Source of the DNA: Haematobacter genomosp. 1
GTDB taxonomy: Bacteria; Pseudomonadota; Alphaproteobacteria; Rhodobacterales; Rhodobacteraceae
Direction: 5' to 3'
DNA: 64,000 nt
Assembly (NCBI RefSeq): GCF_002196855.1
Contig: NZ_NIPW01000008.1
Location: forward strand, 62,001-126,000
Positions 1 to 64,000 of this stretch are shown piece by piece (positions within the stretch are counted from its first letter, which is position 1; each line of letters opens with the position of its first letter). The notes beneath the pieces were generated by a model. It had not been told where the DNA came from. It saw only the letters and a program-made list of their open reading frames with translations, and searched no databases. The translations under genes and the position numbers were made by a program.

Positions 1-419
1 GATGGCGACCTTGCCTGTGCCTGAAACGGTTGTCTTCCATGACAGAAACCCATCGCCCGCCCAGAAGCTGGACCAGGCGGGTTCTCGCGTCATGCCAAGC
101 TGCACCGATCCTTCGGAGGCCCAGTACGCCCCCGGTTCCAGTATCCACCGCTCACCCGGTGTCACATCCAGAAGATGGTAGCCGCCGAGCGTCGGCTGAA
201 GAAGAACGGAGCCGGTTCCCGTGTAAAAGGGCCGGATACGGGCATCCGAGGTGAAGAAGGATCGGAAGATGTCGCGCGGTCCGGGCAGACGGGGCGTCAT
301 GACCACGTTGCCCTGCATGGTGGACATTGCGCCATGGCGGGCGCGCACCGTTTCCTCTGCGATGTCGATGCGGATCTGGCGCATCCCTTCGACCTCACGG
401 ACACTGAATTCCGCCATGA
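1..419 (-). CDS. AIM24-family protein, 3' end cut by window edge
   Basis: An open minus-strand frame starts with ATG at 419 and runs off the left edge without a stop, giving 139 residues. The translation has the beta-rich, glycine-rich pattern of the AIM24 / TIGR00266 (DUF124) family: an early GAMSTMQGNV stretch, GPRDIFRSFF, GTGSVLLQPTLGG and a later PGERWILEPGAYW segment. The family is about 220-260 residues long, so roughly the last 40% is missing. Its biochemical role is unknown; the yeast relative is mitochondrial. The next gene ends only 10 nt upstream, so the two may be co-transcribed. Confidence 0.72.
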
Positions 420-429
420 CCGTCCCCCT

Positions 430-1230
430 TCAGTAACGCGGCTCGTCCCATGACATCGAACGCTCCCATACCATGATGAGGGATTCCGGCCGCAGCCCGG
501 CTGCCCCCCGCAGCGGTGCGTCCAGCGTGGACATCACGAACAGAATGACGGCAAGAAAGACCGAGGTGACGGCGCCCAGAAAGAACTGCCGTAGCGGCCG
601 CATACGCAGCAGGCAGATCAGCAGAACGCTGATGACCGCGCCGCCGAACACGGCGTACCACATCGCCTGCGGGATCCGTACGAAGACGGCAGCGATGCGC
701 TGCTGCCGGGCGGCGACGAAATCGCGGAACGCGGAGAGCACCTCGGCATGCACGATCTCCTGCCCCGGTGTCTGCGGCTCGAATTCCGCCAGACGCTGGC
801 GCATGGCATTGGAGCGGTTGTTGCCTCCGTCGAGGAAGTCGCCGCGCTGATGTGCGGCCCAGTCCTTGTGGATGGTGAACAACACATAATCGCGCAGCAT
901 ATCCTTCATGTCGGATCGCAGCGGCTCGGGATACACGTTCACATCGGCATAGAGCGCGGAGATGGAGTTCGCCTCATCCAGCATGGCAGTGCGGACGCGG
1001 TCATTGTTCTGATAGGCCGATACGGTGAGAAGGCCGAGCAGCAAGCCGTAGAACAGGCTGAAACCCGAGGTCGCGTAATTGATGGATTCGTTCAGATCCG
1101 GGCCGGAGCCGATCAGGACACGCATAACCGGCTTGAATACCAGCATCCCCAGCAACATGCCGATGATCGCCAAGGCGAGGAAGCCGATCGCCAGTTGCTG
1201 CTGGGGAATATCGTAGACAAAATCAAACAT
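430..1230 (-). CDS. DUF4239 (bestrophin-like) membrane protein
   Basis: A 266-residue integral membrane protein. Hydrophobic segments are visible at about 11-32, 55-75, 190-212 and 216-238. A charged, non-membrane middle (about 80-185) is rich in Arg, Asp and Glu. This layout matches the DUF4239 'bestrophin-like domain' family, whose function is undetermined; channel activity is only a guess from the name. I chose ATG at 1230; an in-frame GTG at 1236 is possible. It is followed on the same strand by the AIM24-family gene. Its start faces a divergent TAXI receptor across about 130 bp. Confidence 0.7.
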   Translation of the reverse strand: MFDFVYDIPQQQLAIGFLALAIIGMLLGMLVFKPVMRVLIGSGPDLNESINYATSGFSLFYGLLLGLLTVSAYQNNDRVRTAMLDEANSISALYADVNVYPEPLRSDMKDMLRDYVLFTIHKDWAAHQRGDFLDGGNNRSNAMRQRLAEFEPQTPGQEIVHAEVLSAFRDFVAARQQRIAAVFVRIPQAMWYAVFGGAVISVLLICLLRMRPLRQFFLGAVTSVFLAVILFVMSTLDAPLRGAAGLRPESLIMVWERSMSWDEPRY

Positions 1231-1362
1231 GAGCACATGACCGTAGATGTCACCGCGAAGCTATAGCGCGAACGGAGAAGCGCGAAGGGTAAAAATGCAA
1301 ATTGTCGCATGTGGAACGCTCGATTATTCTTCCCTTGCAGATGCTGGTACAGGGCGCTCACT

Positions 1363-2331
1363 ATGATCTCGTTCGTTCGGCTCCTTTTTGCCCTGTCGGC
1401 CTTGATTGCCTCCCCGGCAATGGCAGCGGACCAGGCTTCCCCGGATCTGCGATTCTTCTCGATCGGAACAGGGGAGGTGACAGGGAACTACTATGCCGCG
1501 GCCAAGGCGATCTGCGGTGCCGTCAACCGTCACTCCGACGGCACGATCCGATGCAGCGCGGAGGCGACCCAAGGGACGATCTACAATCTCGCCGCGCTGA
1601 AGTCCGGTGATCTGGACTTTGCAATCGTGCAGTCGGACTGGTTGAGATATGCCTATCAGGGCGCGGGTCTTTTCGAGGCAGAAGGTCCAATGACCGAGCT
1701 TCGGACGGTCATGGCGCTCTATCCCGAAACGCTCACCCTCCTTGCCGCGCGCGGCCGTGGGATCGACAGTCTGCTGGGACTGCGGGGCCATCGGATCGAT
1801 ATCGGCGCGCCGGCCTCCGGTCGACATGCGACGGCTCTCAGCGTGCTCGATGCAGTCGGGTTGAGCAGCAACGACTTTCCCATGGTGCTCGAACTCCCGA
1901 TCGCGAGCGCCTATGAAGAACTCTGCGCCGGGCGGATCGATGCCTCCATTCTCGTGATGGGTCATCCCAATGCGGGTCTGGCCAGCGCCATTTCACGCTG
2001 CAACCTTGAAATCGTGGGGATTTCCGCGCCGACGCGCGAGAGCATTCTCTCCCGGCATCCGGATTTCCGCGCCATTTCCATCCCCGCCTCGGACTATGGC
2101 ACGGTGGCAGATATCGCGTCCCTCGCCGTCACCGCGACGGTCATCACCTCGGCCGCGCAGCCTGATGATCTGGTGAAGACGCTGGTCGAACAGACCCTTG
2201 CGGCCTTGCCGGCCCTGCGGATAGAGGCACCGGTTTTCGGCGCGGTCGAAGCATCGCGGATGGGGGAGGGGGCAGAGATCGCGCCGCTTCATCCGGGTGC
2301 TGCGGCAGCCTACAAAGCGCTGTCTCCCTGA
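1363..2331 (+). CDS. TAXI-family TRAP transporter solute-binding protein
   Basis: This encodes a 322-residue periplasmic binding protein. The first 22 residues are a signal peptide ending in SPAMAA. The mature start contains the family-typical FFSIGTGEVTGNYYAAAKAIC pattern, followed by QGTIYNLAALKSGDLDFAIVQSDW. TAXI receptors normally capture a dicarboxylate or amino acid for a fused DctQM permease. No permease gene is adjacent here, so it is an orphan receptor or works with a distant permease. An upstream in-frame ATG at 1309 would add a cysteine-rich leader that does not fit a signal peptide, so I prefer 1363, which follows an AGGGCG ribosome site. Confidence 0.85.
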   Translation: MISFVRLLFALSALIASPAMAADQASPDLRFFSIGTGEVTGNYYAAAKAICGAVNRHSDGTIRCSAEATQGTIYNLAALKSGDLDFAIVQSDWLRYAYQGAGLFEAEGPMTELRTVMALYPETLTLLAARGRGIDSLLGLRGHRIDIGAPASGRHATALSVLDAVGLSSNDFPMVLELPIASAYEELCAGRIDASILVMGHPNAGLASAISRCNLEIVGISAPTRESILSRHPDFRAISIPASDYGTVADIASLAVTATVITSAAQPDDLVKTLVEQTLAALPALRIEAPVFGAVEASRMGEGAEIAPLHPGAAAAYKALSP

Positions 2332-2558
2332 CCATCACGATAATCTGCGACCGCTAACGCCGCTCTACAGCATCGAAATATGCAGTATGGCGGAAATGAG
2401 AGATATATGGTCGTAAATCGTACTCCGCCCGACGCGGCTTCCGCCATTTTGGAGGGAGGTTTTGTAGAGGCGTGAAAAGCTGTGAAAGGCGCGGCAGACC
2501 GGAAATTCGGCCTTTGTGCGGGTAGGGTTCTCCGTCCGCTTCCCTCCTTGGCGGTAAG

Positions 2559-3377
2559 ATGAGCGGAGCGGCCCCGCGATCGGCGGACATGCGGATCGGC
2601 TTGATCGGCGCGACCGGCTGGATCGGCGCGGCGCTGGGGACGCGGCTTTTGACATCGGGGATCGTCACGCCCTCCGGGCTGGTCGCGATGAACCGCAGCG
2701 GCAACCCCGGCCCATACAAGCCATACGCAATCGGCTGGGCCGGCGATCCTGCGGAACTGGTGGCGCGGGTGGATGTGGTCATCGTCGCGGTTCGCCCCGA
2801 GACATGGCCGGGGCTCCGGCTGCAAGCCCCAGGCAAGCTGCTCATTTCCCTGATGGCTGGCGTGGGAAGCGGTGATCTTGCCCGTAGCGGGGGGCGCGTC
2901 GTGCGCGCAATGCCGAATGCCGCGGCCGAAACCGGCAAATCCTACTCGCCCTTCTGGGCAGGTGCCGATGTGACAAAGGAGGATCGTAATACGGTTCACC
3001 GTATTCTGGGCGCGATCGGCACCTTTGATGAGCTGCCGAAGGAGCGACAAATCGACATGATGACCGCCGTTTCCGGCTCTGGCGCGGCCTATCCCTCCCT
3101 GATGATGGTTGCGATGGTTGACGTGATGAAGCGACACGGGATCCCGGACGGCATCGCATGGCACGCCGCGAAAGCTGCCGTCTGCGATGGTGCTGCCCTG
3201 CTGGCCGGGCACCCGCAGCGGGCGCAGAGTTTCCTCACTGCCTATCAGGACTACGCAGGCACTACCGCGACCGGATTGGACGCGGCGGAAAGAGGAGGGT
3301 TTTCCACCGCGCTGCGAACAGCGCTTGAAGCCGCTGCGGAAAGGGCACGGACTATGGCCGGTGCAGGCGCCGTCTAA
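2559..3377 (+). CDS. proC: pyrroline-5-carboxylate reductase family protein
   Basis: A protein of up to 272 residues. It has an N-terminal Rossmann dinucleotide site (MRIGLIGATGWIG, where the family more often has GAGNM) and the RAMPN and TAVSGSGAAY segments typical of ProC. The established reaction is NAD(P)H reduction of 1-pyrroline-5-carboxylate to proline. The conserved region begins at the internal ATG at 2589, so the true start may be there rather than 2559. The gene lies 74 nt upstream of a betaine-type ABC importer on the same strand. It could therefore reduce an imino intermediate from an imported betaine or proline derivative, but that is inference. Confidence 0.8.
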   Translation: MSGAAPRSADMRIGLIGATGWIGAALGTRLLTSGIVTPSGLVAMNRSGNPGPYKPYAIGWAGDPAELVARVDVVIVAVRPETWPGLRLQAPGKLLISLMAGVGSGDLARSGGRVVRAMPNAAAETGKSYSPFWAGADVTKEDRNTVHRILGAIGTFDELPKERQIDMMTAVSGSGAAYPSLMMVAMVDVMKRHGIPDGIAWHAAKAAVCDGAALLAGHPQRAQSFLTAYQDYAGTTATGLDAAERGGFSTALRTALEAAAERARTMAGAGAV

Positions 3378-3451
3378 CGTATCTCAAGGTGCCCGACGTG
3401 CAAAAGCGGCAGCTCGCGGGCAGATCACAAAAGCCGCAACAGGGAATGGAA

Positions 3452-4450
3452 ATGAAAAAGCTAGCGTGTCTCATCGCGGTTGCCCTTCCGGCGGCAGCGT
3501 TTTCGACGGCTGCCAGCGCAGCTTGCGGCAGCTTCACCATCGCGAGCATGAACTGGCAGAGCGCCGAGGTGCTGGCGAGCCTCGACCAGTTCATTCTGAA
3601 TAAGGGCTATGGCTGCAGTGCAGAGATCACTACCAGCGACACGGTGCCGGCCATCACCTCTCTGGTAGAGAAGGGCAAGCCCGAGGTGGTGCCGGAATCC
3701 TGGGTCGATCTCATGCCCGAGGTGGTCGCGGGCGGCCTGAAGGATGGCAAGATCGTCGAACTGTCCCGCTCGCTTTCCGACGGTGGGCAGCAGGGCTGGT
3801 TTATCCCGCGCTACATGCTCGACGAGCATCCCAACCTCAACAAGATCGAGGAAATCCTTGCCCATCCCGAACTCTTCCCGGCACCGGAGGATAAGTCGAA
3901 AGGTGCCGTTTACAACGGCCCGCAGGGCTGGGGTGGAACGGTGGTGACGACACAGCTCGCCAAGGCGTTCGGGATAGAGAACAAGGGGTTCACCCTTGTC
4001 GATACGGGCTCCGCCGCCGGGCTCGACGGCTCCATGGCCAAGGCCTATGAACAGAAGGCGCCATGGCTCGGCTTCTACTGGTCGCCCACGTCCATGCTGG
4101 GCAAGTACGATATGGTCGCCGTGGATTTCGGCATCGCGAATGACCCTGCGGAATGGAAGCGCTGCACCTCTTCGGCCGATTGCGCCGATCCAAAGCCCAA
4201 TGCCTTCCCTCGTGACAATGTCTTTACGCTCGTGTCGAAAAAATTCGCGGACGAGACCGATCCCGCGGTCATCGACTATCTGAAGAAGCGCAACTGGACC
4301 AACGATACCGTGAACCAGCTCATGGCCTGGATGACGGACAATCAGGCGACGGGAGAGGACGGCGCACGGCAGTTCCTGAAGGAACATCCCGATATGTGGA
4401 GTGCGTGGGTCAGCCCCGAAGCGGCCGAGCGCATCAAGGCGGCACTCTGA
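3452..4450 (+). CDS. betaine/choline-type ABC transporter substrate-binding protein
   Basis: This 332-residue binding protein begins with a signal peptide (MKKLACLIAVALP to ASA). It has the OpuAC/ProX-family fold signs: an early FTIASMNWQSAE and DTVPAITSLVEKG, and Trp-rich ligand elements (ESWVDLMPE, GPQGWGG, PWLGFYWSP). Such proteins hold quaternary ammonium groups in an aromatic cage. The exact ligand (glycine betaine, choline, proline betaine or other) cannot be read from sequence. The start at 3452 lies 7 nt after AGGG; the ATG at 3446 is too close. It is first in a three-gene importer operon with the permease and ATPase that follow. Confidence 0.88.
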   Translation: MKKLACLIAVALPAAAFSTAASAACGSFTIASMNWQSAEVLASLDQFILNKGYGCSAEITTSDTVPAITSLVEKGKPEVVPESWVDLMPEVVAGGLKDGKIVELSRSLSDGGQQGWFIPRYMLDEHPNLNKIEEILAHPELFPAPEDKSKGAVYNGPQGWGGTVVTTQLAKAFGIENKGFTLVDTGSAAGLDGSMAKAYEQKAPWLGFYWSPTSMLGKYDMVAVDFGIANDPAEWKRCTSSADCADPKPNAFPRDNVFTLVSKKFADETDPAVIDYLKKRNWTNDTVNQLMAWMTDNQATGEDGARQFLKEHPDMWSAWVSPEAAERIKAAL

Positions 4451-4522
4451 TCCGCTGGCGGAGCCGCCCCTGCGGCTTCGCCGCCTCCCGCATGTCATAG
4501 CCCATCCGATCAGGAGGTCGCC

Positions 4523-5410
4523 ATGGCCTGGTTCGACAGGTTCCCGCAGCTCGATGACTCGACCCTCCGTGATCTCAAGAAGGTCATCGATGAGGGTTTT
4601 CGCACCTTCACACGCTCCTACGGCGATGCGATTGAAGGCTTTTTCGAGCCGCTCCGGCAGTTTCTGGTATGGTCGGAGGCGCTGTTGACGAGCACGCCCT
4701 GGCCCATCATCCTTGCGGCCATTGCCGTTCTTGCATGGTTCGCCAGCCGCAGCCTGCGCATCGTGATCGCCAGCGTGGCGACGCTCGTTCTGATCGGGGC
4801 GTTCGGGATGTGGGACGATACGATGAAGACGATCTCCATGATCCTGACATCGACGCTTCTTGCCGTCGTCATCGGCTTGCCGATCGGCATTCTCATGTCG
4901 CGCTCCGACCGGGTTCAGTCTTTCGTTAACCCCGTGCTCGACGTGATGCAGACCATGCCATCCTTCGTGTATCTGATCCCGGTTGTCATGCTGCTGGGCA
5001 TCGGCAAGGTGCCGGGCCTCATCGCGGTGGTGATCTATGCCATTCCGCCCATGATCCGGCTGACGAACCTTGGTATCCGCGAGGTGGATGGCGAGGTGCT
5101 GGAGGCGGCGGATGCCTTCGGTTCTTCCCGCTGGCAACGGCTGGTGAAGGCGGAGCTTCCACTCGCGCTGCCGACGATCATGGCGGGCATCAACCAGACG
5201 ATCATGATGGCGCTGGCGATGGTCGTCATCGCGTCGATGATCGGCGTGCAGGGCCTGGGCCAGCCGGTGCTGAAGGCGATTTCCAACCAGTATTTCACGC
5301 TGGGACTGTTCAACGGGCTGGCCATCGTCGGTATCGCCATCGTCTTTGACCGGATAAGTCAGGCTTGGGGCTTCCGGCTTCAGAAGCATCGCGGCGGTCG
5401 TCGTGTCTGA
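4523..5410 (+). CDS. betaine/choline-type ABC transporter permease (ProW-like)
   Basis: This is a 295-residue inner-membrane permease of the ProW/OpuAB class. It has a hydrophilic N-terminal tail of about 50 residues and then several hydrophobic helices. The cytoplasmic EAA-type loop that contacts the ATPase is visible as EVLEAADAFGSSRWQRLVKAELPLALP. Start ATG 4523 follows a near-perfect AGGAGGT ribosome site. The stop overlaps the start of the ATPase gene by 8 nt, so the two are translationally coupled. It forms the translocation path for the ligand delivered by the preceding binding protein. Confidence 0.88.
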   Translation: MAWFDRFPQLDDSTLRDLKKVIDEGFRTFTRSYGDAIEGFFEPLRQFLVWSEALLTSTPWPIILAAIAVLAWFASRSLRIVIASVATLVLIGAFGMWDDTMKTISMILTSTLLAVVIGLPIGILMSRSDRVQSFVNPVLDVMQTMPSFVYLIPVVMLLGIGKVPGLIAVVIYAIPPMIRLTNLGIREVDGEVLEAADAFGSSRWQRLVKAELPLALPTIMAGINQTIMMALAMVVIASMIGVQGLGQPVLKAISNQYFTLGLFNGLAIVGIAIVFDRISQAWGFRLQKHRGGRRV

Positions 5411-6425
5411 TCCCATCAGCATCGAAATCCGCCATCTCTTCAAGATCTTCGGCCCTCGCCCTGCCGACTACATAGAAGCGGTTCAACGCGGCCTGTCGAA
5501 GCAGGAGCTCAACGAGCGGTATCGCCATGTCCTCGGGCTGCGCGATATCAACATTTCCATCGCCCCGGGCGGCATACAGGTGGTGATGGGCCTGTCCGGC
5601 TCGGGGAAATCCACGCTGATCCGCCATATCAACCGGCTTATCGAGCCGACTGCCGGAGAGATACTCGTGGAGGGGGAGGATGTGGTGAGGATGTCTCCCA
5701 CTGCTCTCCGCGACTTCCGGCGCCACCGGACGGCGATGGTATTCCAGAAGTTCGGCCTGCTTCCGCATCGAACCGTGCTCGACAATGTGGGTTATGGGCT
5801 GGAGGTGCAGGGCAGGGACGCCGCCGAACGGAACCGCATCTCTGCCCGCTGGATCGACAGGGTGGGTCTCGCCGGGTTCGAACGGAAATATCCCGCCCAG
5901 TTGTCGGGCGGGATGCAGCAACGGGTGGGTCTGGCCCGTGCGCTGGCCAATGATGCGCCGATCCTGCTGATGGACGAGGCCTATTCCGCGCTGGACCCGC
6001 TGATCCGCTACGACATGCAGACGGTGCTGCTCGATCTTCAGAAGGAGGTCCGCAAGACCATCGTGTTCATTACGCATGACCTCGACGAAGCCCTGCGCCT
6101 CGGGGATCGCATTGCGCTGCTCAGGGACGGTGCGGTCATCCAGCAGGGGACGGGGCAGGAAATCGTGCTGCACCCTGCCGACGACTACGTCGCGAATTTC
6201 GTGCAGCATGTGGACCGTGGCAAGGTGGTGCGGGTCGCCTCCGTCATGGAAGCGGCAGGGCCTGACACTGCGGGCCCCACCGTGAAGATGGAAACCACCC
6301 TGACCGATGCCCTTCGCGAGATGATGGGGCACGGCGTCCAGTGCCTCGCGGTGTGCGACGGAACAGGCAGGACGGTAGGGCGGCTGTCTTTGCAACGTGC
6401 CATCGCTGTTTCGGCGGGGGTCTGA
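5403..6425 (+). CDS. betaine/choline-type ABC transporter ATP-binding protein (ProV-like)
   Basis: This 340-residue ATPase has all nucleotide-binding elements. Walker A is GLSGSGKST (63-71), the Q-loop is VFQKFGLLPH (113-122), the signature is LSGGMQQR (167-174), Walker B is ILLMDEA (187-193), and an FITHDLDEA switch follows. The N-terminal region with KIFG and the later LSKQEL segment are typical of ProV/OpuAA. A C-terminal extension of about 60 residues resembles a partial CBS region, the part used for ionic-strength sensing in OpuA. The start is GTG at 5403, overlapping the permease stop. It ends the importer operon, which converges on iolB. Confidence 0.88.
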   Translation: MSDPISIEIRHLFKIFGPRPADYIEAVQRGLSKQELNERYRHVLGLRDINISIAPGGIQVVMGLSGSGKSTLIRHINRLIEPTAGEILVEGEDVVRMSPTALRDFRRHRTAMVFQKFGLLPHRTVLDNVGYGLEVQGRDAAERNRISARWIDRVGLAGFERKYPAQLSGGMQQRVGLARALANDAPILLMDEAYSALDPLIRYDMQTVLLDLQKEVRKTIVFITHDLDEALRLGDRIALLRDGAVIQQGTGQEIVLHPADDYVANFVQHVDRGKVVRVASVMEAAGPDTAGPTVKMETTLTDALREMMGHGVQCLAVCDGTGRTVGRLSLQRAIAVSAGV

Positions 6426-6443
6426 CGGCGGAGACCCCCTGAT

Positions 6444-7241
6444 TCACCCGGTGAGCGTTTCCATTTCCGGTGCGACGATGAAGCGCCAGTTCCGCCGCGG
6501 CCCTGCCATGACGTTGAGATAGTAGAGTTCGAAACCGAAGGGCGCACCACAGGGATGATGGCCGCGTGGCACAAGCACCACATCGCCATCCCGAACTGTC
6601 ATGGTTTCGTTCAGGGCCCCGTCATCTGTATAGACGCGCTGCACCGCCCAGCCCTCCGCCGGGCGAAGGCGATGGTAGTAGGTTTCCTCCAGATAGGTGA
6701 TCCGCGGGAAGTCGTCTTCGTCATGCCGGTGGGAGGGGTAGGACGACCAGTGGCCCGCGGGGGTAAAGACCTCCGTCACCAGCAGGCTGTCGCAGAAATC
6801 CTGCGCTTCCATGGCGATATTGTTGATGTAGCGGGTGTTGGTTCCCTCGCCGCGCGGGGTAAGCTCGATCCCGTCGGGTCCGATGCGCCGCGGCGGATGG
6901 CCACCCTTGCCCGGTGCCGTGCAGAGCGCGATCGTGCATCCCGTCACCGCCTCCGCCGCCCAGTCCGATCCGTTCGGGAGGTAGAGCGAATGCGGCGGTG
7001 TGCGATCGAAAACGTCCATCCGGTCGCCAAGCACCCCCCAGTCCTGCCCCGCGGCCCGGAACGCGGCCTTGCCCTCCACCATGACGAAGATCGCCTCCCG
7101 GTCTCCCGTCGCACCGGAAATACGGTCGCCGGGGCGCAGGCGGTGGAGGGTGAAGCCCACGTAACGCCATCCGGCGTTTTCGGGTGTGATGCAATGGACC
7201 TCGCCATGATGACCGAAGGGACGGCGGAGAAGGGCGCTCAT
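6444..7241 (-). CDS. iolB: 5-deoxy-glucuronate isomerase
   Basis: A 265-residue cupin-fold enzyme that converts 5-deoxy-D-glucuronate to 5-dehydro-2-deoxy-D-gluconate in myo-inositol breakdown. The metal-site region is clear: [14 protein letters not shown], then ETYYHRL, and later [14 protein letters not shown]. Its length matches the family (about 265-270). The start overlaps the stop of iolE as ATGA, so the genes are coupled. It is the last gene of the minus-strand inositol operon. Confidence 0.95.
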
Positions 7242-8170
7242 GGCCGCGTCTCTGCAGCGACGGCGCGGTCCAGCCCCGCCTCCCGCGCGGCGGCGCGCAG
7301 AGAGTCGAGACCGAGGGTTTGGTAGATGAGCGGATCGTAGCGGTCGGGATCCTGCTCCGCTTCGATGACCAGCCAGCCCTGATAGCCTGCCGTCGCGAGT
7401 ATCCGCAGCAGCGGCAGGAAGTCGATCGCTCCCTCCGGGTCGCCCGGCACGGTGAAGGCCCCCGCCAGAACGCCCTGAAGGAAGGAGAGGTTCTCCATCC
7501 GCACGCGCTCCGTCACCCCGCGGCGGATATTTTTGGCATGGACATGCGCCACGCGCGCGACATGGCGCGCCAGCACCGTCTCCGGGTCACCGCCTCCAAA
7601 GGCGCAATGGCCCGCGTCGAACAACAGATGTGTCGCAGGCCCTGTCGCGGCCATGAAGGCGTCGATATCCTCGGGGCTTTCGACAACCGTGCCCATGTGG
7701 TGATGATAGGCGAGCGTCACGCCCTCATCCGCCAGATAGCGGGCGAACTCCTCCACCCGCGCGCCGAAGGCCGTCATCTCCGCCGCTGTCAGTCGGGGCC
7801 GATCGTTCACGGGCGCCAGAGGATCGCCATGCACGGTGTTGGAGCATTCGCACACGATGCAGACCTTGCAGCCGTTGACCTTGAGCTTCGCAAGATGGGG
7901 CTGAACGGCGCGGATTTCCTCATCCACACCGCGGGTGAGCAGGGCCATGGAATACCAGCCCGAGATGAAGCGGAGGCCATAGCGCGCCAGCAATGCCTTC
8001 AGCGCCTCGGGGTCTTCGGGCCAGCGATGGCCGTTCTCGATTCCGTCGAAGCCGATGACTTCGCCCGCTTCGTGCAGAATGCGGTCCGTCGGAATGTCAG
8101 CGCCGATGGAGCGGTCGTCGTCATTGGCCCAGGCGATAGGGTTGGTGCCGTAAAGGATCATCTTTGCCAT
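7238..8170 (-). CDS. iolE: myo-inosose-2 dehydratase
   Basis: A 310-residue TIM-barrel enzyme that dehydrates scyllo-inosose (2-keto-myo-inositol) to the diketone substrate of IolD. Recognisable segments include the N-terminal [11 protein letters not shown], the metal-site region [24 protein letters not shown] and [10 protein letters not shown], and the C-terminal [11 protein letters not shown]. It begins 3 nt after the iolD stop and overlaps iolB, so iolDEB is one coupled block. Confidence 0.95.
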
Positions 8171-8173
8171 CCG

Positions 8174-10006
8174 TCAGTTGACCAGGTTCTGCCGCGCCAG
8201 CGCCTCGAGATAGCGGGCGCGGGCCTGCTGGAGTTTCTCGCCGTCGCCGGTCTCCGGGACGGCAACGTCCCACCAATGTCCCGCCTCGCCGAAACCGGGG
8301 CCATGGCTGGGGTCGGTCTCGATCACGATGACGGTGGGCAGATTGCGGAGACGCGCGGCAGCGACCTGCGCCTCCAGATCGACGATGTCCGCGGCTTTGA
8401 CCGCATGGGCGCCCATGCTGCGGGCATGGGCAACGAAGTCGATCTCCGGCTGTGCTTCGACCGCGCAATCGGCATAAAGGTTGTTGAAGGCTTCGCCCCC
8501 CGTGCCCTGCTGGAGACGGTTGATGCATCCATATCCGCGATTGTCCGTCAGGATGACCGTGAAGGGGATGCGCCGCATCACGGCGGTGGCGAGTTCGGAG
8601 TTGGCCATCATGTAACTGCCATCGCCGACAAAGCAGAGCACCTCCCGCTCCGGCTGCGCGAGCTTCAGGCCCATGGCGCCGGCGATCTCGTAGCCCATGC
8701 AGGAATAGCCGTATTCCATGTGATACCCGCCCTGAGAGGCCTGCCACAGCAGTTTCAGCGCTCCGGGCATGGTGCCCGCGGCAGACATGGCGATGCTGGC
8801 CTCTGTCGCGGCACGCTGCACGGCGCCGATGACCTGCGCATCGGTGGGCAGCAGGTTGGTGTTCCGGGGGCGCGCGCAATGCGTCTCCACCGCCGACAGC
8901 CAGCGGCTTCGCGCCGCCGCATCGGCATTCGTGGCGCGATAGGTCCCGAGCAGACCTCCCAGCCGGTCGAGCGCGACACGCGCATCGGCCAGCAGCCCGA
9001 CGGCGCCATGCTTGTCGGCGTCATACCCTTGGGTGTTGATGCTGACGAGCCGTCGCCCCGGACGCGCGAAGAGCGACCATGAGCCCGTCGTGAAATCCTG
9101 AAAGCGGGTGCCGATGCCGATGACCAGATCCGCCTTGCCCGCCATGGCATTGGCTGCCGCCGATCCATCCACCCCGGCCGCGCCGTAATTCAACGGATGC
9201 GCTTGCGGGAGCGCGGATTTCCCGGCCTGCGTCTCCACCACCGGGATGGCGTGGCGGGCGGCGAAATCGGCCAGCGCCCCCTCCGCGCCCGAATAGATCA
9301 CGCCGCCCCCGCAGACGATGACCGGAGCGGCTGCCTCCCGGATCAGGCGCGCGACCTCTGCAAGATCGGCGGCATCCGGTTCGGGGCGGCGGATACGCCA
9401 GATGCGCGGCGCAAAGAACGCCTCGGGCCAGTCATGCGCCTCCGTCTGCACGTCCTGACAGAAGGCCAGCGTGACCGGGCCGCATGTTGCGGGATCGGTC
9501 ATCACTCGCATCGCACGGGGCAGGGCCGTCAGCAGGTGCTCCGGCCGGGTAATACGGTCGAAGTAGCGGCTAACGGGGCGGAAACAGTCGTTGGCGCTGA
9601 CCGTTCCATCCTCGAAGTCCTCGATCTGCTGCAGGACCGGGTCCGGCCGGCGGTTGGCAAAGACGTCTCCGGGAATGAGGAGAAGCGGCAACCGGTTCAC
9701 ATGCGCCACGGCGGCGGCGGTCACCATGTTGGTGGCCCCCGGCCCGATGGAGCTTGTCACGGCCTGTGTGCGCCGGCGGGCATTCCCCTTGGCATAGGCG
9801 ATGGCAGCATGGGCCATGGTCTGTTCGTTCTGCCCTCGCCATGTCGGCAGCTCGGCGCCCACCCCGTGCAGCGCCTCGCCCAGACCGGCCACGTTGCCAT
9901 GACCGAAAATCGCCCATACGCCTTCGATGAACCGCTCGCCCGCTTCGTTTTGCTGTTGCGAGAGCCAGCGCACCATGGCCTGTGCGGCCGTCAATCTGAG
10001 CGTCAT
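8174..10006 (-). CDS. iolD: 3D-(3,5/4)-trihydroxycyclohexane-1,2-dione hydrolase
   Basis: A 610-residue thiamine-diphosphate enzyme that opens the inositol ring, hydrolysing the trihydroxycyclohexane-dione to 5-deoxy-glucuronate. The N-terminal domain has IFGHGNVAGLGE and SSIGPGATNM. The ThDP/Mg2+ motif GDGSYMM begins at residue 461 and ends with the expected Asn in VILTDNRGYG. The start ATG 10006 has a strong GGAAGGAGG site. Longer in-frame starts upstream lie inside iolC and are not needed. It overlaps the end of iolC by 4 nt. Confidence 0.95.
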   Translation of the reverse strand: MTLRLTAAQAMVRWLSQQQNEAGERFIEGVWAIFGHGNVAGLGEALHGVGAELPTWRGQNEQTMAHAAIAYAKGNARRRTQAVTSSIGPGATNMVTAAAVAHVNRLPLLLIPGDVFANRRPDPVLQQIEDFEDGTVSANDCFRPVSRYFDRITRPEHLLTALPRAMRVMTDPATCGPVTLAFCQDVQTEAHDWPEAFFAPRIWRIRRPEPDAADLAEVARLIREAAAPVIVCGGGVIYSGAEGALADFAARHAIPVVETQAGKSALPQAHPLNYGAAGVDGSAAANAMAGKADLVIGIGTRFQDFTTGSWSLFARPGRRLVSINTQGYDADKHGAVGLLADARVALDRLGGLLGTYRATNADAAARSRWLSAVETHCARPRNTNLLPTDAQVIGAVQRAATEASIAMSAAGTMPGALKLLWQASQGGYHMEYGYSCMGYEIAGAMGLKLAQPEREVLCFVGDGSYMMANSELATAVMRRIPFTVILTDNRGYGCINRLQQGTGGEAFNNLYADCAVEAQPEIDFVAHARSMGAHAVKAADIVDLEAQVAAARLRNLPTVIVIETDPSHGPGFGEAGHWWDVAVPETGDGEKLQQARARYLEALARQNLVN

Positions 10007-11913
10007 GCCGCCTCCTTCCGCGCGCTTGCGCGCGCCTGGTCCCAAAGATCGCAGAGACGGCGGTAGCGCGCCGCCATCTCCGCCACTGCCGCGGCATCGT
10101 CCATGCGCCCGGCGAACCATTGCCGCGCCGCTTCCGCAAAGATCGTTCGCCCGACCGCGAAGCCCCGCACCAGCGGAAAGGCCGCCGCGACACGGAAGCT
10201 TTCTCCCAGCACCGCCTCGGGCGCGTCCAGCCCCAGCACGACGATGCCGCGGGTGTGGCGGTCATGCGATTCAATGGCGGCGATGGCCGCTTCCCATGCG
10301 GCCGGCGTTGTCATCGGCTCCAGCTTCCACCAGTCCGGGCGCACGCCGATTTCGTAGAACTGCCGGATGAGCACGGCGGTGGTGGTGTCATCTACGGGGC
10401 CGACACGCGAAGGAATGATCTCCAGCAGAAATTCCAGCCCGTTACGGCGCGCCGCTGTGAACAGGCGGAGCACCGTCTCCTCCTGCGCGGTCCTCATGTC
10501 GGGCGGGTCGGCGGGGTGGCAGAAGCAGAGCACCTTCACCACATTCTCCCTTGCCCACTCCTGCAAGCCGCCGCAATCGGGCCCCAGTTCCGGCTCCAGC
10601 GCGAGGGGGCGGGAGCCCGGCCATTCCGCAGGGCGGCCTATCCACAGTCCGCTGCCCGAGGCCGCGTGGAGCGCGCGCCGCCCGATCCGGCTGTCGCAGA
10701 GAATGCCGTAGCCCGTCCGCCCGCCCTGCACCTCGCGCGCGGCCCGGAGGCAGAGGTCCTTGAAGGCCGCGCCCTTCGCGGGGCTGTATCCCGCCATCTC
10801 CTCCAGTTGCGCGCGATGGTCGAAGGCGAAGATGCGGCAGTCCTCCCAGCCCGCGGTTCGGGTCGTTGACCAGTGTATCTGCTCAAGCTCCCGATCATTG
10901 CGCAGATCGGGGCGACGGAGGCCGCGCGACAGGAAGAAGCGCAACTCCTCAAGGCTCGGATAGGCAGGCGTGCAGCCATGACGACTGACGGCAAAGGCCC
11001 CGCAGGCATTGGCGTATTCGAGCGCACGCGGCCAGCTGTCACCGTCCAGCCAGCCCTTCAGGAGGCCGGAGAAAAACCCGTCGCCCGCGCCCAGCACATT
11101 GAAGACCTCAATGGGAAAGCCCGGCCCGCTCTCCCCCGCATCGAGACTGTCGGGGATCGCTCCGGCAAAGGCGACGGCCCCCGCAGCGCCCCGCTTGCAG
11201 ACCAGCACGGCGCCCGAGACTTTCCGCACCGCACGGAGCGCGTCGAGCGTATCGGTGCTGCCGCCAGCGATATGGAACTCCTCCTCCGTGCCGACGATCA
11301 GATCGAAGAGCGGCAGCGTTTTCTGAAGGCGGGCGGTCACCGCGGCGCTTTCCACGAACCGGCTCTCGCCCTCCCCATGCCCCGCCACGCCCCAGAGGTT
11401 CGGGCGATAGTCGATGTCGAGCGCCGTCCGTGCCCCGTGCCGCCGCGCGAGGTCGAGCGCTTTCAGAACGGCGGCTTCCGTCCGGGGATGGCTGAGATGT
11501 GTGCCCGTCGCGAGAACCGAGCGGGCCTCCGCGATGAGGTCTTCGTCGATATCGTCGGGCGAGAGCGCCATGTCGGCACAGTTCTCCCGGTAGAAGATCA
11601 GGGGAAAGCTATCCTCATCGCGGATGCCCAGCAGAACGAGCGCGGTGAGCCGCTCCCGGTCGGTGAGAACACCGCGCGTATCGACCCCCTCGCGCGTCAA
11701 CTGCTCGCGGATGAACCGGCCCATGTGCTCATCTCCGACTTTCGTGATCACAGCCGACCGGAGGCCCAGCCGCGCGGCACCGCAGGCGATGTTGGTGGGG
11801 CTGCCGCCGATATATTTCGCGAAGGAGGCCATGTCCTCCAGACGGCCCCCGATCTGTTGGCCATAGAGATCGACCGAGGATCGGCCAATCGTGATCACAT
11901 CAAGCGTCTTCAT
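10003..11913 (-). CDS. iolC: 5-dehydro-2-deoxygluconokinase fused to a DUF2090 domain
   Basis: A 636-residue two-domain protein. Residues 1 to about 320 are a PfkB/ribokinase-type sugar kinase ([26 protein letters not shown], catalytic region [14 protein letters not shown]) that phosphorylates 5-dehydro-2-deoxygluconate. The remainder (about 330-636) is the DUF2090 domain found fused to IolC in many proteobacteria. It has an aldolase-like TIM-barrel look ([24 protein letters not shown]) and probably takes the IolJ aldolase step, which would explain why no separate iolJ is present. It overlaps both the preceding dehydrogenase gene and iolD. Confidence 0.93.
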
Positions 11914-13018
11914 GCGCTGTCTCCTCGATGCGGACGGGGCGGCCCTCGGAGGCGGCCATGGCATGGATCACGCGCTCGATCACGAGCCCCTGCGCGAAAT
12001 CAGGCCCGCGGGAAGGTGCGCCGACGATTGCCGCAATGATATCCCGGCATTCCACCACCTTCTGTTCGTTGAAGCCGAAGTTGTGGCCGGGCGCGGGGCA
12101 GAAGGCGGCAAAGTCGGGCTGCTCCGGGCCGGTGAGGTGACGTGTGAACCCGGCCTCTCCCCTGCGGTGGAGCCACAGTTCGTTCATGTTCTCCTGATCG
12201 AATATCATGGTGCCGTCGCTTCCCTGCACTTCCCACTGCAGGCGGCACTTGCGCCCCCGCGCCACCCGGGAGGTCGCGAAGGAGCCAAGCGCGCCCGAGG
12301 CGAAACGGACGAGGGCAAGGGCGCTGTCCTCGTTCTCCACCGCGCGCGGTCCATCGGGAGAGGGCCGTTCGGGAACCGTGATCTGGGTCAGCGCCGTGAC
12401 CTCGGCAACCGGCCCCATGAGCGTGACCATCTGGCTCACGAGATGGCATCCCAGATCGCCGAGTGCCCCCAACCCTCCCTCCGCCTTCGTCATGCGCCAC
12501 GTCCAGGGAAGCGCGGGATCGGCGGAATAATCCTCGTCATAGACACCGCGGAAAGCATGCGGGCGGCCTATCGCCCCTTCGGCCACCATTTTCGCCGCTG
12601 CCTGAAACGCCGGGCTGCGCAGATAGTTGTAGCCGAGCAGCGTGACCTGAGCAGGATGGCGGGCAGCGAGCGCCGCCATCGCCTCCGCATCCGGGAGCGT
12701 CAGAGCCATCGGCTTTTCAAGCCAGACATGCTTGCCCGCCCGCAGCGCGGCTTCCGCCATCCGGCGATGAAGTGCGTTGGGGGTGGTGATGGACACGACA
12801 TCCACCAAGGGATCCTGCACCACCGCCTGCCAGTCATCGCTGCTCCGGGCGAAACCGAAACGGGACGCCAGAGCGGCAGCCCTGTCTCCGGGAGTATCGC
12901 AGAGCATCTCCAGCCGGGGGGGAGGGCCGCCAAAGACGGTGGCCACATTGCGCCACGCCATTGCGTGACATTTGCCCATGAAGCCCGTGCCGATCAGCGC
13001 CACGCCCAGCCCGGCCAT
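11900..13018 (-). CDS. Gfo/Idh/MocA family oxidoreductase in the inositol operon
   Basis: A 372-residue NAD(P)-dependent sugar dehydrogenase. The Rossmann site is [15 protein letters not shown] near the N terminus. The conserved Lys lies in VWLEKPMAL, and the C-terminal half has the family's sheet domain with [10 protein letters not shown]. It is longer than iolG and distinct from it. It probably oxidises or epimerises another inositol isomer (scyllo- or D-chiro-inositol) or an inositol-derived sugar; the substrate is inferred from context. Its start shares TGATG with the stop of the ABC ATPase gene. Confidence 0.85.
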
Positions 13019-13797
13019 CAGATCGTTCCTCCGAGGCTGCCTTCCAGTTGCGCCATCTCCTGCCCGCCGGCCATCATGTCCTGCAGGGCGGAGGCGTCGA
13101 TCTCTCCCTTGCGCGCGGTGCCAAGCGTCTGGCCACGGTTCAGTACCGTGAACCGGTCTCCCACCGCCAGGGCGTGACGGACGTTGTGGCTGATGAAGAC
13201 CACGCCCACGCCCTGCGCCCTGACCCGTGCGATGGTCGCCAGGACGTTCGAGGTCTGCCGGACGCCAAGGGCGCTCGTCGGCTCATCGAGGATCAGCACC
13301 TTGGCCCCGAAATAGACCGCCCGCGCGATGGCGACGGTCTGCCGCTCCCCCCCTGACAACGTGCCGACGGCCTGATCCGGCGCACGCAGGTTGATGCCCA
13401 TGCGCTGCATCTCCTCCATGGTAACGGCATTCGCCCTTTCGATGTCGAAGCGCTTGAAGGGGCCGCGTCCGCGCGTCGGCTCCCGTCCCATGAAGAAGTT
13501 GCGGGTGACGCTCATCAGCGGGATCATGGCAAGATCCTGAAACACCGTGGCGATCCCGGCCTCCATCGCGTCGCGCGGGCTTTGAAAGCTCATCGGCCTG
13601 CCTTCAAAGGCGATGGTGCCGGAGGTGGGTTTGTGCACCCCCGACATGGTCTTGATGAAGGTCGATTTTCCCGCGCCGTTGTCACCCAGCAGACAGTGAC
13701 ATTCTCCCGGCTGCACATCGAAGGTCACGCCATTCAGTGCGATGACATTACCGAAATGCTTTCGGATGTTTTCCATCTGGATGATGGGTTCGGACAT
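13018..13797 (-). CDS. inositol-type ABC transporter ATP-binding protein, single domain
   Basis: A 259-residue ATPase of the sugar (CUT2) class. Walker A is GDNGAGKST, the signature [15 protein letters not shown] and Walker [17 protein letters not shown]2 ATPases are usually about 500 residues with two tandem cassettes. This one has a single cassette, like FrcA-type proteins, so it presumably acts as a homodimer. ATG 13797 overlaps the permease stop. Neighbours supply the permease and binding protein, and the operon context points to inositol uptake. Confidence 0.9.
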
Positions 13798-14906
13798 CAC
13801 CGCTCTCCCGTCACGCGCTTGCGTATCACGTTGTTGAAGATCACCGCGAGCAGGAGCATTCCGCCAAGGAACACCTGGAACCAGTCCTGATCGAAGCTGG
13901 TATAGGTCAGGCCGATGGTGACCATGCCGAAGATGATCGCGCCGAAGAAGGCCCCGATGGCGGAGCCGTAACCCCCGGTGAGCAGACAGCCGCCGATCAC
14001 GGCCGCGATGATGGCCTCGAACTCCTTCATGAAGCCCCGGCGCGCATCCGTGGAGCCGGAGTCGATCACGGTGATGATCGCGACAAGGGCGGCGGCACAG
14101 GCCGTCAGCATGAACAGCGCGATCTTGACCCGCCGCACCGGCACCCCGGAGTTCTCGGCGGCATTCCTGTCGCCGCCCGTCGCGAAGATCCAGTTGCCCC
14201 AAGGGGTGCGCAGCAGCACGAAGGTGGCGATCAGCGCAAAACCCACAAACCACAGGATTTCCACCGGCACGCCCGGCACGCTCGGCGTGCCGGAGCGGAG
14301 CGTGGCGATCCAGCCTTGCCCGGCCATCCAGCGGAACAACCCGCCGAAAGCATCGCCGGAGAAAAGCGGGGCCAGCCAATCGCCCTCCACCGCTTCCCGC
14401 ACGCCGCGAAGCTGCGTGGAGCCATTGGTGAACAGCTTCAGCCCCACCAGCGACGCGCCGCGCAGAATGAACAGGAAGGCGAGCGTCACGATGAAACTGG
14501 GCAGCCCGGTGCGGAGCACGATCACCCCGTTGAGCGCGCCGATCCCCGCGGCGAAAGCCATGGTGAGCGGAATTGCGAGGATCAGCGGCAGGCCCATGTT
14601 GACGACAAGGACACCGAAGATCAGCCCTGCAAAGGCGATCATGGACCCGATGGACAGGTCGAACTCTCCGCCGATCATCAACATCGCGGCCGCGATGCCC
14701 AGGATGCCAAGTTGCGCCGCCGGGGTCATGAAGTTCATGACGCCCTGTGGCGTGAACATCGCAGGGCTGGCGGTGACGAGAAAGAAGACGGTGACGAGCA
14801 CGAGACCGCCGATTGCGCCGAGCTCGGGCCGTTTCATCAACCGCGTGACGAGGCTTTCCGACCGGATCCGCTCATCCGCGGAAAGGGTCGTCGTATCCGA
14901 TGCCAT
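13797..14906 (-). CDS. inositol-type ABC transporter permease
   Basis: This 369-residue inner-membrane protein is of the CUT2 (RbsC-like) permease family. It has about ten hydrophobic segments, with [19 protein letters not shown] early and [21 protein letters not shown] (the ATPase-contact loop) near 230-250. It carries the substrate across the membrane for the neighbouring ATPase and binding protein. Inositol is inferred as substrate from the surrounding iol genes. The N-terminal 35 residues are polar and cytoplasmic. Confidence 0.9.
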
Positions 14907-14970
14907 GGGTATTTCCCCCTGTTCGGTTCGGGTTCAGCCGGGCGCACTGCGCCCGGCGGCTGTGGCCCGG

Positions 14971-15894
14971 TCAGCGGATGCCCTTGGCGGAGAGGTCGAT
15001 GGCTTGTGAAGCGGCGGCCTTTTCCACGAGGTTCGGCCCGGAGGCCACGTCGCCCGCCGGCATCAGCCCGTATTTGGCGTTGAGCGCGAGGAAGCTCACC
15101 GGCAGATAGCCCTGAAGGTATTGCTGCTGGTCAATGGCGAAGGCTGCCTTGCCGTCCGCCACGTCCTGCAGGAAACCCGCAGAAAGGTCGAAGCTTGCCA
15201 CCCTGACCTTGTCGGTCTCTCCAAGCGCCTCGACCGCGGCGACGGCCGGCTCGCCCACAAGTGCCGCCCCAAGCGTCAGGACGCTGTCGATCTCCGGGTC
15301 TGCCTCCAGCGCCGCGCGGACCTTGGACTGAACCTCCGCGGGGTCCATCTGGGTGGGGATCACGGCGACTGCATGGCCGAAGCCTTCGGCAAATCCGGCG
15401 CAGCGTTGGTCGAGGGAGACGTTGCCGACCTCATGGTTGACGCAGATCCCCTTCTTGCCGCCCATTTCCGCCAGCCGCGCACCCGCTGCCTTGCCCGCGT
15501 CGAATTCCGACTGCCCGACGTGGAGCCTGACGCCGAGACCGTGGGCGACGTCCCCACCGGAGTTCATCGAGATCACCGGGATCCCCGCCTCCACCGCGCG
15601 CCGGATGGACGGCCCAAGCGCATCGCCATCCGGGATGGACACGACAAGCCCGTCCGGGTTCTGATTGACCGCCGCGTCGATGAGCTGCGCCATGCGCACC
15701 ATGTCGAAGGTCTCGGGTGAACGGAAATCTACAGTGACCCCCGCTTCCTTCCCGGCCGCGGCAGCGCCGTTCTTGACCACGGACCAGAACGGGTCCGCCG
15801 CCTGCCCATGCGCGACGATGACGATGTTCTGCGCCGCGACGGGCGCGGCGAGCGCCACTGCAATCGCCGCCACCGTGAGTTTCAGTCTGTTCAT
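14971..15894 (-). CDS. inositol-type periplasmic sugar-binding protein
   Basis: A 307-residue periplasmic binding protein of the LacI-like (type I, RbsB) fold. The signal peptide is MNRLKLTVAAIAVALAAPVAA. The body starts IVIVAHGQAADPFWSVVKNGA and contains AAVNQNPDGLVVSIPD and FAIDQQQYLQGYLPVSFLAL, all typical of CUT2 receptors. It delivers ligand to the adjoining permease. A GGGGAGGAAAAG ribosome site precedes the ATG, which suits high expression of a receptor. Confidence 0.9.
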   Translation of the reverse strand: MNRLKLTVAAIAVALAAPVAAQNIVIVAHGQAADPFWSVVKNGAAAAGKEAGVTVDFRSPETFDMVRMAQLIDAAVNQNPDGLVVSIPDGDALGPSIRRAVEAGIPVISMNSGGDVAHGLGVRLHVGQSEFDAGKAAGARLAEMGGKKGICVNHEVGNVSLDQRCAGFAEGFGHAVAVIPTQMDPAEVQSKVRAALEADPEIDSVLTLGAALVGEPAVAAVEALGETDKVRVASFDLSAGFLQDVADGKAAFAIDQQQYLQGYLPVSFLALNAKYGLMPAGDVASGPNLVEKAAASQAIDLSAKGIR

Positions 15895-15951
15895 CTTTTC
15901 CTCCCCTGCTTCGATTGTGGTCTGACCGGGCCTCCCGTCCCGGCAGGATCA

Positions 15952-16809
15952 TCAGGCAGGCAGGCTGTCCCGCTCCTGCGTGATCTCTTGAATTGTCCGA
16001 AGTCGCGCGGCGGAGGCGGTAATCATCGCCTCCAGCCGGTCGCGGAAGCCGTTCCCCTTGTCGGCGCGGAACGGGTCCGGCCCGGGGGCGGCAGGCTCCA
16101 GAATGATCGGGCCGCGATAGCCGATGGCGTCGAGCGCCGCGACATGGGCTGCGAAATCCGTATGGCCTTCGCCTATACCCTGCCGGTTGGAATCAGCCGC
16201 GTGATACAGGCCGATTGCGCCGCCGGCAGCGCGAAGCGCCGCCGGTGGATCGGCTTCCTCGATATTCATGTGATAGGCGTCGGGCAGCAGCCACAGGTTG
16301 GGGGCTGCCACCCGCTCGATGAGAGTCAGGCCCTGCGCCACGGTATTCACCTGATGGCTCTCATAGCGATTGAGCAACTCGAAGACGACGGGAAGACCCG
16401 CTGTCGCAGCAAGCGCGGTGATGTGCTGAACGCTTTCCACAAGAAATCCCCACTCCGCCGCTTCATCCGCCAGCGGGCGGATGCGCCCGACCTGCCCGTG
16501 GACGGAGAGCCGCACCCCGGGATGATCCAGCCGCACCACCCACTCTATCAGCCGCGCGTAGTAGGTGACTGCCGCCTGCCGCCGTATCGGGTCCGGGTGG
16601 CTGATATCGGCATCGCCCGGAGTGACGGAAAAGATTTGCAGACCCGCTTCGGCCAGCAACCGCCCTGACCGGGCAGGGTCCAGTCCGCCTATGTCACCGT
16701 GCAGTTCGACCCCGTTCAATTTCGCCCGACAGGCCCGCATGGCAATGCGCGACAGGTCTTCGCCCGCGAAAATCCAGGTGCAGCAGCCGATCGGGCGCAT
16801 GTCAGGCAT
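15952..16809 (-). CDS. sugar phosphate isomerase/epimerase (IolH/IolI-like TIM barrel)
   Basis: A 285-residue AP-endonuclease-2-type TIM-barrel protein. Signature stretches are GCCTWIFAGEDL at the start, VFELLNRYESHQVNT, LLPDAYHMNIEE and GPIILEPAAPG, which carry the expected Glu/His/Asp metal ligands. In inositol operons such proteins (IolI, IolH) interconvert inosose isomers; which reaction this one performs is not determined. It overlaps the end of iolG by 8 nt and is therefore coupled to it. Confidence 0.85.
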   Translation of the reverse strand: MPDMRPIGCCTWIFAGEDLSRIAMRACRAKLNGVELHGDIGGLDPARSGRLLAEAGLQIFSVTPGDADISHPDPIRRQAAVTYYARLIEWVVRLDHPGVRLSVHGQVGRIRPLADEAAEWGFLVESVQHITALAATAGLPVVFELLNRYESHQVNTVAQGLTLIERVAAPNLWLLPDAYHMNIEEADPPAALRAAGGAIGLYHAADSNRQGIGEGHTDFAAHVAALDAIGYRGPIILEPAAPGPDPFRADKGNGFRDRLEAMITASAARLRTIQEITQERDSLPA

Positions 16810-17809
16810 CCGCCATTTCGGGCGAAAAGCTGACGGCTCTGCCCGTCGCGGCGGATCGGGCTGCCAGTTCCGCGCAGGCGAGGGCGGTCACGCCATCCTG
16901 CAAGCTGACGGGCATCGGCCTGCCCTCCTGCAGCGCCTCCACGAACGCCGCCCATTCCCGCTCATAGGCCCGCATGTAGCGTTCGAGAAAGAAATGGACC
17001 GGCTTGGCCGATAGCGCGCCTGCCGCAGTGATTTTCTCCACCGTGTTTTCGAGCACGTTCTGGGCCGACAGAAGCCCTTCGGATCCCAGAAGCTCTATCC
17101 GCTGATCATACCCATAGCCCGCGCGGCGAGAATTGCGGATGACGGCGATCCGCCCATCCGCCCAAGTCATCGTGACAACCGCCGTATCCACATCGCCCGC
17201 GGCGCCGATCTCCGGGTCCACCAGCGCGCTGCCGGTGGCAAAGATCGTCTTCGGAGGGCCGTCGAACAACCAGCAGGCCATGTCGAAATCGTGGATCATC
17301 ATGTCGCGGAACAATCCGCCTGACACCTTTACGTAGGCGACGGGCGGGGGCGCCGGATCGAAGGAGGTTATGGACAGCAATTCCCCTCTCCCTATCTCCC
17401 CCCCGTCATAGGCTGCCTTTAGAGCGGCAAAATTCGGGTCGAAGCGGCGATTGAAGCCGATCATCACAGGCCTGCCGGTATCGCTCGCCTTCTTCAGTGC
17501 CCGCTCTGCCCGCTCCAGCGAAAGATCGACCGGCTTTTCGCACAGCACGGCTTTCCCGGCGGCTGTCGCCCGTTCGATCAGCTCGGAATGTGTGTCGGTG
17601 GAAGTGGCGATCAGCACCGCGTCAATGGCGGGATCCGCGAGAATCTCCTCAATCTGCCGGACATCTGCACCCACCTCGGCCGCCACGTCAGCCGCGGCTT
17701 CGGCATTTGCATCGGCTACCGCAACGACGCGGCTGGCCTGTGTGGCGGACATGGATCTGGCATGGACGCGGCCGATGCGCCCCGCCCCGATCAGGGCAAC
17801 CCTGAGCAT
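16802..17809 (-). CDS. iolG: inositol 2-dehydrogenase
   Basis: A 335-residue Gfo/Idh/MocA enzyme that oxidises myo-inositol to scyllo-inosose with NAD+, the entry step of the pathway. The Rossmann site VALIGAGRIGRVHA (4-17), catalytic Lys92 in CEKPVDLS and the MIHDFDMACW segment (about 168-177) are all present. It is the first gene of the minus-strand iol operon. The promoter region carries several palindromes bound, most likely, by the divergent LacI-type regulator. Confidence 0.93.
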   Translation of the reverse strand: MLRVALIGAGRIGRVHARSMSATQASRVVAVADANAEAAADVAAEVGADVRQIEEILADPAIDAVLIATSTDTHSELIERATAAGKAVLCEKPVDLSLERAERALKKASDTGRPVMIGFNRRFDPNFAALKAAYDGGEIGRGELLSITSFDPAPPPVAYVKVSGGLFRDMMIHDFDMACWLFDGPPKTIFATGSALVDPEIGAAGDVDTAVVTMTWADGRIAVIRNSRRAGYGYDQRIELLGSEGLLSAQNVLENTVEKITAAGALSAKPVHFFLERYMRAYEREWAAFVEALQEGRPMPVSLQDGVTALACAELAARSAATGRAVSFSPEMADA

Positions 17810-17840
17810 TCTTTTCCCCCCCGAATCGCGTCTGCGATCT

Positions 17841-17858
17841 CATGTTAGCGCTAGAATG
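17841..17858. promoter_or_regulatory. LacI-type operator candidate near iolG
   Basis: An imperfect palindrome centred on TAGCGCTA (17846-17853) with partly matching flanks. The AGCGCT core with central CG is typical of LacI-family operators. It lies about 35 bp upstream of the iolG start, where a bound repressor would block transcription. Confidence 0.55.
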
Positions 17859-17866
17859 ACGACCAC

Positions 17867-17902
17867 TGCACGCGCGTGCAACATAAACTGCACGCGCGTG
17901 CA
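17867..17902. promoter_or_regulatory. tandem 14-bp palindromes, candidate LacI-regulator operators
   Basis: Two identical perfect palindromes, TGCACGCGCGTGCA, occupy 17867-17880 and 17889-17902, separated by 8 bp. Their centres are 22 bp apart, about two helical turns, so two dimers would bind on the same face. Both have the central CG step of LacI-family sites. They lie between iolG and the LacI-type gene and probably serve both genes. Confidence 0.7.
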
Positions 17903-17943
17903 AATATCTTTCCTCCCCGGGTGCCGCGGGGTAGAAAGGGCAG

Positions 17944-18951
17944 ATGGACAAGCTCCCCGATCCCGAAGTCAGCGTTACCGCCGATGACGTGGCCGCCGCT
18001 GCGGGTGTGTCCCGCTGGACCGTGGCCCGCGCTTTCAAAAAGGATGCTTCGATCTCCCCCAAAAGCCGGGATCGCGTGCTTACCGCCGCCCGGCGGCTGG
18101 GATACGCGCCTGATCTGCTGGCGGCATCGCTGGCATCCGACCGTTCCAATCTGGTCGCGCTCATCACCAATGACTTCAACAACCCCCACAAGCTCGTGCT
18201 GCTGGAACGATTGACGCGGATCCTGTCCAGTCACGGCTGGGCGACGCTGCTTATCCACATGTCGGACAGCGATGACGCATCGGCTGCGTTGCTGGCGGCG
18301 AGCCAACGGCGCGTAGATGCTGCGGTTCTGATCGGGACGCGGTTCGATGACAGCGTGCTGGACACCGCGCTTGGGGCAAGGCGGGTCAAGAAACTCGTCG
18401 TCTTCGCCCGCTACAGCCAGAACCCGAACACACTGACAATCGCTTGCGACGATATCCTCGCCATGGGACGGATCGCGGATCATCTGGTTGAGGGTGGCTA
18501 CCGGCGGCCCGCGTTTCTGGCCGGGCCGGACACGCAATCGGCCAAGCTCCACCGCAAGAGCGCCTTCATCGACCATTGGCGGAGCCGGACAGGGGGCGAT
18601 GTGGCGACCGTTCACGCCGAGGCGTATGACTTCGGTGCGGCAATCGAGGCGGTCAGTCTGCTGTTCACCGGAGCGATGGACAACCGGCCGGACGTGCTTG
18701 TCTGCGAAAACGACATCCTCGCCATCGGCGCCATGGATGCGCTGCGCTATCGACTGGGGCTGAAAGTCCCGGAGGATGTTGCGGTCACGGGGTTCGACGA
18801 CATTCCGCTGTCCCTGTCACCCGCCTACCGCCTCACAACCTATCGGCAGCCGATCACCCAGATGGCGGAGGCGCTGTTCGAGGTGCTGGAGGGCAAGCGG
18901 GAAGGGGATGTCCTGCTGCCCGGCCAGTTCATTCCCCGTGACACCGCTTGA
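17944..18951 (+). CDS. LacI-family transcriptional regulator of the inositol operon
   Basis: A 335-residue regulator. The N-terminal helix-turn-helix is VTADDVAAAAGVSRWTVARAFKKD (about 10-33), with the hinge region at about 50-62. The rest is a type I periplasmic-binding-protein effector domain ending in the family-typical DVAVTGFDDIPLS. It is divergent from iolG across 134 bp that contain three palindromes. An inositol-pathway metabolite is the likely inducer. The regulator is LacI-type rather than the RpiR- or DeoR-type IolR of some other bacteria. Confidence 0.88.
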   Translation: MDKLPDPEVSVTADDVAAAAGVSRWTVARAFKKDASISPKSRDRVLTAARRLGYAPDLLAASLASDRSNLVALITNDFNNPHKLVLLERLTRILSSHGWATLLIHMSDSDDASAALLAASQRRVDAAVLIGTRFDDSVLDTALGARRVKKLVVFARYSQNPNTLTIACDDILAMGRIADHLVEGGYRRPAFLAGPDTQSAKLHRKSAFIDHWRSRTGGDVATVHAEAYDFGAAIEAVSLLFTGAMDNRPDVLVCENDILAIGAMDALRYRLGLKVPEDVAVTGFDDIPLSLSPAYRLTTYRQPITQMAEALFEVLEGKREGDVLLPGQFIPRDTA

Positions 18952-18955
18952 CCCT

Positions 18956-19765
18956 TCAGGCGACCTTCGGGCCCGCTCTCCGGGCGGGAAGCGCGAAATA
19001 TTCCGAGGCGGGCGCGGCCATCCCCAATTCTGTCGCCGCCGATTGCAACAGCGGCGCCAGTTCCGCCATGCGGGTATCCGTCATCCGTACTGATGGCCCC
19101 GCGATTGACAGGCAGCCGAGTACTCGGTCCGTATCGGCATACCGCACCGTCACGGCCATCGCGGCCATGCCAAGAATATATGTGCTGACGGCCACGGAAT
19201 AGCCGCGCGCGCGGGTTTCCTTGAGGATCGCCAGCAGCTCCGGGATGCCGATGGGTTTCGCCGGACCATCGTCCCGGCCAAAGCCCTGCGCGCTGACGTG
19301 CTCCAGCGCCTCCTCGTCCCGCATCGCCGCGAGCCACGCCCGCCCGCCTGCAGAGGAGGCGAGGTGGACCACAACGCCCTGTTCCTGCCCAGGATCGTAG
19401 CGCAGCCCCGTGGTTGCCCCTTGCGCAACGGCAACCCAGGTGAGCGCGCTGTTATCGATGACCGAGAGGCGGATGAGTTCGCCTGATTCCGCGGCCAGCC
19501 GGTCCAGGATCGGCTGAACCACGTCATTGATCCCGGCGCGCCGCATGAAGCCAAGGCCGAGTGCCGCCAGCTTGATCGACAGCGTGTAATCGCCCCCGTC
19601 CGCGATCTGACGCACATAGCCCAACCGGATCAACTCATGGAGAGTGCGGTGGACACCGCTGACGGGTTGACCGGTCATCCCCGCGATATGGGAGACCGAC
19701 AACCCCGCAGGATGCTCGGCCAGCCCCTCGATGATGGCCAGTGACTTCTCGACGACGCTGCTCAC
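18956..19765 (-). CDS. IclR-family transcriptional regulator
   Basis: A 269-residue regulator with a winged-helix N terminus (SVVEKSLAIIEGLAEH, LSVSHIAGMTGQPVSGVHRTLHEL) and a C-terminal effector domain (ARGYSVAVSTYILGMAAMAV, LGCLSIAGPS). The start is GTG at 19765, preceded by GAGGTG. It lies 4 nt from the convergent LacI gene end and downstream of the flavoprotein operon on the same strand. An inverted repeat at 19779-19813 sits just upstream. IclR-like boxes occur at the two main promoters of the neighbouring cluster, so it is their likely regulator. Confidence 0.88.
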   Translation of the reverse strand: MSSVVEKSLAIIEGLAEHPAGLSVSHIAGMTGQPVSGVHRTLHELIRLGYVRQIADGGDYTLSIKLAALGLGFMRRAGINDVVQPILDRLAAESGELIRLSVIDNSALTWVAVAQGATTGLRYDPGQEQGVVVHLASSAGGRAWLAAMRDEEALEHVSAQGFGRDDGPAKPIGIPELLAILKETRARGYSVAVSTYILGMAAMAVTVRYADTDRVLGCLSIAGPSVRMTDTRMAELAPLLQSAATELGMAAPASEYFALPARRAGPKVA

Positions 19766-19778
19766 GGTTTCACCTCGC

Positions 19779-19813
19779 TTCCGCTGATGTCAAAAAGACG
19801 TTCAACAGCGGAA
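19779..19813. promoter_or_regulatory. inverted repeat upstream of the IclR gene
   Basis: TTCCGCTG (19779-19786) and its exact complement CAGCGGAA (19806-19813) flank a 19-nt centre. The element lies 13 nt upstream of the IclR gene start and after the preceding isomerase stop. No U-tract follows on the minus strand, so an operator or a processing hairpin is likelier than a terminator. Confidence 0.4.
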
Positions 19814-19850
19814 AGGTCAACCGACGAACTCAGAAACCCTGCGTCGCGGC

Positions 19851-20699
19851 TCACGCCGCTTGTGCGAACGGTCCCTGACGGGCGATCTTCCAGCCGAGGG
19901 GAGAGAGCCTGTCCACCGCCTCCATGACCGCCCGGTCTGCATCGACGTTCAGGATTTCCACGACGGAGAGGCCCTTGAATCCGGCCGCCTGCAACGCGCT
20001 TGCGGCAGCGGCGAAGTTGACGCTGCCGGTGCCGATCGCATCGTGGCGCCACTGCTGCTGACCGGTATCCGACATGTGAAGGAGGTCGAGATAGGGCACG
20101 ACCAGCGGCAGCGCTTCGCTTAGGTCCTCATGGATGAAATGGGCATTCGCAAGGTCATAGCAGATGCGGAGCGCCGGGCTGTCAAACCGCTCCACGCAGG
20201 CCATCATGCTCCGCGCATCCGGCAGGACGCCCATGGGAACGTTTTCGAGAAAGACCTTCACGCCCGCGCGCTCCGCATGGGAGATGGTCTTTTCCAGCGC
20301 CCCGAAGAACCACCCCTCAAGCTGTTCTCGCGGTGGAGCATTCAGCGCGTTGTATCGGCCCGAGACCGAGACGAACCCCTGCGCCCCGAGTTCGTAGCAG
20401 GCGTTCAGCATCTTCCGGTTGAAGCCTACCGTCATCTCGCGGATCTCCTCCCGCGGGGAGGCGAGGTTGTGGTCGAGGCTCTGCGCGGTCAGCGCATGGA
20501 TCGTCAGCCCCTCGCCCTCCAAAAGCTTGCGGATACGGGCATAGTCGCGCGGCGTCATGTTTTCGATATCCAGATGCGCCGGGCTGACCATCACGTCGAA
20601 CTGGCGAAAACCCAGCTTCGACAGGCGGATCAGACTTTCTTCCAGCGGGATCGTCCAGGTGTCGCTGATCGTGTTCACGCCAAGCGGTAAATCGGTCAT
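19851..20699 (-). CDS. sugar phosphate isomerase/epimerase family protein (TIM barrel)
   Basis: A 282-residue AP-endonuclease-2-type TIM-barrel protein. Visible metal-site stretches are VKVFLENVPMG, RICYDLANAHF, DLLHMSDTGQQQWRHDAIGTGSVNF and LSVVEILN. The start ATG 20699 follows GAGAGGAG. It is the last enzyme gene of the flavoprotein operon, 26 nt after the second flavoprotein. Relatives include inosose dehydratases, hydroxypyruvate isomerases and 3-dehydroshikimate dehydratases. Context with an AroE-like gene makes a dehydratase or isomerase acting on a cyclic keto acid plausible but unproven. Confidence 0.78.
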   Translation of the reverse strand: MTDLPLGVNTISDTWTIPLEESLIRLSKLGFRQFDVMVSPAHLDIENMTPRDYARIRKLLEGEGLTIHALTAQSLDHNLASPREEIREMTVGFNRKMLNACYELGAQGFVSVSGRYNALNAPPREQLEGWFFGALEKTISHAERAGVKVFLENVPMGVLPDARSMMACVERFDSPALRICYDLANAHFIHEDLSEALPLVVPYLDLLHMSDTGQQQWRHDAIGTGSVNFAAAASALQAAGFKGLSVVEILNVDADRAVMEAVDRLSPLGWKIARQGPFAQAA

Positions 20700-20725
20700 G
20701 GTTCTGCTCCTCTCAGATGTGGTCA

Positions 20726-22432
20726 TCAGACAGCGCGGGCAACAGGCAGCGGCTCCGCGCACAATTCGCCCGCCGCATGTTTGGCGATACGCCAGCCGAA
20801 GACGATGGCCGGCCCGATGGTGGTACCCGGACCGGGGTAGGTGCCGCGAAAGATGGAGGCCAGGTCGTTGCCGCAGGCATAGAGCCCGGATATGGGCTGG
20901 TCGCTCCGGTTCAGGACACGGCCGAATTCGTCCCCTTTCAACCCGGCGCTGGACGCGAGGTCTGCCGGTTTCACGGCAACGGCGTAGAACGGACCCTCGC
21001 CCAACGGTTTGAGGCAAGGGTTGGCGCCGGCTGCCGGATCGCCGTTGAAACGATTCATTACCGATGTGCCGCGACCAAAGGCGTCGTCCCGACCGGTGGC
21101 GGCAAAGCGGTTGTACTCCTCTACCGTGCGTTGCAGTCCGACCGGATCGCACCCGATCCTGCGGGCGAGGGCGGCGATGCTTCCGGCCTCGGTCACGTAA
21201 CCGGCCTTCAGCATCGCAGGCAGATTGCGGGCGCCGGGCAGGACCATCCCCAGCCCGTATTTCCGCATGAAATCCGCATCACAGACCAGATGGGCCGGGA
21301 ACGCCCCCGCCTTGATCTGCGCGACGGAGAAGTCATGGTAGGAATCGGATTCGTTCACGAACCGCTCCCCGCGCGCATTGATCGCAAGCAGGCCGGGCTT
21401 GGCCCGGTCGAGGATGATATGCGGCCAGACCGCCAGCGTCCCATCCGCGCGCCGGTAGGAGGAGCACGGCATCCAGAGCGCGGGGCTGTCTCCGCCGTCA
21501 TCAAACCCCGCGCCGATGGCCGTCGCAAGGTCCGCGCCGTCGCCGGTATTCGTCACCGGCCCGAGAGCATAGGCGCGCGTCGGTTCGGGGAACAGCCGGG
21601 CGCGGATGTCCTTGTTCCAGCAGAGACCTCCGGTCGCCAGAACTACGCCGCGGCGTGCGCGGATCTCGCGCCCATTCACCCGGGCTCCGGTGACGCGGCC
21701 CTGCTCCACCAGCAGCGCGTCGGTCGTGGCGTCGAACAGGATCGGCACCCCGGTTTTGCGCAGGCTGTAGAGCAGCCGCGCGACCAGCGCATTGCCCATG
21801 AGCAGCCTCGTCCCCCGCCGGTATCGCAGCCGGTCCAGCGCGTAACGGCCGACGATTCCAACCGTCGTGCGAAGGTTGGTCAGCGAGGCAAAGGGGGAGA
21901 GCAGGGCTGACAGCTCGTTCCGGCCCACCATCATGCCACCCAACCCCATGAACTCCCGCCGGGGAGGGCGGACCCGGTCGAAGTCGGCACCCAGAAGCCG
22001 CCCGTCGAAGGGCAGGGGACCAAGCGCCCGCCCGCCAAACGCCTGCCCCGGCGCATCGATGTAATCGGGATGTGCAGTGGCGGCGGCGAACTTGACCTCC
22101 GTGTGGCGCTCAAGGTCGGCGACTGCCTCGGGACCCGAGCGGAGGAAGGCCGCCCGCAAATGGTCGCCACCCCTCTGCCCTACGATGGTGCGGAGGAACA
22201 GCTCGGCGTCCTCCACACGGTCCGGCACACCCGCGGCATCGGAAAGGTGGGTTCCGGGTATCCAGGTCGTGCCGCCTGATGTCGCCGTGGTACCGCCGAC
22301 CTGACCGGTCTTTTCGACGAGCAGCACGCTCAGCCCCGCGAGGGCGGCGACGAGGGCGGTGGTCATCCCTCCGGCGCCCGCGCCGATGACCAGCAGATCG
22401 ACCTCGGTCAGCATTTCGGGATCAACGGGCAT
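20726..22432 (-). CDS. FAD-dependent oxidoreductase, KstD/fumarate-reductase-like (second copy)
   Basis: This 568-residue flavoprotein has an N-terminal FAD site DLLVIGAGAGG (GAGAGG at 18-23) and VLLVEKTGQVGGTTATSGGTTW. It ends with GLYACGNDLASIFRGTYPGPGTTIGPA, the layout of 3-ketosteroid 1-dehydrogenase and flavocytochrome-c-like enzymes. Such enzymes introduce or reduce a C=C next to a carbonyl. It lacks a signal peptide, so it is probably cytoplasmic. The upstream flavoprotein gene overlaps its start by 11 nt. The two copies are clearly related, which suggests two successive dehydrogenations or a heteromeric enzyme. Confidence 0.82.
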   Translation of the reverse strand: MPVDPEMLTEVDLLVIGAGAGGMTTALVAALAGLSVLLVEKTGQVGGTTATSGGTTWIPGTHLSDAAGVPDRVEDAELFLRTIVGQRGGDHLRAAFLRSGPEAVADLERHTEVKFAAATAHPDYIDAPGQAFGGRALGPLPFDGRLLGADFDRVRPPRREFMGLGGMMVGRNELSALLSPFASLTNLRTTVGIVGRYALDRLRYRRGTRLLMGNALVARLLYSLRKTGVPILFDATTDALLVEQGRVTGARVNGREIRARRGVVLATGGLCWNKDIRARLFPEPTRAYALGPVTNTGDGADLATAIGAGFDDGGDSPALWMPCSSYRRADGTLAVWPHIILDRAKPGLLAINARGERFVNESDSYHDFSVAQIKAGAFPAHLVCDADFMRKYGLGMVLPGARNLPAMLKAGYVTEAGSIAALARRIGCDPVGLQRTVEEYNRFAATGRDDAFGRGTSVMNRFNGDPAAGANPCLKPLGEGPFYAVAVKPADLASSAGLKGDEFGRVLNRSDQPISGLYACGNDLASIFRGTYPGPGTTIGPAIVFGWRIAKHAAGELCAEPLPVARAV

Positions 22433-24203
22433 GGGTTTTTCTCCTCCCATTCGTGGCCGCGGCGGTTCCGGCTGCGGCCGTCTCTGCGGCCAGAAAGCCG
22501 AATGTCATTGCGGGGCCGAGCGTGATGCCGCCGCTCGGATAGCTTCCGCCCATGATGGAATTCATGTCGTTTCCCACCGCGTAGAGGCCGGGAATCGGCA
22601 TGCCGTCGGCATCCAGGGCGCGCGCCCGCTCATCTGTGACAACCCCGGCAAAGGTGCCGAGGCTGCCGGGCGCGATCTCCACCGCGTAGAAGGGGCCCTT
22701 CCGAATGGGAGCGACCGCGGGGTTGGGGCCGTGATCGGGATCCCCCTGCACACGCCCGTATGCCGTTTCTCCCCGATGGAACTGCGGATCGCGCCCGTCT
22801 TCCGCGTGGCGGTTGTAATGCGCGACGGTGGTTTCCAGCCCCTCCGGCGCGATACCGCAAACCTGCGCCAGATCGGCGAGCGTCCGGCCCCTTTTCAGAT
22901 AACCGCTGCGTAGCCAACGCCCGTACGGAAGGGGCGACGGCTTCACCGCTCCAAGTCCATAGCGGCGAAGGAAGCGGTGATCGCAGATGAGCCAGGACCG
23001 GACCCGTTCCCCCTGCGGAGTAGCCGCGATCATCTCGCGCACGAAATCGTGGTAGGGACCGCCCTCATCGGTAAAGCGGGCGCCGTTTGCCAACACCGCG
23101 ATGAGGCCCGGCTTGCCGCGCTCCACCAGATGCGGAAAGCGACCCATGCTGCCGTCCGTCCGTGGTACCAGCGACACGGGGGCGTAGGCGGCGGCGTGGG
23201 TCTGTGTCCTGCTCACCTGGCCTCCCGCTGTCTCGGCAAGGCGCAGCCCGTCTCCGGTATTCGTTTCGGGTGCGGCGGAAACGTGCGGTGTGCCTGCCTC
23301 CACATGTGGCAGCAACTCTCGCAGGCGTTCCTCCGCGTGGGGAAAGCCGCCGGTCGCCAGCACCACGCCGCTCCGCACCGTGACGGCCACGGCGCCGTCC
23401 GCCGTCTCCAGCATCGCGCCGACAACCCGGGTCCCGTCCCGCAGCAGCGACCGCGCGCTCGTTCCGTTAAGAAGGGTGACGCCCAGATCCTCTGCGGAGC
23501 GCAGCAACCGCGCGGCAAGCGCATTGCCGTTCACCAGCTGCATCCCCCGCCCGTGTACGGCCAGATCGCGCAGATGCCGGAGCACCCGCCCCGTGACATG
23601 GCCGAAGGCGCGGGGACTGCGCAGGGCAGTCAGGAACATGCGCAGGTCCAGACCTGAGGCGATGCCCATGCCGAGCAGCGTGGTTTCCGGAATGGGCTCG
23701 CGCAGCTGCGCGATCAGCCCACCCAGCCGGCGCCCGTCATAGGGCGCGGCCACCACCGAACGCCAGCCTTCCGCCGCACCCGGGAGAGTGCCGTGAAAAT
23801 CCGGCACGCCGGAGCCCGGCAGGAAGCGGACCTCTGTCCGTTGCTCGAAGAAGGCGAGCATTCGGGGCGCATCGCGCAGATAGGCCTCGATCAGGACGGG
23901 GTCGTAACGGTCGCCGATGACGGCGCGCAGATAGGCCCGCACCGCCGCCGGATCCTCCTCCTTGCCCGCTACCTGTGCGTGGGGCGCGTCGGGGATCCAC
24001 AGCCAGCCGCCCGAAATGGCGGTGGTGCCGCCGACCAGATTGGCCTTCTCGGCCACGATGACGGTGAGGCCAAGCGCCGCGGCGGTGGTTGCCGCCGCAA
24101 GCCCCCCCGCGCCGGAACCGATCACGAGCAGGTCGCAGGTCATCCGCTGATGAAGCACGACCGGTCCGTTACCGGGGGCGCTGGAGAGAGATGTCATGGG
24201 CAT
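22422..24203 (-). CDS. FAD-dependent oxidoreductase, KstD/fumarate-reductase-like (first copy)
   Basis: A 593-residue flavoprotein with FAD motif DLLVIGSGAGG (GSGAGG at 29-34), VIVAEKANLVGGTTAISGGWLW, and C-terminal GLYAVGNDMNSIMGGSYPSGGITLGPA. It has the same architecture as the next gene and is an evident paralogue. The family performs dehydrogenation alpha,beta to a carbonyl (3-ketosteroid dehydrogenase is the reference). The start ATG 24203 follows AAGGAAGG. It lies 10 nt after the MFS gene, so transport and oxidation are one unit. Confidence 0.82.
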   Translation of the reverse strand: MPMTSLSSAPGNGPVVLHQRMTCDLLVIGSGAGGLAAATTAAALGLTVIVAEKANLVGGTTAISGGWLWIPDAPHAQVAGKEEDPAAVRAYLRAVIGDRYDPVLIEAYLRDAPRMLAFFEQRTEVRFLPGSGVPDFHGTLPGAAEGWRSVVAAPYDGRRLGGLIAQLREPIPETTLLGMGIASGLDLRMFLTALRSPRAFGHVTGRVLRHLRDLAVHGRGMQLVNGNALAARLLRSAEDLGVTLLNGTSARSLLRDGTRVVGAMLETADGAVAVTVRSGVVLATGGFPHAEERLRELLPHVEAGTPHVSAAPETNTGDGLRLAETAGGQVSRTQTHAAAYAPVSLVPRTDGSMGRFPHLVERGKPGLIAVLANGARFTDEGGPYHDFVREMIAATPQGERVRSWLICDHRFLRRYGLGAVKPSPLPYGRWLRSGYLKRGRTLADLAQVCGIAPEGLETTVAHYNRHAEDGRDPQFHRGETAYGRVQGDPDHGPNPAVAPIRKGPFYAVEIAPGSLGTFAGVVTDERARALDADGMPIPGLYAVGNDMNSIMGGSYPSGGITLGPAMTFGFLAAETAAAGTAAATNGRRKTHAR

Positions 24204-24213
24204 GGGACCTTCC

Positions 24214-25569
24214 TTAATGCCGGCTGAGGATCGCTGCGATTGCGGCAATGACCAGGGGAATGGCGAAGACGATCATGACGGTGGAAAGGCTCGCCCCCGC
24301 ACCGATCAGCATGCCGCCGAAGGTCGGCCCGACCACTGCGCCGAACCGTCCGACGCCCATGGCCCAGCCGATGCCCGTGCTGCGAACGGCGGCGGGATAG
24401 AGGCTCGCGGCCAGGCCGTAGAACGCGTTGAACCCGCCGTAGATCGCCACCCCCATCAGGAAGGCGTTGATGAGCACCACGGGAAGCGGCATGGCGACCG
24501 TGCCGAAGACCACCAGCATTGCGGCGGCGACGATCAGGAAAATGGCGCCGACGCGGGACTGCGGGAAGACGGTGGAGAGCTTGCCCATCGCGATTGTACC
24601 GAGGCAGGCACCGAAGTTCAGGATCGCGCCGACATAGATCGCCTTGTCGAGCGACAATCCCGCGCCGGAGGCCAGCTTGGTGATCCACGAGATCACGAAG
24701 TAAAGCGACATGAAGCCCATGAAGATGCCGATCCAGAGCGCGATGGTCGCGCGAATGCGGCCGGGGGCGAAAATCTGACCGATGTTGAGGTTTCCGGCCT
24801 TGGCGGGGCGGGGAGGCAGTGCCGCGATGGGGGCATGGTTGAGGCGCGTCAGCACGCCGTTCACCCTTGTCAGGGCATTTCGCGGCTGGCGGCGGATGAG
24901 GAAGTCAATGGACTCGGGCAGCACCAGCCATACGATCGGCAGCGCGATGAGAGAGATGATACCCGCGCCGAGCAGCATCATGTGCCAGCCGAACTGAGGC
25001 AGCAGCGGCGCCATCGCAAGCCCCGTCAGCATGGCTCCCAGAGGATAACCCGCCGTCATGATCGACACGGCCAGCGCCCGCTCCTTCACGGGGGCGAATT
25101 CCGCCGCGATTGCCGCCATGGAGGCGAGGATCGCCCCGACGCCCACACCGATGACCAGGCGCAGCACCAGAAGCTCCGCCACGTTCCGGGCAAAGCCGCT
25201 CGCGATCATGCAACCGGTGATGATGGTGAGCGAGGCCAGGATCAGTGGCCGGCGGCCCCAGTGATCGGCCAGCGGGGCCACGAAGAAGCACCCCACCACC
25301 ATGCCGGCGAGGCTCGCGGAGAACACGATGCCCAGCCGTTCCGGCGAAAGCTGCCAATCCGTCGTCAGAACCGGCGCGATGTAGGAGAGGATCACTACAT
25401 CCATTCCGTCGATCGCATTGAGCAGGAAACAGAGGCCGACAATCATGATCCGCAGCCCGGACCATTGATCGCTCGCGCCGATGTCCATGGCGGGCGCACC
25501 TTGCCGATAGGGCGCGGCAGTCTTTGTACCATGCGGTCCAAGGCGATCCGCGGTCGTTATATCGCTCAT
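24214..25569 (-). CDS. MFS transporter, aromatic-acid:H+ symporter (AAHS) type
   Basis: A 451-residue membrane protein with about twelve hydrophobic helices. MFS signatures are visible: DGMDVVILSYIAPVL in helix 1, LADHWGRRPLIL between helices 2 and 3, and PESIDFLIRRQPRNA before the central loop. The DGxDxxxxxxxxP pattern is characteristic of AAHS carriers for aromatic or alicyclic acids (benzoate, protocatechuate, shikimate-like acids). It is the first gene of the flavoprotein operon and has a strong GGAGGAGG ribosome site. An IclR-like box lies about 115 bp upstream. Confidence 0.87.
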   Translation of the reverse strand: MSDITTADRLGPHGTKTAAPYRQGAPAMDIGASDQWSGLRIMIVGLCFLLNAIDGMDVVILSYIAPVLTTDWQLSPERLGIVFSASLAGMVVGCFFVAPLADHWGRRPLILASLTIITGCMIASGFARNVAELLVLRLVIGVGVGAILASMAAIAAEFAPVKERALAVSIMTAGYPLGAMLTGLAMAPLLPQFGWHMMLLGAGIISLIALPIVWLVLPESIDFLIRRQPRNALTRVNGVLTRLNHAPIAALPPRPAKAGNLNIGQIFAPGRIRATIALWIGIFMGFMSLYFVISWITKLASGAGLSLDKAIYVGAILNFGACLGTIAMGKLSTVFPQSRVGAIFLIVAAAMLVVFGTVAMPLPVVLINAFLMGVAIYGGFNAFYGLAASLYPAAVRSTGIGWAMGVGRFGAVVGPTFGGMLIGAGASLSTVMIVFAIPLVIAAIAAILSRH

Positions 25570-25681
25570 GTTTCCTCCTCCAACGATGACATGCGAGCCC
25601 GGCGGTGTCTGTCCGGTCTCACCAGACAGCCTGCCCCGCTCCCCAAGGCGTGTGATCTCCCGTCGAAGATGATACTTTAAA

Positions 25682-25696
25682 TGGAAACTGATTCAA
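25682..25696. promoter_or_regulatory. IclR-like box upstream of the MFS/flavoprotein operon
   Basis: The 15-bp sequence TGGAAACTGATTCAA matches the site at 27316-27330 (opposite strand) in 12 of 15 positions. It resembles the 15-bp E. coli IclR site TGGAAATNATTTCCA. It lies in an AT-rich patch about 113 bp upstream of the MFS start. Confidence 0.5.
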
Positions 25697-25736
25697 CAAT
25701 TATATGAGATTCGATTTATTGGACGAGGTAAAGAAA

Positions 25737-25763
25737 ATGCCCGTGGCCAACGGACCCGGGCAT
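25737..25763 (-). terminator. hairpin terminator after the second TIM-barrel gene
   Basis: ATGCCCG (25737-25743) pairs with CGGGCAT (25757-25763). On the minus strand the stem is followed by TTTTCTTT, and it lies 37 nt past the stop of the 25801-26622 gene. T7 also follows on the plus strand, so it could work in both directions. It separates the two transcription units of the cluster. Confidence 0.6.
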
Positions 25764-25800
25764 CACTTTTTTTAATTCGTATTATCAAAATCTTATTTCA

Positions 25801-26622
25801 TCATAGACGACCGATGCCCCGCAGAATGCCACGCGTGGCAGCCATTGCCATTTCCGCCCTTGCCCGGGCATCGACCTTCGATGCGAGCGCGCGATGAGGA
25901 ACTTCGACGCTGATTGTCACATCCTGGGGAATCGCGCGGGCAAGCCCTGTCACGTCCACGCCGCCCAGGCCGGGCATGAGGCGTTCGCCCCGTGCAACCC
26001 GGATCAGCCCCTCGTCGGAGGGATCATAGGGCACCGGGCCGTCGCAGAACTGCACGTAGTTCATCCGGGCGGGAGGTAACCCTGCAACCTCTGCCGTGCT
26101 GCTGGAGGAACGGTCGAGATGCAGCGCATCTATCAGCACCCCGCCGTTGGGCTGCCCTGACGCGGCGACGATCGCGGCAGCCGAAGCGAGATCGGGTACC
26201 GCCGTCCACGGCATGAACTCCAGATCGGCCGTCTGCCCATGGCGCGCCGCGATCTCGCAGAGCCGCGCGAAGTTTGCCGTCAGCCGCCCGGTGTCCGGGT
26301 CATCGCCCGCGACAAGGATATGCCGCGCGTCCAGCGCCTCGCAGCGCGCGCAGAACCGCTCTATCAACGGCCAATCGTTTTCCGGCTTCAGACGGATGAT
26401 CTCGACGTCGCCCACGCGGATGCCATGATCCGAGAGCGCAGTCTTCATGTCGGCGAGCAGAGCGTCATCCGTCAGCAGGGGATAGTCCTGCTCGCCACTG
26501 GTCGCGGCCGGAAGCAGGCGTACGCCGAGCATATCATAGCCCGCCGCTGCCGCGACACGGACCGCCTCGACCGGGCCGATGTCGAAGACCGTGAGAAAGG
26601 CGAGAGAAATGGCGTGGCTCAT
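25801..26622 (-). CDS. sugar phosphate isomerase/epimerase family protein (TIM barrel), second in cluster
   Basis: A 273-residue AP-endonuclease-2-type TIM-barrel protein. Metal-site segments are TADLEFMPWTAV, GVLIDALHLDR, MNYVQFCDGPVP and VTISVEVPHRA. It differs strongly from the barrel protein at 19.9 kb, so the two are not a recent duplication. The family includes single-domain 3-dehydroshikimate dehydratases, which fits an AroE-like neighbour, but the assignment is inference. It follows the NIPSNAP gene by 7 nt, and a hairpin terminator lies downstream. Confidence 0.78.
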   Translation of the reverse strand: MSHAISLAFLTVFDIGPVEAVRVAAAAGYDMLGVRLLPAATSGEQDYPLLTDDALLADMKTALSDHGIRVGDVEIIRLKPENDWPLIERFCARCEALDARHILVAGDDPDTGRLTANFARLCEIAARHGQTADLEFMPWTAVPDLASAAAIVAASGQPNGGVLIDALHLDRSSSSTAEVAGLPPARMNYVQFCDGPVPYDPSDEGLIRVARGERLMPGLGGVDVTGLARAIPQDVTISVEVPHRALASKVDARARAEMAMAATRGILRGIGRL

Positions 26623-26629
26623 CGTCGCC

Positions 26630-27241
26630 TCACTGCAGGGGGGAGAAGGGAAGCGGCAGCGCGATCTGGCTCGTCATGTCGGGAAGCAGCCAGTCCGGGC
26701 CTCCCTTGGGGGGCCAGACTCCATCTGCCACCGACTTCGCGCGCGCCGAACTGCGATCGGCAAGATTTGCATAAGGCCAGATCTGAGTGAGCCGGGGCGC
26801 GCCGTCCAGGCCGTACATCGCGACTGTCAACTTGGAATACGCCTCCCGCGCCGGGACGGCGGTCCGCCATTTCTCCATAGTGGGGCGGATGCCGTTGATC
26901 TTTGTCTTGTAGGTGCGGAATTCATAGATCGGCCCAAACTTTCCCGCTGCGACGGGCGGCAGGAAATCCAGCCCCCGGTAGCTTTCCATAGTCAGGCCGA
27001 CCAGATGGTCGGCGCAACCGAAGGGATTAGCGTGGAGCAACGCGCGCTCCCGTTCGGCAAAGACCCCGCCCAGATCATCGAACGCGCGCAGAATGAAGAT
27101 GCGGTTCAGCGCGCCGATGTCAGTAGCCCACGCACCGCAGAACCGCCCGGCGCCTTCCGTCACCCAACGCTCGAGTCCCGCTCCCGCCTTGCCGGCGCCG
27201 AAGATCACCGTGTCGAGTGTCGCAAGTTCATAAAACGTCAT
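26630..27241 (-). CDS. NIPSNAP-family protein
   Basis: A 203-residue protein with two related halves, as usual for bacterial NIPSNAP proteins (dimeric alpha-beta barrel, ABM-like ferredoxin fold). The segments YELATLDTV and YEFRTYKTKINGI start each repeat, and the second half ends with RLTQIWPYANLADRS, the typical pattern. Function is not established for bacterial members; they often sit in catabolic operons. The start ATG 27241 has an AAGGAG site. It is the first gene of a two-gene unit divergent from the AroE-like gene. Confidence 0.8.
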   Translation of the reverse strand: MTFYELATLDTVIFGAGKAGAGLERWVTEGAGRFCGAWATDIGALNRIFILRAFDDLGGVFAERERALLHANPFGCADHLVGLTMESYRGLDFLPPVAAGKFGPIYEFRTYKTKINGIRPTMEKWRTAVPAREAYSKLTVAMYGLDGAPRLTQIWPYANLADRSSARAKSVADGVWPPKGGPDWLLPDMTSQIALPLPFSPLQ

Positions 27242-27263
27242 CAAAGCTCTCCTTGTTCGTCGG

Positions 27264-27277
27264 CTCACCCGGGTGAG
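27264..27277. promoter_or_regulatory. 14-bp perfect palindrome between NIPSNAP and AroE-like genes
   Basis: CTCACCC (27264-27270) followed directly by GGGTGAG (27271-27277) forms a perfect palindrome about 23 bp upstream of the NIPSNAP start. It may be a regulator site; no family is assigned. Confidence 0.35.
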
Positions 27278-27315
27278 TCAAAACATCCCTGCGTATCCGT
27301 ATTATAATTTAATAC

Positions 27316-27330
27316 TTGAACCAAGTTCCA
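27316..27330. promoter_or_regulatory. IclR-like box between NIPSNAP and AroE-like genes
   Basis: Read on the minus strand the site is TGGAACTTGGTTCAA, a near-palindrome with GAAC-N3-GTTC arms. It matches the box at 25682-25696 in 12 of 15 positions. It is placed to control both divergent genes. Confidence 0.5.
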
Positions 27331-27370
27331 TTTTATGAAAATTCACTTTCGATCAGTCGGAGGAAAGCGC

Positions 27371-28183
27371 ATGGGACAGGTCCTGAAACTGGATGGAGAG
27401 ACGATGATCTTTCCCGTGGTGGCTCATCCGGTGGGGCAGGTGAAATCACCCGGCGCGCTCAGCCAGATCATGGCCGAGCGAGGCTTCAATGGACTGGTGG
27501 TGCCGTTTCATGTGCAGCCGGAAGGGCTTCCCGCTTGGCTTGAGGGCGTGAAAGTCATACGGAACTGCGGCGGCATCGTCGTGACGGTCCCGCACAAGAT
27601 CGCCTGTCTCGACTTCTGCAGCCGGGTTTCTGACCGCGCACGCGCCTCTGGTGCGGTGAACATCGCCATCAGGGACGGCGATGACTGGATCGGGGACGCC
27701 ACGGACGGGCATGGTTACATGGACGGGATCGCCGCAGAAGGGTTCGATGTCGGGGGCACGCCCGCGCTGCTGATCGGAGCGGGTGGCGCCGGGGCTGCGA
27801 TTGCGTATGAAATCCTTGCCCGCGGCGCGAGCGAACTGGCGGTTCATGATATCGATATCGCGCGCCGCGACAGCCTGATCGCGCGGCTGGAGCAGCGGTT
27901 CCCGGGCAAGCTCCGTATTGGCGGAACCGATCCGCGGGGCTTTGCGCTCATTGCCCATGCGACGCCGCTTGGAATGAAGGAAAGCGATCCCTTGCCGGTA
28001 GATGCCTCTCGCCTTGGTGCAGATCAGTTCGTGGCGGATGTGGTGACCCGCCCGGCCGTTTCACCGCTGATCGCCGCGGCGCGGGCCACCGGTTGCAGGA
28101 CGATGCCGGGAAGCGGCATGTTCGAGGCGCAGGCGTTTCTTCTGGCGGAGCTTCTGATGGGGGTTCGCCGTATCGCCGCCTGA
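27371..28183 (+). CDS. shikimate dehydrogenase-like protein
   Basis: A 270-residue AroE/YdiB-family NAD(P)-dependent dehydrogenase. It keeps the catalytic Lys (VVTVPHK, K76), the Asp of TDGHG (D112), the nucleotide loop GAGGAG (136-141) and the late GMFEAQAFLL glutamine. The N-terminal motif that binds the substrate carboxylate is normally S-x-S-P. Here it reads V-K-S-P, so the first serine is Val24. A changed or non-shikimate substrate is therefore likely. ATG 27371 follows GGAGGAAA; upstream starts lack this. It is divergent from the NIPSNAP gene, and catabolic rather than biosynthetic by context. Confidence 0.82.
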   Translation: MGQVLKLDGETMIFPVVAHPVGQVKSPGALSQIMAERGFNGLVVPFHVQPEGLPAWLEGVKVIRNCGGIVVTVPHKIACLDFCSRVSDRARASGAVNIAIRDGDDWIGDATDGHGYMDGIAAEGFDVGGTPALLIGAGGAGAAIAYEILARGASELAVHDIDIARRDSLIARLEQRFPGKLRIGGTDPRGFALIAHATPLGMKESDPLPVDASRLGADQFVADVVTRPAVSPLIAAARATGCRTMPGSGMFEAQAFLLAELLMGVRRIAA

Positions 28184-28273
28184 CGGCCGGAATTGACCGG
28201 TTGGGCTGGGGGTGATAGTTTTGGATGAGCCAGCCCGTGGGCGAGCCAGCCCCTTCACCCGCTGGATAATCCC

Positions 28274-29203
28274 GTGACATTCCGCCCGAACATGACGAGC
28301 CAGATCGAAGGCATCCGCCTTTGTGACACCCTCTCATGGCGGGGCTGGGACGGCGTGGTCGCGGATGTCTGGCATGCGCGGGGCGCCAAAGGGGCGGGCG
28401 GCACATACCTGTCCCCGGACCCACGCATCGTCGTGCTGCTTGAGGGGGCGGAGGCGTTGGCCCTTTCCCCTGTCGCAGGACGGGGGTTCCGGCCTGTCGG
28501 GCGGGTCTTTTATGTCCCTGCCGGGATGAGGGTGTGGAGCCGCGTCGATCACTCCCATTCCTTTCGCCATCTCGATCTTCATCTGGACCGTGCGCGGATG
28601 GAGGAGCGGCTGGGCGGGGCGATTGCCGGCGAGTGCTGGTCACGGCCGATCCTTCAGGGCGGCAGCGCGGCTCTTGTCACGCTTGCGGGCCTTATCGCGC
28701 GGGAATGCACGGAACCGGAGCGCCATGATCTCGCTGGGGAAGGGCTGATACAGGCATTCCTCGCCGAGCTTTTCGCCCTCCCTCCGGCGGCTGCGGCAAA
28801 GGGCGGTCTTACGCGCCGTCAACTCGCGCGTGTCCGCGAGCATGTGGAAGCCAATCTTGCTGGGCGGATCGCGATCACGGACCTTGCTCAGGTGGCGGGT
28901 CTTTCCGAAAGCTGGTTCACGCGCGCCTTCAAGCAGGCGACCGGACTGCCTCCGCATCAATGGGTGTTGCGGCGGAGACTGGCGAGAGCACAGGGATTGC
29001 TTGAGGCCTCCGACCTGCCCTTGGCGGAAATTGCCTGTGCGGTGGGCTTTGCGGATCAGGCGCATCTGACGCGGAGTTTCCGCAGCGCCATCGGGATCAC
29101 ACCGGGAAACTGGCGGCGGGAGCGCGATACTGCACGGCGCGGCAGGATCCGACAAATTCCGACAGAAATGATCAAGACAGATGGAGCGCTTCCCCCTAGG
29201 TGA
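28274..29203 (+). CDS. AraC-family regulator next to a siderophore receptor
   Basis: A 309-residue regulator. The C-terminal 100 residues hold two helix-turn-helices: RIAITDLAQVAGLSESWFTRAFKQ and LPLAEIACAVGFADQAHLTRSFRS followed by GITPGNWR. The N-terminal half is an effector domain (FRPVGRVFYVPAGMRVWSRV) like those of PchR/siderophore-sensing AraC proteins. It lies 48 nt upstream of the TonB-dependent receptor on the same strand and is its probable activator. The start is uncertain: GTG 28274 or ATG 28292. Confidence 0.85.
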   Translation: MTFRPNMTSQIEGIRLCDTLSWRGWDGVVADVWHARGAKGAGGTYLSPDPRIVVLLEGAEALALSPVAGRGFRPVGRVFYVPAGMRVWSRVDHSHSFRHLDLHLDRARMEERLGGAIAGECWSRPILQGGSAALVTLAGLIARECTEPERHDLAGEGLIQAFLAELFALPPAAAAKGGLTRRQLARVREHVEANLAGRIAITDLAQVAGLSESWFTRAFKQATGLPPHQWVLRRRLARAQGLLEASDLPLAEIACAVGFADQAHLTRSFRSAIGITPGNWRRERDTARRGRIRQIPTEMIKTDGALPPR

Positions 29204-29251
29204 GGTCGGCCCAGCACCCCTCCATCCGTCTTACGCCTTCAGGGAGTCCCC

Positions 29252-31429
29252 ATGTTCCGCACGCCGCGCGCCCGCCTCGCCTCCACCACTGCCTGTCTGA
29301 CGCTGCTCGCGGCGCTGCCCGTTGCGGCCCAGCAGGCCACCCTGTCCCCGGTCTATCTTGACGGTCAGGCCACAGGAACCGGCCCCGTCGGATCGGATGC
29401 CAACCCTGTCACCCTGGTGGGAACCAAAAGCGCCACGCCGATCACGGAGATCCCGCAGTCGGTGAGCGTCATCGGCCGGGAAGTGTTCAACGTCCTCCAA
29501 CCCACCAAGGTCGATGAGATCCTCGGCTATACAGCGGGTGTGAGCCCTGCGCCCTTTGGCTTCGACACCGATACCAACTGGATCAACATCCGCGGCTTCG
29601 AGGCGACACAGACCGGTATGTTTCTTGACGGTCTGGCGCAATATGCCTTCGGCTTCGGGGGGTTCTATACCGATCCCTTCCTGCTGGAGCGGGTGGAGGT
29701 GTTGAAGGGGCCAGCGTCCGTGCTCTATGGCGGCTCCAATCCCGGCGGTATCGTCAACATGGTTTCCAAACGCCCGACGGGAACGCCGGGCGGTATGGTT
29801 GAGGCTGGCGTCGGCACCGACAGCCGCCGTTGGATCGCGACCGATGTGAACGGCACGGCGGGTGGCTACGACTGGCGCTTTCTTGGCAAGATCAACACGG
29901 AAAAGTCGAACGGCGCATTCGATGACGGGCTGACAGGCCTGATCGCGCCCTCCGTCACCTTCGATCTGGGCGAGGCGACGGAGATGACGCTTTCCGCCAC
30001 GCTCTACCGGGTGGATGAAACGCATGTCGGCGGCTCCTGGCTGCCCTATGTCGGCACGGTGAGGGGGGCGGACTTCGGCTTCATTCCGCGCGACTTCAAC
30101 ACCTCCGACCCGCGGCTGGACTGGTATGAACGGGATCAGGCCACGCTTTCCTCCGAGATACGCCATCGGTTCGACAACGGCTGGGTGCTGAGCCAGGGGA
30201 TACGCCTTGCATGGTCGGATATCGACGAAAGCGCGCCTTATGCCTACGGGTATGGCTACGGCGACACGTGGAACGAGACATTCTCCAACCATTTCGCGAT
30301 GCTTCCGCAGGATCCTAAGGCGAACCTGTCCCGCATCCTCTTCCAGCAGCAGACCACGTCGCGGAGCGCGCTGGCCGATACCCGGCTCGAAGGAACCGTC
30401 GAAACCGGTGCGGTCCAGCACCGGCTGACCTTCGGGCTTGATCTTCGCATCTTCAAGATGGACCAGGTACAGGCGTCCTCGTCATCGCCGTCTGCACCGA
30501 CGATATCCGTGCTCGACCCGGTTCGGGGTGCGGTCTTCCCGCCTGCCGTTCCCTATATCGATCAGGATATTACCATGCGTCAGGCGGGCCTTTACGCGCA
30601 GGACCAGCTCCGCTGGGGCAACTGGATTGCCACGGCGAACGCGCGTTACGACTGGGTGGAGACCTCATCCGGCCGGAACGAGGCCACGGGCGCCGAGGGC
30701 GTGGATCGCTCGGACGGGGAGTTCACGGGGCGGCTGGGCCTTGCCTATGCCTTTGCCAATGGGGTGACCCCGTATGCCTCCTATGCGACCTATTTCACGC
30801 CGCAGATCGTCAACGATGCGGCGGGCAACAAGGTAGAGCCTGAAACCGGTCGCCAATGGGAGGCGGGCGTGAAATGGGCTCCGTCCCAACGTACCTTGCT
30901 GACACTGTCCGCCTTCGATCTGGAGCGGGAGAATGTGTCGATCAGCGCTTGGGGCGGGGCGGGTTACGAGTATTTCCAGGTCGGCAAGATCCGCTCCCGC
31001 GGGGTTGAGCTGGAGGCGCGGGGCGAGATCATGACGGGCCTCACCCTCACCGGTGCGCTGACATCCATGGATATCGAGGTGCGTGAGGATGTGAACCCGG
31101 CCCTCGTCGGCAAGACACCCAAGGCGACGCCGGAGAACTTCGCCTCGCTCCGGCTCGACTGGCAGGTGGCGCAGGTGGAGGGTCTGAGCGTCATGGCGGG
31201 TGTGCGGCGGCTCGGATCCTCATGGGCGGATGACCTCAATCAGTACAAGGTCGATGGAGCGACGCTCTACGATCTGGGCGCGAGCTATGCCTTTGGCGAG
31301 GGTTGGCTGGTGGCTGCCTCGGTGACCAACCTCACCGACCGGGACTATGTTTCCTCCTGTGACGGCGCGCTGTCCTGTTTCTATGGCGATGGGCGGCGCG
31401 CCTCGCTTTCGCTGCGCAAGAGCTGGTGA
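29252..31429 (+). CDS. TonB-dependent siderophore receptor (FhuA/FoxA-like)
   Basis: This 725-residue outer-membrane receptor has a signal peptide (residues 1 to about 26, ending PVAAQ). Its plug domain shows ATPITEIPQSVSVIGREVF, NWINIRGFEATQTGMFLDG and VEVLKGPASVLYGGSNPGGIVNMVSKRP, the classic siderophore-receptor plug signature. A 22-strand-type barrel follows, with ATYFTPQIVN, GRQWEAGVKW and the terminal aromatic Trp needed for BAM insertion. It imports a ferric siderophore; which one is not readable. An AraC gene is immediately upstream. No siderophore synthesis or ferric ABC genes are adjacent. Confidence 0.93.
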   Translation: MFRTPRARLASTTACLTLLAALPVAAQQATLSPVYLDGQATGTGPVGSDANPVTLVGTKSATPITEIPQSVSVIGREVFNVLQPTKVDEILGYTAGVSPAPFGFDTDTNWINIRGFEATQTGMFLDGLAQYAFGFGGFYTDPFLLERVEVLKGPASVLYGGSNPGGIVNMVSKRPTGTPGGMVEAGVGTDSRRWIATDVNGTAGGYDWRFLGKINTEKSNGAFDDGLTGLIAPSVTFDLGEATEMTLSATLYRVDETHVGGSWLPYVGTVRGADFGFIPRDFNTSDPRLDWYERDQATLSSEIRHRFDNGWVLSQGIRLAWSDIDESAPYAYGYGYGDTWNETFSNHFAMLPQDPKANLSRILFQQQTTSRSALADTRLEGTVETGAVQHRLTFGLDLRIFKMDQVQASSSSPSAPTISVLDPVRGAVFPPAVPYIDQDITMRQAGLYAQDQLRWGNWIATANARYDWVETSSGRNEATGAEGVDRSDGEFTGRLGLAYAFANGVTPYASYATYFTPQIVNDAAGNKVEPETGRQWEAGVKWAPSQRTLLTLSAFDLERENVSISAWGGAGYEYFQVGKIRSRGVELEARGEIMTGLTLTGALTSMDIEVREDVNPALVGKTPKATPENFASLRLDWQVAQVEGLSVMAGVRRLGSSWADDLNQYKVDGATLYDLGASYAFGEGWLVAASVTNLTDRDYVSSCDGALSCFYGDGRRASLSLRKSW

Positions 31430-31436
31430 AAGGGCG

Positions 31437-31466
31437 GGTGGCGTTTACGGCCCGCGGAACGCCACC
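31437..31466 (+). terminator. hairpin after the siderophore receptor gene
   Basis: GGTGGCGTT (31437-31445) pairs with AACGCCACC (31458-31466) around a 12-nt loop, 8 nt past the receptor stop. No T-run follows, so it is a weak terminator or an mRNA-stabilising hairpin between convergent genes. Confidence 0.45.
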
Positions 31467-31517
31467 ATCACCGTCGCCAACCTTGGGGATCGTGACGATA
31501 GCGGCCGATTGGAGAGA

Positions 31518-32975
31518 TCAGGTGGACTTTGTGTCGCCTGTCTGCATGGCCGCAAGGTCTGTCACCAACTGAAAGCGTACTCCGTCGGGCAGATATTCCA
31601 CCTGCGCCGTGCCATCGACAGAGGCCGACAGGGCGTATTCGATCATCGTCGAGCCGAAGCCCGTCCGCTCGGGTAGCATGACGGTCGGGCCGCCGGTCTC
31701 GATCCAGCGGAGTTCGAAGCGCTTGCCCTCTATGAACCACTCCACCCGGACCCGCCCTTCTTCGCCCGAGAGCGCGCCATACTTGACGGCATTCGTCGCC
31801 AGTTCGTGCAGCGCCATGGTCAGTGCACTGCTCGCCCGGTGGGAGATGTCCAGATCGGGGCCAAAGTAGTGAATCCGGCGCTCGCCGTTAAATGGCAGGA
31901 CGGCCTTCTCCACTGTTTGCCGCAGAGCGGCGATATCCCAGTCCTTGCCGGTGAGGACGTCATGCGCGCCGCTCAGCGCATTGATGCGACGCAGCAGAAC
32001 ATCCCGCATATCGGGGAGCGGCGCCTCGGCACGAAGCGATTGCCGGACGATGGATCGAACCGTCGACAGGATATTCTTGATCCTGTGCCCCATTTCCCGG
32101 TTCATCAGGTCACGATAGGCTTCGGCCGCCCTCCGCGCGGTGATGTCGATGGAGACCCCGCTCATCAACACGGGCCGATGGTCGTCGTCAAAGCGTGTTT
32201 CCGCCCGGATCTCGATCCAATGAACGGATCCATCCGGCCAGATTACGCGATATTCAACGTGGAGATCACCACCGGCGGCGAGCGCGGCTGCCACCGCTGA
32301 ATACCAGCGCTCTACATCATCGGGATGGATGGCGGTCTTCAGATCGGCATAGCTGAAGCTTTCTGCCGGGGCGCGACCGAAATTCGCCTTGCAGATCGCA
32401 GAAGCGACGAGTCTTTCGCTCGCCACGTCGAGTGTCCATGTCCCCAGCCCGCCCGCCTTCAGGGTGAAGTTCAGCCGCTCCTCGCTCGCCGTCAGATCGG
32501 CGATACGCTGCTGCATCCCGCGTTCCATTTCGTTGCGGTCGCTGGAGAAACCCGCCGTCCGCTCCCATGTCACGTCAAGCTGCGAGGCAAAGAAATAGGT
32601 CAGTTCCCCCTCGTCGAACACGGGGGAGACGAGCAGCCGGTTCCAGAAGATCGTGCCGTCCTTGCGGTAATTGAGCAGGTCGATCTCGAGCGGTTCACGG
32701 TCTCGGATGGCGTGACGAAGCCGTCCCACATCTTCCGCATTCGTGCCCGGTCCCTGAAGAAACCGGCAGTTGCGCCCCAGAACCTCCTCCCTCCCATAGC
32801 CGGTAAGCTTCAGAAAGGCGTCGTTCGCAAAGACGATGGGATTGTCCGGCTGCCGGGGGTCGGTGATGATCATCGGCATCCGCGTGGCGCGCATGGCAGC
32901 GGCAAACGGGTCGGACCCTGGCTTTCGGCGGTGTATCTCGCGGTCGATGCGGAGTTCTTCCAGAGGATTGCTCAT
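31518..32975 (-). CDS. LOV-PAS HWE-family blue-light sensor histidine kinase
   Basis: A 485-residue soluble kinase. The first domain is a LOV photosensor: GRNCRFLQG contains the flavin-reactive Cys70, and NPIVFANDAFLKLTGY precedes it. A second PAS domain spans about 165-285. The kinase core is of the HWE type: His297 in GHRIKNILSTVRSIVRQ, the ATP-binding Asn region ALHELATNAVKYGALS, and later VRVEWF and LRWIETGGP. Such kinases autophosphorylate on blue light through a cysteinyl-flavin adduct and often feed the general stress response. No response regulator is adjacent. The nearby photolyase and sigma-E region suggest a light-stress theme. Confidence 0.92.
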   Translation of the reverse strand: MSNPLEELRIDREIHRRKPGSDPFAAAMRATRMPMIITDPRQPDNPIVFANDAFLKLTGYGREEVLGRNCRFLQGPGTNAEDVGRLRHAIRDREPLEIDLLNYRKDGTIFWNRLLVSPVFDEGELTYFFASQLDVTWERTAGFSSDRNEMERGMQQRIADLTASEERLNFTLKAGGLGTWTLDVASERLVASAICKANFGRAPAESFSYADLKTAIHPDDVERWYSAVAAALAAGGDLHVEYRVIWPDGSVHWIEIRAETRFDDDHRPVLMSGVSIDITARRAAEAYRDLMNREMGHRIKNILSTVRSIVRQSLRAEAPLPDMRDVLLRRINALSGAHDVLTGKDWDIAALRQTVEKAVLPFNGERRIHYFGPDLDISHRASSALTMALHELATNAVKYGALSGEEGRVRVEWFIEGKRFELRWIETGGPTVMLPERTGFGSTMIEYALSASVDGTAQVEYLPDGVRFQLVTDLAAMQTGDTKST

Positions 32976-33106
32976 TATGCTCTACGCTCGCCGTCGCCCG
33001 CGGGATCGAAGGCCCGTGGGAAGTGGTGTTCCATCTATGTTCATGGCACATTGCCGCCGCCAAGTCCAACCGGCAGCGATGTGTCCGTCAACCACAATCT
33101 TGTGGA

Positions 33107-33406
33107 TCAAATACCTGCCAGAAGCATGTCGAGGGCATTCGTGATCTCGGTATCCCGAGCGATCAGCGAGGCAACGGGCCGGCCAAGCACGGTAAGCGGA
33201 ACTGCGGCCATGAACTGCGTCACCATCACATGCGGCATTTCCGCGATGTCAAAGAGCGGGTTCAGGCGTCGCGCGGGCAGGGGGGCGGCGTTCGGCGGGA
33301 GCAGGGGCACGACGACGCGGGTGTTCAGGCCGTCCAGCAGGTCTGCCTGCACATCCAGAAGATATCCCGCTCCGCCGGGGTTGGGATACACGTCGTAGCG
33401 CGCCAT
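33107..33406 (-). CDS. ccdB: CcdB-type toxin
   Basis: A 99-residue protein matching CcdB in length and pattern: MARYDVYPNPGGAGYLLDVQ at the start, VVVPLLPPNAAP, LNPLFDI, and a C-terminal MLLAGI with the Gly-Ile end known from F-plasmid CcdB (normally WGI; here Ala replaces Trp). CcdB poisons DNA gyrase. The gene starts inside the antitoxin stop codon (TGATG), the usual coupled arrangement. Confidence 0.85.
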   Translation of the reverse strand: MARYDVYPNPGGAGYLLDVQADLLDGLNTRVVVPLLPPNAAPLPARRLNPLFDIAEMPHVMVTQFMAAVPLTVLGRPVASLIARDTEITNALDMLLAGI

Positions 33407-33639
33407 CAGAACTGCCGGAAACCGTCCAGCGGCAGTCCGTTTTCCACCACCCAGTCGTTGGAGCTTTCGATGGCCCGGCGATTTTCCGCCCGCCACGCCT
33501 CTGCCCGTGCCCGAGAGACGGCGGATCGCAGTCCCGCCTCTGCTGCCTGGGACAGGTTGACGCCGAACGACCGCGCCTCTGCCAGCAGGGCCGTGTCGAT
33601 CGTCAGGTTGGTGGCTTTGCGGGCTGCGGAAATGGGCAT
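33406..33639 (-). CDS. ccdA: CcdA-type antitoxin
   Basis: A 77-residue antitoxin (81 if the ATG at 33651 is used). It has an N-terminal ribbon-helix-helix segment (ATNLTIDTALLAEARSFGVNLSQ) and a charged C-terminal toxin-binding tail (AEAWRAENRRAIESSNDWVVENG) very like F-plasmid CcdA. It neutralises CcdB and, with it, represses the operon. I favour 33639 because GAGG lies 6 nt before it. Repeats at 33636-33675 overlap the start region and are probable operators. Confidence 0.85.
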   Translation of the reverse strand: MPISAARKATNLTIDTALLAEARSFGVNLSQAAEAGLRSAVSRARAEAWRAENRRAIESSNDWVVENGLPLDGFRQF

Positions 33640-33675
33640 GATATACCTCATGGATCATGCGCATGATATATGCGC
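33636..33675. promoter_or_regulatory. ccdAB operator repeats
   Basis: GCATGATATA occurs twice as a direct repeat (33636-33645 and 33661-33670). The second copy lies within an inverted repeat, GCGCAT (33659-33664) and ATGCGC (33670-33675). The block covers the ccdA start and upstream region, where CcdAB complexes bind in known systems. Confidence 0.55.
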
Positions 33676-33698
33676 GGCCACTGGAAAGGCAAGCGGCT

Positions 33699-34751
33699 CT
33701 ATAACCCGCCCGCTCCTGTAACGAGCGCGCGCATTACTTCGGCGGCGTCCCCTTTCATGCCCCGTCCCGCTCCGGTTCCGGCCCATTGCGCGCCATAACC
33801 GGTCTCACCCCTCGCTTTGGCAGCGGCGTTGAGCGCTTTGCCCAGATCGTAGGCACGGGGATAGGCGGGCACGTCCGTTTCGGGAAAAGCTTGACCCCAG
33901 CCGGTAAACCGGTTGGTGAGACAGCGCGCGGGTCTGCCCGATATCACGCGGGTCATCTCCGTCTTTCCTCCTTTCGCAAGACGCTCACGATAGGCCTGAT
34001 CGGCAGCGGATTCCGTGCATCCGACAAAGGCCGTGCCAAGTTGCGCCGCAGCGGCGCCCATGTCGAGCATCCGGCGAATGTCTTGCCCATCCATCAGCCC
34101 GCCCGCAGCGATCACCGGAAGGCCTGCTTCCTGCACCAGAAGACGTGTCAGATCATCGGTGGACAGGCGCTCATCAGGGCCATCGGGCTCGAATATCCCC
34201 CGATGCCCGCCGGCCTCCCAGCCTTGGGCGATCACCGCATGAAAGCCCGCATCGGCGATCATCCGCGCTTCGGAGAGCGAGGTGGCGCTGGCGATCAAGA
34301 CAAGGCCCGCATTTCGCAACGCCGTGATCTGATGCGCACGGGGCAGGCCGAAGTGGAAGCTGACGACCGCCGGGCGCATTTCCAGAACGACGCGCAGGAG
34401 ATCATCCGTCTCGCGGAAGCTGATGTAGATCTCCTCCAGCGTGGATGGGGGAGCGGCGCCGAAGTCGGCAAAAAGCGGCGAAGCGCTATGGATCCACGCG
34501 GTCTCCACCGCTTCATTCCGGGGGGCAGGAGGGTGGCAGAAGAAATTGACGTTGATCGGTTTCTTCGTCAGGGCCTGCGTATCGGTGATGGCCTGACGGG
34601 CGGCGGTGGCGGAGGATGCTCCCAGCCCGAGCGCTCCGAGACCTCCCGCCTCCGATACCGCCGCGGCAAGCGCCGGGGTGGAGACGCCTGCCATCGGTGC
34701 CTGAAAGATCGGCAAGACGATGGTCATCTGGTTGAGTATGGATTGTGTCAT
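33699..34751 (-). CDS. nitronate monooxygenase family protein
   Basis: A 350-residue FMN-dependent TIM-barrel enzyme of the NMO (2-nitropropane dioxygenase) family. The segments PIFQAPMAGVSTPALAAAVSEAGGLG, INVNFFCH, AQGWEAGGHRG (FMN phosphate region) and PVIAAGGLMDGQDIRRML, then GAAAAQLGTAF, are diagnostic. It oxidises alkyl nitronates such as propionate-3-nitronate. ATG 34751 is preceded by GCGGAGGA. It lies 59 nt downstream of the photolyase gene on the same strand and may be the last gene of that operon. Confidence 0.9.
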   Translation of the reverse strand: MTQSILNQMTIVLPIFQAPMAGVSTPALAAAVSEAGGLGALGLGASSATAARQAITDTQALTKKPINVNFFCHPPAPRNEAVETAWIHSASPLFADFGAAPPSTLEEIYISFRETDDLLRVVLEMRPAVVSFHFGLPRAHQITALRNAGLVLIASATSLSEARMIADAGFHAVIAQGWEAGGHRGIFEPDGPDERLSTDDLTRLLVQEAGLPVIAAGGLMDGQDIRRMLDMGAAAAQLGTAFVGCTESAADQAYRERLAKGGKTEMTRVISGRPARCLTNRFTGWGQAFPETDVPAYPRAYDLGKALNAAAKARGETGYGAQWAGTGAGRGMKGDAAEVMRALVTGAGGL

Positions 34752-34810
34752 CGGGGTCCTCCGCGGCGGGAGGATGCCTCGGCGCCGGAGCGCCCGCAAT
34801 ATCCGACGTC

Positions 34811-36223
34811 TCAGGAGAGGCACCGGAATGCCTGATAGCTTTCCAGCGCGTGTTTCCGCCCCTCTGACACCGCATCATCCTCCCGCGGCCGCCAGAGCGG
34901 CGGTACAGTCCAGCCGGGGGGCAGAGTGTCATAATAGGCTTCCGCCTCAGCCGCCGGTTGCCTCCGTCCCGGTAGCCAGCGGGCGCGGTAGGCTCCCTTG
35001 GGATCGAAGCGTTCGGCCTGAGTTTCGGGATTGAAAATACGGAAGAAGGGCGACGCATCCGGCCCACAGCCAGCAACCCACTGCCAGTTCATCGCATTGG
35101 ACGCGGGATCCCAGTCGGTCAGGCTTTCCTCGAAATGTCGCAACCCCAGTCGCCAGTCGGTGAGCATATGCTTGGTCAGCCAGCTCGCCACGACCATGCG
35201 GACCCGGTTGTGCATCCGGCCTGTCACGCGCATTTCGCGGAGGCCCGCATCCACCAATGCGATGCCGGTCTCCGCCCGCTCCCATCGGCGCAGTTCCGGC
35301 CCCTCGCCCTGCCACGGAAATCCACGCAATTCCGGTCTCCACGGAATTTGCGCCATATCTGGAAAGGCGATGAGCAGATGCCATGCGAAGTCGCGCCAGA
35401 TCACCTCCGTCAGAAACTTCTCCACCTCGCCAGAGATCGCGGGATTCGACTGCGCTCGAAGCTCAGCGGCAGCCCAGACGGTGCGCGGGCTGATCTCGCC
35501 AAGGGCCAGATGTTCGGAAAGCTCCGATGTCGCGGCTCTGTCGGGCCTGTCACGGCCTTCCGCATAACCGGAAAGGTGGTCAAGGAAGCCGTCCAGCCTT
35601 TCGCGCGCCCGATCCTCTCCGGCGGGCAAGGCGAAGCGATCCAGCACCGCTCGCCCGCGATGGAGGTCGGGCGCGAGATCGAGCCTTGCGATGTCAATCC
35701 CCCTGACCGGTGGGTCAGCCGCGCCGAACCGCTGCGGAGCCTCCGGTTGTGGCACATCCGGTCCGAAACGGCGAAGGGCGCGGGCAAAGGGCGCGAAAAC
35801 GCGGTAGCTCCCGCCCCCTGCCGTGCGAATGGCCGCGGGCTGTGCGAGCAGGTGTCCCGGATGAAGAACAAGTTCCACCTGCGGCGGAAGCGCTGCGCGG
35901 AGCCGGTCTTGCGTGGCGCGCGTCGCCGCGGTTGGGAAATCGCCCTGATGCACTCTGCGCGCTCCGGTCTGCTGGACAATGTCGGGCAGCAGGCGATCCG
36001 GCTCTCCCTCAAGGATCAGCACGCCCCGCCCGGACCGGTGTCGCAAGGCGCTGTCATAGCACCGCAAGGCCCGTTCCAGACGCCAGCGGCTGGCAGCCCC
36101 CTGCTTGCACAACGTGCGGTCTATGAAGAACACGACAAGAAGCGGCCCCTCCCCGATCGCCGCGAGGAGCGCGGAATTGTCCGTAAAGCGGAAGTCGCGG
36201 GTAAGCCACAAAAGGCCCGTCAC
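34811..36223 (-). CDS. phr: deoxyribodipyrimidine photolyase
   Basis: A 470-residue cryptochrome/photolyase-family protein. It opens with LLWLTRDFRFTDNSAL (antenna domain). The FAD domain carries EVIWRDFAWHLL, RMHNRVRMVVASWLTKHML, DWDPASNAMNWQWVAGCGPDAS and PFFRIFNPETQAERFDP, all hallmark class I photolyase elements. It repairs UV-induced pyrimidine dimers using light. GTG 36223 overlaps the cfa-like stop (GTGA), so it is the fourth gene of the FAD-DUF1365-methylase-photolyase operon. In Rhodobacter a photolyase gene (phrA) is a known RpoE target. Confidence 0.93.
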   Translation of the reverse strand: MTGLLWLTRDFRFTDNSALLAAIGEGPLLVVFFIDRTLCKQGAASRWRLERALRCYDSALRHRSGRGVLILEGEPDRLLPDIVQQTGARRVHQGDFPTAATRATQDRLRAALPPQVELVLHPGHLLAQPAAIRTAGGGSYRVFAPFARALRRFGPDVPQPEAPQRFGAADPPVRGIDIARLDLAPDLHRGRAVLDRFALPAGEDRARERLDGFLDHLSGYAEGRDRPDRAATSELSEHLALGEISPRTVWAAAELRAQSNPAISGEVEKFLTEVIWRDFAWHLLIAFPDMAQIPWRPELRGFPWQGEGPELRRWERAETGIALVDAGLREMRVTGRMHNRVRMVVASWLTKHMLTDWRLGLRHFEESLTDWDPASNAMNWQWVAGCGPDASPFFRIFNPETQAERFDPKGAYRARWLPGRRQPAAEAEAYYDTLPPGWTVPPLWRPREDDAVSEGRKHALESYQAFRCLS

Positions 36224-37389
36224 GCCGGTCCCTCGGCATGGGTGAGCTCGACTTGAACCACGTCCGTGCGGCCCGTGACGAAGGTCGCGGCGCAGCCTTC
36301 CAGATAGAACTGCCAACTTCGCAGAAAGGCGTCGTCGTACCCGAAGCGGAGGATGCGGGGCCGCTCAGCCATCATGCGCCCGGCCCAGAGGCGGCAGGTC
36401 CGAGCATAATCCTGTCCGAATGCAAAGCTGTCCGAAAGCGTCAACCCCGCCCGGGCAGCCTGCGCCGCAATCGCGGCCCGACAGGGCAGCATGCCGCCCG
36501 GAAAGGCGTGCTGCCGGATGAAATCGGACCGCTTACGATAGGCCGGGAAGCTCGCGTCAGGCACGGTGATGGCCTGTAAGATGGCGCGCCCGTCGTCGGC
36601 CAGACGTGCCTTCAGGGTGGCGAAATAGGTCGGCCAGTAGCGCTCGCCCACCGCCTCGATCATCTCCACCGAGACGATGTTGTCGAAGCGGCCAGCGGTG
36701 TGCCGGTAATCCTGCAATCTGATTTCGGCGCGCCCGTCCAGCCTCGCGTCGGCATAGGCGCTCTGGCTGGGAGATATGGTGATCGCCTTCACCCGCCGCC
36801 CACGCATTGCAGCGGCCTCGGCGAAACTTCCCCAGCCGCAGCCGATCTCCAGCACCGTCTCGCCAGCCGTCAGACGTGACAGAATACGGTCGTTCTTGCG
36901 GGTCTGCGCTCGCTCCAGATCATCGTCGCCCGGCGCAAAGAGCGCGCTGGAATAGCTCATGCCACGGTCGAGCCAGAGCTGGTAGAATTCATTGCCCACA
37001 TCGTAATGCGCGCGGATATTGCGCGCCGAACCGCCGAGACTGTTCATGCGGGAAACACGGTCGGAAAACCGCATGGCCCAGCCGGGCAGCCGACCGGCCT
37101 TTGCCCAGGGCGCAAGGTGATCCATATTCTTCAGGGCCAGCGCAAGGACGTTTTCAAGCGACGCAGTTTCCCATTGCCGGTCTATCCAGCTTTCGCCCAG
37201 ACCAACGTCGCCCCGTCTTGCGAGCCGCGGAAGAAAGCTCCAGTCCCGTACCTCCAGATCGGCCTCCGGCCCGGCGCTGCCGAAGCGAAGCACCGCTCCC
37301 TCCGGCGTGGTAAGGGTCAGACGACCGTGCGAAATGCCTTCGAGAGAGGAGAGGAACCGATTTTTCAGCAGGCCTGTCGCGAAGGTCAT
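36220..37389 (-). CDS. cyclopropane-fatty-acid-synthase-like phospholipid methylase
   Basis: A 389-residue SAM-dependent lipid methyltransferase. Conserved parts are NIRAHYDVGNEFYQLWLD, MSYSSALF, the SAM site VLEIGCGWGSFAE, SVEMIEAVG and FIRQHAFPGGMLP. CFA synthases methylate unsaturated acyl chains of membrane phospholipids. In Rhodobacter a relative in the RpoE regulon (UfaM) instead starts furan-fatty-acid synthesis, and the same neighbour set here makes that role likely. It overlaps DUF1365 upstream (ATGA) and photolyase downstream (GTGA). Confidence 0.9.
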   Translation of the reverse strand: MTFATGLLKNRFLSSLEGISHGRLTLTTPEGAVLRFGSAGPEADLEVRDWSFLPRLARRGDVGLGESWIDRQWETASLENVLALALKNMDHLAPWAKAGRLPGWAMRFSDRVSRMNSLGGSARNIRAHYDVGNEFYQLWLDRGMSYSSALFAPGDDDLERAQTRKNDRILSRLTAGETVLEIGCGWGSFAEAAAMRGRRVKAITISPSQSAYADARLDGRAEIRLQDYRHTAGRFDNIVSVEMIEAVGERYWPTYFATLKARLADDGRAILQAITVPDASFPAYRKRSDFIRQHAFPGGMLPCRAAIAAQAARAGLTLSDSFAFGQDYARTCRLWAGRMMAERPRILRFGYDDAFLRSWQFYLEGCAATFVTGRTDVVQVELTHAEGPA

Positions 37390-38165
37390 CGGCTGATCTC
37401 CTTCTCCGGCGCAGAGGGAGGGGGGCGGTAGCGGGCGCCCTTCCGCTTCAGGCGCAGCGCATGCCAGTAGATCAGTGCTAGAACCCGCAAGCCACCGCCC
37501 GGCCTGTGGAGCGCAGCCCACATGACCGCCCGGTTGGTGAGCGGTGAAAGCGGGCCCGCCATAGCAGCCTCCAGCCCTTCGGCGCCGTCGATCTGCCGGA
37601 TGCGGATCGCCAGCCTGTCCGGCAGCCCCCCGAAGCGGAAGCGGTATTCGCCGGCAACATCCTGAAAGGGAGACACGTGAAATGCCTTGGCCGCGCGGAT
37701 CTCATCGTCGGGAGAAATGCTCGCGCCGAGGGGCAGGCAAAGATAGCTGTGACGCTGGCCGAAGGTATTGTTCACCTCGGCGATCGCAGCCAGCAGGTCA
37801 TTTCCCCGCAAAAGAAGCCAGAAGCTCACGGGCGTGAACCAGTGGCCGAGAAATCTCGGCTGGGTAAGCAGCGCAAGCACCATGCCCGGCCTGCGGTCGA
37901 TACCCGCCGCTGCCAGTTGTTCCCATGCCCATGGGGCGCCCCGGCCCGCACCGCGTGGCCCCCCGTGATCGCGGTCGTGGAATGCCATCAGGTTGAAACC
38001 GTTGTGCGACAGGAGGCGCGGCCCCGCCATCGTTTCGGGCGCCATCAGAACGTAGTCCACCCGATAGGCGAAGGCATGGCGCGTGACACCACGGCGGGCA
38101 TGGGTCACCCCTGCGCGCAGATGCAGCACCTCGCCCGAGAGCAGCCTGTCGGCCAGTGGCTCCAT
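37386..38165 (-). CDS. DUF1365 family protein
   Basis: A 259-residue protein. DUF1365 features include LHLRAGVTHARRGVTRHAFAYRVDYVLM at the start, FLGHWFTPVSFWLLL, AEVNNTFGQRHSYLC, KAFHVSPFQDVAGEYRF and a C-terminal AALIYWHALRLKRKG. Its biochemical activity is not firmly established. It nearly always sits between a FAD-dependent amine-oxidase-like gene and a CFA-like methylase, as here, implying a step in acyl-chain modification. It starts on TGATG shared with the FAD gene. Confidence 0.88.
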   Translation of the reverse strand: MEPLADRLLSGEVLHLRAGVTHARRGVTRHAFAYRVDYVLMAPETMAGPRLLSHNGFNLMAFHDRDHGGPRGAGRGAPWAWEQLAAAGIDRRPGMVLALLTQPRFLGHWFTPVSFWLLLRGNDLLAAIAEVNNTFGQRHSYLCLPLGASISPDDEIRAAKAFHVSPFQDVAGEYRFRFGGLPDRLAIRIRQIDGAEGLEAAMAGPLSPLTNRAVMWAALHRPGGGLRVLALIYWHALRLKRKGARYRPPPSAPEKEISR

Positions 38166-39448
38166 CAAACCTCCTCCGGCAGCAGCTGACGGGCGACCCT
38201 CAGGGCGCTGGCGAAGCCGTCTTCATGGAAGCCGTTGCGCAGCCACGCCCCCGCGAACCAGCTTCGCCGCTTGCCCTGAAGCCCTGCGATCACCCCCTGC
38301 GCCGCAAGGGCTGCGCGATCGAACAGCGGGTGGTGAAAGACCGCCTCGTCATAAATGACACTGTCGGGCAGTTGCACCTGCGGGTTGAGCGTCACGAACA
38401 GGGGATCGCTTTCGGGAATGTTCTGGAGCCGGTTCATCCAATAGCTCACGCTGACGTTCTGTTGGGGGGTAACGCCAGCCTCCGTCCGATGGGTCCATGA
38501 ACTCCAGCATCTGCGGCGATGCGGCATCACCCGTGGATCGCGATGCAACACCATCCTGTTCGGCTGGAAGCGGATGGACGAAAACGCTGCGATCTCCGCC
38601 GGATCCGCGTCGGCTAGAAGGGCCATGGTCTGGTCCGCGTGGCATGCGAAAATCACGTGATCGTAGGTTTCGGAAAGCGCACCCTCGCCCCTCACCGTCA
38701 CGGCATCCTGCCCCCGTGTGACCGAGCGAACAGGTGTCCCGGGCCGCATTTCAACGCCATGGCTCCGCAGGCTTTCGATCAGTCGCGAGAGATACGCTGT
38801 GCTGCCCCCTGAGACGGTCCACCACTGATGCTGTCCGCGCGGGGCCATCAGCGCGTGATTGCGCAGAAACCGCAGCAGCGCTTCTGCTGGGAACGCATCG
38901 ATTCCAGCCGGTGGAGTGGACCAGATGGCACCGCAGAGCGGATAGAGGTAATGCTCCCGGAAGCGCCGCCCGAGCCGAAGACGCACCAGCAACTCGCCTA
39001 TCGTCATATCGGCTGTGACGGGAAGGTCTGCCGCCTGCCGGTTGAAACGGAGAATGTCCCGGAGCATGCCGTGGAACCCCGGATCAACCAGGTTGGACCG
39101 CTGTCCAAAAATCGCGTTGCCGGAGCGGAGTGCATATTCCAGCCGCCCGCCCTGCAACGATGCGCCGAAGCTCATGTCGCTCTTCTCGACCGGCACGTTC
39201 AGATCACGAAACATGGCGGTCAGGTGCGGATAGGTCGCATAGTTGAAGACGATGAATCCGGTATCAACCGCTCTGTCGCCCCGTGCACCCGCCAGCACCG
39301 TCCGCGCATGACCGCCGAAACGCCTCTCCGCCTCGTAAAGCGTCACGCGGTGATGCCGGCAGAGTGCCCAGCCACAGGCAAGGCCCGCAATCCCGCCGCC
39401 TATGATCGCGATGTTCGCCGGGGCGCCGCGGGTTAGGTCAAAAGGCAT
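38165..39448 (-). CDS. FAD-dependent amine-oxidase-like oxidoreductase (first gene of photolyase operon)
   Basis: A 427-residue flavoprotein with the FAD motif IAIIGGGIAGLACGWAL near the N terminus, VTLYEAERRFGGHARTV, VDTGFIVFNYATYPHL, and a C-terminal GAWLRNGFHEDGFASALRVA. It belongs to the NAD(P)-binding/phytoene-desaturase-like group always found with DUF1365 and CFA-like methylases. In the furan-fatty-acid scheme a desaturase or oxidase is needed after the methylase, and this gene is a candidate; that is inference. ATG 39448 has GAGGAG upstream, and a TGATCC-N18-TAGAAC promoter lies close by. Confidence 0.87.
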   Translation of the reverse strand: MPFDLTRGAPANIAIIGGGIAGLACGWALCRHHRVTLYEAERRFGGHARTVLAGARGDRAVDTGFIVFNYATYPHLTAMFRDLNVPVEKSDMSFGASLQGGRLEYALRSGNAIFGQRSNLVDPGFHGMLRDILRFNRQAADLPVTADMTIGELLVRLRLGRRFREHYLYPLCGAIWSTPPAGIDAFPAEALLRFLRNHALMAPRGQHQWWTVSGGSTAYLSRLIESLRSHGVEMRPGTPVRSVTRGQDAVTVRGEGALSETYDHVIFACHADQTMALLADADPAEIAAFSSIRFQPNRMVLHRDPRVMPHRRRCWSSWTHRTEAGVTPQQNVSVSYWMNRLQNIPESDPLFVTLNPQVQLPDSVIYDEAVFHHPLFDRAALAAQGVIAGLQGKRRSWFAGAWLRNGFHEDGFASALRVARQLLPEEV

Positions 39449-39470
39449 CGGAATCTCCTCTTCGCCGCAA

Positions 39471-39500
39471 GTTCTACGTGATGCGGGCGGGATCGGATCA
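39471..39500 (-). promoter_or_regulatory. sigma-E (RpoE/ECF11)-type promoter for the photolyase operon
   Basis: On the minus strand, TGATCC (39500-39495) is followed after exactly 18 nt by TAGAAC (39476-39471). The downstream gene starts at 39448. The element matches the TGATC-type -35 of RpoE-ChrR regulons and the layout of two other sites here. Confidence 0.65.
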
Positions 39501-39527
39501 CCCCCTCCAAAGGAAATTTGCGGCGTA

Positions 39528-39557
39528 TGATCCGAATGCTTGTCCTGCGCGTATCCA
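39528..39557 (+). promoter_or_regulatory. sigma-E (RpoE/ECF11)-type promoter for rpoE-chrR
   Basis: TGATCC (39528-39533) is followed after 18 nt by TATCCA (39552-39557), about 100 bp before the rpoE start. This fits autoregulation of the sigma factor. It is divergent from the 39471-39500 promoter, with the -35 boxes 27 bp apart. Confidence 0.6.
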
Positions 39558-39655
39558 GCGGCATGACAATCGAAATTCCCATACCGATCCTCCGAGACAC
39601 GAAAGGCTTGCAAGGCGCGGCTTTGTCGGGCCAGATCGTATGGAGAAGGAGGGGC

Positions 39656-40219
39656 GTGCATTTGGCAGGCGGACAATCCCCCGATCGGTCGGCGGAGATG
39701 ACGCGGCTGCTGCTTGCCGTGCGCGACCGGCAGGACCGGCAGGCGTTCGGCGAATTGTTCGATCACTTTGCTCCACGGCTGAAGGCCATGCTGATCCGCA
39801 GCGGCCTGACCGACGGCAGCGCGGAAGACGTCGTGCAGGATGTCCTCCTCACCGTCTGGCACAAGGCCGCCCAGTTCGACCCGGGCCGGGCGGAGGCGGC
39901 GGGCTGGATATACCGTATCGCCCGCAACCGTCAGATCGACGTGCTCCGTCGCAGGCGCATCCCCATGCCGGATGAGCTGGGTCCCCCCGCCGACGACGCG
40001 GCACAGAGCGTGGCGCTTGCACAGGAGGCGCGGTTGCTCCGGGCCGCCCTCTCGCGGCTTTCTGCCGAGCAGCAGGAGGCGCTGGCGCAGGCCTACATGG
40101 ATGATCTGCCGCAGAGCGAGATCAGCCATCGGACGGGCCTGCCGCTCGGGACGGTGAAATCGCGCATCAGGCTCGGACTGGAGCGGCTGCGGCATGAACT
40201 ACGGGACCTGAAGCCATGA
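39656..40219 (+). CDS. rpoE: RpoE-type ECF sigma factor (ECF11)
   Basis: A 187-residue ECF sigma factor. Region 2 is AFGELFDHFAPRLKAMLIRSG and EDVVQDVLLTVWHKAAQFDPGRAEAAGWIYRIARNRQIDVLRRRR. Region 4 is SAEQQEALAQAYMDDLPQSEISHRTGLPLGTVKSRIRLGLERLR. I chose GTG 39656, next to AAGGAGG, because it gives the N-terminal length of the Rhodobacter homologue; an earlier ATG at 39563 remains open. It is coupled to chrR by an ATGA overlap. In Rhodobacter this factor drives the singlet-oxygen response. Confidence 0.9.
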   Translation: MHLAGGQSPDRSAEMTRLLLAVRDRQDRQAFGELFDHFAPRLKAMLIRSGLTDGSAEDVVQDVLLTVWHKAAQFDPGRAEAAGWIYRIARNRQIDVLRRRRIPMPDELGPPADDAAQSVALAQEARLLRAALSRLSAEQQEALAQAYMDDLPQSEISHRTGLPLGTVKSRIRLGLERLRHELRDLKP

Positions 40220-40848
40220 CGCGGCAGATCACGCATCACATTCCGCTCGACCTGCTGCGTGACTGGGCGGCGGGGCGGCTCGCCGCCGCCTTCGCCACGG
40301 TCATCGCGGCCCATGTCGCGCTTTGTGATGACTGTCGCGCGGCATGGGAGGCCGAGGATCTGCTTGCCGGGGAGTTGCTGGACAGGCTGCCGCCCGTGCC
40401 GGTTAGCCTCGCCGCTCGCGAAAGGGTGTTTGCGGCGCTGGATCATGCCGTGCCTGTGCTGCCTCGGGAGGCGAAAGGGGTGCTGCCCGCGCCAGTGGTG
40501 GAGCTTACGGTGGCCGCTCCGCGGTGGCAGTCTCTCGGCGGCGGCATCCGGCAGCAAATCCTCCTGCCGGGGCCGGACGCATCGCTTCGGCTTCTGCATA
40601 TTCCATCCGGGCGCAAGGTGCCGGAACATGGTCACGGCGGGCTGGAACTGACATTGGTACTGGAGGGCAGCTTCTCCGACAGCGAAGGGCGGTTCGGCCG
40701 GGGCGATGTGGAGTGCGCCGGCAACGACACAAACCATCAGCCGGTCGCAGGGGACGATGGGTCTTGTCTCTGCCTCGCGGCGACCGATGCGCCGCTGCGG
40801 TTCCGCGGATGGGTTCCCCGCCTTCTGCAACCGCTGTTCGGGATCTGA
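40216..40848 (+). CDS. chrR: ChrR-type zinc anti-sigma factor
   Basis: A 210-residue anti-sigma factor. The N-terminal zinc anti-sigma domain has H7-X25-H33-X3-C37-X2-C40. The C-terminal cupin domain keeps metal ligands as EHGHGGLE (two His and a Glu) and a later His in TNHQP. In Rhodobacter ChrR releases RpoE upon singlet oxygen, and the cupin domain is needed for that response. All ligands appear intact, so a working sensor is expected. It overlaps rpoE and is 3 nt from the SDR gene. Confidence 0.92.
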   Translation: MTRQITHHIPLDLLRDWAAGRLAAAFATVIAAHVALCDDCRAAWEAEDLLAGELLDRLPPVPVSLAARERVFAALDHAVPVLPREAKGVLPAPVVELTVAAPRWQSLGGGIRQQILLPGPDASLRLLHIPSGRKVPEHGHGGLELTLVLEGSFSDSEGRFGRGDVECAGNDTNHQPVAGDDGSCLCLAATDAPLRFRGWVPRLLQPLFGI

Positions 40849-40851
40849 GCG

Positions 40852-41580
40852 ATGACTTTCAGGGGCAAGCGCATCTGGGTGATCGGGGCAAGTGCCGGTA
40901 TCGGGGCGGCGCTCGCCCGTGCGTTTGCGGCGGAGGGCGCGCGCCTTGTGCTTTCCGCCCGCGACGGTCCGGCCCTGAGCACGCTGGCCGAAGAAATTGG
41001 GGGGGCGCAAGTCCTCCCCCTCGACCTCGCCGCGCGGGAAATGCTGCCCGCCGCGATTGCCGCGCAGCGGGAGCTGTTCGACGCGATCATCTGCACGGCC
41101 GCCCTCTACGATCCCGCAAAAGTCGCGGCGCTGGACCCGGCACGGACGGAGATGCTTGTCCGGGTGAACCTGCTCGGAACGCTCGATGTTGCGAGGCTGA
41201 CCCCGCCGCTCCTGCGAGACGGCGGGCAGCTGGTGCTCTTCGGCTCGGTTGCGGGTTATTTCGGTCTTCCCGGCGGGCAGGCCTATTCGGCGACCAAGGC
41301 GGCGATCAACAATCTGGCGGAGAGTCTGCGGGCAGAGCTTGCGCCCCGCGTGGATGTGCGTCTGGTTTGTCCGGGTTTTGTCCGGTCCCGTCTGACAGCG
41401 AAGAACGATTTCCACATGCCTGCTCTCATGGAGCCGGAGGAAGCGGCGCGAAGGGTGCTGCGCGGGCTCCGCGGCAGGGCTTTCGAGATTCACTTTCCCA
41501 GACGGTTCACCCTCGCGGTGAAGTTGCTTCGGGTGCTGCCCTATCCGATTGCCTTCCGCCTCACGCGCCGGATCGGGTGA
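40852..41580 (+). CDS. short-chain dehydrogenase/reductase in the rpoE operon
   Basis: A 242-residue classical SDR: nucleotide motif GASAGIG (12-18), catalytic Ser132 and Tyr145-x3-Lys149 in SATK context. The substrate is unknown. It follows chrR by 3 nt, so it is probably co-expressed under the sigma-E-type promoter. SDR genes accompany the DUF1365/CFA-like set in several alphaproteobacteria, suggesting a role in lipid or aldehyde detoxification during singlet-oxygen stress. It converges on DUF2177 with a 2-nt gap. Confidence 0.85.
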   Translation: MTFRGKRIWVIGASAGIGAALARAFAAEGARLVLSARDGPALSTLAEEIGGAQVLPLDLAAREMLPAAIAAQRELFDAIICTAALYDPAKVAALDPARTEMLVRVNLLGTLDVARLTPPLLRDGGQLVLFGSVAGYFGLPGGQAYSATKAAINNLAESLRAELAPRVDVRLVCPGFVRSRLTAKNDFHMPALMEPEEAARRVLRGLRGRAFEIHFPRRFTLAVKLLRVLPYPIAFRLTRRIG

Positions 41581-41582
41581 GA

Positions 41583-41984
41583 TCAGGCAAGCCGCTGGCT
41601 TATGATCGCGACACCCGCCCAGGCGGAGAAGCCGGTCAGGAACGTGCCCCACAGGCCGTCGATCAGCACCTGTCGAACGGACCAATCCGCCAACGTTGCA
41701 TAATTGGTCATCTCATAGGTGCCGTAGCAGAGGAACCCCAGGATCATCCCGCCCCAAAGCGCCTGCAGCGGCGCCTCCTGCCGCAGCGCCGTCAGCGAAA
41801 CGAACCACAGAAGCCCGGCCACATAGGCCATGTAGAACAGCGCCGCCGGGACCAGCCTGAGCGGTTGGGCAAGAAGATGCCCCACATGCTGCTCGAACAC
41901 CGGCCGGATGAGGAACCGGATGCCGAGGCTGTCCAGCCCGAGAAAGACGATGACGGTAATGACATAGAGGATGAGGGTTTGCAT
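41583..41984 (-). CDS. DUF2177 family membrane protein
   Basis: A 133-residue protein with four hydrophobic helices (about 3-22, 42-62, 72-92, 108-130). It matches DUF2177 with FLGLDSLGIRFLIRPVFEQHVGHLL and GFLCYGTYEMTNYATLADWS. Function is unknown. The family is often linked with the photolyase/CFA-like stress cluster. It has its own TGATCC-N18-TATGGC promoter about 29 bp upstream, so it likely joins the same regulon although transcribed toward the SDR. Confidence 0.83.
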   Translation of the reverse strand: MQTLILYVITVIVFLGLDSLGIRFLIRPVFEQHVGHLLAQPLRLVPAALFYMAYVAGLLWFVSLTALRQEAPLQALWGGMILGFLCYGTYEMTNYATLADWSVRQVLIDGLWGTFLTGFSAWAGVAIISQRLA

Positions 41985-42012
41985 CGCACCGGCTCCCGAA
42001 GGTTCAGCACAA

Positions 42013-42042
42013 GCCATACGGCGCGCGGCCTGCGGCGGATCA
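42013..42042 (-). promoter_or_regulatory. sigma-E-type promoter for the DUF2177 gene
   Basis: On the minus strand, TGATCC (42042-42037) is followed after exactly 18 nt by TATGGC (42018-42013). The DUF2177 start is 29 nt further on. The spacing equals that of the two promoters between rpoE and the photolyase operon. Confidence 0.55.
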
Positions 42043-42511
42043 ATCGAGGCGCACCGATTAGTCCAACGCAGCGGGATCGGGATGACCCCAGTTGCCGCGG
42101 CATCCGCGAGAGCGGCGGAATGCGGTAAGGCGGTAATACTACCGGTCAAGCCCGCTTCAGAACGCATCTTCACAACAGGGGGTGCAGAATGGAATTCCCT
42201 CCCACGGCCAGTTTCTGGCGATCAGCGCGCGCGGATGAGGTCAGTTGTTAAGGAGGAGAGCGATGTTCGCCGGATGTCGATGGGACCGGTTTTTGACATA
42301 CTCTCATCCCGTGCAGTCGCGACTTTCGGCCACCGGAATAACGACACCCGCGCAATCAGAAGCGCCGAACACCAAGATGCCGTCAGATCAGGTGATACAG
42401 GTTCAGCCGATGATCAGCAGATGTTTGCTGTCCCGATAAGAGCCATGTCGATCTGGGGGCAGCGGGCAATCATCAGGCCATCGCATCAGGCTGCCACGGC
42501 GCGTGCCGCAA
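42043..42511. other. gene-poor gap between DUF2177 and trhO
   Basis: About 470 bp with no convincing gene. One short plus-strand frame (ATG 42263 to 42439, 58 residues) has a good AGGAGGAG site, but its translation lacks any recognisable feature. It may be a chance frame, a short unannotated peptide, or the remains of a decayed gene. Nothing repetitive was noticed. Confidence 0.4.
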
Positions 42512-43384
42512 TCATCCCGCCATCTGCCTCTGGCGATCGCGGAACCGGGCGCGGTCGGCTGCCGAATAATGGTCCCGACATTGCGGGCAGCTTACCCCAT
42601 CCTCGAAGTCGGGATGCGCGCGGCCCTCTGCCGTCACCGGCCAGCCGCAGGCACGGCAGAGGGTGTGATCTCCGGGCGCAAGACCATGACCGACAGACAC
42701 GCGCTCGTCAAAGACAAAACAAGCGCCTTGCCAGCGGCTGTTCTCTGCCGGAACCTCCTCCAGATACTTCAGGATGCCGCCCTTCAGGTGGTAAACCTCC
42801 GGCGCGCCTTCCTGCTTCAGCCAGCTTGTCGATTTCTCGCAGCGGATGCCGCCGGTGCAGAACATGGCCAGGGTCTTGCCCGCGAACTTCGCCTTGTTCG
42901 CCTGCCACCAACCGGGGAAATCGCGAAAGGTGTCGATGCCGGGATCGACCGCACCGGCAAAGGTGCCGATCGCGGTTTCGTAGGCGTTGCGGGTGTCAAT
43001 GACCACCACATCCTCCCGCGCGATCAGATCGTTCCATGCCTCGGGGGAAACGTAGGTTCCGACGCTCGCCGTCGGGTCAACACCCGGCTGGCCCATCGTC
43101 ACGATCTCCCGCTTGATGCGGACCTTCATGCGGCGGAAGGGCATGATCGCGGCGATGCTCTCCTTCCACTCCAGCGCGGCGCAACCGGGTATGGCACGGA
43201 TATGGGCGATCACCCGATCTATCCCGGCGCGGGGCCCGGCGATTGTCCCGTTGATGCCCTCGTCCGCGAGCAACAGGGTGCCACGGATCCCCTCCGCCTC
43301 GCAGAGCGTGGCGAGCGCAGAGCGCAGCTCGGGCAGGGCTTCGAGACGGGTGAAATGGTAAAGGGCGGCAACGATCTGGGACAT
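42512..43384 (-). CDS. trhO: tRNA uridine(34) hydroxylase, rhodanese family
   Basis: This is a 290-residue YceA/TrhO-family protein. An N-terminal acylphosphatase-like domain (ADEGINGTIAGP, PFRRMKVRIKREIVTMG) is followed by a rhodanese domain with active-site Cys in FCTGGIRCEKS and a C-terminal Cys-rich tail (LCRACGWPV, CPQCRD). TrhO hydroxylates uridine 34 of some tRNAs using O2, on the way to carboxymethoxyuridine. The start ATG 43384 begins MSQIVAALYHF, as in homologues. It is divergent from the SLC13 gene. Confidence 0.92.
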   Translation of the reverse strand: MSQIVAALYHFTRLEALPELRSALATLCEAEGIRGTLLLADEGINGTIAGPRAGIDRVIAHIRAIPGCAALEWKESIAAIMPFRRMKVRIKREIVTMGQPGVDPTASVGTYVSPEAWNDLIAREDVVVIDTRNAYETAIGTFAGAVDPGIDTFRDFPGWWQANKAKFAGKTLAMFCTGGIRCEKSTSWLKQEGAPEVYHLKGGILKYLEEVPAENSRWQGACFVFDERVSVGHGLAPGDHTLCRACGWPVTAEGRAHPDFEDGVSCPQCRDHYSAADRARFRDRQRQMAG

Positions 43385-43493
43385 GCGGCTCTGTAAAGCT
43401 GCAACGCTTCGCGGGCAAGAGCAGCGGCGCAGTGACAGCACTGGAACCGGAAGCTATCCCTGCCCATTGAGCGGAACCGCCGCAGGAGAGATG

Positions 43494-45260
43494 ATGACCC
43501 AGCCCCAGATACTCGCGTTCCTCATCCTCGGCGGCATGATGATCCTCTTCATCTGGGGCAGGCTCCGATATGACGTTGTGGCGATGCTGGCGCTGGTCGC
43601 ATCGCTGGTTGCAGGCACGGTACGCCCGGATGAGGCGTTCCGCGGATTTTCCGACGATATCGTCATCATCGTCGGCAGTGCGCTTGTGGTGAGCGCGGGC
43701 ATCGCCCGGTCGGGTGTGGTGGAGGTGGCGCTGCAGTGGGTGGGGCGGCGGGTGACTTCGCTCCGCTGGCAACTGACGGTGCTGGTCGGATCCGTGACGC
43801 TGCTGTCCGCCATCGTCAAGAACATCGGCGCGCTGGCCATGCTGATGCCCGCCGCGTTCGGCATGGCCAAGCGGTCGGGGGCATCGCCTTCGGTATTCCT
43901 GATGCCCATGGCCTTCGGGTCGCTGCTCGGCGGGCTCATCACGCTTGTCGGCACGTCACCGAACATCATCGTTTCCCGGGTGCGGGAGCAGATGACGGGA
44001 ACACCTTTTGGCATGTTCGACTACGCCCCCGTCGGTCTGGGGCTGTCGCTTGTGGGACTGATCTTCCTGCGCTTCGGCTACCGGCTGCTCCCGAGCGACC
44101 GGCGTGCGGCCGCGCGCGGATTGGGCGAGGCGGTATTCGTCAGCGATTACAACACCGAGGCGCGGGTGCTGGAGACTTCGCGCGCGGCGGGCGTGACTGT
44201 GTCTGACTTCCTCTCTGACATAGACGGGGCACTGGCGGTCACAGGCATCATCCGCGATGGGAAGCGGCGCGCTACGGTCCTGCCTGATACGAAGATCCTC
44301 GTGGATGACCTGCTCCTTCTGCGGGGCGCGCCGGATGCGCTGGAGGCGGCGATCACGCGCGGTCGGCTCGCGCTCGCCCGTCAGGAAGCGGGTCGCGTTT
44401 CGGCGGGCGTGGCCCTGGTGGAGACGGTCGTCGTCCCTGAATCGCTTTTGGTCGGGCAGAGTGCGGGGGGCATGGCGCTTCATGATCGGCACGGTTTGAA
44501 CCTCATCGCCATATCGCGGGCCGGTCACCGGATGAGCGAGCGTCTTGGCGACACTTCGATTGCCGCAGGGGATGTTCTGCTGGTGCAGGGGCCGGAGGCG
44601 GAAATGCCGGAGCAGATGCGCGCGCTTGGCCTGCTGCCGCTGGCGCAACGCAAGCTCGGGCTTGGCAGTGTACGAAAGGCGCTGCTGCCCCTGCTGATCC
44701 TCGGCTCCGCCATGGCGCTGACCGCGACGGGGGCGGTGCCTGTCGCGGTCGCCTTCTTCGGGGCGGCGACAGCGATGATCGCCAGCGGCGCTCTCCCGGC
44801 GCGGGAGGCGACAGAGGCCGTGGAATGGCCGATCCTTGTCATGCTGGGGGCGCTCATACCGGTGAGCGAGGCGCTGCAGACGACGGGAGCCACGGAGCTC
44901 ATCGGGACGCTGCTTTCGGACATCGCGACGGGGCTGCCGGTCTGGGGCGCGCTGACGCTCATCATGGTGGCGGCGATGGCGGTCACGCCGTTCCTCAACA
45001 ACGCGGCGACAGTGCTGGTCATGGCCCCGATCGCCGCTACCTTCGCCACCGATCTGGGCTATCGCCCCGAAGCGTTCCTGATGGCCGTGGCGGTGGGTGC
45101 GGGCAGCGATTTCCTCACCCCCATCGGGCATCAGTCGAATACGCTGGTCCTGGGGCCGGGGGGCTATCGCTTCGGCGATTACGCCCGTCTCGGCGCGCCC
45201 CTGTCGGTTCTGGTGGTGTTGGTCGGCGTGCCCCTTATCCTTGCCGTCTGGCCGGTCTGA
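43494..45260 (+). CDS. SLC13-family permease with TrkA_C domains
   Basis: A 588-residue transporter. The N- and C-terminal membrane halves belong to the divalent-anion:Na+ symporter (SLC13/CitMHS-like) fold, with GTSPNIIVSRVR and FLTPIGHQSNTLVLGPGGY as the paired substrate-site motifs. Between them (about 195-380) lie two soluble TrkA_C-type regulatory domains (VLPDTKILVDDLLLLRG, TSIAAGDVLLVQGPE). Family members carry sulfate, dicarboxylates or similar anions; the ligand is not known here. ATG 43494 is better spaced than 43491 from AGGAG. Confidence 0.87.
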   Translation: MTQPQILAFLILGGMMILFIWGRLRYDVVAMLALVASLVAGTVRPDEAFRGFSDDIVIIVGSALVVSAGIARSGVVEVALQWVGRRVTSLRWQLTVLVGSVTLLSAIVKNIGALAMLMPAAFGMAKRSGASPSVFLMPMAFGSLLGGLITLVGTSPNIIVSRVREQMTGTPFGMFDYAPVGLGLSLVGLIFLRFGYRLLPSDRRAAARGLGEAVFVSDYNTEARVLETSRAAGVTVSDFLSDIDGALAVTGIIRDGKRRATVLPDTKILVDDLLLLRGAPDALEAAITRGRLALARQEAGRVSAGVALVETVVVPESLLVGQSAGGMALHDRHGLNLIAISRAGHRMSERLGDTSIAAGDVLLVQGPEAEMPEQMRALGLLPLAQRKLGLGSVRKALLPLLILGSAMALTATGAVPVAVAFFGAATAMIASGALPAREATEAVEWPILVMLGALIPVSEALQTTGATELIGTLLSDIATGLPVWGALTLIMVAAMAVTPFLNNAATVLVMAPIAATFATDLGYRPEAFLMAVAVGAGSDFLTPIGHQSNTLVLGPGGYRFGDYARLGAPLSVLVVLVGVPLILAVWPV

Positions 45261-45324
45261 GGGGCGGAGCGGCTGTGGCAATTTGTCTGCTCTGCCACGT
45301 ATAAAAACAACGGTCTTGATTGGA

Positions 45325-45336
45325 TGACAATTGTCA
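45325..45336. promoter_or_regulatory. 12-bp palindrome upstream of the TRAP operon
   Basis: TGACAATTGTCA is a perfect palindrome about 70 bp before the dctP start, in an otherwise AT-rich patch. The size and position fit an operator for a regulator encoded elsewhere; no family is assigned. Confidence 0.4.
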
Positions 45337-45406
45337 GGAATTATGGCCCGGACCTCGGCGGGGTGGGGGAGACATGCCCGTCAGCAGGTCTAAAAGGGAG
45401 GGTCAT

Positions 45407-46450
45407 ATGACCGAGAACCGGGTTCTTCTGAACCGCAGGACACTGATGCGGGGCACGGCTGTCGGACTGCTTGCCGCCCCGGCGCTGGTCGGCAAGGGGC
45501 TGGCGCAGGGTGCCGTGACATGGCGTGTGCAGTCGCACTGGCCAAAGGCGTCGAGTTCGTTCAACGACAGCCTCGGCATGTTCGCCAAGGAGGTGGAGCG
45601 CCGGACGGATGGTGCTTTCAAGATGACCCTTCTGGGCGACGGGGAATTCGCCAAGGGCACCGATATCTACAATATCGTGCGGCGCGGTGTGGTGCCGATG
45701 GGGACGATCAGCCCCTCCTATATTCAGGACAATGCGCAGGCGGCGTCTTTCCTCTACGGCATTCCCGGGACGCTCAGGGAAAGCTGGGAGATGCAGCATG
45801 TCGTCAAGAACCTTGGTATCGAAGCCCTGGTGAATGAGGACCTGGCAAAAGAAGGCACGATGGCGCTTGCCGAAAAGGTGCTGCCGACGGAACTGACGCT
45901 CACCAAGAATGTGACCAGCGTCAGTGACTTTCAGGGGCTGAAGATCCGCTCCTCCGGCACGATGATGGACTTCCTGTCGATGGCCGGTGCCGCGCCGCAA
46001 TATGTGCCGGGATCGGAGCTTTATCAGGCGCTGTCTTCCGGGGTCGTGGATGGCGCGCATTGGGGGGCGGCAGTCGGCGCGCAATCCATGTCGCTCTGGG
46101 AGGTCTGCAAGTATCACGTCAAGCCGCCCATCGCCCAGACCACGGATGCCTATGTCGTCAACCTCAAGGCGCTCGAGGCTCTGGACGACGAGATGCGGAC
46201 CGCCTTCATGGACGCGGCCGAAACGAGGTTCTATCGCCGCTCCATCGAATACGTCCATGCCGAGGCCGTAGCGCTTTCGGAGGGGCAAAGGGACAACAAT
46301 CTTCAGGTCATCCACCTGCCCGACGAAGTGATGTCGATGATGTCGGAGGCCTCCAGAAAGGTCATGGACAAGGAGGCCGAGCGGGGTGAACGCGCGGCCA
46401 AGGCCGCCGATATCTACCGCGGTCTGATGACGGACATGGGCTACATCTGA
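45407..46450 (+). CDS. TRAP transporter substrate-binding protein (DctP family)
   Basis: A 347-residue periplasmic receptor. The N terminus has twin arginines followed by a hydrophobic stretch (NRRTLMRGTAVGLLAAPALVG), suggesting Tat export. The mature part has WRVQSHWPKASSSFND, GLKIRSSGTMMDFLSMAGAAP (with the carboxylate-binding Arg) and VDGAHWGAAVGAQSM. Such receptors usually bind organic acids; the ligand is unknown. It heads a complete DctPQM operon. ATG 45407 follows GGGAGG. The FAH-family gene across the terminator may act on the imported acid. Confidence 0.92.
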   Translation: MTENRVLLNRRTLMRGTAVGLLAAPALVGKGLAQGAVTWRVQSHWPKASSSFNDSLGMFAKEVERRTDGAFKMTLLGDGEFAKGTDIYNIVRRGVVPMGTISPSYIQDNAQAASFLYGIPGTLRESWEMQHVVKNLGIEALVNEDLAKEGTMALAEKVLPTELTLTKNVTSVSDFQGLKIRSSGTMMDFLSMAGAAPQYVPGSELYQALSSGVVDGAHWGAAVGAQSMSLWEVCKYHVKPPIAQTTDAYVVNLKALEALDDEMRTAFMDAAETRFYRRSIEYVHAEAVALSEGQRDNNLQVIHLPDEVMSMMSEASRKVMDKEAERGERAAKAADIYRGLMTDMGYI

Positions 46451-46530
46451 CACCCTTTCGGGGCTGGATCCCGCCGAACAGGCGCAGCCGTCGCTGCGCC
46501 TGATCCCCCTTCACATCATGAGGTCCCGAT

Positions 46531-47094
46531 ATGCGGAAGGTCGCCCGTGCCGTCACGCAGCTCAATCTCTTCATCGGTCGCTGGGCCTCGCTCGCGATCT
46601 TCATCATCTTTGCGCTCTTGCTGGCGGATGTGGTCATGCGCTACATGGTCGGCCGCCCGGCGATCTGGACGGCAGAACTCGCGACATTGATTTTCGGCGT
46701 CTATGCCATCATCGCGGGTGGCAGCCTTCTGGCGCAGCGTGGCCATGTCAATGTGGATATCTTCTACGGCCGCCTCTCACCCCGCCGGAAGGCGCTGGTC
46801 GATATCGTGACATGGCCGCTCTTCTTGCTGTTCGTCTTCGTGCTGCTTTGGCAGGGCTACGACATGGCCTCTGAATCCATCGCGGATATGGAGAGGTCCA
46901 ACTCCGTCTGGAAAGCGCCGCTCTGGCCCACCAAGACCTTCATCCCGATCGCGGCCTTTTTGCTGTTTCTTCAGGGTCTTGTACGGTTGTGGTCCGACAT
47001 TCGCGTTCTTCGTGGCCTGCCGGTCGACGAGGAAACATTCGGGGTGCCCGCGCCCCTGGGGCATGACGCGACGGAGGTGACACATGAGCGTTGA
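46531..47094 (+). CDS. TRAP transporter small permease (DctQ)
   Basis: A 187-residue four-helix membrane protein of the DctQ family: helices at about 17-38, 50-68, 88-108 and 135-155, with VVMRYMVGRPAIWTAELA typical of the first loop. It links the receptor to the large permease. Its end overlaps the dctM start by 11 nt. Confidence 0.9.
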   Translation: MRKVARAVTQLNLFIGRWASLAIFIIFALLLADVVMRYMVGRPAIWTAELATLIFGVYAIIAGGSLLAQRGHVNVDIFYGRLSPRRKALVDIVTWPLFLLFVFVLLWQGYDMASESIADMERSNSVWKAPLWPTKTFIPIAAFLLFLQGLVRLWSDIRVLRGLPVDEETFGVPAPLGHDATEVTHER

Positions 47095-48397
47095 ACTTCT
47101 CACCTTCCTGTTCTTCGGCTCGCTCCTGCTCTTCGTGCTGATCGGCACGCCGCTCGTCTTTGTGCTGGGCGGGGTATCGGTGCTCTTTCTATACTTCGAG
47201 ATGGGAAGCGTCGGTTTCTACCTCCTCTCCTCCAAGATGTGGGAGACGATGTCCAACGCCACGCTCATGGCGATCCCGCTCTTTGTCTTCATGGCGACGA
47301 TGCTGGAGAAGTCGGGCGTCGCCGGCGATCTTTACGACATGATGCACAAATGGTGGGGCGGCGTGCGCGGCGGCCTTGCCATCGGCACGGTGATGATCTG
47401 CGTGATCTTTGCGGCCATGTCCGGCATTTCCGGCGCAGCCGTGGTGACGATGGGGACCATCGCGCTGCCCAAGATGCTGGAGCGGGGGTATGACAAGAAG
47501 CTCGCCCTTGGCGCGATCAATGCGGGCGGTGGCTGGGGCATCCTGATCCCGCCGTCCATCCTCATGGTGCTCTACTCGCTGCTAACCGAAGTTTCTGCGG
47601 GGCGCCTGTTCGCCGCGGGGATTGGGCCCGGGCTTTTGCTGTTCGTGCTCGTCAGCATCTATATCCTCGTCCGCTGTCTGATCCAGCCGCAGATGGGTCC
47701 GTCGCTTCCGAAGGAGCAGCGTGCGGACTGGGGCGAAAAGTTCCGATCGCTCCGCTCGGTCATCCTGCCGATCCTGATCGTGGTGAGCGTTCTGGGCGCG
47801 ATCTTCGGCGGCTTTGCCACGCCGACGGAAGCTGCGGCCATAGGCGTGTTCGGTTCGCTCGTGGCAACGGCGGTCAACGGAAAGTTCAACCGCAGCGTTC
47901 TCTGGGACAGCGCCATCTCCACCCTGCGGCTGACGACGATGATCATGTGGATCCTGTTCGCTGCACATGCCTTCTCGACCGCCTATACCGCGCTCGGGGC
48001 CCAGACGCTGATCGAGCATCTGATGTCGTTCATTCCGGGCGGCAAATGGGGATCGCTCGCCTTCATGCTGGGCGTGCTGTTCATCCTTGGCATGGTGCTT
48101 GATCCGGTGGGCATCATGCTCATCACCCTGCCGGTGTTCCTGCCTGTGGTGCAAAGCTACGGCTTCGATCCGATCTGGTTCGGCATCCTCTTCATCATCA
48201 TGATGGAGGTGGGCTATATGACGCCGCCGTTCGGCTTCAACCTGTTCTATCTCAGGGGCGTTGCGCCGCCGGAGGTGACGATGGGAGACATCTACAGCTC
48301 GGTCATCCCCTATGTGCTGGTGACGCTGCTCGGTGTTCTTCTCATCATCCTGATCCCGGACATCGCGCTTTATCTGCCCCGGCTGTTCTACGGTTGA
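47084..48397 (+). CDS. TRAP transporter large permease (DctM)
   Basis: A 437-residue membrane protein with about twelve helices, the Na+-coupled pump subunit of the TRAP system. Typical DctM patterns are NATLMAIPLFVFMATMLEKSGVA, SGISGAAVVTMGTIALP, GGGWGILIPPSILMVLYSL and PTEAAAIGVFGSL. GGAGGTGACAC precedes the ATG. It ends the operon, with a strong hairpin 82 nt beyond. Confidence 0.93.
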   Translation: MSVELLTFLFFGSLLLFVLIGTPLVFVLGGVSVLFLYFEMGSVGFYLLSSKMWETMSNATLMAIPLFVFMATMLEKSGVAGDLYDMMHKWWGGVRGGLAIGTVMICVIFAAMSGISGAAVVTMGTIALPKMLERGYDKKLALGAINAGGGWGILIPPSILMVLYSLLTEVSAGRLFAAGIGPGLLLFVLVSIYILVRCLIQPQMGPSLPKEQRADWGEKFRSLRSVILPILIVVSVLGAIFGGFATPTEAAAIGVFGSLVATAVNGKFNRSVLWDSAISTLRLTTMIMWILFAAHAFSTAYTALGAQTLIEHLMSFIPGGKWGSLAFMLGVLFILGMVLDPVGIMLITLPVFLPVVQSYGFDPIWFGILFIIMMEVGYMTPPFGFNLFYLRGVAPPEVTMGDIYSSVIPYVLVTLLGVLLIILIPDIALYLPRLFYG

Positions 48398-48478
48398 TAC
48401 ATTTTCTGCGGCTTCCCTTCCGGGGCGCCGCGTTCCTTCGTTCGTCGGCGAGAGACACCTTCGGACCTACGCAAATCG

Positions 48479-48505
48479 GCAAACGCCCCATAACGGGGCG
48501 TTTGC
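48479..48505. terminator. bidirectional hairpin terminator between dctM and FAH gene
   Basis: GCAAACGCCCC (48479-48489) pairs perfectly with GGGGCGTTTGC (48495-48505) around a 5-nt loop. The 11-bp stem lies between convergent genes, 10 nt past the FAH-family stop. Only short T-runs follow on the plus strand. Confidence 0.75.
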
Positions 48506-48515
48506 TGTTTGATCG

Positions 48516-49379
48516 TTAGGGCTCCGCGATGACGGTGTTTTCGATGGCGCCGATCTCTTCGATCTCGCAGCGCACGATGTCGCCAACGCTGAGGTACTTC
48601 GGCGGGTTGAAGCCGAAACCGACCCCGCCGGGCGTGCCGGTAAAGATCAGGTCGCCGGGCTGAAGCGTCATGGCCTTGGACAACTCCGCAATCTGATCCC
48701 AGACCTTGAACACCAGATGCTTCACATTGGAGTTCTGTCGCAACTCGCCGTTCACATAGGCGCGGATGGCCAGCCGATGCGGGTCGCCGATCTCATCTGC
48801 CGTCACGATGCACGGGCCGACCGGCGCATGCGTGTCGAAGGATTTCCCCAGCATCCATTGCGGAGTGCGCGTTTGCCAGTCGCGAACGCTCACATCATTG
48901 CCGATGGTATAACCGAACACGTGCTCAGGCGCGTCCGTCGCGCTGATGTGCCGGCCACCCCGGCCAATCACCGCCACGAGTTCCACCTCATAGTCCAGCT
49001 TGTCAGAGACCTTCGGCATCTCGATCCCGGCGAACGGACCGTTGAGCGCGCTTGGCTGCTTGCAGAACCACACCTGCTCGGTCGGGATCTGCAGGCCGAT
49101 GCTTTTCGCCTCCTCGATATGGTCGGCATAGTTCAGTCCGATGGCCAGCAGCTTCTGCGGCCTGTCCACCGGGGAAAGAAGGGTTACGTCGCCCAGCGGA
49201 ATGGAGCGCGCCTCCGCCACATGCTTAAGACGCGGGGCGATAGCGTCCCATTGGGTGATCAGTTCCACAACACTGGCGGGCGCTTCGGGCAGCACCTCAT
49301 CCAGCGGAACGATGCGCTGGTCAAACAGCACCCCGATCCTTGGTCTCTCACTGTTTTGGGTGAAACGGACCAACCGCAT
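48516..49379 (-). CDS. fumarylacetoacetate hydrolase (FAH) family protein
   Basis: A 287-residue FAH-superfamily enzyme. The N-terminal lid region (MRLVRFTQN, RIGVLFDQRIVPLDE) is followed by the catalytic domain with AIGLNYADHIEE, LDYEVELVAVIGR (metal-binding acids), GYTIGNDVSVRDWQ, KSFDTHAPVGP and FTGTPGGVGFG. The family cleaves or decarboxylates 2-oxo acids (acylpyruvases, ureidoglycolate lyase, 2,4-diketo acid hydrolases); the substrate is not determined. ATG 49379 follows GAAAGGA. It converges on the TRAP operon, a frequent pairing in which the transporter feeds the hydrolase. Confidence 0.9.
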   Translation of the reverse strand: MRLVRFTQNSERPRIGVLFDQRIVPLDEVLPEAPASVVELITQWDAIAPRLKHVAEARSIPLGDVTLLSPVDRPQKLLAIGLNYADHIEEAKSIGLQIPTEQVWFCKQPSALNGPFAGIEMPKVSDKLDYEVELVAVIGRGGRHISATDAPEHVFGYTIGNDVSVRDWQTRTPQWMLGKSFDTHAPVGPCIVTADEIGDPHRLAIRAYVNGELRQNSNVKHLVFKVWDQIAELSKAMTLQPGDLIFTGTPGGVGFGFNPPKYLSVGDIVRCEIEEIGAIENTVIAEP

Positions 49380-49753
49380 GATGCGTCCTTTCAGTCTATC
49401 GCAATACAGATCACGCACCGCGACCGATCCTGAGAAATCACGCCAAGGTGCTGCCGGCGAGACTTGCACATATCCTGCGGTGGAAGAAAGGCGTCCCGTC
49501 GCGCCCGCCCGCCCGTGGCGCTGATCTGACGCCATGCTCGCGATCAGGCGTTCGGGAACATTCAGCGCGGAAGGGGGTGTGCCAGCCATTCGCAATCACC
49601 GGGGTGATCGGGCGCAGCTCTTCCGGATCCTGCCGACGGGCCGCTGGTCGCCCCGTTTTCAGGGTACGACAATGATGGCTGTCCGGCTGCGATGGACGCG
49701 CTTCCCGAAGGACAGAGCCCAGGGTCAAAGGGCAGTTGGAGCGCGAGATCCTA
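49380..49753. other. gap of about 370 bp without a recognised gene
   Basis: This lies between the FAH-family start and the end of the ArsR gene. Open frames exist on both strands, but their compositions (Arg, Pro, Ser rich) look like translated high-GC noise and no family is recognised. It must hold the promoter of the FAH-family gene. A decayed gene cannot be excluded. Confidence 0.4.
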
Positions 49754-50419
49754 TTATGCCAGCCAGTCCATGAAACCGCGCTCCCCCTCCCGGCTGAAGC
49801 TGATGATCCGCGAGGCAGGCTCGCGCCGCGCCCATGACAGGGTGATAAAGCGGTCGAGCATCGCGCGGCCAAGTCGTCCGGCGAGGTGGTGCCGCCGCTG
49901 GCTCCAGTCGAGACAGATCCGGCACAGGGGGCGGTTGCTCTGCGGGAGCGCGCCCTCGCTCAGACCCAATGCCGCGAGTTTCGCCCATCCCCGCTCCGTC
50001 ACCGAAAGGTCGGGGGTCAACCAGCCTTCCGTCCGCATCCTGTCGTACAGATATACACCCATCTCCCCGGCGAGATGGTCGTAGCAGACGCGCGCCTTTC
50101 TCAGGGCCGGTTCCCGCGGACCGGTCCGCATGGGCGGCGCGGCGTCGCTGGAAAAAACCATCAATGCCTCAAGAAGCGCTGCGACATGTGTCCCGGCCAG
50201 CCGGAAGTAGCGATGTCGCCCCTGCGCTTCAACCAGCAGGACATCTCCGTCCAGAAGCCGCGCAAGGTGGCTGCTGGCCGTCTGCTTGGTGACCCCGGCA
50301 ATCTCCGCCAACTCCCCCGCGGTGAGCGCCCGGCCGTCCATCAGCCCCAGCAGCATAGCGCTGCGGGCCGGATCCGCCACCAATGCGGCGGTGCGGGCTA
50401 TGTCTGGGCCTTCTGGCAT
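49754..50419 (-). CDS. ArsR-family transcriptional regulator
   Basis: A 221-residue regulator. The N-terminal 90 residues form an ArsR winged helix (ALVADPARSAMLLGLMDGRALTAGELAEIAGVTKQTASSHLARLLDGDVLLVEAQGRHRYFRLAG reading from about 9). The extra C-terminal half contains Cys-rich PLCRICLDWSQRRHHLAGRLG, common in the longer ArsR subgroup. No classical CVC arsenic site is seen. Its start codon is embedded in a 24-bp palindrome, indicating autoregulation. It is divergent from the ABM/ACT/TauE unit. Confidence 0.87.
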   Translation of the reverse strand: MPEGPDIARTAALVADPARSAMLLGLMDGRALTAGELAEIAGVTKQTASSHLARLLDGDVLLVEAQGRHRYFRLAGTHVAALLEALMVFSSDAAPPMRTGPREPALRKARVCYDHLAGEMGVYLYDRMRTEGWLTPDLSVTERGWAKLAALGLSEGALPQSNRPLCRICLDWSQRRHHLAGRLGRAMLDRFITLSWARREPASRIISFSREGERGFMDWLA

Positions 50420-50441
50420 GGTTCGATGATAATCGAACCAT
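50418..50441. promoter_or_regulatory. 24-bp palindrome over the ArsR gene start
   Basis: ATGGTTCGAT (50418-50427) and ATCGAACCAT (50432-50441) are exact inverted copies around GATA. The ArsR start codon lies at 50419-50417, so the palindrome touches it. This is a strong candidate ArsR operator that could repress both this gene and the divergent unit. Confidence 0.7.
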
Positions 50442-50486
50442 CTTGTTCTGCCAATCGGGTAGAAGGGCGAGGCAAGACGAAAGGCC

Positions 50487-50564
50487 ATGACGATGAGATA
50501 CCGCAATCAGTACCGCTCCCGCCGCGTTGCGGCGACCTACCTGCCCCGCAGGGCAGGCGCATGA
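50487..50564 (+). CDS. possible 25-residue basic leader peptide before the monooxygenase gene
   Basis: A short frame starting ATG 50487 encodes 25 residues rich in Arg and Tyr. It ends with TGA overlapping the ATG of the following gene (ATGA), a layout typical of translational coupling. AAAGG lies just upstream. There is no homology signal, so it may be chance. Confidence 0.3.
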   Translation: MTMRYRNQYRSRRVAATYLPRRAGA

Positions 50565-50920
50565 TCGCCGTGATCTTTGAGGTTTCGATGGCGGAAGAAA
50601 ACCGCCGCGAGTACCTTGACCTCGCCGCGGGTCTGCGGCCGCTGCTGGCGGAGGTTGACGGTTTCATCTCCGTCGAGCGGTTTCAGAGCCTGACCTCGCC
50701 CGACAAGCTCCTTTCGCTGTCCTTCTGGCGGGATGAGGCTGCCGTCGCGCAATGGCGTACGCTGTCCGAGCATCGGAAGGCGCAGGCGGCGGGGCGCGAT
50801 CATGTGTTTTCCGGCTACCGCTTGCGGATCGCCGGCGTGATGCGGGATTACGGCATGGACAGACGCGACGACGCACCTTCTGACAGCCGCGGCTATCATA
50901 CGGAGGCGACCGATGTTTGA
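50561..50920 (+). CDS. antibiotic biosynthesis monooxygenase (ABM) family protein
   Basis: A 119-residue small protein with the dimeric alpha-beta barrel ABM pattern: MIAVIFEVSMAEENRREYLDLA, GFISVERFQSL, LLSLSFWRDEAAVAQWRTLSEHRKAQ. Such proteins act as cofactor-free monooxygenases or heme/quinone-handling enzymes; the substrate is unknown. It overlaps the next gene by 8 nt, and the unit starts opposite the ArsR gene with the palindrome in between. Confidence 0.82.
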   Translation: MIAVIFEVSMAEENRREYLDLAAGLRPLLAEVDGFISVERFQSLTSPDKLLSLSFWRDEAAVAQWRTLSEHRKAQAAGRDHVFSGYRLRIAGVMRDYGMDRRDDAPSDSRGYHTEATDV

Positions 50921-51290
50921 TGTCGCTTTCGACCTGAATGCACACAGTCTGGCCGATCTGGGAGAAGCCATGGGGCGCGCCGGTATCGCATTTGAAGGAG
51001 GCGGCATGTTCAGCCACGGGCGCGGCGTGGCGGCGCATTTCCTGTTCGCGGATGCAGAGGCCGCGAAAGCCGCTGCGGAGGCAGCCGGTATTCCCGTGAC
51101 AGCCGTCTCCCGCCCGCTGATCAGACGGCTGAAACAGGGGGAACCGGGCCAGCTTGGCGCTATCGCACAGGCACTGGCGGAGGCCGGAGTCGCGATCACC
51201 GCCCAATACTCCGATCACCATAACCGATTGATCCTGCTGGTGGACGAGCCGGAAGCGGGTCATGTCGCGACGCTCGCGTGGCAGGGGTAA
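50913..51290 (+). CDS. small ACT-domain-like protein
   Basis: A 125-residue protein. The pattern MFDVAFDLNAHSLADLGEAMGRAGIAFEGGGMF, then VAAHFLFADAEAAKAAAEAAG and LGAIAQALAEAGVAITAQYSDHHNRLILLVDEPE, suggests two beta-alpha-beta ACT-like repeats, the second more obvious. ACT modules bind amino acids as regulators. A GGAGGCGACC site precedes the start, which overlaps the ABM gene. Its partner enzyme is not evident, so the function is open. Confidence 0.7.
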   Translation: MFDVAFDLNAHSLADLGEAMGRAGIAFEGGGMFSHGRGVAAHFLFADAEAAKAAAEAAGIPVTAVSRPLIRRLKQGEPGQLGAIAQALAEAGVAITAQYSDHHNRLILLVDEPEAGHVATLAWQG

Positions 51291-51293
51291 TGC

Positions 51294-52037
51294 ATGGACA
51301 GCCTTCCGCTCGTCTTCGCGCTGACGTTCCTTGCCGCAGGCTTCGTGAAAGGAGTGTCCGGCATGGGCCTTCCCACGGTGGCAATGGGGGTTCTGGGCAC
51401 TCTCATCCCGCCCGTCGCGGCGGCGGGGCTGCTGATCGTCCCGTCTTTTGTAACGAATGTGCTGCAATTCTTCAGTGGCCCCCAACCGCGCCGGACGGCG
51501 CTGCGGTTCTGGCCGATGATGCTGGCGATAACCGTCGGCACCGTGGCCGCACTGCCGCTGATGGTCCGGGCCGACCCGCGCCTCGCCTCGGCGCTGCTGG
51601 GTGTGGCGCTGCTCGGCTATGCGGTGTTCACGCTTTTCGCCGCGCCCCGGACGATTCCCGCGCGGGCGGAACGGGCAGCTTCGCCGGCGGTCGGGCTGGT
51701 GACAGGTGTCATCACCGGCGTGACCGGCGTTTTCGTGATCCCTGCCGTACCCTATCTTCAGGCGCTTGGGCTGAGGAAGGATGAGCTGGTACAGGCGCTC
51801 GGGCTGTCCTTCACGGTTTCAACCCTCGCCATGGCGGCGGGTCTGGCGGGATATGGCGCGTTCGAGACAGCAGGAATGCTACATTCGTGTCTTCTGGTCG
51901 TGCCTGCCTTGGCGGGGGTGTGGCTTGGCCAGCGTTTCCGTGAGCGGATTTCGCAGAAGGCGTTCCGGCGCGGGTTTCTGATCGTTCTCGCCATCCTGGG
52001 CCTTCAGATGATCGGAAAGGCGATGATTTCGGCATAG
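51294..52037 (+). CDS. TauE/SafE-family sulfite/anion exporter
   Basis: A 247-residue membrane protein with about eight hydrophobic segments. The TauE/SafE signature appears as AAGFVKGVSGMGLPTVAMGVLG at the start and as a second copy, GVITGVTGVFVIPAVPYLQALGL, midway. The family exports sulfite, sulfonates or organic anions. It starts 3 nt after the ACT-like gene, so it is the third gene of the ArsR-linked unit. Confidence 0.87.
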   Translation: MDSLPLVFALTFLAAGFVKGVSGMGLPTVAMGVLGTLIPPVAAAGLLIVPSFVTNVLQFFSGPQPRRTALRFWPMMLAITVGTVAALPLMVRADPRLASALLGVALLGYAVFTLFAAPRTIPARAERAASPAVGLVTGVITGVTGVFVIPAVPYLQALGLRKDELVQALGLSFTVSTLAMAAGLAGYGAFETAGMLHSCLLVVPALAGVWLGQRFRERISQKAFRRGFLIVLAILGLQMIGKAMISA

Positions 52038-52077
52038 CTATCAAATATACGCTCTGTTTCCGTTTCTCTGCGGTGCA

Positions 52078-52100
52078 AGATATACATTTCCGTTATATCT
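52078..52100. promoter_or_regulatory. inverted repeat upstream of the DAO-SDR pair
   Basis: AGATATA (52078-52084) and TATATCT (52094-52100) are exact inverted copies 9 nt apart in an AT-rich stretch, about 130 bp before the DAO-family start. It is a possible operator. Confidence 0.4.
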
Positions 52101-52233
52101 GATCGAACCAACCGGTCGGAGACAGGGCGGAAGCCGTGGTATAGTCAGAAGGGACAGATCGGCACACGAGGTCCCCCATGCCGCGCTTCGTCACAGACGC
52201 TTTCGGAGAGATGTCCGCCCGGTTCCACGCCAT

Positions 52234-53391
52234 ATGAGCGGGGTGGTGATCATCGGCGGCGGGATCATGGGCAGCACGGCGGCCTGGTTCCTGCGCCGGG
52301 AGGGGTTCACCGGGCCGATCACTGTCGTCGAACCCGACCCCACCTATCAGTTCAGCTCGACAGCGCGGTCGGCTGCTTCCATCCGCACGCAGTTCGGCAC
52401 GCCGCTCAACGTGCGGATGAGCTTGTTCGGAGTGGAGTTCTTTCGTGGGATTCGCACCATTTTCGGGCCGGAGGCAGACATCGGCTATGTCGAGAACGGT
52501 TACCTCATCCTCGGCGGACCGGGGGATGTGGACGCGCGTCGCAGAGGCGCCTCCATGCAGCAGACCCAAGGGGCGGATGTCGCAGTGCTCCTGCCCGATG
52601 AGATCGCCGCGCGATTTCCGTTCCTCGCTCTGGAAGGGGTTGGGGTCGGCACTTTCGGGCGCACGGGTGAAGGGTGGTTTGACGCCTGGTCGCTGCTGGC
52701 GCTGATGCGCCGCGCGGCCCGTGATCGCGGTGTGATATATGAAAAGGCGAGCGTCCGGGGCTTTGATATTGGTGAGCGGGTGGATGCGGTCCTCCTGAGC
52801 GATGGCTCACGCCTCGCCTGCGACATTTGCGTGCTCGCTGCGGGGGCCGCCTCGGGCGCGCTTGCGGCACTGGCGGGGATCGCGCTTCCTGTAAGCCCGC
52901 GCAAACGGTCGGTGTTCAACTTCCGCGCGCCCGTAGCGCCGACGGGCTTTCCCATGCTGTTCGACAGGTCCGGCATCTGGGTCAGGCCCGAAGGCACGGG
53001 CTTCATCGGCGGCATTCAACCCCCGCCGGACCAAGACCCGGACGCGACAGGCGATTACGAGCCGCATCATGACCTGCTGGAAGACCCGTTCTGGCCCGCA
53101 CTCGCTGCCCGTATCCCTGCGATGGAGCAACTGCGGCTGGAGCGGTCGTGGGCGGGCCATTATGAGGTCAATTCACTTGATCACAACGGGATCGTCGGCG
53201 CGCATGATGAGATCGGCAACCTGATATTCCTCACCGGCTTTTCCGGCCATGGGGTGATGCATTCTCCGGCGGCGGGGCGTGCCGTCGCGGAGCTGGTGAT
53301 ACAGGGCGGTTACCGCAGTCTCGATCTGTCCCCGCTGGGCTATGGACGGATCCGTGCCGGGGAGCCGCTCCATGAAACCGTGGTTTATTGA
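52234..53391 (+). CDS. FAD-dependent D-amino-acid-oxidase-fold (DAO) oxidoreductase
   Basis: A 385-residue flavoprotein. The FAD motif is VVIIGGGIMGSTAAWFL (GGGIMG at 8-13), and SSTARSAASIRTQF follows as in sarcosine-oxidase-like proteins. The C-terminal part has RSWAGHYEVNSLDHNGIVGAHDE and LTGFSGHGVMHSPAAGRAVAEL, typical of DAO enzymes. It oxidises an amino or N-methyl amino acid; the substrate is unknown. The downstream SDR follows 11 nt later, so the two form an operon. Confidence 0.88.
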   Translation: MSGVVIIGGGIMGSTAAWFLRREGFTGPITVVEPDPTYQFSSTARSAASIRTQFGTPLNVRMSLFGVEFFRGIRTIFGPEADIGYVENGYLILGGPGDVDARRRGASMQQTQGADVAVLLPDEIAARFPFLALEGVGVGTFGRTGEGWFDAWSLLALMRRAARDRGVIYEKASVRGFDIGERVDAVLLSDGSRLACDICVLAAGAASGALAALAGIALPVSPRKRSVFNFRAPVAPTGFPMLFDRSGIWVRPEGTGFIGGIQPPPDQDPDATGDYEPHHDLLEDPFWPALAARIPAMEQLRLERSWAGHYEVNSLDHNGIVGAHDEIGNLIFLTGFSGHGVMHSPAAGRAVAELVIQGGYRSLDLSPLGYGRIRAGEPLHETVVY

Positions 53392-53402
53392 GAGGATGGA
53401 CG

Positions 53403-54176
53403 ATGAGGTTTGCTGACAGGGTTGTTGTCATCACGGGGGGTGCGCAGGGCATCGGGCGGGCCTGCGCGGAACGCTTCCTTTCGGAAGGCGCGAAGGTTGT
53501 GATCGGCGATGTGGATGCCTCCAGGCTGGCACGCACGGCTGGGGAAATCGGCACGGCGGAGACGGTGCTTCCCGTCACCACGGACGTGTCGCGCAAGGCC
53601 GATGTGGATGCACTGATCGCGACGGCTGTCGCGCATCTGGGGCGCGTGGATGTGATGGTCAACAACGCCGGCGTCTGTCCTGTCGCCGATTTTCTGGATT
53701 TCACCGAAGAGCAGTATGACCGGACGCTTGCCGTGAACCTGAAGGGGGCCTTTCTGGGCACCCAGGCCGCAGCGCGGGCCATGATCGCGGCCGGGCGAGG
53801 GGGCGTCATCATCAACATGTCCTCCATCAACTCCGGTCTCGCCAATCCCTCGGTCGCGCCCTATGCGATTTCCAAGGGCGGCATGAATCAGGTCACCTCC
53901 ACCGCCGCCGTGGCGCTGGCGCCCCATGGTATCCGCGTCTGCGGCGTAGGCCCCGGAACCATCGCGACGGAGATCATCAAGGGTGCCTTTACCGAGCGCG
54001 CGGGGATGGACGCGATCCTCGCCCGCACACCCATGGGGCGGCTGGGGGAACCGGAGGAAATTGCCGGTGTGGTGGCATTCCTCGCCTCCTCCGACGCGTC
54101 CTACATCACGGGGGAGACGATCTACCCCGACGGGGGGCGGCGGATACTCAACTACACCGTTCCCGTGCGGGAGTGA
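53403..54176 (+). CDS. short-chain dehydrogenase/reductase
   Basis: A 257-residue classical SDR: TGGAQGIG (11-18), NNAG (87-90), Ser141, Tyr154 and Lys158 (YAISK), and the C-terminal ASYITGETIYPDGG. The start ATG 53403 has GAGAGGATGG before it. It is co-transcribed with the DAO-family gene and may act on that enzyme's keto product or an imported hydroxy acid. The substrate is unknown. Confidence 0.9.
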   Translation: MRFADRVVVITGGAQGIGRACAERFLSEGAKVVIGDVDASRLARTAGEIGTAETVLPVTTDVSRKADVDALIATAVAHLGRVDVMVNNAGVCPVADFLDFTEEQYDRTLAVNLKGAFLGTQAAARAMIAAGRGGVIINMSSINSGLANPSVAPYAISKGGMNQVTSTAAVALAPHGIRVCGVGPGTIATEIIKGAFTERAGMDAILARTPMGRLGEPEEIAGVVAFLASSDASYITGETIYPDGGRRILNYTVPVRE

Positions 54177-54254
54177 GCGATGGTCTTTTTCAGCGGACCG
54201 CCGAAAAACCATTCCGGGGTTGCTCTGAGGCGGAGATCCTCCCCCCATTGTGGG

Positions 54255-54369
54255 AAATCGCCCCGGAAACGGCGAGTTTTGGATTGTGACCAGACCAATT
54301 ACCTGAGTTTCGACGTAAGTCCGGGCCGATGCCCGCCGTTTCAGCAGCCTGTTGAACCCCTGCGGCGCG
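54255..54369. repeat. diverged repeat, copy 1, upstream of pxpA
   Basis: A left block (AAATCGCCCCGGAAACG, from 54255) and a right block (TTTCAGCAGCCTGTTGAA to about 54369) are matched by similar blocks at 57811-57930. In this copy GAAACGGCG (54266-54274) is exactly complementary to CGCCGTTTC (54334-54342), so the RNA could close a long hairpin. It lies in the 197-bp leader before pxpA. Confidence 0.45.
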
Positions 54370-54373
54370 CGCC

Positions 54374-55132
54374 ATGAAGGTCGATCTGAACGCCGATCTG
54401 GGCGAAAGCTTCGGCCCTTGGGTGATGGGCGACGACATGGCGATGCTCGATCTCGTTACTTCGGCGAATGTCGCGTGCGGGGGCCATGCCGGCGACCCGG
54501 AGACGATGTTCGACACACTTCGCGCCGCTTCGGCCCGTGGCGTGAGCGTGGGTGCCCACCCGGGTTTCGCGGACCGGGAGGGCTTCGGACGCCGGGTGAT
54601 CCCGATGCCCGCGGCGGAGATCGGGCGGCTCGTGGCGGCGCAAGTGGGGGCGCTGACGGGCATTGCAGCGCTCGCCGGGGCGCAGGTGCGCTACGTCAAG
54701 CCGCACGGGGCGCTCGGAAATCTGGCTGCCGATGATCGCGACGTGGCGGAAGCCATCGTCGGCGCGGTCGCCGTATTGCCGGGAAGGCTGGCGATACTGG
54801 CGATCTCGGGCACGGTGCTGGAACAGGTGGCGCGGGCGGCCGGTCTGCCGGTTTACTCGGAGATATTCGCTGATCGGGCCTATCTCCCGAATGGGCGGCT
54901 TGTGCCGCGCACGCGGGAGGGTGCCATGCTGCACGACGCAGACGAAGCGGCGGAAAGGCTGATCCGGTTTCTTGACAGCGGCCGCATGCCGGTGCTCGGC
55001 GGCGATCCGATCCCGCTCTCCGCACAGTCCATCTGCGTGCATGGCGACAGTCCGGGCGCGGTGGGCATGGCGCAGCAGGTCCGCGGCAGGCTGGAGAGGG
55101 CGGGTGTCACAGTCGCGCCCTTCGCGCCGTGA
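54374..55132 (+). CDS. pxpA: 5-oxoprolinase subunit A (LamB/YcsF family)
   Basis: A 252-residue protein opening with MKVDLNADLGESFGPWVMGDD, the hallmark of the YcsF/PxpA family. TSANVACGGHAGDPETM, VGAHPGFADREGFGRR and VRYVKPHGALGN follow. With PxpB and PxpC it hydrolyses the damaged metabolite 5-oxoproline to glutamate using ATP. It overlaps pxpB by 4 nt (GTGA). Confidence 0.95.
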   Translation: MKVDLNADLGESFGPWVMGDDMAMLDLVTSANVACGGHAGDPETMFDTLRAASARGVSVGAHPGFADREGFGRRVIPMPAAEIGRLVAAQVGALTGIAALAGAQVRYVKPHGALGNLAADDRDVAEAIVGAVAVLPGRLAILAISGTVLEQVARAAGLPVYSEIFADRAYLPNGRLVPRTREGAMLHDADEAAERLIRFLDSGRMPVLGGDPIPLSAQSICVHGDSPGAVGMAQQVRGRLERAGVTVAPFAP

Positions 55133-55803
55133 GGACGCCGGTTTTCCGCCCGGTCGGAGAGCATGGCCTGCTGGTCGAGTTCGGCGATGAGATTTCCGCG
55201 GATATCCATGCCCGCGTTCTTGCGCTGGACAGGTCGCTCAACGCATCGCCCTTTGCCGGCTTCCGGGAGGCTGTGCCCGCCTACGCCGCTCTCCTGATCC
55301 GGTTCGATCCGCTCGTGACCGATCACGGCATCGTCCGCCGCACGGCGGAGGCGCTGCTGCACGCCCCGGCCAGCCCGCTGGCGCCCTCGGCATTGCGGGA
55401 GGTGGCGATCTGCTATGACGAGGATTTTGCCCCGGATTTGGCGGCGGTAGCCCGCCACGGCGGGATGACGCGGGAGCAGGTGATCGCCGCGCACCTGGCA
55501 GGCGAGTATCGTGTCTTCATGTATGGCTTCGCGCCGGGCTATGCCTATCTCGCGGGCGTGCCGGAGGCGCTGCGCATGCCGCGGAAACCGGCCGCTGTCC
55601 GGGGTATTGCCGCGGGAAGCGTCGTGATCGCGGGGCCGCAGTGCCTTGTCACCACGCTCACCATGCCGACGGGGTGGTGGATCATCGGGCGATCACCCAC
55701 GGCGATCCTGACGGGTGATCCTGCCGCGCCGTTTCTTTTCGACGTTGGTGACAGAGTGCGCTTTCGGCGCACGAGCCGGTTGGAATACGAGGATATGAAA
55801 TGA
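55129..55803 (+). CDS. pxpB: 5-oxoprolinase subunit B
   Basis: A 224-residue protein of the allophanate-hydrolase-subunit-1 (KipI/PxpB) family. Key parts are GLLVEFGDEISADIHARV, VAICYDEDFAPDL and FMYGFAPGYAYLAGVPEALRMPRK. It works as a complex with PxpC, which follows with an ATGA overlap. The start is GTG 55129. Confidence 0.94.
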   Translation: MRTPVFRPVGEHGLLVEFGDEISADIHARVLALDRSLNASPFAGFREAVPAYAALLIRFDPLVTDHGIVRRTAEALLHAPASPLAPSALREVAICYDEDFAPDLAAVARHGGMTREQVIAAHLAGEYRVFMYGFAPGYAYLAGVPEALRMPRKPAAVRGIAAGSVVIAGPQCLVTTLTMPTGWWIIGRSPTAILTGDPAAPFLFDVGDRVRFRRTSRLEYEDMK

Positions 55804-56762
55804 CCGAGGCCCTTCTGTCTGTCATCTCCGCTGGCCCGCATGTCTCGGTTCAGGATGGCGGGCGGCCGGGTCTGATGCGGTTCGGCGTTCCCCAATCCGG
55901 CCCGATGGACCGTATGGCTTTTGCCGCGGCGAATATCGCGCTTGGCAATCCGCCGGACGCGCCGGGTATTGAGGTGTCGCTTGGGGGGCTGACGCTCGAA
56001 TGCCTTTCGGGAGAGGTCGGCTTTGCCGTGGCGGGCGGTGGCTTCCGCATCGACCATGCCGGGCGACGTCGTAGCTCATGGACCGTCGCCACCCTTCGCG
56101 CGGGCGAGGTGCTGGTCATGCGGCCGGGACAATGGGGAAGCTGGTGCTACCTCGCGCTCGCCGGAAATCTGCTCACGCCCATCTGGCTGGGGAGCCATGC
56201 CACCCATGCGCTGTCGGGCTTCGGCGGTGGCAGGCTCCCGGCAGGACAGAGGCTGGAGATCGCGGAGGCCCGGGGGGCCACGGCGGGCGACATCCCTTGC
56301 CCGGTCTTCGCCCGTCCGCGTCGGTGCGTGCATGTGACCCTCGGCCCTCAGGACAGGTTCTTTTCAGCCGGGGCGCTGGAGACATTCCTTTCGATCTCAT
56401 GGCGGATGACGGACGCCTGGGATCGGATGGGCGTGCGGCTTTCCGGTCCGGCGATCGCGCCCTCTGCCGCGCTCGACATGCCTTCCGAACCGATCACACG
56501 CGGGGCTGTGCAGGTTGCGGGCGACGGGGTGCCCACCGTGCTGCTTGCGGACCATCAGACAACGGGCGGGTATCCGAAGATCGCCACGGTGCTGGACTGC
56601 GACCTTGACGCTTTCGTTCAGTTGCGCCCCCATGATGAAGTGAAATTTCAATATGTTGCTCCGGAACAGGCGGTTCTTCGCGCGCGCGCCGCTGCGGCAA
56701 GGGCGGCGCTCTACAGACAGGGGATCGAACGGCGGGCGGCAGCGGCGGCGCTGTCTCCCTAG
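55800..56762 (+). CDS. pxpC: 5-oxoprolinase subunit C
   Basis: This 320-residue protein is of the allophanate-hydrolase-subunit-2 (KipA/PxpC) family. It has VSVQDGGRPGLMRFGVPQSGPMDRMA at the N terminus, LALAGNLLTPIWLGS (family norm includes a similar Gly-rich turn), SEPITRGAVQVAGDG and LLADHQTTGGYPKIATV. It completes PxpABC. Its stop TAG overlaps, within a CTAG, the stop of the convergent LysR gene. Confidence 0.94.
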   Translation: MTEALLSVISAGPHVSVQDGGRPGLMRFGVPQSGPMDRMAFAAANIALGNPPDAPGIEVSLGGLTLECLSGEVGFAVAGGGFRIDHAGRRRSSWTVATLRAGEVLVMRPGQWGSWCYLALAGNLLTPIWLGSHATHALSGFGGGRLPAGQRLEIAEARGATAGDIPCPVFARPRRCVHVTLGPQDRFFSAGALETFLSISWRMTDAWDRMGVRLSGPAIAPSAALDMPSEPITRGAVQVAGDGVPTVLLADHQTTGGYPKIATVLDCDLDAFVQLRPHDEVKFQYVAPEQAVLRARAAAARAALYRQGIERRAAAAALSP

Positions 56763-57694
56763 CCGCTGTCCGGCAGGCGTCCCTCCCATGTCCCGGATTG
56801 CACAAGGGCGGCCGTTTCGCTCACCACGGTCCGTTCGAGATAGTCCAGCAGGCGGGAGGGGTGGCGGTCCACTGGCACGGTCAGCATGAGCCGCCAGCCG
56901 GCCCGCGGATCGACCAGGGGCGCGATGCGAAGGCTGCCCCGCCCGATGTCCTCCCGAATGGGCGACGCGGGAAGCACGGTGTAGCCAAGCCCGCTCTGCA
57001 CCATATCCTTCAGAACCGAAAGGCTGTCCGCCTCCAACACGACATTTGCGGTGACCCCCGCCGTCTGGACGAGTCTCTCTACCGTCTCCCGCATTCCGTG
57101 CCGGCTGCCGGAAAGGATCATCGGCAGGTCCGCCAGCCGCCGCGCTGCCACCGGGACCGACTGGTCAAGCCCGCTGTCGGCAGGCCCCACAAGAAACAGC
57201 TCCTCCTCCAGCAACGGGGAGGCGCGGAGCCATCGCAGCGGTTGCGTTTCGTAAAGGATGGCGGTGTCCAGGTCTCCGCGTCTCAGCCAGTCCATCAGGA
57301 ACGCCGAATAGGCGCTGACGATCCGAAGCCGTGCCTCCGGGTGAGCGCGGCGAAACGCGCGGGCCAGCGGAATGGCAAGGATCGCGGCCACGGTCGGCGG
57401 CATGCCGATGGAGGCTTCGCCGCGCAGGGGTACATCGTCTCCGCCAAAGGGAAGGCTGCGGATCGCCTCCAGTTCCCGCATGATCTGCCGCGCGTGGAGG
57501 AGCAGTTCCTGCCCCGCTTCGGTCAGCTGCATGCCCCGTCCGTGACGGCTGAACAGCCGGGTGCCGAGTTCCTGCTCCAGCAACCGGACCTGCCGGCTGA
57601 GCGCGGGCTGCGCGATATGCAGCCGCTCGGCCGCCCGCGACAGGCTTCCGAGTTCGGCGACATGCAGCACGGTGCGCAACTGGGCGATATCCAT
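56759..57694 (-). CDS. LysR-family transcriptional regulator
   Basis: A 311-residue LysR regulator. The helix-turn-helix is TVLHVAELGSLSRAAERLHIAQPALSRQVRLLEQELGTRLF (about 8-48), with a C-terminal effector domain of type II periplasmic-binding fold from about 90. It converges on pxpC. Because it is not divergent from pxpABC, its target is uncertain; control of pxp or of a distant locus are both possible. Confidence 0.9.
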   Translation of the reverse strand: MDIAQLRTVLHVAELGSLSRAAERLHIAQPALSRQVRLLEQELGTRLFSRHGRGMQLTEAGQELLLHARQIMRELEAIRSLPFGGDDVPLRGEASIGMPPTVAAILAIPLARAFRRAHPEARLRIVSAYSAFLMDWLRRGDLDTAILYETQPLRWLRASPLLEEELFLVGPADSGLDQSVPVAARRLADLPMILSGSRHGMRETVERLVQTAGVTANVVLEADSLSVLKDMVQSGLGYTVLPASPIREDIGRGSLRIAPLVDPRAGWRLMLTVPVDRHPSRLLDYLERTVVSETAALVQSGTWEGRLPDSG

Positions 57695-57810
57695 GGGTCA
57701 GCAATAGCGCGATGGGGGAGCCCGCGGTAGCCGTCTCCTCCCGCCCTTCCGGTCCGTTAGAAGGCCGCGGAAAAAGCCCTGAAGTGTCATGCCCATGCGC
57801 CGGAGATCGC

Positions 57811-57930
57811 AAATCGGCCCGGAAACGTACGGAAATATATAGGTTTCCGGCTGGATTTCGTCAGATGGCGAACGATTTCCGCTCCAACACGGGCCAAAAG
57901 CCTTTTTCAGCCGCCTGTTAGAGCCCTGCG
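57811..57930. repeat. diverged repeat, copy 2, upstream of the cobalamin riboswitch
   Basis: The left block AAATCGGCCCGGAAACG (57811-57827) and right block TTTCAGCCGCCTGTTAGA (from 57905) match those at 54255 and 54339. The spacer is 10 nt longer here and mostly different, apart from CGGGCC before the right block. CGGAAA and TTTCCG within the spacer could pair. Function is unknown. Confidence 0.45.
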
Positions 57931-57994
57931 CGCTATCCGGTGACCGCCCGCCATTGGCCCCATGCCCCGGCTTGCCGGGCGGCCTGCAATGGGT

Positions 57995-58178
57995 TACGGG
58001 TCGGCTGTCGGTTTCCGAGAGGAATTGAAAGGGAATCCGCCGCCAGCCCGTCTGGCGAACCGGAACTGCCCCCGCAACTGTAGGCGGCGAGGAACACTGT
58101 GAACATGCCACTGTGGTGCAGACCATGGGAAGGCCGCAGTTTCCGTTGACCCACCAGTCAGGAGACCTGCCGACGTCT
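57995..58178 (+). ncRNA. cobalamin (AdoCbl) riboswitch aptamer
   Basis: The B12 box AGTCAGGAGACCTGCCG (58156-58172) is a full match to the known consensus. Upstream are the expected core pieces in order: GGGAA near 58032, CTGCCCCCGCAACTGT around 58066-58083, TGCCACTGT near 58106 and GGGAAGG near 58130. Edges are approximate. It lies 155 nt before the binding-protein gene and controls the following transport/cobF operon. The sense strand matches the operon. Confidence 0.93.
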
Positions 58179-58191
58179 GTACGCAACACGG

Positions 58192-58220
58192 CCCGGACGG
58201 GGTGTCCGGGGAGGTGCCAT
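58192..58220 (+). promoter_or_regulatory. riboswitch expression platform: hairpin over a Shine-Dalgarno site
   Basis: CCCGGAC (58192-58198) pairs with GTCCGGG (58204-58210). The 3' arm runs directly into the ribosome site GGGGAGG (58208-58214), which serves an ATG at 58221. Formation of the hairpin would hide that site, which suggests translational control by the upstream aptamer. Confidence 0.5.
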
Positions 58221-58334
58221 ATGACGTCTGTCCAGCGGGTGCCCAGCTGCGCCCGATCAGCCACATCTGCACAACGGCCCATGGCCGTTCCTCTCCGCAT
58301 CCGCCGGGACCATCACCCTGATCGGAGAGCTCGC

Positions 58335-59345
58335 ATGATCGCGCGAAACATTCTGGCCGCCTTGCTGGGCGCAGCGGCCCTGGCATCCCCCGCGCTGGCG
58401 GAAAGCCCCTATCCGCTTCACCTGACGAATTGCGGTATGGACCTGACCTTCGACGCCGCTCCCGCCAGCGCGGTGACAGTCGGGCAAGCGGCGACCGAAG
58501 TGCTCTACGCGCTGGGGCTGGGCGACAAGGTGGCGGGCACCGCCGTATGGTTCACCGATGTGCTGCCTGAGTTCAAAGACCTGAACGCCGGGGTGGAGCG
58601 GCTGGCGGACAATGATCCGAGCTTCGAGGCCGTCGTGGGAAAGCGCCCCGGACTGGTGGTGGTTCAGTATGAGTGGCACGTCGGGCCGCATGGCATCGTG
58701 GCCACGCGCGAGCAGTTCCGCGATGTCGGGATCCCCACCTATATCCTGCCGGCCGACTGCTGGAAGAAGGATAATGCCGTCGGCTCGGACGGCACGCGAT
58801 CCGCGATGTTCGAGATGGAAAGCATCCATGCGGGGGTGCGGGAACTCTCCCGCATCTTCAACGTGCCAGAGCGGGGCGATGCGCTGGTGGCCGATCTCCG
58901 TGCACGGGAGGAGGCTGCGACAGCAAAGGCACAGGCGCTGGGGTTGAAGGACGCCTCTGCCGTGTTCTGGTTCTCCTCTGCGGAGATGGACGTCGATCCC
59001 TACGTCGCCGGTCGCAAGGGTCCGCCCGCCTACATGATGGAAAAGCTGGGCCTCAGGAACGTCATCGCAAGCGACGAGGAATGGCCGGTGGTGAGCTGGG
59101 AAACCATTGCCCGCGCCAACCCGAGCGTCATCGTGATTGCCCGGATGGACCGTCGCCGGTTCGAGGCGGATGACTATGAAAAGAAGCTCGCCTTCCTGAA
59201 GTCGGACCCGGTCGCCAGCCAGATGGACGCGGTGAAGGAAAACCGGATCGTCGTGCTGGATGCGCATTCCATGGATCCCTCCATCCGTAATGTAAGCGCG
59301 CTTGAAACGCTTGCCGATGCGCTGCCCTCCTTTGGTCTGAAATGA
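58335..59345 (+). CDS. periplasmic binding protein of a B12/iron-complex-type ABC transporter
   Basis: A 336-residue binding protein of the BtuF/FepB (type III) fold. The signal peptide is MIARNILAALLGAAALASPALA. Conserved spots are TVGQAATEVLYALGLGDKVAGTA, ETIARANPSVIVIARMD and ENRIVVLDAHSMDP. Cobalamin or a related corrinoid is the likely cargo because a cobalamin riboswitch precedes the operon; a cobalt or metal chelate remains possible. An in-frame ATG at 58221 with a stronger ribosome site would add 38 residues before the signal peptide, so the start is not certain. It overlaps the permease gene by 4 nt. Confidence 0.85.
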   Translation: MIARNILAALLGAAALASPALAESPYPLHLTNCGMDLTFDAAPASAVTVGQAATEVLYALGLGDKVAGTAVWFTDVLPEFKDLNAGVERLADNDPSFEAVVGKRPGLVVVQYEWHVGPHGIVATREQFRDVGIPTYILPADCWKKDNAVGSDGTRSAMFEMESIHAGVRELSRIFNVPERGDALVADLRAREEAATAKAQALGLKDASAVFWFSSAEMDVDPYVAGRKGPPAYMMEKLGLRNVIASDEEWPVVSWETIARANPSVIVIARMDRRRFEADDYEKKLAFLKSDPVASQMDAVKENRIVVLDAHSMDPSIRNVSALETLADALPSFGLK

Positions 59346-60382
59346 TCGCTGACATCAATCTGCGCGCGCGCCTTGCCGCCCCGGTCTGGATTGCCGCGCT
59401 TGGGGTTGGTGTCCTTGGGCTGGCGATCCTTGCCGGGGTCGTCATCGGTGAGATGCCGCTGCCCGTGGAAACGGTTGCAGCGGTCCTTGCGAACCGGTTG
59501 CTGGGGGCGGCGCAGGCTGTCGATGCGATAGATGCGGCAATCATCTGGAACTACCGGCTGCCGCGGACACTGGTGGCCGCGGCCTGTGGGGCGGGGCTGG
59601 CGCTCTCCGGTGTCGTGCTTCAGGCCCTGATACGCAATGCGCTGGCCGACCCGTATCTGCTGGGCGTGTCCGCCGGGGCATCGACGGGGGCGGTCGCGGT
59701 GACCATCCTCGGGCTTGGCGGCGGGGCGATCGGGTTGTCGGCGGGGGCCTTTGGCGGGGCAGCGCTGGCGTTTCTGCTGGTGGCGGCGCTCGCCCGTGCG
59801 GCGGGCGGCGGGCCCGCGCAGCTTGTGCTTGCCGGGATCGCCGGATCACAGCTTTTCAACGCGCTGACGAGCTTCTTCATCGCCAAATCGGCAAATGCGG
59901 AGCAAGCGCGCGGGATCATGTTCTGGCTGCTGGGCAACCTGTCCGGGGTGCGTTGGCCCGATGTGGCGCTGGCGGTTCCGGCCGTGCTGCTCGGGCTGAT
60001 CGTCTGCATCGGGCATGTCCGCGCGATGGACGCATTCTCCTTCGGCGCGCGTTCCGCGGCTTCGCTGGGGATTTCGGTCCGGCGGGTTCACCTGCTGCTG
60101 ATCGGCGCGACGACGCTGATGACCGCCGTCATGGTGAGCCTCGTCGGCTCCATCGGTTTCGTCGGTCTGGTCATTCCCCATGCTGTCCGGTTCGTGGCGG
60201 GGCCGCGGCACGGGGCGTTGGTGCCGCTTTCCGCGTTGACGGGGGCGGTGTTCCTGATTGCGGCCGATATCGTATCCCGCATGCTCATTCCCGGGCAGGT
60301 CGTGCCCATAGGCGTGGTTACCGCTCTGGTCGGGGCGCCGGGCTTTGCGCTCATCCTGATCCGCAACCGGAGGCGCTCATGA
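59342..60382 (+). CDS. B12/iron-complex-type ABC transporter permease (FecCD/BtuC family)
   Basis: A 346-residue membrane protein with about ten helices. FecCD/BtuC hallmarks: RLPRTLVAAACGAGLALSGVVLQALIRNALADPYLLGVSAGAS, GARSAASLGISVRRVHLLLIG, and GFVGLVIPHAVRFVAGPRHGALVP. It dimerises to form the corrinoid or metal-chelate channel. ATGA overlaps link it to both neighbours. Confidence 0.92.
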   Translation: MIADINLRARLAAPVWIAALGVGVLGLAILAGVVIGEMPLPVETVAAVLANRLLGAAQAVDAIDAAIIWNYRLPRTLVAAACGAGLALSGVVLQALIRNALADPYLLGVSAGASTGAVAVTILGLGGGAIGLSAGAFGGAALAFLLVAALARAAGGGPAQLVLAGIAGSQLFNALTSFFIAKSANAEQARGIMFWLLGNLSGVRWPDVALAVPAVLLGLIVCIGHVRAMDAFSFGARSAASLGISVRRVHLLLIGATTLMTAVMVSLVGSIGFVGLVIPHAVRFVAGPRHGALVPLSALTGAVFLIAADIVSRMLIPGQVVPIGVVTALVGAPGFALILIRNRRRS

Positions 60383-61146
60383 GGGTTCTGGTCAAAGATC
60401 TCGGCTGGCGCGTGCAGGCCCGGTCGCTGGTGGAGCGTGTGAGCCTCGACGTGGCATCGGGTGAGACGCTGGGACTGATAGGGCCGAACGGATCGGGGAA
60501 ATCCACGCTCCTCCGCCTCATTGCCGGGCTGGTTCCGCGAGGTGAGGGGGAGGTGTGGCTGGATGGCGCTCCGCTGTCCCGGCTCCACCGGCGGGAGGCT
60601 GCCCGCCGTATCGCCTTTGTAGAGCAGCAGGCCGACACGGTGGAAGCGCTGACGGCGCGGGATGTGGTCGAACTGGGCCGAACGCCATGGCTCTCCGCGC
60701 TCCGGCCCTTCGGGGAAGGGGATGACGCCATTGTGGAGGACGCGCTGGCAGCGGTGGAGATGGGTCATATGGCGGCGGCGCTCTGGTCAACCCTGTCCGG
60801 CGGGGAGCGCCAGCGTATCCATATCGCCCGCGCGCTCGCACAGCGTCCGCGGCTGCTGCTTCTGGACGAGCCGACCAATCATCTTGATATCCACCACCAA
60901 CTCGGCCTTCTCCGGCTGGTGGGACAGCTTCCCGTGACGGTGATCGTGGCGCTCCACGACCTCAATCAAGCCATGGGTTGCGACCGGATCGCGGTGATGG
61001 ACGGCGGCAGACTTGCCGCCTGTGGCCCACCGGAGGAGGTGCTGACACCCGCACGGCTGGCCACGATCTTCCGCGTCGATGCCCGCCGCCTGACCGATCC
61101 CGCCGACAGGGCGACCATTCTGCGTTTCTGCTGCCTTGAGGAGTGA
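60379..61146 (+). CDS. B12/iron-complex-type ABC transporter ATP-binding protein
   Basis: A 255-residue ATPase of the BtuD/FecE class. Walker A is GPNGSGKST, the signature LSGGERQRIHIARAL, Walker B LLLLDEPTNHLD, and the switch IVALHDLNQA. Together with the two preceding genes it makes a full importer under riboswitch control. It ends 2 nt before the pseudoazurin gene. Confidence 0.93.
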   Translation: MRVLVKDLGWRVQARSLVERVSLDVASGETLGLIGPNGSGKSTLLRLIAGLVPRGEGEVWLDGAPLSRLHRREAARRIAFVEQQADTVEALTARDVVELGRTPWLSALRPFGEGDDAIVEDALAAVEMGHMAAALWSTLSGGERQRIHIARALAQRPRLLLLDEPTNHLDIHHQLGLLRLVGQLPVTVIVALHDLNQAMGCDRIAVMDGGRLAACGPPEEVLTPARLATIFRVDARRLTDPADRATILRFCCLEE

Positions 61147-61148
61147 CG

Positions 61149-61577
61149 ATGCGATACGTGAAACATGCCGCCCTGATGCTGGCGCTGATGGCGGGTCCGG
61201 TCCTTGCCGAAACCCATGACGTGAAGATGTACAATCGGAGCGAGAACGGGGCGATGATCTACGAACCCTCCTACCTCCGCATCGCGCCGGGGGATACGGT
61301 GCGCTTCCTGTCCACCCAGCCCGGCCATAATGCCGCGACCATCGACGGGATGATCCCCGCGGGTGCCGAGCCATTCAAATCGAGGATCAACGAGGACTTT
61401 GCTGTCACGCTCTCTGCCCCCGGTTCCTATGGCATCAAGTGCTCGCCCCATTACGCGATGGGCATGGTGATGCTGATCGACGTGGGTGAGCCGGCGGAAG
61501 CCGACCTGCCGCCCGACCTGCCCAAACGAGCGTCGGAGCGGTTCCGCCAGATTCTGGACGCGCGGCCGGATGCCTGA
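61149..61577 (+). CDS. pseudoazurin (type 1 copper protein)
   Basis: A 142-residue cupredoxin with a 20-residue signal peptide (ending GPVLA). The type 1 copper ligands are present: His60 (QPGHNAATIDG), Cys98, His101 and Met106 (KCSPHYAMGM). Its length and pattern match pseudoazurin, a periplasmic electron carrier known from denitrification. Here it lies between a riboswitch-controlled ABC ATPase gene (2 nt away) and cobF (8-nt overlap), so it is expressed with cobalamin genes, an unusual setting. Confidence 0.92.
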   Translation: MRYVKHAALMLALMAGPVLAETHDVKMYNRSENGAMIYEPSYLRIAPGDTVRFLSTQPGHNAATIDGMIPAGAEPFKSRINEDFAVTLSAPGSYGIKCSPHYAMGMVMLIDVGEPAEADLPPDLPKRASERFRQILDARPDA

Positions 61578-62337
61578 TCCGTTGGAAGTCATTCTGATCG
61601 GCATTGGCACGGGAAATCCCGAGCATATGACGCTTCAGGCGATCCGGGCGCTGAACCGGGCGGATGTCGTGCTGCTTCCACGCAAGGGGGCGGAAAAGGG
61701 CGATCTGGCCGCGCTCCGCCGGAGCCTCTTCGCGGATGTGGTCAGCAACCCAGCGACGCGGATGGTCGAGTTCGACATGCCCGTACGCGATGCGTCGATC
61801 CATGACTATCTCGCGCGCGTTGACGACTGGCACGATGCGATTGCGCGCGCCTGGCAGGACGCGTTGTCGGCATATCCCGATACGCGTGCGGTCGCGCTGA
61901 TGGTCTGGGGCGATCCTGCGCTCTACGACAGCACGCTCCGCATCGCGGGCAGGCTCGGGCGACCCGCGCGCATCACGGTCATTCCGGGCATCATGGCACC
62001 GCAGGCCCTGACCGCCGCGCATGCCATTCCCCTGAATGCGGTGGGGGAGCCATTTCTTGTCACCACCGGGCGGAGGCTCCGGGAGGAGGGTTGGCCGGAG
62101 GGGGTGGAGACGCTTCTGGTGATGCTGGACGGGGACTGCGCCTTTCGGACGCTCGACCCGCGGGGCGTGACGATCTGGTGGGGGGCGTTTCTCGGCATGG
62201 CAAACCAGATCGTCTATCACGGCCCGCTGGCAGAGGCTGGCCCGCGTATCGCGGCGGCGCGGGCTGCGGCGCGGGCAGAACATGGCTGGATCATGGATAC
62301 CTATCTTCTGCGCCGTCACTCGGCGAGCGCACCGTAG
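61570..62337 (+). CDS. cobF: precorrin-6A synthase (deacetylating)
   Basis: A 255-residue SAM-dependent tetrapyrrole methylase. The opening VILIGIGTGNPEHMTLQAI has the glycine-rich SAM site. MVWGDPALYDSTLRI, VIPGIMAPQALTAAHAIPLN and EPFLVTTGRR are typical of CobF. It methylates precorrin-5 at C1 with loss of acetate in the aerobic corrin pathway. It overlaps pseudoazurin upstream and the end of convergent cobA by 22 nt. Confidence 0.94.
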   Translation: MPDPLEVILIGIGTGNPEHMTLQAIRALNRADVVLLPRKGAEKGDLAALRRSLFADVVSNPATRMVEFDMPVRDASIHDYLARVDDWHDAIARAWQDALSAYPDTRAVALMVWGDPALYDSTLRIAGRLGRPARITVIPGIMAPQALTAAHAIPLNAVGEPFLVTTGRRLREEGWPEGVETLLVMLDGDCAFRTLDPRGVTIWWGAFLGMANQIVYHGPLAEAGPRIAAARAAARAEHGWIMDTYLLRRHSASAP

Positions 62338-63035
62338 AGGATCAGCGTTGGCGCCTCCTCCCGTTGCGCGACGGCCAGCCGCCCGGCGAGACCGCCCACC
62401 GTGTCACGGTGGAGGGATTGGCGCGGGGTCGATACGCCTTCGGCCATGAGCGCGGGGGTGTCCTCCGGCAGGCCCGCCGCGATCAGCCGCTGGGCAAGCT
62501 CGGGGAAGGTCGCCCGCGCCATGAAAACCGCCGTGACTGCGCCCGGATCCGCAAGGGCGGACCAGTTCAGTTCTTCCGGCAGCGCGCCGGTCACGTCATG
62601 GCCGGTAACGAACTGCACCCGCCGCGCGACACCGCGCCGGGTCAGCGGAATGCCAGCAGCGGCGGCGGCGGCGCAGGGCGACGGCACGCCGGGGATGACC
62701 TCGAACGGGATATCCGCCTGGCGGAGGGTGGCGATCTCCTCCTCAAGCCGCCCGAATACGCCGGCATCACCGGATTTCAACCGGACGACCCGGGCACCGG
62801 TCCGGGCGTGATCGACCAGCAGCCTGCTCACATGGGCCTGCCGGGGCGAGGCGCGGCCCGCCCGCTTGCCGACGGAAATCAACTCCGCGCCGGGGGGCGT
62901 CATGTCGAGGATCGGACCGGCGGAAAGGTCGTCGTAGAGCACGACCTCTGCCCGGCGCAGACGGTCGGCGGCCTTCACGGTCAACAGCTCGGGGTCGCCC
63001 GGACCAGAGGAGACGAAACTGACGAAGCCGGTCAT
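62316..63035 (-). CDS. cobA: uroporphyrinogen-III C-methyltransferase
   Basis: A 239-residue methylase. Its SAM region is VSSGPGDPELLTVKAADRL, followed by LYDDLSAGPIL, VRLKSGDAGVFGRLEEE and VIPGVPSPCAAAAAAGIPLT. It makes precorrin-2 from uroporphyrinogen III, the entry to corrins and siroheme. It overlaps cobB upstream by 4 nt (same strand) and cobF at the 3' end (opposite strand). Confidence 0.94.
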   Translation of the reverse strand: MTGFVSFVSSGPGDPELLTVKAADRLRRAEVVLYDDLSAGPILDMTPPGAELISVGKRAGRASPRQAHVSRLLVDHARTGARVVRLKSGDAGVFGRLEEEIATLRQADIPFEVIPGVPSPCAAAAAAGIPLTRRGVARRVQFVTGHDVTGALPEELNWSALADPGAVTAVFMARATFPELAQRLIAAGLPEDTPALMAEGVSTPRQSLHRDTVGGLAGRLAVAQREEAPTLILYGALAE

Positions 63036-64000
63036 GAGGCCCTCGCGATCAGGTGAAAGAACGTGCCGCTGACGGTTCCGCGATGGGAGCCCGTCTCCGC
63101 AACGGGCGCGCTGTCGGCGTCCTCGACGCGGGCCAGCGGCGCGTCTGGCTGCGACAGGATTGTGGAATAGTGGAATTCGTGCCCCCTGAGCCGCGTTCCC
63201 GCCGGGAAACCGGGGAGTGGCGCCCGCAACTCCGCCATCCGGTAGCCGAGATGCATCCGCCGGGTGGCGTAGCTGGTGACAAGGCCAAGCAGCCCCGCCA
63301 TCCGGTGCGAGGTGCCCTGCGCGTCAACCAGCGCCTCGCCCAGTACCATGTAGCCGCCGCACTCCCCGTGCACGGGCCGCGTCGCTGCGAACCGCCTCAG
63401 ACCCGACAGGAACCTTTCCGCCGCCGCGATCCGGCCCGCGTGAAGTTCGGGATAGCCGCCGGGCAGCCAGCAAACCCCCGTATCGGGGGGCGCCTCATCG
63501 GCAAGCGGGGAAAACGGCAGGATTTCCGCACCCCGCCGATGCCAGCCGTCCAAAAGATGGGGGTAGGCAAAGGAAAAGGCCGCGTCCCGCGCCAGGGCAA
63601 TCCGCTGTGCAGGCGGTGGCAGGTGCTCTGCCTCGATCGCCATTGCCCCGCCGGAGGCGGCGGCCTTCAGCGCGGCGAGGTCCAGATGCATGCGCAGGAA
63701 AGTGGCGTATCGGGCGACGGCTGTCTCCAGATCGGGATGCTCCACCGCTTGCACAAGTCCCAGATGCCGCTCCGGCAGGGCCAGATCACCCCGCCGGGGC
63801 AGGGCGCCGAAACAGGGGATGCCGACTTCCTCCAGCGACAGGCGGCACAGCCGCTCATGCCGGGGGGAAGCGACACGATTGAGGATCACTCCCGCCACGC
63901 GGACACCCGTGCGGAGCGCACCCAATCCCGCCGCGACCGCCGCCACCGTCTGTGCCTGACCGGAAACATCGAGGACCAGCACAACCGGCCAACCCGTCAT
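63032..64000 (-). CDS. cobB: cobyrinate a,c-diamide synthase, 5' end cut by window edge
   Basis: The visible 322 residues lack the start, which lies beyond the right edge. The left part is the dethiobiotin-synthetase-like ATP domain (PVVLVLDVSGQAQTVAAVAAGL, GVILNRVASPRHERL, GALPRRGDLALPERHLGL). The right part is the class I glutamine amidotransferase domain with nucleophile Cys in HGECGGYMVLGEAL. It amidates carboxylates a and c of cobyrinic or hydrogenobyrinic acid. The aerobic context with cobF favours hydrogenobyrinate. The family length is about 430, so about a quarter is missing. Confidence 0.92.
   Translation of the reverse strand: MTGWPVVLVLDVSGQAQTVAAVAAGLGALRTGVRVAGVILNRVASPRHERLCRLSLEEVGIPCFGALPRRGDLALPERHLGLVQAVEHPDLETAVARYATFLRMHLDLAALKAAASGGAMAIEAEHLPPPAQRIALARDAAFSFAYPHLLDGWHRRGAEILPFSPLADEAPPDTGVCWLPGGYPELHAGRIAAAERFLSGLRRFAATRPVHGECGGYMVLGEALVDAQGTSHRMAGLLGLVTSYATRRMHLGYRMAELRAPLPGFPAGTRLRGHEFHYSTILSQPDAPLARVEDADSAPVAETGSHRGTVSGTFFHLIARAS

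Follow-up and report, generated by a model that had tools for sequence, protein, structure and literature searches.

The 64,000-nt window analysed here, the whole stretch of Haematobacter genomosp. 1 DNA, contains an rpoE-chrR gene pair with three TGATCC boxes nearby, which raises the question of whether these boxes belong to promoters of one compact singlet-oxygen regulon, as the initial annotation had claimed. The gene identities assigned there held at family level (Pfam, NCBIfam). The RpoE-type ECF sigma factor (39656..40219, + strand) has regions 2 and 4, with 2q1z_A (RpoE) as its best PDB match (E 3.2e-44). Our searches used the form of this protein that starts at ATG 39698, but the gene probably begins at GTG 39656, which lies behind an AAGGAGG sequence; we preferred this start because the ATG 39698 form sits 12 residues off the start of the RpoE chain in 2q1z_A. 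The next gene (40216..40848, +) encodes a ChrR anti-sigma factor with an HxxxCxxC N-terminal part and a cupin domain, matching PF12973, 2z2s_B (E 2.6e-50) and TIGR02451 (182.3 bits, against a cut-off of 124.5). In an alignment with 2z2s, its residues are the same at each of the eight zinc-ligand positions listed in PMC6852236. A short-chain dehydrogenase (SDR; 40852..41580, +), of the RSP1087 type by family only, stands third after rpoE and chrR.

On the opposite strand, a series of genes leads away from rpoE. The first (38165..39448, -) encodes an FAD oxidoreductase that is UfaD-type by family and position, followed by a UfaO-type DUF1365 protein (37386..38168, -; PF07103, E 1.2e-59), a CMAS-family SAM methylase that is UfaM-type by family (36220..37389, -; PF02353, E 3.8e-71) and a DNA photolyase (34811..36223, -; PF03441 and PF00875). 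A nitronate monooxygenase gene (33699..34754, -; PF03060, E 1.3e-66) comes after the photolyase on the same strand and is possibly the end of the operon. As described in PMC7380195, UfaO contains DUF1365, and ufaD, ufaO and ufaM are the genes for furan fatty acids; at the level of family matches, this trio of methylase, FAD desaturase and DUF1365 oxygenase is thus found together in the cluster. The core RpoE-ChrR regulon tabulated in PMC5507510, with Dufour et al. 2008 as the original source, comprises eight genes, the eighth of which, RSP1088, is named "lipoprotein" in that table. By family match, seven of the eight are present in the cluster. We take RSP1088 to be a lipocalin; profile searches of the whole genome gave no match to Lipocalin_2, and likewise none to Photo_RC. 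The cluster also includes a gene for a predicted membrane protein of the DUF2177 family (41583..41984, -; PF09945, E 1.1e-36), which is convergent with the SDR gene and probably forms its own transcription unit. The name COG4852 presumably denotes the same family. A single-sequence structure model of the DUF2177 protein was too poor (mean pLDDT 61.1).

The initial annotation had described TGATCC followed after 18 nt by TAGAAC, TATCCA and TATGGC, and all three sites are present as described. It had, however, misread the -10 element as starting at TA: the dinucleotide CG precedes TA at all three sites, and the box is CGTA. As this CG is shared by all three and agrees with the published consensus, we defined the exact promoter as TGATCC-N16-CGTA. 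The promoter of the ufaD-ufaO-ufaM-like-photolyase unit spans 39475..39500 on the - strand (-35 box 39500-39495, -10 box 39478-39475), the predicted autoregulatory promoter of rpoE-chrR-SDR spans 39528..39553 on the + strand (39528-39533 and 39550-39553), and the DUF2177 promoter spans 42017..42042 on the - strand (42042-42037 and 42020-42017). The -35 boxes of the divergent ufa and rpoE promoters are 27 bp apart. Strand and distance are promoter-like, as had been proposed, with the T of the -35 box 52 nt before the FAD gene start, 170 nt before ATG 39698 of rpoE and 58 nt before position 41984, where the DUF2177 gene starts.

The estimate of about 30 chance copies of TGATCC in 64 kb was too low, as the window contains 75, with 52 expected. 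The argument that identical spacing could not be accidental was weak in the form in which it had been made, since TGATCC-N18-TA occurs three times against 0.74 expected, and at least three copies arose in 3 of 100 shuffles. The proposed genome scan for this motif showed no enrichment either (57 sites, against 83 for N17-TA), and we rejected TGATCC-N18-TA as the defining motif on both grounds. The argument does stand for TGATCC-N16-CGTA, which occurs three times where 0.10 are expected, and none of the 100 shuffles gave three. When spacings of 8 to 30 were scanned in the window, TGATCC-CGTA pairs were found three times at N16, once at N28 and at no other spacing. The consensus reported in PMC5507510 for RpoE-ChrR-type promoters of P. 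syringae, from ChIP-seq and qRT-PCR, is TGATCC, 16 nt and CGTA, and in Shewanella start sites were mapped behind TGATCC with CGTATT or CGTAAT (PMC4336711). Judged by their sequence, the window's three predicted sites are of this published RpoE-ChrR (ECF11) promoter type.

Conservation of these sites was evaluated at 41 chrR loci, 11 of them from named records and the others the best 30 of the 163 family genomes with a match, the source genome being among these. TGATCY-CGTA pairs in the 41 loci numbered 63 at N16 and 21 over 22 other spacings together, with three or fewer at each of the latter. A strict site lies upstream of rpoE in 28 of the 30 other loci in which rpoE was recognised; the two without it are L029 and L024, whose contig stops 45 nt upstream. 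Ten of the loci from named records (L002-L011, several of them near-identical) fall outside this count, as tblastn did not recognise RpoE there, and these have a strict site near chrR. The divergent FAD gene is preceded by a strict site in 17 of the 21 other loci having that gene and lacks one in four. The divergent promoter pair was seen in 17 loci, with -35 boxes 4 to 136 bp apart.

We then asked how far the motif extends in the 4.2 million bases of this genome. There are 14 copies of TGATCY-N16-CGTA, and the 11 beyond the cluster all lie in coding frames according to a home-made codon score, the lowest score among the 11 covering frames being 46 (L051). The same score also placed the sites at 39475 and 39528 in frame, within a 654-codon frame that extends the FAD gene upstream, but we overruled this call because the FAD gene starts at 39448 and the sites are conserved. 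TGATCC-N16-CGTA was in excess genome-wide (12 sites, where 14 other spacings averaged 4.9). As evidence for a wider regulon this excess was rejected, since the codon score placed the other nine sites in coding frames. The claim of a compact regulon is therefore supported for perfect sites, with the strict motif outside coding frames limited to the cluster by this score. The relaxed form NGATCY-N16-CGTA is found at 55 places, two further ones of which lie outside coding frames, one upstream of L192, a gene for an HhH-GPD DNA glycosylase, and one upstream of a PAS-type histidine kinase gene (window 31518-32975). Three matches to TIGR02392 were found in the genome, namely the rpoH-like L139, above the cut-off, the rpoH-like L140, below it, and a 695-codon frame that is probably the primary sigma factor. 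A weight matrix, which may pass over weaker sites, detected no RpoE site in the 500 nt before each of these three matches, and its best score before the two rpoH-like genes was 0.9, whereas the three cluster sites score 16.0 to 22.5.

DUF2177 lies outside the eight core regulon genes. It was found in 83 of 198 family genomes (one genome per genus, source genome counted), and a PF09945 search of the genomes behind the 11 named records (L001-L011) gave no match. We scanned the upstream regions of 83 DUF2177 genes from 82 other family genomes, of which 82 had at least 100 nt available and one (L105) had 19 nt; G004 C1048, a partial match containing a stop, is not among the 83. NGATCY-N16-CGTA was present 57-95 nt before the DUF2177 domain in 13 of these genes, whereas 22 other spacings gave a total of five (Poisson P 6e-19, uncorrected for relatedness), and it was not found upstream of the remaining 70. 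A weight matrix applied with a threshold of 10 recovered 17 of the 83 genes at N16 and at most three at each of 14 other spacings; the matrix had been built from 49 strict sites at the chrR loci L013-L041. One of these 49 is the DUF2177 site of G130, so that training and test data overlap in that single row. In a class-wide draw, DUF2177 was found in 31 of 289 genomes. Its scan covered 29 loci, 28 of them from other families, after exclusion of the source genome's locus and of two partial G453 matches. A site 60-82 nt upstream was present in seven of the 28 other-family loci, representing five families with two pairs sharing a genus; the other spacings totalled two, and one more site, at 498 nt, was not counted as a promoter.

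Of the 83 family genes, 13 are no more than 15 kb from a listed chrR, and 12 of the 13 site-bearing genes have none at this distance (same contig; many of the genomes are drafts), suggesting that the association of DUF2177 with this promoter arose repeatedly. All 13 site-bearing family genomes have a ChrR match, although the frequency of the site (13 of 73 genomes with ChrR versus 0 of 9 without) did not differ significantly (P 0.34). Co-occurrence of DUF2177 itself with ChrR was weak (74 of 163 versus 9 of 35, P 0.04). In four of the chrR-near loci (L067, L085, L086, L104) DUF2177 comes straight after the SDR gene in the same orientation, where it could share control without a promoter of its own. 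From the upstream sequences, we propose that DUF2177 is an extra member of the RpoE regulon.

Taken as a whole, we read the cluster as an RpoE-ChrR (ECF11) singlet-oxygen response with three TGATCC-N16-CGTA promoters, which serve rpoE-chrR-SDR, the ufa-photolyase genes and DUF2177, and we assign this reading a probability of roughly 0.86. In this model, ChrR would keep RpoE inactive until singlet oxygen led to loss of ChrR, as is known in Rhodobacter sphaeroides, and freed RpoE would steer RNA polymerase to the three promoters. Transcription from the rpoE-chrR-SDR promoter would create a feedback loop on rpoE, the divergent promoter would drive the furan-fatty-acid genes (ufaD, ufaO, ufaM-like) and the photolyase gene, and the third would drive DUF2177, whose small membrane protein may work together with the modified membrane lipids. 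We infer the response of the three promoters to RpoE and singlet oxygen, the operon structure and the role of DUF2177 from the arrangement of genes and sites.

That the three sites are mere coincidence is next to incredible: the shuffles that reached three copies did so with the looser N18-TA motif and never with TGATCC-N16-CGTA, and two of the three sites are conserved in relatives. Use of these promoters by another ECF sigma factor of the same genome is highly improbable, given that the sites lie on either side of the rpoE-chrR pair and agree with the consensus of the RpoE-ChrR group. A less extreme alternative would accept the rpoE and ufa promoters as real and dismiss the DUF2177 site as a chance match, DUF2177 being transcribed otherwise. 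Of the five other loci that share the chrR-SDR-DUF2177 arrangement (L013-L017), one (L014) has a strict DUF2177 site and four lack it, which favours this alternative, as do the 70 of 83 other family genes in which no site was seen. However, 0.10 such sites are expected in the window by chance, distance and strand fit a promoter, and sites of this kind are found again 57-95 nt upstream in 13 family genomes, all from different genera, and in seven of the 28 loci from other families. We therefore consider a chance DUF2177 site unlikely.

A further alternative concerns the word "compact", and is compatible with the reading of the cluster as an RpoE-ChrR response with three promoters. RpoE might also act on weaker sites elsewhere, so that compactness would be true of perfect sites only. 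The RpoE-bound sites of P. syringae described in PMC5507510 include imperfect -35 boxes, and the two non-coding sites among the 55 relaxed ones have plausible downstream genes in the HhH-GPD glycosylase and the PAS-type histidine kinase. On the other hand, two such sites do not seem to exceed what chance would give, on the rough estimate that some tenth of the 41 relaxed-only sites would fall outside coding frames, and neither rpoH-like gene has a site in the 500 nt upstream of its family match. We regard the odds of such a wider regulon as even.

The three-promoter RpoE-ChrR response shares its sigma/anti-sigma pair and its promoter type with the RpoE-ChrR (ECF11) system of R. sphaeroides, and the ufaD, ufaO, ufaM, photolyase and SDR set is common to both by family. 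The R. sphaeroides core genes are distributed over three loci in PMC5507510, whereas here they are in one stretch, in which the ufaM-like and photolyase genes follow ufaD-ufaO and the SDR gene follows chrR. RpoHII of R. sphaeroides is encoded by an RpoE target gene (PMC10673084), in contrast to the two rpoH-like genes of this genome, which have no detected site. The Haematobacter genome also differs in having no Lipocalin_2 or Photo_RC match and in the added DUF2177 unit. Almost all of the published RpoE-ChrR core genes thus lie, by family, in one stretch of DNA in a bacterium in which no photosynthetic reaction-centre gene was detected. The consensus TGATCC-N16-CGTA is likewise common to the P. 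syringae PSPTO_1043 regulon (PMC5507510) and the Shewanella RpoE2 regulon (PMC4336711), but these regulons include further targets, with catalase, diguanylate cyclase and glutathione peroxidase as examples, whereas here, judged by sites, strict non-coding copies are restricted to the cluster.

The system and its promoter type are already known, and DUF2177 membership may be the new part. The literature checked gave no tie between DUF2177 and RpoE, although the extended regulon of Dufour et al. 2008 may still list DUF2177; within this literature, DUF2177 as a recurrent RpoE target may go beyond the known system. A domain of unknown function would in this way gain a testable place, as a partner in the furan-fatty-acid response that presumably acts in the membrane beside the enzymes of this pathway. 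The same gene families recur in a list of singlet-oxygen-induced genes from an alga: the SAK1-dependent Chlamydomonas genes in Table 5 of PMC4067076 include CFA1 and CFA2 (cyclopropane fatty acid synthases), a DUF1365 gene and a DUF2177 gene, whose model is flagged there as absent from the later v5 annotation. As Chlamydomonas is a eukaryote with another regulator, this likeness is one of gene families only. It is conceivable, at somewhat less than even odds in our estimation, that DUF2177 has been overlooked as an ancient component of the response to singlet oxygen and of furan and cyclopropane fatty acids, in which it would handle or sense modified or peroxidised lipids. It would have joined the RpoE regulon repeatedly across Alphaproteobacteria, through its own promoter or through the ufa or SDR genes, and would have the same use in the green alga. 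DUF2177 is also reported among the frequent neighbours of heliorhodopsin genes (PMC11109279).

In genomes from families other than that of the window, the predicted membrane protein DUF2177 shares a 3.4-kb locus with relatives of the window's FAD oxidoreductase, CFA-type methylase or RpoE and ChrR proteins (L146, L148, L150, L156, L165 and L170), which once more ties DUF2177 to the singlet-oxygen response. RpoE itself probably starts at GTG 39656, which is preceded by AAGGAGG and lies 14 codons 5' of ATG 39698, rather than at that ATG.

The relaxed promoter form CGATCC-N16-CGTA was found about 65 nt 5' of an HhH-GPD DNA glycosylase gene (family match; 792-1436, minus strand) in L192, a locus elsewhere in this genome (G000 C21, about 193608), and this gene is possibly a weak fourth RpoE target. 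The same form (32983-33007, minus strand) ends 7 nt upstream of the ATG of a PAS-type HWE histidine kinase (family match; 31518-32975, minus strand); by a rough estimate, such relaxed sites occur at about the frequency expected by chance. The PAS part of this kinase appeared LOV-like by eye.

A CcdB toxin-family gene (33107-33415, minus strand; PF01845, E 2.2e-29) is flanked by this histidine kinase gene and the nitronate monooxygenase gene, and the frame immediately upstream of it, as read by eye, may encode an antitoxin.
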